Shown here: positions 1 to 24,400 of the stretch, piece by piece | How positions within the stretch are numbered: position 1 is the stretch's first letter | Layout of the letters: every line of letters starts with the position of its first letter | From: a virus | Strand: one strand, 5' to 3' | Length of the DNA: 24,400 bases | Virus record (IMG/VR): IMGVR_UViG_3300030102_003839 | Location: 1 to 24,400 of that record | Notes under the pieces: generated by a model | Database searches by the model: none | Seen by the model: only the letters and a program-made list of their open reading frames with translations | What the model was told of the DNA's origin: nothing | Program-made: the position numbers and the translations under genes

Positions 1-2041
1 TACCAAGAGTAATTTCATTAGAAGCTGTTGCTGAACTGGCTTCAGCGTCATAACCAATGCAAGTTACGTTAGCTCCAGTAGTAGTTGTGTTGCCTGCGTC
101 TCGACCAACAGCAGTGTTCTTTGCGCCTGTGCTGTTATAAAGCGCACCGCCTCCAACCGCTGTGCTGTTGCTGGTTGACAACGAAGCTGAAAGCGCATCA
201 TGCCCGATGGCAACATTATAATTAGCAAAAGCTCCGTTAATTCCATCTCCTGCTTGGTTACCGACACATACGTTAAAACTTGAGGCAGTAATATTTCTTC
301 CTGCAAGTCTTCCTAGCAGTACATTTGAAAGACCAGTAGTAAGGCTTTGTCCAGCAGCTTCACCCACACCATGGTTATAACTTCCTGTAGTTAAAGCACC
401 TAAAACTCCGTCACCAAGAGCAACGTTGTCAGAACCACTTAGAAGACTATCTAAGGTGTTATAGCCTATGGCTACGTTACTATCACCTGTAGTATTTGCG
501 TTCAGTGCGTTGGTTCCGATAGCAACATTGGTTTGACCACTTGTGTTTGCCCCTAAGGCTGAAACACCAACTGCAATGTTATCGTCGCCGGTAACAACAG
601 CATCTAACGCTTGAACACCAATAGCAATGTTTCTATTTGCTGTTTGTGCTTGTCTGAGGGCTCCGTTGCCTAAAGCGGTGTTATTACCACCTGAAGTATT
701 TGCCTTAAGTGCTTCGTATCCAACTGCTGTGTTGTTATTACTCGTACCATCGTCATTAGCAAGAGCATCAGTTCCTAATCCAAGTGTTGCTCCACTACTG
801 TTAGTAAGACCATCTGATAAATCATTAATTGCAGATGCTCCACCACCTCCTGCTGTTGAAAATTCAATATTATCATTTGTAGAGTTATAAGTTAGTACCT
901 GCCCATTAGTAGCACTAGATTGTAAACCTGGAATACGGAAGCTGGTAATATTCGTATCCCCTAAAGTAATTTCATTTGAAACAGTGGCAGAGCTAGCGTC
1001 AGCGTTAAAGCCAAGAACTAAATTGTTAGTTCCTGTTGTAATGTTGTGGCCTGCTTCATAGCCAATGCTTGTATTGTTATTTCCGGTAGTAACATTTCCC
1101 AGTGCTTTATGACCAACGGCTGTTACTTGTACGGCTGTTGTTAGACCTTCACATGCAGCTGTCCCTATAATTGTTGAATTAATTCCGCCTGTTGTTGCGC
1201 TAACCATTGCAGATGCGCCGACAATAGTAAAATTGTATGGCGTTGTCATATTCAAACCGGCTCTATAGCCGACTGCAACACAAAAACCAAGCGCGGTATT
1301 ACCCGTAAAATCTTCTAAAGCTTGTGCACCAAAAGCTGTTACCTGCTGGGGAGTTACCGTTGAGGCAGCAGCTCGATAACCAACAGCAGTATTATTAATT
1401 CCTATGGTGTTTGAATTTAGAGCTTGATAGCCAACTGCGGTATTGTAGTTTTGACTCCCATCATCATTAACTAATGCACCCGTACCTAAACCAATAGTTT
1501 TTCCAGAATCTAATGTAAGTGCGTCTGATAAATCATTAATTGCAGATGCACCGCCAGCAGCAGTAGACCATGTAGGAGCACTACCTGTTCCATTACTTGT
1601 TAAAACTTGTCCAGAGGTTCCATAATTTGCACCGGCAATGCCAAACGCACCTGTATCTGCAAATCTAAAACGTTCAGTACCGCTTGTACTAATTCCTAAT
1701 TGATTTGTAGCAGGGGAATAAAAACCATTAATATTACTTCCGATAGTTACTGCAGGTTTATCAACTAAACCAGAAGCAAAAGATCCTGATACTGCTGTAA
1801 GTATGCCGTTAGTAGTTGTTAAATTACCATCTTCAGTAGTAAAACTTCCTGTTGTTGTAACTACATCACCAGTAACTGTAATTGTTCCTTTAACATCTAG
1901 ATCACCAGTAATGACAACATCACCACTAAAGGTAGGCGCATTTACTAAACTTGAAACAGTAATTGTATGGTTAGCTTCTCCACCGCCTACACCTGTTGTG
2001 TACGTGATAAAGTCTGCACGCAGTTCTCCATACTGAGCCAT
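1..2041 (-). CDS. Tail fibre with YadA-like beta-roll repeats (partial, C-terminus off the left edge)
   Basis: I checked this frame codon by codon: it is open from ATG at 2041 to the window edge, giving 680 codons without a stop. An AGGA ribosome site lies about 9 bases before the start. The N-terminus has TFSGDVVITGDLDVKGTITV-type strands, as in phage fibre shafts. The body carries repeated units of the type NTAVGYQAL, NTAVGYRA, NTSIGYEAG and NVAIGTNAL, separated by TTG-N linkers. Such AVG/AIG-x-x-A units form left-handed beta-rolls in trimeric autotransporter adhesins such as YadA and occur in phage fibres. The block is present twice, each copy opening with GASAINDLSD and closing with ASSAT-SNEITLG. 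By inference it is a trimeric receptor-binding fibre, and a C-terminal chaperone or tip may lie outside the window. It follows the fibre-like gene at 2087-3934 on the same strand. Confidence 0.8.
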   Translation of the reverse strand, partial: MAQYGELRADFITYTTGVGGGEANHTITVSSLVNAPTFSGDVVITGDLDVKGTITVTGDVVTTTGSFTTEDGNLTTTNGILTAVSGSFASGLVDKPAVTIGSNINGFYSPATNQLGISTSGTERFRFADTGAFGIAGANYGTSGQVLTSNGTGSAPTWSTAAGGASAINDLSDALTLDSGKTIGLGTGALVNDDGSQNYNTAVGYQALNSNTIGINNTAVGYRAAASTVTPQQVTAFGAQALEDFTGNTALGFCVAVGYRAGLNMTTPYNFTIVGASAMVSATTGGINSTIIGTAACEGLTTAVQVTAVGHKALGNVTTGNNNTSIGYEAGHNITTGTNNLVLGFNADASSATVSNEITLGDTNITSFRIPGLQSSATNGQVLTYNSTNDNIEFSTAGGGGASAINDLSDGLTNSSGATLGLGTDALANDDGTSNNNTAVGYEALKANTSGGNNTALGNGALRQAQTANRNIAIGVQALDAVVTGDDNIAVGVSALGANTSGQTNVAIGTNALNANTTGDSNVAIGYNTLDSLLSGSDNVALGDGVLGALTTGSYNHGVGEAAGQSLTTGLSNVLLGRLAGRNITASSFNVCVGNQAGDGINGAFANYNVAIGHDALSASLSTSNSTAVGGGALYNSTGAKNTAVGRDAGNTTTTGANVTCIGYDAEASSATASNEITLG
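813..1549. repeat. Two copies of a fibre-gene module, marked by an exact 26-bp repeat
   Basis: The 26 bases at 813-838 recur exactly at 1524-1549, 711 bases (237 codons) apart and in the same reading frame. They encode the SAINDLSD segment that opens each beta-roll block. A second, diverged pair encodes the closing SNEITLG segment, near 1-45 and 958-1000. This is the trace of an internal duplication followed by change in repeat number: the C-terminal copy has more AVG/AIG units than the N-terminal one. Confidence 0.8.
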
Positions 2042-2086
2042 AATTTTTTCCTACAATACGTCTACTATTGATGGATCCATTCTACT

Positions 2087-3934
2087 TTAATTCCCCCAAA
2101 TTGTAAGAATAAAGCCATTGTCTCCAGATGTAAAAGACATGCCAGAAGTATTTTCATGTACAAAAGTCATAGTTGCATTTGTACCTCCGCTTGGTTTACT
2201 TACCATAATTCCATCAACTGGATTAGAGGTTGATCCATCCATTCGATCAAAAGCTAACCCAGGTTCTGCAACGCTTCCATATTTTGCAACAGTTTGACCG
2301 CTTATAAATATACCACTTGAATAGTAAGCAGGTTCAAAAACTTGTATGCCTCTAAACATAGCACTAGCTGTGCCAAGTGACATATCTAAATCACTAAATA
2401 AATAAGTATGTCCATAAATAGTATTAGCAGTTCCACTGATATAAACACCACCATTAATATATAAACCACTTACTGGTTCAAATGGAATTGTTCCAGCTAG
2501 TCCAATATCTCCTGCAGAAATAGTTATTAGACCACTATTGTTAAAGCTGATCTTTTCTGTTCCTGAAACTGCAAGACCAACATTTCCACTGTTAGTTCCA
2601 GAACCTGTAAAAAATACTCCTACACTTGCATCATTTATGTAACTAATTGAAGGAGCAGCTGCTGTTCCGCTGTTAAATAAAGCAGTACCAGTAACAGTTA
2701 AATCGTTATAAGTAAAGTCTCCACCACTAAATGAAACATTTCCGTTAACATTTAAGTCTCCACTAATAGTAGTATTACCAGACACCACAAGGCCACTGCC
2801 AAAGTAAACGTCATCTGTGACTGATAATCCACTGGTTATAGTGCCATCTCCTAGTACTGTTAAATCACCACTAATAATTTGATTTCCAGAAAAAGCAATA
2901 CTTGCTGCATTTAAAACATCGGTATTAATTTCACCGGCATTTATTTCGTAGCCGCTAATAAAAGCACCTGTGAAAGTATCTACATAAGCAGACACAGCAT
3001 TAACAACATCTCCAGTTATATTTGCTCCACTTAAGGTTCCAGTGACAAAAAGATCTTCTTGTACAAAACCTGACTTAATAGTAGTAAATAAACCTGTTAA
3101 GTTATAAACATAAAGACCACTTGTCCGAACTTGGTTTGATTCAACTTGTTCGGAATCTACATTAGCAAAAACACCTGAATAAACTTCAAGGGTATTTCCT
3201 GTAATCGTATTTCCTGAAATGTATTGAAAATAACCTGACTCTGTATTTAGAACATTAGCATCAATTGTATCACCTATAATAGAGGCGGCACCAAGAGCCC
3301 CAGTGACGGCAATAACATTTGCAATAATAGCTTCATTACTTATCAAATAACCTGTAATAGTGATATCACTAATATCTAAAGTTCCAAATGTAGAAACGTC
3401 TGCTGTTAAAACAGAGTAATTACCATTTAAATAATTACTATTTTGTCCTGTTGCTGTATCTGTATATGTTTGTTGAAAATTTCCAGTAATAAAATTACTT
3501 TGTCCACCGGTTGCTGTAATAAAAGTTCCTGTACCTTGAACTTCAATACTGTCAGTAATAATCGTACCGACATCGACAACATTACCGCTTATAGTGCCAT
3601 CAACTGATAAATCTGTTCCAACAACTACATCTCCACTAATACTAATATCATTAGTAAAAGTGGCAGCGCCACTTACGCTTAAAACATCAGAAAAAGAAAC
3701 AATACCACTGACGTTTAAGCCAGAGGAAATAATTACATTAGTAGCGATTAAAGGGTCAAAATTTAAAGAATTAATATAATATTGATCGAGATAATTTCGA
3801 AACTCCGTAAACGTTAGCTTCTTATTACGGAGTGCAGGGTCTACCTCAAAAACACTGACTAAAGTCAGTAAATCAGCATCATTAATTTCAGCCGCTGCAA
3901 TGGCTTCAAATTGTGTGATTTTTCTATTTGGCAC
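2087..3934 (-). CDS. Tail fibre or baseplate-like structural protein with SGD/VSG beta-repeats
   Basis: This 615-residue protein is rich in Ser, Gly, Thr, Val and Ile. Its N-terminal 50 residues (MPNRKITQFEAIAAAEIND onward) look like the attachment domain of cyanophage fibre proteins. From about residue 70 to 480 it is a run of short beta-strand units such as VSGAATF, ISGDVVV, SGDLTVLG and ISGDLNVNG, which suggest an extended triple-stranded beta shaft. The C-terminus (about 500-615) is not repetitive and ends in GFILTIWGN. The start is GTG at 3934. The codons just before it stay open and spell LSLGRWYESR after a TAA, so the true N-terminus is uncertain. Fibre or baseplate function is inferred from composition, repeats and position beside a second fibre gene. 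Confidence 0.7.
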   Translation of the reverse strand: MPNRKITQFEAIAAAEINDADLLTLVSVFEVDPALRNKKLTFTEFRNYLDQYYINSLNFDPLIATNVIISSGLNVSGIVSFSDVLSVSGAATFTNDISISGDVVVGTDLSVDGTISGNVVDVGTIITDSIEVQGTGTFITATGGQSNFITGNFQQTYTDTATGQNSNYLNGNYSVLTADVSTFGTLDISDITITGYLISNEAIIANVIAVTGALGAASIIGDTIDANVLNTESGYFQYISGNTITGNTLEVYSGVFANVDSEQVESNQVRTSGLYVYNLTGLFTTIKSGFVQEDLFVTGTLSGANITGDVVNAVSAYVDTFTGAFISGYEINAGEINTDVLNAASIAFSGNQIISGDLTVLGDGTITSGLSVTDDVYFGSGLVVSGNTTISGDLNVNGNVSFSGGDFTYNDLTVTGTALFNSGTAAAPSISYINDASVGVFFTGSGTNSGNVGLAVSGTEKISFNNSGLITISAGDIGLAGTIPFEPVSGLYINGGVYISGTANTIYGHTYLFSDLDMSLGTASAMFRGIQVFEPAYYSSGIFISGQTVAKYGSVAEPGLAFDRMDGSTSNPVDGIMVSKPSGGTNATMTFVHENTSGMSFTSGDNGFILTIWGN

Positions 3935-3976
3935 CCTGCTTTCATACCAACGGCCTAAACTTAATTATAGGTTGTT

Positions 3977-4516
3977 TTATTTATCTCTAATCTCAATACG
4001 AGACAATATATCAGCTCCTGTGTTCCAAATAAATTGTGTTCCTGTTACCAGGCCACAGGACAGTGCTAAAATAACCAAAATTTCAGCCAGAGTTAAATTA
4101 CGTCTGACATAAACCACCTTAGGTTGAGAAGGATTTGCAACAGGTTGAGGTGGTACTTGCCGAACAAAGGGTGTTTGTTGCGGAGCATTTTGAGAAACTT
4201 GAGGAACCTGAGATTGTTCTTGTGAGAATACCTGACGTCTTGCTGTTACCTGTTCAATAGCTTGCTGTAAAGCAGCTTCTCGCATTGCTTGAAAATCCGG
4301 AACGTTATAAACCACTCCTGGCTGCTGTTCTTGCTGTGGTTGTGAGGGTTGTTGAGAAGGCCGTGGAGGTGAAGCCACTTGTCCTTGCTGAACAGCTTGA
4401 TCAAATTCAGCAGGGTTATTAAACCTTGGACCCTCTGGGTCAGCATAATAGTTATTTTCTTTTGGCAGCATTCCAGGGGTCCGATATTTCTGGCTGGAAG
4501 TCACTTGATCTTCCAT
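3977..4516 (-). CDS. Pro/Gln-rich protein with one C-terminal membrane segment
   Basis: I do not recognise this 179-residue protein. Residues 45-135 are dominated by Pro and Gln (for example PSQQPSQPQQEQQP), with a short helical stretch at about 73-100 (DFQAMREAALQQAIEQVTARR). A basic patch (VVYVRRN) precedes one hydrophobic segment at about 143-163 (LTLAEILVILALSCGLVTGT), and a short charged tail follows. There is no N-terminal signal peptide, so it is probably anchored in the inner membrane by its C-terminal helix. Location beside the fibre genes is compatible with a virion protein or an envelope-acting lysis or exclusion factor, but nothing in the sequence decides. Its start at 4516 lies 47 bases from the divergent gene at 4564. 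Confidence 0.65.
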   Translation of the reverse strand: MEDQVTSSQKYRTPGMLPKENNYYADPEGPRFNNPAEFDQAVQQGQVASPPRPSQQPSQPQQEQQPGVVYNVPDFQAMREAALQQAIEQVTARRQVFSQEQSQVPQVSQNAPQQTPFVRQVPPQPVANPSQPKVVYVRRNLTLAEILVILALSCGLVTGTQFIWNTGADILSRIEIRDK

Positions 4517-4563
4517 AAAAATCGCAGTATGTTTACAGAAACTGTAGCATTAATTTTTAGAGT

Positions 4564-5019
4564 ATGTCGGATATCGAAAAGTCTTTAGCTTCTGTATCTA
4601 CAGAACTGAAAGGCATTAAAAATATTCTTTCTGCTATGTGGCACTCTAGGTATAATGACGGTACAACAGATAGGGTTAGCCCTGAATTTTTAGCCGATGA
4701 GTACATTTCTACAGAAGAATGTGCTAAACGTTTAGGTGTTTCTGATCAAACAATTCGTAACTGGATTCTCCAGGGAAAGAAAAAAGATCCTAAAAAGCGG
4801 ATTAAAGGCTGGACGCAAGGTATCCACTACATCACGATTCCAATGGGCACACGAAAAAACGTAGTTCGGATTCCATGGAATCAATTGATTTTGACTTATT
4901 ACAAAGGTGAAGAAGCATCCTTACGTACCTTTGATTCTGTTGATGGTCCTGTCGTTTATGACGATGTAGATCGCTCTCATTGGGATAACGTACCGTCGAT
5001 AAATAAGAATAATGCGTAA
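4564..5019 (+). CDS. Helix-turn-helix (MerR/excisionase-type) DNA-binding protein
   Basis: This 151-residue protein has a clear helix-turn-helix at about residues 48-71 (STEECAKRLGVSDQTIRNWI), the pattern of excisionase and MerR-type N-terminal domains. A Lys-rich wing follows, then GIHYITIPMGTRKNVVRIPW, a layout typical of recombination-directionality or small regulator proteins that bend DNA. Residues 1-30 may form a helical extension. It is the first gene of a plus-strand operon with short overlaps (8 bases to the next gene). It could regulate the early operon or act as a directionality factor. A shorter protein of similar architecture is encoded at 12965-13231. Confidence 0.75.
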   Translation: MSDIEKSLASVSTELKGIKNILSAMWHSRYNDGTTDRVSPEFLADEYISTEECAKRLGVSDQTIRNWILQGKKKDPKKRIKGWTQGIHYITIPMGTRKNVVRIPWNQLILTYYKGEEASLRTFDSVDGPVVYDDVDRSHWDNVPSINKNNA

Positions 5020-5473
5020 TCGATTTCAGGATTTAGACATTTCGAGATTAACAATCGATAACTATCGTGAAATACTATCGACTTCTCTCGCTAACCAAGT
5101 CTCAATTTTTATTCCGCCTCAGGGTTCATTTGATGATCTCTGTTTGCGTCGTTATATCACTGTTGTTAAAGAATTTGAGTTAGAAGATCCTAATAGCAAT
5201 ATGACATTGGCTAATCGTTTAAGATTGGCTTTTGCTGATATGCAACCAGATACTATCTGTAGCCGGTTTCCTAATGCTGATCTGCCTTTAAAACGTAGAT
5301 TACGTTGTGTAGCTGAATATCTTATACGTTCTGGTGAATTTGATAAGATGCGAGATGAAAATGGAAAGCTAATTAAAAAACGGGGCATCCTTGGCAAAAT
5401 GGTGGTTATTTATGAGCCTTTGCCTAAAATGTTTTCTGTATTGCAAAAACAAAAACTAATTAAAAATGGATAG
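5012..5473 (+). CDS. Conserved-looking phage protein of unknown function
   Basis: This 153-residue protein is not recognised. It is mixed alpha/beta by eye. A basic central segment (DLPLKRRLRCVAEYLIRSGEFDKM, about residues 93-116) reads as a helix followed by a charged turn and then the hydrophobic strand GKMVVIYEPL, a pattern compatible with a small winged DNA-binding fold, though that is only a guess. It overlaps the helix-turn-helix gene by 8 bases at its start and the next gene by 8 bases at its end. It is therefore translationally coupled in the early-type operon and probably works with its neighbours on DNA or nucleotide metabolism. Confidence 0.65.
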   Translation: MRNRFQDLDISRLTIDNYREILSTSLANQVSIFIPPQGSFDDLCLRRYITVVKEFELEDPNSNMTLANRLRLAFADMQPDTICSRFPNADLPLKRRLRCVAEYLIRSGEFDKMRDENGKLIKKRGILGKMVVIYEPLPKMFSVLQKQKLIKNG

Positions 5474-5837
5474 ACGCGCAAAACTTTTAGAGGCAGTTTG
5501 TGGCAAAGACTTAGAGGGCAATAGTGCTCGCTATGCAGACGCTACAGTCAAGTTAATCCTTAGCGATATGGGTAAATACTTTGTTAAGTTTTGGAATGAG
5601 GAGGGTCCAGGTTGTATGGTTTTTCAGCCAAACAACAGTGATCGCAGTATGTTTTGGCTTACTTTAGAAGAGTTGAACAATGCGTGTGAGCAAGAAACTG
5701 GCGAACTAGCAGAAACTTTTGGAACTATTTTAGAAGCTGCACAGAAGATTGATCCGCATGCAGGCGCTGGTTACATCATTAATGACCATGAAGGTATGCG
5801 CTATTTTGCTATTGACTACAACGAAGTGTCTGCATAA
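5466..5837 (+). CDS. Small acidic phage protein of unknown function
   Basis: This 123-residue protein is not recognised. It is acidic (many Glu and Asp) and soluble, with no membrane segment. It has a beta-strand-like part (GKYFVKFWNEEGPGCMVFQP) and a helix (LTLEELNNACEQETGELAETFGTILEAAQKI), and ends in strands around HEGMRYFAIDY. The start overlaps the previous gene by 8 bases, and the stop shares one base with the next ATG (TAATG at 5835-5839), so it is co-translated within the operon. Small size, acidity and coupling suggest an accessory factor, but no function can be assigned. Confidence 0.65.
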   Translation: MDRRAKLLEAVCGKDLEGNSARYADATVKLILSDMGKYFVKFWNEEGPGCMVFQPNNSDRSMFWLTLEELNNACEQETGELAETFGTILEAAQKIDPHAGAGYIINDHEGMRYFAIDYNEVSA

Positions 5838-6436
5838 TGAGCCTGCCTCAAAGCAAAGGCAACTATAAATCAGAAGGTTTTGAGTGGATTTCTAATCGTG
5901 ATCTAGTTGATTCCGCCCATTTCTTAATGGGTGGTATCGATTTAGATCCGGCTAGTAGTAAAGTTGCTAATGATTACGTTAATGCAGCACAGTACTTTAC
6001 TCCAACAGACGACGGTTTAAATCTCCAGAAATGGCATGGAAATGTCTATTTATTTCCACCGCATCTTTCTTATTTTTGGGATAAAAAAAACGATCGGTGG
6101 AAAGCTACTCGTGGCATGTCTCCTTCTTTGGTTTCAGGACATGCAATTTGGTGGAGAACTTTAAGAAGAAAATGGTTATCTGGTGAAATTGAACAAGCAA
6201 TTTATTTTACTAATTATATGGATATGATGATGTACAACCAAGATATTTTCGATTTTCCTGTCTGCATAATGAAGCAACGACCTTCTCTAGTAAGACGTTA
6301 TTTTGCAGATGACAAATTAGAAAAGAAGTGTACAGGATGTAGCTTTATTGTTTATCTTCAGCCTAAAGAAAATATAGGAGAAGCTACAGAAGCTTTTATT
6401 GATATTTACTCTGAAAAAGGAAGAATAATCGTCTAA
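5837..6436 (+). CDS. Phage Dam-like N6-adenine methyltransferase homologue with altered catalytic motif
   Basis: The 199-residue protein follows the pattern of the phage DNA N-6-adenine methyltransferase (Dam) family. It has the family signature GGIDLDPASSKVAN (residues 32-45), then YFTPTDDGL (53-61), a conserved Trp (W66), and a segment where active enzymes carry the catalytic D/N-P-P-Y/F. Here that segment reads L-F-P-P-H (72-76), so both the first residue and the aromatic one differ. In the family this motif contacts the flipped adenine, so this copy may be inactive, bind DNA without methylating it, or have changed substrate. Length is near the family norm and the frame is intact, so it is maintained as a protein. 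It starts on a TAATG overlap in the early-type operon, just before the dCTP deaminase. Confidence 0.65.
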   Translation: MSLPQSKGNYKSEGFEWISNRDLVDSAHFLMGGIDLDPASSKVANDYVNAAQYFTPTDDGLNLQKWHGNVYLFPPHLSYFWDKKNDRWKATRGMSPSLVSGHAIWWRTLRRKWLSGEIEQAIYFTNYMDMMMYNQDIFDFPVCIMKQRPSLVRRYFADDKLEKKCTGCSFIVYLQPKENIGEATEAFIDIYSEKGRIIV

Positions 6437-6459
6437 TATATTTAAACCGAAAGAAGAAC

Positions 6460-7044
6460 ATGTCTGTTCTAAGTGACTGGGAAATTCGTGCTTTAGCTCA
6501 AAAAGGTATGATTTCACCGTTTAAAGACTATCTGGTAAACAAAGAAAATGACACGCCGATTCTTAGCTACGGTTTATCCTCGTATGGCTACGACATTCGA
6601 CTTTCTCCAAATCAGTGTTTGCTATTTGGTGGCGTTCAGCACGGTATGTGTGATGCTAAAAATTTTGACCCTGAAATTTTAAAAGAAACTGAACTTCATG
6701 AAGATGAGCAAGGGAAATATTTTATTATCCCTCCTTACGGCTATTGTCTTGGTGTTGCTGTTGAGCATTTGACTTTACCTCGAAACGTTACCGTAGTTGC
6801 CCTGGGTAAAAGTACATATGCCAGAGCCGGAATTATGGCAAACATTACTCCAGCTGAAGCTGGTTGGGAAGGCCACTTGACTCTGGAGATTAGTAACTGT
6901 ACTCCTTTATTTAATAAAATTTACGCTAATGAAGGTATCTGTCAACTTCTGTTTTATCGAGGGAATGAATGTAAAGTTGATTATAAAACTCGTAAAGGCA
7001 AATACCAAGGACAACCTTATGAAGTTGTACTATCTAAAGTCTAG
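6460..7044 (+). CDS. dcd: dCTP deaminase
   Basis: The 194-residue product has the full dCTP deaminase pattern. GLSSYGYDIRL is at residues 38-48, the phosphate-binding GKSTYARAGI at 116-125, and AGWEGHLTLE at 134-143 carries the catalytic Glu (E143, matching E138 of the E. coli enzyme). QLLFYRG follows, and the C-terminal KGKYQGQ closes over nucleotide. It converts dCTP to dUTP and ammonia, the first step towards dTTP. A phage would use this to adjust nucleotide supply to its own genome composition. A bifunctional deaminase-dUTPase cannot be excluded. The start is preceded by a purine-rich site (GAAAGAAG). It closes the plus-strand operon, and its TAG is shared with the convergent gene through CTAG at 7041-7044. 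Confidence 0.93.
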   Translation: MSVLSDWEIRALAQKGMISPFKDYLVNKENDTPILSYGLSSYGYDIRLSPNQCLLFGGVQHGMCDAKNFDPEILKETELHEDEQGKYFIIPPYGYCLGVAVEHLTLPRNVTVVALGKSTYARAGIMANITPAEAGWEGHLTLEISNCTPLFNKIYANEGICQLLFYRGNECKVDYKTRKGKYQGQPYEVVLSKV

Positions 7045-7397
7045 TAGTAAAGTTTATTAGTAGATGACTGCGGTTTATCCGCATAATTTGTGGCTCCAGC
7101 TTTACCAAATTGATCTCCTTCAATAAAAGCTGGAGTTTGTCCTTGCATATCTGTGTATGGCTCATCATAACCACGCTTCTGACGATATTTTCCAGCGGAA
7201 CGTCTTGCTTTCATATACTGCTCAACACGACGCTGCTTGCCTTCATTTGCCGTCCCGGCAACAGCGGCGGTTCCCCGAACGTCCACTGGTAATCGACGAA
7301 TATCAACGTCATAGTATTTTCCAGGATTGAGATCAGATATCTCAACACCAGAGCTACCACTATCGCGTGCTTTTTCGTAGTTAGGATTATAAGCCAT
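7041..7397 (-). CDS. Small basic protein of unknown function
   Basis: This 118-residue protein is not recognised. The N-terminal half is polar (MAYNPNYEKARDSGSSGVEI), with a strand-like part around GKYYDVDIRRLPVDVRG. The middle is basic (KQRRVEQYMKARRSAGKYRQKRG, within about 54-77), and the tail is Gly/Asn/Tyr-rich, ending TNKLYY. There is no membrane segment. Composition resembles small virion or packaged DNA-binding proteins of podovirus-like phages, but this is only a compositional impression. The stop codon is shared with the convergent dCTP deaminase gene, and the start lies beside a perfect 18-bp palindrome, so its expression may be controlled there. Confidence 0.6.
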   Translation of the reverse strand: MAYNPNYEKARDSGSSGVEISDLNPGKYYDVDIRRLPVDVRGTAAVAGTANEGKQRRVEQYMKARRSAGKYRQKRGYDEPYTDMQGQTPAFIEGDQFGKAGATNYADKPQSSTNKLYY

Positions 7398-7398
7398 G

Positions 7399-7416
7399 TG
7401 TCAATTATAATTGACA
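7399..7416. promoter_or_regulatory. Perfect 18-bp palindrome between divergent genes (candidate operator)
   Basis: TGTCAATTATAATTGACA is identical to its own reverse complement. It sits two bases from the ATG of the minus-strand gene (7397) and 14 bases from the plus-strand ATG at 7431. Each end contains TTGACA reading outward, resembling a -35 box in both directions, but I see no -10 box at the right distance on either side. There is no loop or T-tract, so it does not look like a terminator. A dimeric repressor operator controlling both genes is the most natural reading. Confidence 0.5.
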
Positions 7417-7430
7417 TAAACTACAAGAAA

Positions 7431-7796
7431 ATGATGGGCTTTCTAGATGAATTCATGGGCAACCATGATCAACTTAAACAGCGAATGGCGACTATGGATA
7501 CATTTGGTCAGCCAATAGATAATGAAGCAAATGATGTACCTTTGTACGATGAATACAATACTGGTCTTGCATTAACTCAGCAAGATATGTCTGATCGTGT
7601 TAATTTAAGTATTGATCCTCGTGCACAACCCCGATGCGGACTGACAGGTCTAATTCCATCAGCAGAAATGGGAATTCAACAGGGAGCACAACCGCAACCT
7701 CGTCAGCTCGTAGTGGACATGGGTCAACTGTCTCCGGAGGAACAGGAACTAGCGATGGTTCAACAAAGGAAACTGAAAGCTGGTTTGAACCGGTAG
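7431..7796 (+). CDS. Small acidic Gln-rich protein of unknown function
   Basis: The predicted product is 121 residues from ATG at 7431; a second ATG follows immediately. The frame extends upstream to a GTG at 7398, but that would run through the palindrome, so I prefer the internal ATG. The protein begins MMGFLDEFMGNHDQLKQRM and has many Asp and Gln. Its C-terminal part (MGQLSPEEQELAMVQQRKLKAGL) looks like a short amphipathic helix. It is not recognised and no ribosome site is obvious. Its last 163 bases are overlapped in another frame by the DUF3310 gene, so the two may be translationally linked. Confidence 0.6.
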   Translation: MMGFLDEFMGNHDQLKQRMATMDTFGQPIDNEANDVPLYDEYNTGLALTQQDMSDRVNLSIDPRAQPRCGLTGLIPSAEMGIQQGAQPQPRQLVVDMGQLSPEEQELAMVQQRKLKAGLNR

Positions 7797-8062
7797 AAGA
7801 AGAAATTTCTGATTGTCCAGGGGGTATATGCCCAGTCCCCTGGGCAAAGAAAGAAGTAGATAATGTTAACCACCCTTCGCATTACACCGAGGGTGGGATT
7901 GAGTGTATTGAAGCCATCGAAGCGCAATTAACGCCAGAAGAATATAAAGGGTACCTAAAAGGTAACGTTGCCAAGTATATTTGGAGAGAAAAATATAAAG
8001 GGGGTATTGAGTCACTTAAAAAAGCTCAGTGGTATTTAACTAAGTTAATCGATTTAAAATAA
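7634..8062 (+). CDS. DUF3310 family protein
   Basis: The C-terminal half (residues 74-142) matches the DUF3310 pattern: VNHPSHYTEGGIECIEAIEA at 78-97, then GYLKGNVAKYIWREKYKGG and KKAQWYLTKLI. The domain is common in phages and has been linked to T7 gp1.7-type nucleotide kinase proteins, but the activity here is not established. The first 70 residues are Ser/Thr/Gly-rich and mostly coincide with the preceding gene in another frame. ATG at 7634 is the only usual start codon I can find in frame. The real start may therefore be a long overlap, an unusual codon, or a ribosomal shift from the upstream gene. The domain itself is secure; the N-terminus is not. Confidence 0.75.
   Translation: MRTDRSNSISRNGNSTGSTTATSSARSGHGSTVSGGTGTSDGSTKETESWFEPVEEEISDCPGGICPVPWAKKEVDNVNHPSHYTEGGIECIEAIEAQLTPEEYKGYLKGNVAKYIWREKYKGGIESLKKAQWYLTKLIDLK
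7817..7845 (+). other. Strong alternative RNA hairpins inside the DUF3310 gene
   Basis: CCAGGGG at 7817-7823 can pair with CCCCTGG at 7837-7843. Alternatively GCCCAG at 7830-7835 pairs with CTGGGC at 7840-7845 around a TCCC loop. The two stems exclude each other, and both are unusually GC-rich for this AT-rich genome. They lie about 20 bases after the stop of the upstream gene and just before the conserved DUF3310 domain. A role in translational coupling or frameshifting is possible but unproven. Confidence 0.4.
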
Positions 8063-8082
8063 TTATTAGTTACTTTAAAACT

Positions 8083-8361
8083 ATGCCTGGTCCCTCCGCT
8101 GGCTCTGATCCTAAATACGATAAAAGAACAATTAACATGCTCGCTAATATGTCAACTAGAGAGCGTAATAAATTTGTTCGTGAGAATGCTAGTGTTCGTT
8201 CTGGCGGAGGTGGAATGAAAGGTCTTGCTAAAGATGCAAGAACTGCTGCTAAAACAGCAAGGAAAGCAGGTGATAAAGATACAGCTAAAACAGCACGTAA
8301 ACTAGCTCGTAAAGCTGATCGTACTGTTGCCCGTCGTAAAGCACGTCGCGCTGTAAAATAA
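8083..8361 (+). CDS. Very basic Ala/Lys/Arg-rich small protein
   Basis: This 92-residue protein has a flexible N-terminus (MPGPSAGSDPKYDKR) and a polar helix (NMLANMSTRERNKFVRENA). After a Gly-rich hinge (RSGGGGMKG) comes a long Lys/Arg/Ala helix from about residue 50 to the end (AAKTARKAGDKDTAKTARKL onward). The tail resembles histone H1-like or other nucleic-acid-condensing proteins, so it could bind DNA or RNA in the virion or the infected cell. No enzyme motif is seen. It ends in TAA directly against the convergent gene at 8362, whose stop codon begins at the next base. Confidence 0.65.
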   Translation: MPGPSAGSDPKYDKRTINMLANMSTRERNKFVRENASVRSGGGGMKGLAKDARTAAKTARKAGDKDTAKTARKLARKADRTVARRKARRAVK

Positions 8362-8679
8362 CTAATCTCGCTGACGCCAATCATCAGTTTTTTCTTGACT
8401 GAACCACTCAACGATATCGTCGGCACTCTTGAATTCTCTACGGTGATTGCTTGGATCTGGATCCCCCAGGTCCATTGCATTCATGAAGCTATCTAATCCT
8501 TCATTTGGCATATCTGGATTAGAAGCTGTTCGACGTGCTTTGCGTAGCATTTCACCAGCAGTGGTATTAGCTTTTGCTAATTTTTCTGCCCAAATCATGT
8601 CAGACAGCTCCACCTCTGCATTTTTAGCGATGCGCCCACAAATAAATTCAAGGCGTAGACGGTATTTAGTTGACAGCAT
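8362..8679 (-). CDS. Small protein of unknown function
   Basis: This 105-residue protein is not recognised. It is largely helical by eye: LRLEFICGRIAKNAEVELSD is followed by MIWAEKLAKANTTAGEMLRK and then a basic RRTASNPD segment. The C-terminal third is acidic (MNAMDLGDPDPSNHRR and DDIVEWFSQEKTDDW). The start at 8679 has a good ribosome site (AGGAGATA just before ATG) and follows the NblA-like gene by 14 bases, so the two are probably co-transcribed and co-translated. If the NblA assignment holds, this is a candidate partner, but there is no direct evidence. Confidence 0.65.
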   Translation of the reverse strand: MLSTKYRLRLEFICGRIAKNAEVELSDMIWAEKLAKANTTAGEMLRKARRTASNPDMPNEGLDSFMNAMDLGDPDPSNHRREFKSADDIVEWFSQEKTDDWRQRD

Positions 8680-8693
8680 TATCTCCTACTCAA

Positions 8694-8993
8694 TCAAAAA
8701 GGCATTGCATCATTTTCGTCGTCTTCGCCAAAAAGATCTTCATGGCTCATCATCGACAAAGCAAGCTGTGCCAATTCAATATCAGTTGGAATATCAAATT
8801 CAAGTTCGATTTGTTCAGACTGAAGCATGTCTTTGATTGCTTGGATTTCAAGCAATCGTTGGTGGTAAAGGTTTAAAAGAGCTGCTTCTAATTGTTCCCA
8901 TGTCATCTCCTTTGCTGCAATCTCTGCTTTACGCATGGCGAGCTGGAGATGTAGCGGTAAATCAAATTCCTTTGTAGCTTCTAAATCACCCAT
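8694..8993 (-). CDS. NblA-like phycobilisome degradation adaptor (candidate)
   Basis: Residues 9-61 align without gaps to the NblA pattern as I remember it from Synechococcus elongatus. There is an N-terminal F-x-L-x-(4)-Q block (FDLPLHLQL), then an (M/I)-(S/T)-x-E-(D/Q)-L turn (MTWEQL, 30-35), a hydrophobic helix ending LYHQRLL (42-48), and a final K-x-M-(L/I) element (IKDML). Identity is only about one in five, but hydrophobic and charged positions match throughout. NblA is a small helical dimer that tags phycobilisomes for Clp proteolysis, and copies are known from cyanophages. Here a 38-residue acidic tail (DLFGEDDENDAMPF at the end) extends beyond the usual length. It lies between the lysozyme and an unknown gene. 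An unrelated helical protein remains possible. Confidence 0.55.
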   Translation of the reverse strand: MGDLEATKEFDLPLHLQLAMRKAEIAAKEMTWEQLEAALLNLYHQRLLEIQAIKDMLQSEQIELEFDIPTDIELAQLALSMMSHEDLFGEDDENDAMPF

Positions 8994-9018
8994 GCCATTT
9001 TCTAGTGCTTTTGTTATT

Positions 9019-9687
9019 TTAATCCCATGACTTAAAAATTGTCTTCAATTCATCGGTAGAAAATTCTTGATAGATTGAATCTCTTTCAATATCAAAGTTG
9101 TTAGCAAATTCTGACAAGACGTAAGGAGATATATTTGTTTCTAAGGTACGGATTGCACGAACTTGATGTGGTGCTGCACTGTAATTACGGAATGCTCTTA
9201 GTAAAATTTCTGTAGAATTCCATGCACTGGAATTGATATTGTTCATAAAAAGCTGTGCTTCTTTTCTGCGTCTTTCAACAAGCCCACCAATTACCTGGTG
9301 TTGATTGTTATAGATCCATTTATTCATCGCTTCAGCAGCATAGACATATTGCTCTTGCTCAATAAAATCGATAATATTGCTATATAAAAAACTTTTCCAA
9401 CCTACTGAATGAATAAAAGAAATTAATGCTTGCTCCATGTCACCATCAAGGCCGATGTTTAGAGCTTTTAATTCATGGGCAATAACATTAATTTCTTTTA
9501 GTAGGTACTCTAAAGCCTTCTTCCTGGTACACAGATGGCCCTGCTTGACGGCAGAACCATCCGGATAAAACTGTGTACCATAGCCGATGGTATATGGCTC
9601 TGAGTTGGTCTCAGGGTCTGAATATGCCTTTTCATTAAAACCCTCAAAAGTTTTAATGATATTCAAAGCATCTTTATATGGATACAT
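9019..9687 (-). CDS. T4-type lysozyme (GH24 endolysin) with C-terminal extension
   Basis: The N-terminal 150 residues match GH24 lysozymes. The catalytic Glu is in FEGF (E15), followed by an Asp at D24 and Thr at T33 within YTIGYGT, with E-to-D spacing as in T4 lysozyme. Further hallmarks are the EQALISFIHSVG helix and GGLVERRRKEAQLF near residues 134-147. The enzyme cleaves the MurNAc-GlcNAc bond of peptidoglycan. There is no signal or anchor segment, so release would need a holin or entry with the virion. About 70 residues follow the catalytic domain and are not recognised; they might bind the wall or a virion partner. It is transcribed with the small minus-strand genes upstream of it. Confidence 0.88.
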   Translation of the reverse strand: MYPYKDALNIIKTFEGFNEKAYSDPETNSEPYTIGYGTQFYPDGSAVKQGHLCTRKKALEYLLKEINVIAHELKALNIGLDGDMEQALISFIHSVGWKSFLYSNIIDFIEQEQYVYAAEAMNKWIYNNQHQVIGGLVERRRKEAQLFMNNINSSAWNSTEILLRAFRNYSAAPHQVRAIRTLETNISPYVLSEFANNFDIERDSIYQEFSTDELKTIFKSWD

Positions 9688-9718
9688 TAAACCAATGGAA
9701 TATCCTTAACACTATATA

Positions 9719-9832
9719 TTATTTTCCTTGTCCTTTGTATTTTTTACGTCCATGATTTGTTTTAGAATGTTTCCCTGACCCTTGGCGCGTTTTTTTAGAC
9801 TTTCTAATAACGTAACCACCACTTTTTTTCAT
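9719..9832 (-). CDS. 37-residue highly basic protein
   Basis: This short open frame starts at ATG 9832 and ends in TAA at 9719. It encodes a Lys/Arg/Gly/His-rich peptide (MKKSGGYVIRKSKKTRQ at the start, GRKKYKGQGK at the end) with no hydrophobic segment. The start overlaps the stop of the 59-residue gene (ATGA at 9829-9832), a standard translational-coupling arrangement that supports both genes. Composition suggests nucleic-acid binding. It has no recognisable family. Confidence 0.55.
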   Translation of the reverse strand: MKKSGGYVIRKSKKTRQGSGKHSKTNHGRKKYKGQGK

Positions 9833-10008
9833 AGGTCTAAAGATGCTTCACACAATATACTAAACAAAAATGTCTTCATTTGCTGCAGCTTAATTTGTTC
9901 TTGTGCAGGTCGAGCTGGAGATCCAGGCCAATGTTGAATAGCATCACAGACTGCTGTGTATAAAGTACGGCAATCTTCTATTGATATCTCTATTTCAACA
10001 TTAACCAT
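9829..10008 (-). CDS. 59-residue protein of unknown function
   Basis: This short gene runs from ATG at 10008 to TGA at 9829. It begins MVNVEIEISIEDCRTLYTAV, then has a linker (HWPGSPARPAQEQ) and a helix ending FLFSILCEASLDL, a regular small alpha/beta profile. It is linked on both sides: its ATG shares a base with the upstream stop (TAATG), and its TGA overlaps the next ATG (ATGA). This tight coupling, together with sensible amino-acid composition, is the evidence that the stretch 9688-10008 is coding and not intergenic. Confidence 0.6.
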   Translation of the reverse strand: MVNVEIEISIEDCRTLYTAVCDAIQHWPGSPARPAQEQIKLQQMKTFLFSILCEASLDL

Positions 10009-10310
10009 TAGCCGTAGAAGTCAGGTATATCTTGTAAAGTAGCAATGTCATCAATTCCATAGTTGCCAGATCCATATAACATGGCAGATATTGTTGGATT
10101 TAATGATAACTGAGCACCATAGGGATCTCCAACATCTTGTCCTTGTCTTAACTGCTGTTTAAAAACAGGACTAAAAGTTCTTGTAATAAATGGATTATTT
10201 TTAATTTCTGCTTCTCCTGCTCGTAATGCCGACGTTTGATAACGACTAGCAGCATTTGCTGCTTTAGCAAATTGTCTACGGCTGGCAACGCTTAGAAGTC
10301 TTGGATCCAT
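10008..10310 (-). CDS. Small protein of unknown function (likely virion)
   Basis: This 100-residue protein is not recognised. The N-terminus is basic and helical (MDPRLLSVASRRQFAKAANA), followed by RYQTSALRAGEAEIKNNPFI and a polar, Gly/Asn-rich C-terminal part ending DIATLQDIPDFYG. There is no membrane segment. It lies in a leftward run of small genes after the basic 98-residue gene and is coupled to the 59-residue gene by TAATG. Composition and position fit a minor structural or connector protein, but this is weak inference. Confidence 0.6.
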   Translation of the reverse strand: MDPRLLSVASRRQFAKAANAASRYQTSALRAGEAEIKNNPFITRTFSPVFKQQLRQGQDVGDPYGAQLSLNPTISAMLYGSGNYGIDDIATLQDIPDFYG

Positions 10311-10337
10311 GTTACTTTTGTTTACCTGCTAATTGCA

Positions 10338-10634
10338 TCACCATTTCACTTTATGAGACCAATAACGTGCTGACATTTTGCTAGGGTTTTTATCTTGTGC
10401 GTTGTGTCGTGCATAATATGAACGCCTACGTGCTTTCTCTTTTTCTGTCTTCGGGTTTTTTCCAGCGCCCTTTACGCCCTGTTGCCCGAAACGAATCAGT
10501 TTCTCTTTACCACCTTCTTTCGCAAGAACCATGTGAGACTTCGTCGGATGATTAGGAGTTCGAACTGGTTTATTGGGTTTTAAGCGATCTTTTGCTTTTT
10601 TAGCTGCACTAGCAGCTTTTTTATGTTTAGACAT
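10338..10634 (-). CDS. Small basic phage protein with FGQQGVKGAG motif
   Basis: This 98-residue protein starts with a Lys/Ala-rich region (MSKHKKAASAAKKAKDRL). It then has a conserved-looking core, MVLAKEGGKEKLIRFGQQ (about 35-52) followed by GVKGAGKNPKT, and a basic end with ARRRSYYARH and KMSARYWSHKVKW. I recall this core from small proteins of marine phages whose function is unknown. The motif and overall charge suggest binding to nucleic acid. The start lies close behind the stop of the 608-residue gene, so they share a transcript. Confidence 0.7.
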   Translation of the reverse strand: MSKHKKAASAAKKAKDRLKPNKPVRTPNHPTKSHMVLAKEGGKEKLIRFGQQGVKGAGKNPKTEKEKARRRSYYARHNAQDKNPSKMSARYWSHKVKW

Positions 10635-10636
10635 TA

Positions 10637-12463
10637 CTAGAAGAAATTAAATGATCCAAAACCGCTGTAGCCACCTAAGCCACTGTATTTATTAGTATAA
10701 TCTTCGTATTCTTTTTCTTTATCTCCAAAGACATCAAAGTAGCTACTCTCTTTATCTTTGGAAGAAGATTTAATTGTTTTATCTCCAAACATATCTTCAG
10801 GTTCTTCTCCTAATAAACCACCAACAGAACCAAGTGCGGCAAAAGGATCGCTTGTATCTAAATCATCAAACATAGTACCTATATTTCCACTTAGTCCTTT
10901 ACTAAGAAGTTTCATATCTTCTTTATCTGCATCAGGCATAAATTCATTAAAAAATTCATCTTCTGATCCTTCGTAGCCACCTTTAACAAACATTTTGTAG
11001 ATGGCGTTTGAATCTTCATCAATAGCATCTTTATCGTAATCTTCTTCTCGCTCAATATAACTAACACCTAGCAGTTTTTGAGATGGCTTCTTTTTCTTTT
11101 CGTTATAGTATTTAATTGATTCTCGAATAGTATCTGCACCTGTGCTTCTTAATCCTAAAATAAGTTCATCGCGTACTTCATCAATGCTTAATCCTTTTGT
11201 ACTAATACCAAGGTCTTTAAGAGCTTTTTCATATTCTTCTGTTCCTATATTGTAATCACCTAATAAATCATCAGCATATTTTTCAGGAGATACAAATTCT
11301 CTAAAAGGTTTATTGCCAAACTTTAAATCTGTTTGGGCAATACCAGGCATAACTTGTTCATTAATAAAATCTTCAATATCTGATTTATTGATGATATCTT
11401 TTGCACCATCAAAGTCTTCTTTAGTACCAATAGCGTTGTAATGAAGCCTAGCAAAATCTTTTTTATTATTTAGGTCATAACCAAGTTGGACTGCGTATTG
11501 TTTCCAGCTTTTACCGCCAAGGAATTCACGTTTTTTCTTTGGATTTCTTTTTGCTTCTTCCCAATCTTTTTCAAATTTTTCTCTTTGATTTTGATACTTT
11601 GCCTGTTTAGACCTGCTGATTCCCTTGTAATCAACACCACGGCCTTGTTTTAAACTAAAAGCAGATAAAGGATTTGCATAAAAGTCCGGATCAAATCCGA
11701 CTTTTTTTTGTTTAAGATCTTGATAAAACTTTTGAGTTTGTTTATTAATTAAATTCTTATATTCTTTCAGTGTAGTTTCTGTTTGTAAAATATTTTCTTC
11801 ATCTTGTTTGACATCTATATAGCTTATAAATTCGTCTATAGATCTGGAATAATCAAAACGTGGTTTAATGTAATCATTAATAAATGAATCCATAAATTGT
11901 TTTTCTAATTTATATGTTTGTTCTGCTTCTGCTAAACCTTTTACTTCTTTCATGTTTTCATATCTTTTACTTAGCTCTCCATCAAACCATTTTTGCCAAT
12001 CGTATTGAGCGCCTTGCAAAAAACCAAGGCCAGCCATATTGTTAATTGACTCTTCTAAATTATCTTTTTTTAAAGCTTCTCCTCCAACACCGGCCATACC
12101 AGCAACTCCACCAATTTCAGCAAGGATAGAGTTAGATAAACTACCGCCCATACCGGCAATTTCATCGAAGCCTGAAAGACCTCGAAACATTTCAAATTCA
12201 GTTTCTTTAGCTTTTTGCTCTTTTAATCTATCGACAGTTGTTTGTAAAAGATCTGCAGCAAGTCCACGGAAAGCATCTTGTTCTGCTACTTTTCCGCCAA
12301 GAAAACTTGCATCAAGAAGTTTATAAAGTTCACTATCTTTATTTTCTATTTTTTCACCTTTTTTATTTAAACCAAGAAGCTCTTTTCTTATCCTTTGCTT
12401 TTTAGCATCAGAAAAGTCGTCAAAACTTTCAGAATATTTCTTAGTAAGATCTTTAGTTGCCAT
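10637..12463 (-). CDS. Large charged protein, probable internal virion protein
   Basis: This 608-residue protein has no recognised domain. It is Lys/Glu/Asp-rich and mostly helical. A less polar Gly/Ala-rich stretch at about 97-147 (IAGMGGSLSNSILAEIGGVA and following) could touch membrane or pack in a channel. The middle is highly charged, with a likely coiled coil near 215-250. The C-terminus is acidic (residues 455-560) and ends in a Gly/Phe/Tyr-rich tail (YSGLGGYSGFGSFNFF). Large helical proteins encoded among podovirus late genes are often ejected with the DNA, which is the best guess here. Its ATG overlaps the stop of the HNH gene (TAATG). Base composition is clearly AT-richer than the capsid region. 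Confidence 0.55.
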   Translation of the reverse strand: MATKDLTKKYSESFDDFSDAKKQRIRKELLGLNKKGEKIENKDSELYKLLDASFLGGKVAEQDAFRGLAADLLQTTVDRLKEQKAKETEFEMFRGLSGFDEIAGMGGSLSNSILAEIGGVAGMAGVGGEALKKDNLEESINNMAGLGFLQGAQYDWQKWFDGELSKRYENMKEVKGLAEAEQTYKLEKQFMDSFINDYIKPRFDYSRSIDEFISYIDVKQDEENILQTETTLKEYKNLINKQTQKFYQDLKQKKVGFDPDFYANPLSAFSLKQGRGVDYKGISRSKQAKYQNQREKFEKDWEEAKRNPKKKREFLGGKSWKQYAVQLGYDLNNKKDFARLHYNAIGTKEDFDGAKDIINKSDIEDFINEQVMPGIAQTDLKFGNKPFREFVSPEKYADDLLGDYNIGTEEYEKALKDLGISTKGLSIDEVRDELILGLRSTGADTIRESIKYYNEKKKKPSQKLLGVSYIEREEDYDKDAIDEDSNAIYKMFVKGGYEGSEDEFFNEFMPDADKEDMKLLSKGLSGNIGTMFDDLDTSDPFAALGSVGGLLGEEPEDMFGDKTIKSSSKDKESSYFDVFGDKEKEYEDYTNKYSGLGGYSGFGSFNFF

Positions 12464-12825
12464 TATGCTGCTTCTAATTCCAGTTGTGACGTATCAGCTA
12501 TAAATTCTATTTTATCTCCTTTCGTCCATTCAATAATTCTTTCTAGTTTTTTCTCACAGAAAAAATCTTGCTTGTAATACCATTCTTCTAAATCTTCTGA
12601 TCCTTTATTGCCATTACAACGTAGACAAGCAGGAACAAGATTAAACCAAGCAGAACTACCGGATTTAAACTTTGGAATAATATGATCTAGGCTTGTAGCG
12701 TGGTCCTCACAATATGCACATTTATGATCCCAAGCTTCGTATATACATTGTCGAAAACGTCTTTTGGCTAATCGCGGAGTTAGTTCAATTAGAAGGACGA
12801 GAGGTTCGTTCTCCGTTCTGAACAT
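12463..12825 (-). CDS. HNH endonuclease
   Basis: This 120-residue protein shows a complete HNH/McrA-like layout. C36-x-x-C39 (CAYC) is followed by LDHI with D47-H48, then N62 (FNLVPAC), and C67-x-x-C70-N71 (CLRCN) with K74. The four Cys would hold structural zinc, while His48, Asn62 and the downstream Asn form the metal-dependent nuclease site. Such small nucleases are either homing endonucleases or helpers of DNA packaging. The gene overlaps the following late gene by one base, which argues for a settled place in the operon. The terminase is not in the window, so a packaging role cannot be tested by context. Directly upstream lies the cassette at 12.9-13.7 kb. Confidence 0.85.
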   Translation of the reverse strand: MFRTENEPLVLLIELTPRLAKRRFRQCIYEAWDHKCAYCEDHATSLDHIIPKFKSGSSAWFNLVPACLRCNGNKGSEDLEEWYYKQDFFCEKKLERIIEWTKGDKIEFIADTSQLELEAA

Positions 12826-12913
12826 GTTTTTCTAGCCGTTATCTTATTTTATGTCTGCCAAACCTCATATAACTTTACCTAGATTAAACGAATCGATATA
12901 ATTCAAAGTTCTC

Positions 12914-12941
12914 TTGACATAAATTCGTGAAAGCCTAATTT
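12914..12941 (+). promoter_or_regulatory. Candidate sigma70 promoter for the excisionase-like gene
   Basis: TTGACA at 12914-12919, a 16-base spacer and TAATTT at 12936-12941 give a good housekeeping-type promoter. It would start transcription about 15-20 bases before the ATG at 12965. The -35 matches consensus exactly and the -10 matches four of six. No clear ribosome site lies before that ATG. Confidence 0.5.
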
Positions 12942-12964
12942 AAATATGTAGCTCCAATTACCTC

Positions 12965-13231
12965 ATGCAAGCACTTTCTAAGAACTGGGCTCCTGTCCAC
13001 AAGGCTGAGCGAATCCTTGAGATTGATCGCAAAGATTTGCACCGTATGCGTGACAACGGTACGTTTAAGCTCGGCAGACATTATGGTGCAGGACCCCTGA
13101 CCCGGTCAAGGGATACATACTACTGGAATATTCCTTTAGTCCAAGACCGTTTGTCAGAGTTAGAAAACCAAAAGGTCAAGCAGTTAAAAGCGCCTTCCCA
13201 GACTGCTTTCGATAACCATCTGACTGCTTAA
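12965..13231 (+). CDS. Small excisionase-like DNA-binding protein
   Basis: This 88-residue protein has a short helix-turn-helix at about residues 12-32 (HKAERILEIDRKDLHRMRDN). It is followed by GRHYGAG and the basic SRDTYYWNIPLVQDRL, a layout like that of the gene at 4564-5019 and of small excisionases. By inference it binds DNA as a directionality factor or repressor. It is the only plus-strand gene in the 8.4-24.4 kb late block, has its own promoter, and its 3' end overlaps the convergent integrase-like gene by 56 bases. Together they look like a small regulatory or mobile cassette. Opposed transcription through the overlap could make the two genes interfere with each other. Confidence 0.6.
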   Translation: MQALSKNWAPVHKAERILEIDRKDLHRMRDNGTFKLGRHYGAGPLTRSRDTYYWNIPLVQDRLSELENQKVKQLKAPSQTAFDNHLTA

Positions 13232-13610
13232 GGGGGGTGTAATAAACTTTACGAACTTTATGCGCCAGTAATAAACCTTTGATGGTAAGGCTAACGTTGC
13301 CAATACCACAGGTTTTTTCAAGGCTGGAACAGAGGAATGACCAGCGGCTCTTCAAGTTGAAGGGCTGCTTTTCTTTAAGTTGAAACAAGAAAACCCACTG
13401 AGGATGTAGTGGACGAATGGAACGTTTTTTGGATTTAATGGTAATGCTGTTATCATCATTCCAGGTAAAACCTTTTAATTCAGCAGGAGTTTTGCCATAA
13501 GTAGCAACCATTCCAAGAAGCCATCCAACATCTTCCATGTCGGACTGCGTTTTCAGAGAAAAGATTTCATCAACGATACGTGGGTCCGTTGGGAGATGCA
13601 TGTGCAACAT
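13176..13610 (-). CDS. Degenerate tyrosine-recombinase (integrase)-like protein
   Basis: This 144-residue protein resembles part of the catalytic domain of cyanobacterial tyrosine recombinases. WLLGMVATYG-KTPAEL (30-45) corresponds to the ATYG-L-R-P-x-E region with the first catalytic Arg. A beta-hairpin, SITIKSKKRSIRPLHPQW (55-72), follows, and AHKVR (116-120) may be the H-x-x-R box. Key differences are that the catalytic Arg position is Thr41, no LGH-like box or convincing nucleophilic Tyr is seen, and the length is less than half of a full integrase. It is therefore probably not an active recombinase. It could be a relic, or a protein kept for DNA binding or for directing host sites. It has its own promoter and a palindromic leader, and its 3' end overlaps the convergent gene. 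Confidence 0.5.
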   Translation of the reverse strand: MLHMHLPTDPRIVDEIFSLKTQSDMEDVGWLLGMVATYGKTPAELKGFTWNDDNSITIKSKKRSIRPLHPQWVFLFQLKEKQPFNLKSRWSFLCSSLEKTCGIGNVSLTIKGLLLAHKVRKVYYTPLKQSDGYRKQSGKALLTA

Positions 13611-13671
13611 GATACGGATACAGTAGTAAGGAAACTATAGACACTGAATTGACCTTTATGGACTGCTTAAG
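13222..13671. repeat. 11-bp direct repeats flanking the integrase-like gene
   Basis: GACTGCTTAAG occurs at 13222-13232 and again at 13661-13671 in the same orientation. Together the copies bracket the integrase-like coding region. A partial copy, GACTGCTT, is also at 13201-13208. They may be recombinase or excisionase binding sites, remnants of an insertion, or chance. Confidence 0.4.
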
Positions 13672-13677
13672 TTTTAG

Positions 13678-13703
13678 ATCAAGTTTTCTTATTAAAACTT
13701 GAT
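13678..13703. promoter_or_regulatory. 26-bp inverted repeat over the predicted transcription start (operator or leader hairpin)
   Basis: ATCAAGTTTT (13678-13687) and AAAACTTGAT (13694-13703) are perfect inverted copies separated by CTTATT. The right arm begins seven bases downstream of the -10 box of the minus-strand promoter, so the element covers the expected start of transcription. A bound repressor would block initiation, or the RNA would start with a hairpin. Its stem is AT-rich with no good T-run, making it a poor terminator for the late gene that ends at 13741. Confidence 0.55.
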
Positions 13704-13709
13704 GAATAC

Positions 13710-13739
13710 ATTATAAAGGATTAAGTGATGTCAAGTCAA
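13710..13739 (-). promoter_or_regulatory. Sigma70-type promoter for the integrase-like gene
   Basis: Read on the minus strand, TTGACT (13739-13734), an 18-base spacer and a perfect TATAAT (13715-13710) form a strong housekeeping promoter. The -35 box begins two bases after the stop codon of the 569-residue late gene. It would give the integrase-like gene a transcript independent of the late operon with a leader of roughly 90 bases. Confidence 0.6.
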
Positions 13740-13740
13740 A

Positions 13741-15450
13741 TTAATACTCAACACCTGAGGGAAAACTCCAATCTCTGACTACGTAATTATCTTGTTTTGT
13801 AGGTGCTGCAGGCATTTCACCAGACGCGACATTATAAATATTTCCTTCGCTATCCAACATAAAGAAATTTTGTACCTGAATAAATTCAGAAGGAATATTA
13901 ATTAGTTTTTGTAGCATCACGCTCATCATTGGTGCCTGTACATTAAACGGAGGTGTATCCATATAGCCAAGCCCGTAATACGCTAAACGTTCGAAAGCTT
14001 TACGTTGTTGCTTTTCAGTATCAACTACGAGTTTATTTTCCCATTCACTCATTAAACCCATTTCAACTGGAAAGTCAGAAGGTTCATTGGGAAATTCTCC
14101 TTCTGCATATTTCATTGCATAGATATGTTTGCAGTATCTATATTGATCTAATGTATATGTCCAAGTATCAGAAATTTCTGTAATATCTAAACCACTTTGT
14201 TTATAATCACCAAATTTTGGCATACCTTCTGCCACACCGCTAGGATTTGGTTCATCACCAAATCCTCTAGTGTAAACACCACCAAAGTCCGTATAGACTC
14301 CAGGTTTATCTCGATAAAGATTTTTAGGATTTAATAAATTTTTACCGGACTCTGAAAAAGTAACGCCACGAATAGAGTAACGATTATTTTCTCCACTGGG
14401 ATAAATAATCGTCATCAAACGATTATCCAACACATTTTGTGTAATTTCTTGTTGAGCAGAGTTTAAAACATTGCCCCGTAGTGTCATTTCTTCTGTTCTA
14501 CCGGGTTTAATTGAAGATACTTTTGATCTTGGAAACTGTGGTTTTTTATATAAACCTAACGTAGAAAGATATGCATAGTTTCTACGTGTAAAGTCTTGAC
14601 ACGTACATGCATAACGTGCACCTGTTTGTATAAACCTTCCGGAATGAAAAGGAATTCTTGAAGGTGTTTGCAGCACTCCTGAATCAATAGTGGCTTGTAC
14701 TGATCCTAATTTTTCGATTTTGAGAATGCCCTGGTTTTGATCAACATCAGCAAGTACAGCTTGTACAAAGCCATAGCGTTTTCCAGTAGTTGGATCAATC
14801 GTGTCTTGGTCAACTGGATCTCCGTTATAAGTAATAATTTTATCTTCTAAGATATCACCGTTTAAAGGTTTAATACCAAAGAAGGGACTAAGCTGCACAT
14901 AAAAAGGGGCTGGTACTGGCCTGCTTACACCTGGAATAGTAAATTGACTATAAACACCACTGAATTGAACATACCAATAGTTTTGATTATCTTGACCACT
15001 TCCTAAAAAGGGTACTGTTGGTGATACTTCTCCAGAGATTGCTAGGAGAGTCCCTTGTTCATCTGTTAAACGATCGGTACGTAAGTTACCTGCATTGATC
15101 TTTCCTGCCCAATGCATTCCGTATTCTTTATTGTCTGTTAAAAATCCTTGTAGTTCTCCGGAAACAAAAGGTGCTCTTCCACTACCAATAACTGATACAC
15201 CTCCCAAAGGAATGTTATATCTAAAAGGATAAAAGAAAGGACGCTCTACGCCATTTGCAGTAGCAAGTTCCCAGCCACGTCTCCAACGTGACCAGGCTGC
15301 TTCTCTATCGCTTGTATAAATTGTATTAGGAAGGCTACCTCCAAAGGCAGCCTTTACTGGTTGGACACGATATTCTTCTACCTTTGGTATACGACTAAAG
15401 GAATCAGAACCGAAGTTACCGAAATTACCTCCTGGTCGTTTACGTGCCAT
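13741..15450 (-). CDS. Virion-like protein with a split SWIM-type zinc motif
   Basis: The predicted product is 569 residues from ATG at 15450. A TTG at 15474 would add eight residues, but the ATG follows the previous stop by one base, so I prefer it. The N-terminus is basic (MARKRPGGNFGNFG) and the rest is beta-rich. Residues 281-287 (ACTCQDF) and 439-446 (YCKHIYAM) match the two halves of a SWIM zinc finger, C-x-C...C-x-H, with both halves followed by typical residues. They are separated by 155 residues, where SWIM domains normally have a short gap. SWIM domains bind DNA or protein. By position this is a late structural protein, possibly a tail or appendage component. Zinc binding is inferred only from the motif. 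Confidence 0.6.
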   Translation of the reverse strand: MARKRPGGNFGNFGSDSFSRIPKVEEYRVQPVKAAFGGSLPNTIYTSDREAAWSRWRRGWELATANGVERPFFYPFRYNIPLGGVSVIGSGRAPFVSGELQGFLTDNKEYGMHWAGKINAGNLRTDRLTDEQGTLLAISGEVSPTVPFLGSGQDNQNYWYVQFSGVYSQFTIPGVSRPVPAPFYVQLSPFFGIKPLNGDILEDKIITYNGDPVDQDTIDPTTGKRYGFVQAVLADVDQNQGILKIEKLGSVQATIDSGVLQTPSRIPFHSGRFIQTGARYACTCQDFTRRNYAYLSTLGLYKKPQFPRSKVSSIKPGRTEEMTLRGNVLNSAQQEITQNVLDNRLMTIIYPSGENNRYSIRGVTFSESGKNLLNPKNLYRDKPGVYTDFGGVYTRGFGDEPNPSGVAEGMPKFGDYKQSGLDITEISDTWTYTLDQYRYCKHIYAMKYAEGEFPNEPSDFPVEMGLMSEWENKLVVDTEKQQRKAFERLAYYGLGYMDTPPFNVQAPMMSVMLQKLINIPSEFIQVQNFFMLDSEGNIYNVASGEMPAAPTKQDNYVVRDWSFPSGVEY

Positions 15451-15451
15451 A

Positions 15452-16252
15452 TCAATAGAAACCGCCTTGTGCAATTATATGTGCGCCAGGAATATATCCG
15501 GAAGTAGTAGATTGATTTCCTTTTTGAACAACGCCAACATACAACCGATCACCACGCTGCAAGTTAATTGCACGATTTTTTAGAGGTACACCTGAAGTTG
15601 TTAATCCAGCTGTAGAACCTTGCTGGGGAACTGGTACATTAATTTCAGGCATGACATCTGAGCAATCAACTGCTGCAGTATTAGCCGGAAGTGTTTTTGC
15701 AAAAAGAATTGTGTAATCACCGTCTCCAGGAACAGGCACTGTCGTGCCACGAGTGTGATAAACAGCAAAGGTAACAGACGGAGTTTGGCCTGATTCAAAT
15801 GCGGTATAAGTAAATCCGGTGTTTACAGGACCTACACCGGAATAAGCTAATTCAGTATTAATACCGCCAAAAGCAACCGAACCTGTATAGGTGTAATAAC
15901 CTGCTCCGTATTCTGCTCCGCCTACACCACTAAGAACAGCAGTGGTTTCAACATAGACTACTTGACCACTAACGACACCAATTGCATCACCAGCTGTAGA
16001 TGCATTTACTGTGTAATCAACAGTGTTGGCAAAAGGAATATCATCACGAATAATACGGATAGAATCAACAATGCCACCACTGTTATTATCTGAACTCAAT
16101 GTGGCATCCATGTCTACTAGAATGGCTGGTGTCTGACCACCTTGTACCATTAAGTTAGTTGAGTTACCAACAACCTGGTTGGTGACACGGGCACGAGAAA
16201 TAAGCGGGCGATCAATAAATACGGGCTGCTTATTTGTATTGGTGGAAGACAT
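15452..16252 (-). CDS. Structural protein, probable tail or appendage component
   Basis: This 266-residue protein is rich in Thr, Val, Gly and Ser and appears all-beta, with no helical stretch longer than a few residues. It starts MSSTNTNKQPVFIDRPLISR and contains strands such as DSIRIIRDDIPFANTVDYTV and GDRLYVGVVQKG. There are no membrane or catalytic motifs. Its stop is followed after one base by the ATG of the SWIM-motif protein, so the two are co-translated and may assemble together. The family is not recognised. Composition and late-operon position support a virion protein. Confidence 0.6.
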   Translation of the reverse strand: MSSTNTNKQPVFIDRPLISRARVTNQVVGNSTNLMVQGGQTPAILVDMDATLSSDNNSGGIVDSIRIIRDDIPFANTVDYTVNASTAGDAIGVVSGQVVYVETTAVLSGVGGAEYGAGYYTYTGSVAFGGINTELAYSGVGPVNTGFTYTAFESGQTPSVTFAVYHTRGTTVPVPGDGDYTILFAKTLPANTAAVDCSDVMPEINVPVPQQGSTAGLTTSGVPLKNRAINLQRGDRLYVGVVQKGNQSTTSGYIPGAHIIAQGGFY

Positions 16253-16278
16253 TTTATGTTATTGGCAGTTCTTTTATT

Positions 16279-17088
16279 TTAAAACAGTCTATTAAAATAA
16301 TCTTCCATATTCAACATTGCGTTAGTTGGGTTTAAATAACCACCATAAGGACTGTTCTTCATTGAGTCTATTAATCTTTTTGTAAAAGATTTTTGATTGT
16401 TCTGTTCCATAGCTTGACCAAGCAGTTGTTCTTGAAGCTTTTCAACTAAAGATTTAGGCTTATTTTCTTTTTCTTTAGTTGTTTCACCAAGTTGTCCGAA
16501 AATATAATTAGTAACAAAATTATTAGCAATAGACTTTGGCTGAAGATTACTGGTAGTTTTGTCTGTAGGTGTTCCAGGTTGTGCGTTTCTTTCTTTAGCT
16601 GGACCTACAGCTTCAACTCCAGAAAAAACATTTAAACCTTTTTCATACGTTTCTGGATCTAAAGGATCAAAGTAAAAATTACTTTTACCTTCTACTGGAG
16701 TGTACTCATCTCCTCTACGATATTTATAATTTGCAGTGCCGCGAAAAGATAAAGCACCTCCTGTTTTTTGATATGCGTCTTTAATTAACCCTGGATTTTC
16801 AAAAACTGCAGCGATTCTTTCTCGATCTGATTTAGAAATTAAATTAGGATTTATTATTTGATCTCTTGTTAAATTCTCATTGGCTTCATATTGCATTGGT
16901 GCTGTAACAATATCAACAATATTTTCATTGCCATCATATTTAGCTAATCGTCTAGAAAGAAGATTAGCTGTCACTGCAGCAATATCAGCTCCACTAGCAC
17001 CTTGATAGGCTTCACCGGCAATTGTATTAATTGCTGCAGTTGTTTCTGCAGGAGTTAAATTGAATAGCTTCGATGTAGTTAATGACAT
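16279..17088 (-). CDS. SleB-like cell wall hydrolase, probably virion-associated
   Basis: This 269-residue protein's N-terminal 140 residues follow the cell-wall hydrolase (SleB, Hydrolase_2) pattern. INTIAGEAYQGASGADIAAV (20-39) carries the likely catalytic Glu (E26), then TANLLSRR (40-47) corresponds to the AxVxxNR motif, and IVDIVTAPMQYEAN (57-70) to the VV-x-P-x-QF motif. A later aromatic stretch (GKSNFYFDP) is also compatible. These enzymes cut peptidoglycan glycan strands. The C-terminal half (about 175-269) is polar, Gln/Lys-rich and probably attaches it to the virion. Placement among structural genes, away from the GH24 lysozyme, suggests use during DNA entry. Confidence is moderate because the match is by motif only. 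Confidence 0.5.
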   Translation of the reverse strand: MSLTTSKLFNLTPAETTAAINTIAGEAYQGASGADIAAVTANLLSRRLAKYDGNENIVDIVTAPMQYEANENLTRDQIINPNLISKSDRERIAAVFENPGLIKDAYQKTGGALSFRGTANYKYRRGDEYTPVEGKSNFYFDPLDPETYEKGLNVFSGVEAVGPAKERNAQPGTPTDKTTSNLQPKSIANNFVTNYIFGQLGETTKEKENKPKSLVEKLQEQLLGQAMEQNNQKSFTKRLIDSMKNSPYGGYLNPTNAMLNMEDYFNRLF

Positions 17089-17090
17089 CT

Positions 17091-17834
17091 TTATTTTCCT
17101 TTACGACGTTCTGCAATTTGCTTAAGAAGTTCTTCTACATCTGCTGTAGTCTCATCAAGTTTATAGATACGTGCTTCTTCATCTTGTGCTAATAACTCAT
17201 TATATGAGTCAACATTTGTCATAGAGCCAGGAAGTTGAACTCCTTTTTCTTTGACAACATTTTCTAATGAATTAGTAGACATATCTGGGAATGTTTCTCT
17301 AATTTGTGGGCTATATGATTTGTACATATTTGGATACATATCACGATGAATCGCAAGACCTAAATTACGAACTTTGTCCATCTCAGCTTGTGATTGTGCT
17401 GCTTGACGTCCTTGTCCATACACCTGAAGTTGATAGGCATAAGGATCCATATATGTTTGCTCTGCAGAAGGAGGTAGTTGTGTTGAAGTGTCTACAACTT
17501 CGGGTTCTACATCTTGAATACTAATAGTGCGCCCAAGACCTGGATCATACCCACCTGCATTACCTGCACTACTAACACCAGGAAGAGTCACACCTTCATC
17601 ATATGCTGCCAAGTTGGTGTTAACAGACCTAGGCAGATTCATAAGGGGACGACTAGGGGTATCTGCTTGAGGAGTGCCAAATAAAAATTTCAAAAGAAAC
17701 TGACCGGCTGCACGTCCAATATCAGTATCTTTATCTGGTGTCATACCAGGAATTGCTCGGGCAGCTTTATCTACATAACTACCAGATTGTCCTTGTCCAT
17801 AAAGAAATGGACCACCAAAAAGAGCGTTTAACAT
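17091..17834 (-). CDS. Virion-like protein of unknown function
   Basis: This 247-residue protein is not recognised. It begins MLNALFGGPFLYGQGQSGSY, includes a short hydrophobic stretch (AAGQFLLKFLFG, near 42-53), then a long Pro/Ser/Thr/Gly-rich region with low structure. It ends with a helical, Lys/Glu-rich tail (ETTADVEELLKQIAERRKGK). It has Tyr/Gln-rich segments in the middle (YAYQLQVYGQGRQAAQSQ). It is spaced two bases from each neighbour in the leftward late operon. A head-tail junction or internal protein is plausible; no motif decides. Confidence 0.6.
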   Translation of the reverse strand: MLNALFGGPFLYGQGQSGSYVDKAARAIPGMTPDKDTDIGRAAGQFLLKFLFGTPQADTPSRPLMNLPRSVNTNLAAYDEGVTLPGVSSAGNAGGYDPGLGRTISIQDVEPEVVDTSTQLPPSAEQTYMDPYAYQLQVYGQGRQAAQSQAEMDKVRNLGLAIHRDMYPNMYKSYSPQIRETFPDMSTNSLENVVKEKGVQLPGSMTNVDSYNELLAQDEEARIYKLDETTADVEELLKQIAERRKGK

Positions 17835-17836
17835 AA

Positions 17837-18316
17837 TCAGCGATGGGTAATGTTGAGGTAGATATTTGCACCGACTGCTGTATCAGCGGGGCCAGGTAAA
17901 GCTTGAATAAACTCAGCTCCAGAACGCTCAAAACGATAACGTGCCTGGAAAGGATCTTTGTAGTTTGCAACGTAGAGGATCTGTGCAAGACGGTTGGTCT
18001 CATACAGATAAACTTCGTCCCATACCTTCAAAGCTTCTTTGACACTGCTGGAACGAATCGTACGATCAACGTCACCAACAATACCTTCAACTCGGGTGCT
18101 AGGAGGCTGGAAGCCATCTTCAAAAGATGCTAACTGAGTTTTACGCTCAGCTGCATCACAACGATTAATTTGATAGATAATCTTGTCATTGAAGGTTGAA
18201 TCCGGAACCGAATTCATTGCTTCTTCTAGCCGTGCATAATCACCAGCTGGAACACTAACAACGTAGTAACCCAAGTGATATCTAATGCGGCTTTTATTAA
18301 ATTCTGATAGCTGCAC
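17837..18316 (-). CDS. Probable connector or head-completion protein
   Basis: This 159-residue protein starts at GTG 18316 without an obvious ribosome site. It is alpha/beta: MQLSEFNKSRIRYHLGYYVV at the N-terminus, helices around GDYARLEEAMNSV and VKEALKVWDEVYLYETNRLA, and strands at the C-terminus. The form, size and gene position (after capsid-type genes, before tail proteins) are those of an adaptor or connector protein, but I cannot assign a family. Codon use is closer to that of the abundant capsid genes than to the AT-rich genes further left, which suggests it is well expressed. It is the first gene after the terminator at 18360-18379. Confidence 0.55.
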   Translation of the reverse strand: MQLSEFNKSRIRYHLGYYVVSVPAGDYARLEEAMNSVPDSTFNDKIIYQINRCDAAERKTQLASFEDGFQPPSTRVEGIVGDVDRTIRSSSVKEALKVWDEVYLYETNRLAQILYVANYKDPFQARYRFERSGAEFIQALPGPADTAVGANIYLNITHR

Positions 18317-18338
18317 AGCGCACCGTCATTATTTGTTT

Positions 18339-18344
18339 ATTATA
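18339..18344 (-). promoter_or_regulatory. Possible -10 box restarting transcription after the terminator
   Basis: A perfect TATAAT is read on the minus strand here, 15 bases downstream of the UUCG terminator stem and 22 bases before the GTG of the 17837-18316 gene. No good -35 box is found 16-19 bases upstream, which falls in the terminator hairpin. It may need an activator or be accidental. Confidence 0.3.
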
Positions 18345-18359
18345 ATCTGCACAAATAAA

Positions 18360-18379
18360 GAAAGCCCCGAAGGGCTTTC
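18360..18379 (-). terminator. Rho-independent terminator with UUCG loop
   Basis: Read on the minus strand, GAAAGCCC pairs with GGGCTTTC around TTCG, an 8-bp perfect stem with the extra-stable UUCG tetraloop. It is followed by TTTATTTGT. It lies two bases after the stop of the gene at 18382-18792, closing the capsid-side transcript. Some readthrough or a new promoter would be needed for the tail genes beyond. Confidence 0.85.
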
Positions 18380-18381
18380 GA

Positions 18382-18792
18382 TTAAATACGGATTAAATCA
18401 GCTGCAAATACTGAATCCCAATCAACACGAGGAATTTGCCTTAACTGCTCCAGACTGTTGAATCTTTCGCCTGACAAAGAAAGTTGTAAATCCTTAATAT
18501 CCTTAGCGGTTTTAAGCCCAACTCCTTTGATGTGATCAGCAATCATTTGAGCGGTAGCACCATTGATATTCAGTCGAGTATCAGTTGGAAACTTACGTGG
18601 CTCATCTCCTTTTGCAACGTCTTTAACTTGAAGTGTTTTAACTTTCTTAGTTGCTTCAGGATCCTCAATAATTTCGGTTTTATATACAGTAAAGATACGT
18701 CCGTCTTGGTCTTCAACCATTAACCAATCGCCGTTATCCCATTCTGTAACAACCTTAATTCTTGCTTTGGTTTTCTTGTGCTGATAAAGCAT
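18382..18792 (-). CDS. Helix-hairpin-helix DNA-binding protein
   Basis: This 136-residue protein has two parts. Residues 1-45 (YQHKKTKARIKVVTEWDNGD and onward) look like a small beta-barrel (SH3- or Tudor-like). Residues 70-125 hold helix-hairpin-helix motifs of the ComEA type: LNINGATAQMIADHIKGVGL (74-93), then TAKDIKDLQ and ERFNSLEQLRQIPRV. This motif binds DNA backbone non-specifically. Its presence between capsid and tail genes suggests a head protein touching the packaged DNA or a factor in packaging or ejection. The ATG at 18792 directly abuts a strong hairpin (18794-18820), so no normal ribosome site is exposed. The terminator follows its stop. Confidence 0.7.
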   Translation of the reverse strand: MLYQHKKTKARIKVVTEWDNGDWLMVEDQDGRIFTVYKTEIIEDPEATKKVKTLQVKDVAKGDEPRKFPTDTRLNINGATAQMIADHIKGVGLKTAKDIKDLQLSLSGERFNSLEQLRQIPRVDWDSVFAADLIRI

Positions 18793-18793
18793 A

Positions 18794-18820
18794 GGGACCA
18801 GCTATTTATTTACTGGTCCC
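18794..18820 (-). promoter_or_regulatory. Hairpin abutting the start codon of the helix-hairpin-helix gene
   Basis: GGGACCAG (18794-18801) and CTGGTCCC (18813-18820) form a perfect 8-bp stem with an 11-base AT-rich loop. On the minus strand it lies between the stop at 18840 and the ATG at 18792, one base from the ATG. There is no T-run, so it is not a standard terminator. It could attenuate or sequester translation, or stabilise the end of the abundant upstream message. Confidence 0.6.
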
Positions 18821-18839
18821 ATATTACTCTAATTAACTA

Positions 18840-19625
18840 TCAATAGCCAGGATAGTTAGAAGCAACCTTATAAGGAAGGTATTGCTCCAGGTCGTCATAT
18901 TCAACTGCCACGTCAGGGCGGATAAAGCAGACTTCACACAAGATGTAACCGAAACGACCTGCGGCCTTATCAGCGTCAGAGATAGCCCAACCACCATTCA
19001 GAGAAGTGGAGTTAGTAGCTGCCTTGGAGTAGACGCGGAACTCTTGGTTCGCGGTGTAAGGCTTATACAGCATTGCTGCTGTTAAGGTCGTAGCAGTCTG
19101 GAAGGGGTTAGCACCAAGACCGCCTGTACCGGCTGCAATGTTGTTAGAAGCAGCGGTAAGGTTTGCGCCTTCAACCACACCTGAGAAGCTCACTGGAGCA
19201 GTGGAAGTACCAGGGCCGAAACCGATAACCTGAGCAGCACCAGAAGTGGTCAAACCATCTTCTGCAACCCGACCATCACCCCAGCCTCGGGCCACGGAAA
19301 TGGCAGTGCGATAAACGTACGCAGGGCGATCAGTATCAGCAGTCACCACCAGGCCGGTGATGTCAGTCCGAGTGTCATCATTCTTGTAAGGAGAAGGAAT
19401 GGTGACTTGTGAAACTTGGGTATATCCATCACCAGTAGCAGTGGTGACTTGAACATAACCGCGCAGTTGGAAGAACTGCCAACCGGGATTAGCCAGAACG
19501 GAGGTAGGACCACCGTTAGAAGCATCATTAGAACCACTATCGTTGGTATCAATATTTTTATACCAACCATTCAGGGGTTCGGTCATGTCCCCCGGATAGA
19601 TTTTCTTAGCAGATAAGTATGCCAT
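18840..19625 (-). CDS. Abundant structural protein, probable second head protein
   Basis: This 261-residue, beta-rich protein follows the probable capsid gene by 35 bases. It starts MAYLSAKKIYPGDMTEPLNG and has no membrane or catalytic motif. Long Ser/Thr/Gly/Ala stretches and strands (YVQVTTATGDGYTQVSQVTI and others) resemble capsid decoration or tail-tube-like proteins. Codon and base composition are noticeably more GC-rich than in flanking genes, matching the capsid gene and pointing to very high expression. It precedes a hairpin and the helix-hairpin-helix gene. Decoration protein is my first guess, tube component the second. Confidence 0.6.
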   Translation of the reverse strand: MAYLSAKKIYPGDMTEPLNGWYKNIDTNDSGSNDASNGGPTSVLANPGWQFFQLRGYVQVTTATGDGYTQVSQVTIPSPYKNDDTRTDITGLVVTADTDRPAYVYRTAISVARGWGDGRVAEDGLTTSGAAQVIGFGPGTSTAPVSFSGVVEGANLTAASNNIAAGTGGLGANPFQTATTLTAAMLYKPYTANQEFRVYSKAATNSTSLNGGWAISDADKAAGRFGYILCEVCFIRPDVAVEYDDLEQYLPYKVASNYPGY

Positions 19626-19660
19626 CGATTGTATTCTCGTTTATGGTTTACGTTTTAAGA

Positions 19661-20821
19661 TCAGATCGTATCGTCGTCGGAAACGAAGCTGAAAGCAGTG
19701 GTGATGAAGTCTTTGTTTAAAACTTCGAAACCAGCATAAAGTTGCCAGATAAGAATGATGAAACGTGAGAAGTCATCATTGTTATTGATCAGTACCTGAG
19801 CATTGGGGCCACCGATACCAACACCAACTGCCTGAGGACCAAAGAAATAACCTTGGGCAACTTCTTCAGAAGCGTAAGAACTGTTATCGAAAGTAGCGGT
19901 AACGTTCTTGGTCGGGAAGTTGGTTGACTCGAAGAACTTAACGCCTTCAAATTGAACGCCAGTAGGCATCACAGGCTCACCAGCCAGGAAGTAGCCCTGA
20001 CCAGCTTGGGGACCCATGTAGAAGCTGGTGTTGTTAGGCATCATGGGGTTAGCCATGTACATGCCTTGACCAGGATTGCCGCTGTAACGGGCGATCTCAC
20101 GGAAGTCATCGTCACGACGCAGATGCATCATGAAAACAGGATCGCAAATACAGCGATACAGACCATCAGCGAAGGTCGGCACGTTGCGCTTACGCAGATC
20201 CTTAACAACCTCTAAGAGGTCAGTACGGACAGAGAATTGCTGAACTTGTGCAGCATATTCTGCACTGGTATAGGTGATACGACCTTGGGAATCCTTAGCT
20301 TTGTCACCAGCGAAGTAATAACCTCCTTGAGTGGATGAAGCTTGGCCTTGAGCCTCAGCTTTGGCAAGTTCGTCAATGAAAACACGATCGCGCCAGCGGC
20401 GGTAGTCGTCGAGCAGAGTTAAAGAACCGATGCTCTGGTGGAACATGTTCAGATTGCCGGTGTCCAGTAACAGGCGCTGGGCAGTGACCAGAGTCTCGCG
20501 TGCAATCTTGAAGGTTGAAGGCTGGGTCGGATCACCTGGGTCCGCAGGGCCTGTGTACTCTTTCAACACAACAAGCACCTTCTCCTTGGTGATGTTGCGG
20601 CTGTTAGCAGTACCAATAGTCTGGTCAGACACGCGCTCGCGGCTGTCCTTAGTACCAGGGGTTCCCCAAAACTTGTAGCGATCAAGCTGCACGGTTTGGC
20701 CGGGCTGAGAAGTGAAGTCGTGGACGACCACGGGCTCCACAGCCATTTCGCAAATATATGCGGGGTGCGGACGGTAAAGCTCCGCGCCTAAAATTTTAGG
20801 AAAGTCGTTGTCTAAAAACAC
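19661..20821 (-). CDS. Probable major capsid protein
   Basis: This 386-residue protein is assigned by position (portal, scaffold-like gene, then this) and by character: length and mixed alpha/beta composition fit a capsid subunit of the HK97 fold. After MFLDNDFPKILGAELYRPHP comes a region suited to an N-terminal arm. It has a helix-rich part near 105-160, including RETLVTAQRLLL, and a long central helical stretch (SAEYAAQVQQFSVRTDLLEV, near 187-206). The start is GTG at 20821 with a strong GGAGGA site nine bases before it, and a 108-base leader. GC-rich codon use suggests heavy translation. I recognise no specific sequence family, so the name rests on context. Confidence 0.7.
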   Translation of the reverse strand: MFLDNDFPKILGAELYRPHPAYICEMAVEPVVVHDFTSQPGQTVQLDRYKFWGTPGTKDSRERVSDQTIGTANSRNITKEKVLVVLKEYTGPADPGDPTQPSTFKIARETLVTAQRLLLDTGNLNMFHQSIGSLTLLDDYRRWRDRVFIDELAKAEAQGQASSTQGGYYFAGDKAKDSQGRITYTSAEYAAQVQQFSVRTDLLEVVKDLRKRNVPTFADGLYRCICDPVFMMHLRRDDDFREIARYSGNPGQGMYMANPMMPNNTSFYMGPQAGQGYFLAGEPVMPTGVQFEGVKFFESTNFPTKNVTATFDNSSYASEEVAQGYFFGPQAVGVGIGGPNAQVLINNNDDFSRFIILIWQLYAGFEVLNKDFITTAFSFVSDDDTI

Positions 20822-20929
20822 TTTCTTTTATCCTCCAGTGTCTCGGGTAAAATTTTGTCGGGACGAAAGATTAGAACTAGAGTCCTATCTAAATAAAAGT
20901 TTAGCAGTCTTAAATATATTGAGTGTTAA
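20822..20929 (-). promoter_or_regulatory. Leader of the capsid gene with strong ribosome site
   Basis: The 108 bases before the capsid GTG are the largest gap in the head-gene block. GGAGGA (20836-20831) stands nine bases from the GTG. The rest is AT-rich and holds a small CTAAA/TTTAG dyad near 20890. I see no convincing sigma70 promoter, so a phage-specific late promoter or RNA processing site could be here. Confidence 0.4.
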
Positions 20930-21508
20930 TCAATACATTGGCATATAGCCACCACCTCTCATACTCATACGTGAGTTAGAAGTATTACTTGAACCAGGTG
21001 ATTCAGGATCAATACCAAGGCCAGCCATGTTACCAATGTTGGCAACACCACCGCCTATCATGCCACCTAAACCAGTGGCAAGACCTAAGCCACCAGCAGC
21101 TGCTGCGGTATTAGTTAAAACTTGTGTACCACGGATACCCATGGCAGCTGCTTTAGCCGCATCTTCTTGTGATACTCCCGCATCCATTAAACCGCGTACA
21201 CCAGTTGCACGGGCTTGTGCAGTAGCACGTTCACGTTCTCCCATAGGAGATTGAACGCCTTGGATCTCATCAGTAAAGTTACGACCTGCAGCGGTAGCAC
21301 GTTGTGCAGCTCCTGCATAAACACCGGGTAACATACGGCCAACGCCTGCACCTAAAGCACCAGCACCAAGAGCTTCTAACGCTTGGCGACCGGCACTTTT
21401 ATCTTCTCCTTGATTACCAAGTAAAGAGGCCCCGGCAGCGATACCGCCGCCGAGAGCCATAGATGCTGCAGGATTTGCCATTAATTGTGCATATTTACCT
21501 GCAATCAT
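20930..21508 (-). CDS. Gly/Ala-rich protein, probable internal or minor head protein
   Basis: The chosen start is ATG 21508, which has GGAG seven bases before it; a TTG at 21526 would add six residues. The 192-residue protein is built from Gly/Ala-rich, weakly hydrophobic segments (MALGGGIAAGASLLG, LGAGALGAGVGRMLPG, AAAAGGLGLATGLGGMIGGG). Between them are polar helices (ERATAQARATGVRGL and SQEDAAKAAAMGIRG). It ends in a Met/Gly/Tyr-rich tail. Such glycine-zipper-like segments can enter membranes, as in ejection proteins that form channels. Located between scaffold-like and capsid genes, it could be an internal core or ejected protein. This role is inference from composition. Confidence 0.6.
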   Translation of the reverse strand: MIAGKYAQLMANPAASMALGGGIAAGASLLGNQGEDKSAGRQALEALGAGALGAGVGRMLPGVYAGAAQRATAAGRNFTDEIQGVQSPMGERERATAQARATGVRGLMDAGVSQEDAAKAAAMGIRGTQVLTNTAAAAGGLGLATGLGGMIGGGVANIGNMAGLGIDPESPGSSNTSNSRMSMRGGGYMPMY

Positions 21509-21512
21509 TGGA

Positions 21513-22502
21513 TCACTCCATAACAAACAGTTTGTTAGCCATCGTCTGAGGAGACGCTTGGTTAATCACACGCCAAGCCTGGGTGGGATCAACTTCCATT
21601 TGCTGCTTAAAGGAACCCCAGAAATCTTGGGGAGCTTGAGGAGCCTGGGCCTGAGGGGGAGCAGGCATGCCATAGTTCTGACCAGCAATTTGCTGAGTCG
21701 GATAACCAGGGGTTTCCAGTTCAGCTTCAGATTCATACACCGGGCAAGGACCGTTAGGACCGAAATACTCCAGGGTGTAATCAGACAGAACGTCAGGATT
21801 AGTCAGGATCTCGTTGTAAGCAAGGTTTTCGCGATGCTCATTAACAGAGAAATCGGCATAACCCATCATGGTATCGGTAGCTTCTTGGCCCCAGGCCACA
21901 GCGCTATCGAGCATTCCCTCAAGGTTAAGGGCGTATTGATTCAGAATGGCGGGTGCTTCGGTGCCGTAATTGGCGACCACCATACGGCTCTCAGGACTCC
22001 AGTCCAGCAGATCCGCCACGTCCTCTAAGGAGTTGATCGAGGAAGTTTGGGAATAGCTGGGCGATGAGGTCTGGCTTGTTTGCCAAGTCTGCTGAGCCGA
22101 TTGTGCCAAGGTCGGATCCAGGACCGGAGCCTGTGAACCCCAGTTTGCCTGGGAATACTGACTCGGAGCCTGAACCGGGGCCTGTGATGGTTGACCCTGG
22201 AACGGGGATTGCACCGGGCTGCCCAGTAGGTTCACCACCTTGTTGAATGCCGACTCCCAGGGATTCCCCTGGTTCATCGCCGATTCCTGGGATTGGGGGG
22301 CGAATTGAGACGGGTTCGATTGGTAACTGGTAGTTCCCTGAGGTGCCGTCTGAGGTACTGCCTGGGGGTAGTACGTCCCCACTGGTACTTGTGTCGTCGG
22401 GGCTGCCGGAGCCGGAGCTGCCGGTGCTGCCGCCACGTAGTTGCTTGGTGCCACTGACTGGGGGTTCGTCTGTGGGATCGATTGGACGGTAGCGTCCTGC
22501 AT
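21513..22502 (-). CDS. Scaffold-like protein overlapping the portal gene by 512 bases
   Basis: This 329-residue protein is placed where the scaffold usually lies, between portal and capsid. Residues 1-150 are Pro/Gln/Ala/Ser-rich, with a short helix-like NPWESAFNKVVNLLG near 80-94. From about 154 it is structured: SLEDVADLLDWSPESRMVVA, then acidic helices (LNLEGMLDSAVAWGQEA), and a basic-hydrophobic end with WRVINQASPQTMANKLFVME. The start is firm: AAAGGAGAT lies at 22516-22508 and AGGAG is seven bases before ATG 22502. That start is inside the portal gene in a different frame, so the first 170 residues share DNA with the portal C-terminus. Scaffold function is inferred from order and composition. 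Confidence 0.7.
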   Translation of the reverse strand: MQDATVQSIPQTNPQSVAPSNYVAAAPAAPAPAAPTTQVPVGTYYPQAVPQTAPQGTTSYQSNPSQFAPQSQESAMNQGNPWESAFNKVVNLLGSPVQSPFQGQPSQAPVQAPSQYSQANWGSQAPVLDPTLAQSAQQTWQTSQTSSPSYSQTSSINSLEDVADLLDWSPESRMVVANYGTEAPAILNQYALNLEGMLDSAVAWGQEATDTMMGYADFSVNEHRENLAYNEILTNPDVLSDYTLEYFGPNGPCPVYESEAELETPGYPTQQIAGQNYGMPAPPQAQAPQAPQDFWGSFKQQMEVDPTQAWRVINQASPQTMANKLFVME

Positions 22503-24276
22503 AACTCATCTCCTTTTGTAACGCTTCAAGAGTTCGATACAGATAGGGGGTTAAATCCAATCTCGGGTCAGCTGCCATAGGCAAATCTGGAGCTTGGGGA
22601 TGAGGGGTCTGCATCATCCCCCCAACCAATTTTGCAAAGCTGTTGTAAGCGCCTTGCAATTCGTTAACCATCCTGAACGGGAAGCCCGAAAGCATTTCCG
22701 CTCTTTCCTCATCAGTTTTTGATGGGAAAAGATATTTCAGTGCTTCTATGCTATCAACACCCAATTCTTGTAAGTTCCTTACAACAATCGAATTGTTCAG
22801 GATATCCTGCGTTGATTCTTCATACACAGGACCAAGCCAACGCCAAAGCATTGACACGTCGCCATCTGGAATTAAACCAACGACGCCTGGTGGAATCATT
22901 TGAGCTTCCACACAAGCTTTCATTAAACCAACGACACGCTGATCATACTCTTGCATTGCCATTTTATACATTTCTTTTTCTTCTTCTGAAGCACCTGATT
23001 CCAGTGGAATTGGCTTTTCAATATTTGCTGCACGCGCCAAAGTATCTCTAAACATCCTCTCTTCTTGGAAGATGATTAACTCAAAGCAACGACATAAACC
23101 GTGGGTATAAATTGAATTTGCTTTTTTCTTACTAGTCGCTGCAACACGACCAAACAAAGATTTATATTCAGTAGCAGTAACACCAGCAGAAATTGAGAGT
23201 TCGTCTACGCCTCCTAATGCTGTACGGATTTCTTCTCGATATTGCCGCACAAATGCATTTTGATCACCAGAGATCGCATCAGGAACGATATAACCAACTC
23301 GATCATTGGGCTCTAAATTGGCAATCACCCTAGGAACACGCATCTGACCATCAACACCACGCGTAATGGGATCTTGTTTAAAAGTAGAACGTGATAATGG
23401 AGACATACTCTGGAAACCAGAGTTAGCCGCAATAGATGGCCGTTGCGGACCAGAGTCATTTCCTGGTTCCATCAAGTCTGTTTTAGGACGAGAAGAAAGC
23501 AGAGTAGGATTACCGAAGAACTGTAAGTTCTTCTTCATGTTTCGCACTAAGTCATCATGAGTAATGATGTGTTGTGCTAACTGATCAAACTCACCACTTC
23601 CCTCCATGGAGAAGCCTTTAGGATTATTGAAAATTTCAACACAAGGAATAAATTGAAGTTCATTCGGGAAAGTCTTTGTCTTCCCAGGTGTCATTATGTT
23701 GGCATTATCAAAAGATAATTCACCTTCTGAATGTGTTTCTTCAATAGTGTCTTGTCTAATCGAAAGACGGATATAACGCTTTTGACCAGGTGTTTCATTA
23801 GCTGTATGTCCAGCTTGTGCCTGGGCACTAGGTGTATTGATACCACCTAAACCAATATCTTGATAGATGCCACCTTTATTATTTTTTACTTTATAGCTAT
23901 AAATGATTACAACTTCTTCTAACTCACCATCGACGTTATAATAACTACGATACTCATGACTACGGAAATAATAGAGTCGATAATTACTTTTTGTAGGTCG
24001 AATGTAATAGAGTCCTTTACCATCGCAAAGAAAGTAATCCCAGATTGAATCAAGACGTGTATCTAATTTGTTGTACTTTACAACCTTATCGATAAAGTCT
24101 TTGCGTTGATTACCAAAGTTATCTTGTGACGGAAAAAATTCAACTCCTTGGCGAATGCCAAACAGTTTCATCTGTGCGATATGGCCTGCAACAATACCAG
24201 TATCTACGTACTGGCTACCATCCCGTTCGATATACGCATTAATAATTTCTTGGAGACGGGCAGTTGTTTCAGCCAT
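21991..24276 (-). CDS. Portal protein
   Basis: This 761-residue protein forms the dodecameric ring through which DNA is packaged and leaves the head. It fits the portal class by size, place and pattern. It has an N-terminal helical region (MAETTARLQEIINAYIERDG), a beta-rich wing (KGLYYIRPTKSNYRLYYFRS), then GGVDELSISAGVTATEYKSL (about 355-374) and long helices after it (KKKANSIYTHGLCRCFELII) as expected for stem and crown. Residues 592-761 are Gly/Ser/Pro-rich low complexity, ending in a helix (LANKPDLIAQLFPNFLDQLL). That tail is the part translated in a second frame as the scaffold-like protein. Its ATG shares a base with the preceding stop (TAATG at 24278-24274). Confidence 0.85.
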   Translation of the reverse strand: MAETTARLQEIINAYIERDGSQYVDTGIVAGHIAQMKLFGIRQGVEFFPSQDNFGNQRKDFIDKVVKYNKLDTRLDSIWDYFLCDGKGLYYIRPTKSNYRLYYFRSHEYRSYYNVDGELEEVVIIYSYKVKNNKGGIYQDIGLGGINTPSAQAQAGHTANETPGQKRYIRLSIRQDTIEETHSEGELSFDNANIMTPGKTKTFPNELQFIPCVEIFNNPKGFSMEGSGEFDQLAQHIITHDDLVRNMKKNLQFFGNPTLLSSRPKTDLMEPGNDSGPQRPSIAANSGFQSMSPLSRSTFKQDPITRGVDGQMRVPRVIANLEPNDRVGYIVPDAISGDQNAFVRQYREEIRTALGGVDELSISAGVTATEYKSLFGRVAATSKKKANSIYTHGLCRCFELIIFQEERMFRDTLARAANIEKPIPLESGASEEEKEMYKMAMQEYDQRVVGLMKACVEAQMIPPGVVGLIPDGDVSMLWRWLGPVYEESTQDILNNSIVVRNLQELGVDSIEALKYLFPSKTDEERAEMLSGFPFRMVNELQGAYNSFAKLVGGMMQTPHPQAPDLPMAADPRLDLTPYLYRTLEALQKEMSYAGRYRPIDPTDEPPVSGTKQLRGGSTGSSGSGSPDDTSTSGDVLPPGSTSDGTSGNYQLPIEPVSIRPPIPGIGDEPGESLGVGIQQGGEPTGQPGAIPVPGSTITGPGSGSESVFPGKLGFTGSGPGSDLGTIGSADLANKPDLIAQLFPNFLDQLLRGRGGSAGLES

Positions 24277-24400
24277 TATTTACCAGTCTTTGATTTATAC
24301 ATCCTAGCAGCTTTACCAGCTTTCTTTGCTTTCTCAGTATTAGCTACAAACTGTTTTCCTTTACGAGAACCTTCTCGTTTTTTACGATCAGTATCCTCCC
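24276..24400 (-). CDS. C-terminal end of a small basic protein (partial, cut by the right edge)
   Basis: The last 40 residues before TAA at 24276 are visible, reading TDRKKREGSRKGKQF then VANTEKAKKAGKAARMYKSK. They are strongly Lys/Arg/Gly-rich. The stop overlaps the portal ATG (TAATG), so this gene is coupled to the portal gene. Such basic ends occur in small head or packaging proteins, but the N-terminus is missing and no family can be named. Confidence 0.6.
   Translation of the reverse strand, partial: EDTDRKKREGSRKGKQFVANTEKAKKAGKAARMYKSKTGK

Follow-up and report, generated by a model that had tools for sequence, protein, structure and literature searches.

An NblA-like protein with a conserved acidic C-terminal module in the S-EIV1 lineage of cyanophages

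The open reading frame P0001 belongs to a phage protein family that, as judged by profile comparisons, is homologous to NblA, and it probably encodes a proteolysis adaptor of the NblA type that belongs to the S-EIV1-like lineage of cyanophages. P0001 lies in IMG/VR record IMGVR_UViG_3300030102_003839 (positions 1 to 24,400; this 24.4 kb stretch of viral DNA is hereafter called the window), which is a fragment of an S-EIV1-like cyanophage. Phage NblA is already established, marine phages included; what appears to be new here is a conserved extra module, an unusual length and the apparent status of the gene as a core gene. A widespread cyanophage lineage carries an extended NblA-like gene that annotation has overlooked, and surveys of NblA-bearing phages based on Pfam's default threshold would fail to count most members of the S-EIV1-type family. 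The extension also offers a clean, testable add-on to a minimal adaptor.

Known NblA proteins link phycobiliproteins to ClpC and form dimers that assemble as four-helix bundles (PMC7966870; PMC4103541), and the N-terminal region of NblA has been reported to bind ClpC (PMC4103541). Phage NblAs expressed in Synechocystis and S. elongatus lead to the loss of phycobilins (PMC9602691). As cited in PMC12892361, Nadel et al. 2025 described NblA in many oceanic cyanophages, and credited phage NblA with up to 5% less oceanic photosynthetic light capture. NblA is also carried by Ma-LMM01, MaMV-DC, PaV-LD, the marine cyanopodoviruses and S-TIM5/S-SCSM1, presumably for dismantling of the antenna (PMC9602691; Nadel et al. 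2019, 2025). For the S-EIV1 group, a tabulation of photosynthesis genes from 2017 has entries for hli and ptoX, with nblA entered for other groups only (PMC5332604). PMC5332604, PMC9382816, PMC9239245 and PMC9229316 name both S-EIV1 and nblA, and the passages located in them do not connect the two.

The coordinates originally given for the reading frame proved exact, and its strand, which had been left unstated, is minus; the plus-strand frame across the same positions is interrupted by stops. Both frame and length are kept in all 82 loci examined, which encode 49 distinct complete proteins. P0001 is under strong purifying selection, with dN far below dS in the core as well as in the extension: locus L003, the closest relative of use for this comparison, gives dN 0.005 and dS 1.1, the corresponding values for the extension alone being 0.02 and 0.55, and comparisons with other relatives give a dN of 0.15-0.21 and a dS that is high or saturated. 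The gene is separated by 25 bases from the lysozyme gene behind which it lies, and shares its strand with the head protein and other structural genes in the window (Table 1).

Table 1. Positions in the window of P0001, its parts and the neighbouring genes referred to in the text
Feature	Position	Strand	Basis
P0001, extended NblA-like gene, 99 aa	8694..8993	minus	ORF, start conserved in the family; purifying selection
NblA core, residues 7-59 (predicted helices 14-28, 32-59)	8817..8975	minus	hhalign, 53 gapless columns; AF2 models; 1OJH match
N-terminal motif FDLPLHLQL, residues 10-18, counterpart of NblA ELSLEQQF (the reported ClpC-binding region)	8940..8966	minus	alignments; PMC4103541 for ClpC binding
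Conserved part of extension, residues 60-80 (EQIELEFDIPTDIELAQLALS), predicted helix 71-87	8754..8816	minus	invariant residues; model
Acidic tail at the C-terminus (residues 81-99), last residues MPF	8697..8753	minus	C-termini of 49 distinct relatives; predicted disordered 89-96, pLDDT < 50
Lysozyme/endolysin, directly upstream of P0001	9019..9687	minus	PF00959, 4.7e-21; phrog_7
Conserved phage gene downstream of P0001, phrog_507	8362..8679	minus	phrog_507, 6e-51
Major head protein (context)	19661..20821	minus	phrog_1357, 4.1e-16

Taken alone, P0001 is ambiguous as an NblA; it is the family as a whole for which comparisons indicate homology to NblA, through the members above the Pfam cut-off, the reciprocal search and the profile and hhalign matches. 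With the curated Pfam NblA model (PF04485, cut-off 25 bits), P0001 scores 14.5 bits over residues 17-58 (E 0.049 over 24,736 models), below the cut-off, and many family members score low or nil. Relatives in L060, L066 and L071, which are about 60-68% identical, pass it with 25.6, 25.6 and 25.1 bits, respectively. The search against the NblA family that accompanied the original prediction as a check thus fell short for P0001 itself and succeeded for these three relatives and for a picocyanobacterial relative (26.5 bits) described below. Among PDB sequences the sole match of a 19-row family profile was the NblA of 1OJH (E 0.0066, 50 residues gapless), and hhalign of the family against 21 NblA sequences gave a probability of 95.8% over 53 gapless columns, or 96.3% for the core alone. 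We regard the reciprocal genome search as the strongest sequence-level test of the homology. When the 19-row profile (A1) was run on 292 cyanobacterial genomes, in which NblA places had been located independently with PF04485, its top nine places, with E-values from 4.7e-5 to 0.003, all fell on PF04485 genes, and the match after these came at E 0.04.

The gapless NblA-like stretch noticed at the outset is likewise borne out. Ungapped, P0001 has 11/50 identities with Nostoc NblA and 10/49 with S. elongatus NblA, and when it is compared without gaps with 22 NblA sequences, its best scores average 58.8, about 12 s.d. higher than the mean of 400 shuffles (23.8 +/- 2.9, maximum 38.9). Single-sequence searches were silent: phmmer against the PDB gave no match, tblastn with Nostoc NblA against the phage records gave none, and BLASTP of P0001 against Nostoc NblA found nothing in the right register. 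An LPL(H/E/Q)(L/M)Q(L/F)-type motif is present in every family member in the alignment. With cyanobacterial NblA (PF04485; Anabaena PCC 7120, 1OJH) the family shares the gapless core of about 50 residues, two predicted helices in the same places and this N-terminal LxLxxQF-type motif. On the other hand, cyanobacterial NblA is about 60 aa long against 93-104 aa here, P0001 is about 20% identical to it, and the phage family adds a conserved acidic C-terminal module and replaces the lysine at the K53 position.

Leu51 and Lys53 of Anabaena NblA are said, in work ascribed to Bienert et al. 2006, to matter for phycobiliprotein binding. Their equivalents in P0001 are Met56, which keeps the hydrophobic character, and Gln58, a position taken by A or E in other members; nearby Lys54 is invariant. 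In terms of the C-terminal YxxLLK motif tied to phycobiliprotein binding, the hydrophobic position is therefore retained and the lysine has become Q, A or E, with Lys54 close by.

A helical fold is also predicted. From a family alignment of the sequences of the window and the retrieved loci, AlphaFold2 places helices at 14-28 and 32-59 in the full-length protein, followed by a third helix at 71-87 and an acidic tail that is disordered; since this model is only moderate (mean pLDDT 70, pTM 0.44), the third helix is tentative. A core-only model contains the same two helices with a mean pLDDT of 83, the means of ten-residue blocks being about 85-94 over the helices. By the 1OJH alignment these correspond, with an offset of five, to NblA residues 9-23 and 27-54, so that the monomer is predicted to be a helix-loop-helix with its helices at the NblA positions. 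Foldseek and VIA-align, queried with the full and core models, did not return NblA among their matches, two-helix models being poor queries. Profile, reciprocal and family-level evidence, together with the predicted helices, supports the original reading of P0001 as a divergent NblA-like protein.

The acidic C-terminal extension, too, holds as first described, and is family-wide, being found at 82/82 loci. The 38 residues of P0001 after position 61 include 12 D/E and no K/R, and the extension (residues 60-99) consists of a conserved FDIPTDIELAQLA segment and the acidic tail. E60, D67, P69, E73, L74 and L77 are invariant over 38 alignment rows, and in invariant positions residues 60-78 equal parts of the core; purifying selection acts on the extension, which is conserved. 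Members are 93-104 aa long, and all 49 distinct complete proteins have the acidic tail, which follows the pattern of a run of D/E, then nearly always P, then F or a hydrophobic residue plus FG. Most tails end in P-F or PFFG, with PF in 18 of the 49 distinct proteins and FG in 23. The extension is absent from the cyanobacterial NblA matched here, the picocyanobacterial 102-aa protein being the one exception.

The tail was also considered as a docking tip of the SSB type, i.e. an acidic stretch ending exactly in P-F. Strict mimicry is unlikely, since only 18/49 tails end in PF and 23 in FG, while the SSBs of the lineage records (L352-L362) end in P-F in 11/11 cases. Most lineage SSBs have an SSB-type acidic tip (DEPF, DDAPF, KEPF); the SSB of S-EIV1 itself (L351:29657-30466) ends in DEPF, to which the NblA-like tail is similar but often PFFG.

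The one real relative of P0001 retrieved by tblastn from 50,697 phage records was AHV82245.1 of S-EIV1 (KJ410740), a phage whose host is a Synechococcus. This protein, annotated as a hypothetical protein, is placed after the S-EIV1 lysozyme as P0001 is in the window, and it is the orthologue of P0001: the two are 61% identical over the matched 72 residues and have the same extension, the tail of AHV82245.1 (a 104-aa protein ending in APF) being somewhat longer. A prophage of S. elongatus UTEX 3055 has been described as the nearest to S-EIV1 (PMC9239245). In IMG/VR, 468 stretches encode relatives of P0001. When the lineage was sampled independently through its major head protein, which gave 21 records, the extended NblA gene was found in all nine records of at least 45 kb. 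Seven of the 21 are without it, six of 15-23 kb and one of 44.7 kb; in the latter some 2 kb separate the capsid gene from the end of the contig, and in the window P0001 follows the capsid gene at a distance of about 11 kb downstream. The gene seems to behave as a core gene of the S-EIV1 lineage.

The gene sits right behind the lysozyme gene and near structural genes in S-EIV1, the window and the other loci whose ORFs were read. The replication genes of S-EIV1 (primase, polymerase, SSB) lie on the strand opposite to the NblA-like gene, which places the latter in what looks like a late lysis/structural block, as judged from gene positions. The nblA of Ma-LMM01, on the other hand, is an early gene in a nucleotide-metabolism region (PMC4103541), whereas the S-EIV1-type gene belongs to the apparent late block and occurs in every long record sampled from its lineage. 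The NblA of S-SCSM1 differs in another respect, being 54 aa long and without the extension. This protein (ORF237, L348:152-316) has no PF04485 match even at E 10; Pfam-based counts would thus overlook published phage NblAs, and by profile the case of the S-EIV1-type family for NblA is at least equal. Relatives of the S-SCSM1 NblA occur in 23 phage records (tblastn), nearly all labelled hypothetical.

Within the order searched, one (G600) of 299 picocyanobacterial genomes also encodes an extended NblA-like protein of 102 aa, at L364:5405-5710 on the minus strand. It passes the Pfam NblA cut-off with 26.5 bits and matches the phage family profile at 7.6e-24; by passing both models it bridges NblA and the phage family. 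The protein (L363/L364) resembles the phage family in its extension pattern and acidic tail (EEDPFLS), and differs in its identity to that family, 41%, and in its location on a cellular contig. This 8.2 kb contig carries trigger factor, SNase and rhomboid genes; no match to the two neighbouring proteins compared was found among the phage records, and no relatives of the copy itself were found in viral contigs. The copy may belong to the host or be what is left of a phage. Next to it are a 152-aa protein with the acidic end EEQDLDQEETF and a PD-(D/E)XK/Cas4-like nuclease.

Given the conserved N-terminal motif and core, NblA-like action is the best guess for P0001, and we infer, as the original prediction did, that it would direct the phycobilisome to Clp proteases. 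Most likely, the core with its two helices (residues 9-59) forms dimers as NblA does; it would contact phycobiliproteins and pass these on to ClpC-ClpP of the host, and the antenna of the infected cell would be dismantled, freeing amino acids and reducing the intake of light. The C-terminal module, which combines a short, conserved predicted helix with the acidic tail, is an addition specific to this lineage; it probably provides a further contact or adjusts the choice of partner or the turnover. Against the adaptor reading are the score of P0001 under the Pfam cut-off and the low or missing scores of many members, the loss of the K53-equivalent lysine and the late-block position, which is unlike that of Ma-LMM01 nblA.

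The loss of the Anabaena K53 equivalent, together with the added module, leaves room for a changed partner choice and even for an inhibitory role. P0001 might be an NblA homologue with altered output, in which the fold and dimer surface are kept and, owing to the extension and the altered C-terminal contact residues, the protein either pairs with host NblA and prevents degradation of the antenna, so that light harvest is preserved by this anti-adaptor, or directs ClpC to other substrates. We hold this to be rather unlikely: while the lost lysine, whose importance is a matter of report, the conserved acidic module missing from canonical NblA and the restriction of the only solved-structure match (1OJH) to the core all fit it, the ELxLxxQF-like N-terminal motif is retained, and the phage NblAs tested so far promote phycobilin loss (PMC9602691). 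In a related but unlikely version, the acidic module would be a second docking element of a two-headed adaptor, which recruits a non-phycobilisome partner to ClpC or inhibits host NblA; if so, the S-EIV1 lineage would control host antenna turnover late in infection, unlike any known NblA.

It is quite improbable that P0001 is instead a late structural or assembly protein, such as an assembly chaperone, derived from or merely resembling NblA. Its place directly behind the lysozyme gene near structural genes, and its presence in all long records like that of core structural genes, would suit such a role, and 11 members weakly match phrog_2992, a tail assembly chaperone (best E 0.0045). However, the family matches NblA better (2.2e-5, with some members above the cut-off), the reciprocal search has NblA in its best places, and the phrog_2992 match extends over the acidic region too; identity as this chaperone was rejected, the match being weak and weaker than that to NblA. 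Chance convergence of an unrelated amphipathic two-helix protein, which would suit the sub-threshold Pfam score of P0001 alone and the BLASTP comparison with Nostoc NblA, is very improbable in view of the gapless score about 12 s.d. over shuffles, the 9/9 best places at NblA genes across 292 genomes, the members above the Pfam cut-off and the bridging host protein.

Besides the extended family, 53 viral contigs in IMG/VR (L285-L337) carry a canonical short NblA with up to 86% identity to cyanobacterial NblA; several of these contigs are 78-97 kb long, and some have a weak C-terminal match to the window head protein. Several other genes in the window were also noted. On the plus strand, opposite to the late genes, 7634-8062 encodes a DUF3310 protein (PF11753, 2.7e-20) that PHROGs labels 'nucleotide kinase'; also on the plus strand, 6460-7044 encodes a dCTP deaminase-like protein (2.3e-25) and 5837-6436 a protein matching phage DNA methyltransferases (phrog_111, 4e-12). 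On the minus strand, a 144-aa ORF at 13176-13610, without a Pfam match, has a pattern that by eye is reminiscent of a tyrosine recombinase core, and positions 1-3934 encode two long repeat-rich adhesin/fibre-like proteins that match tail spike and virion structural entries of PHROGs; the first protein extends past the end of the record.
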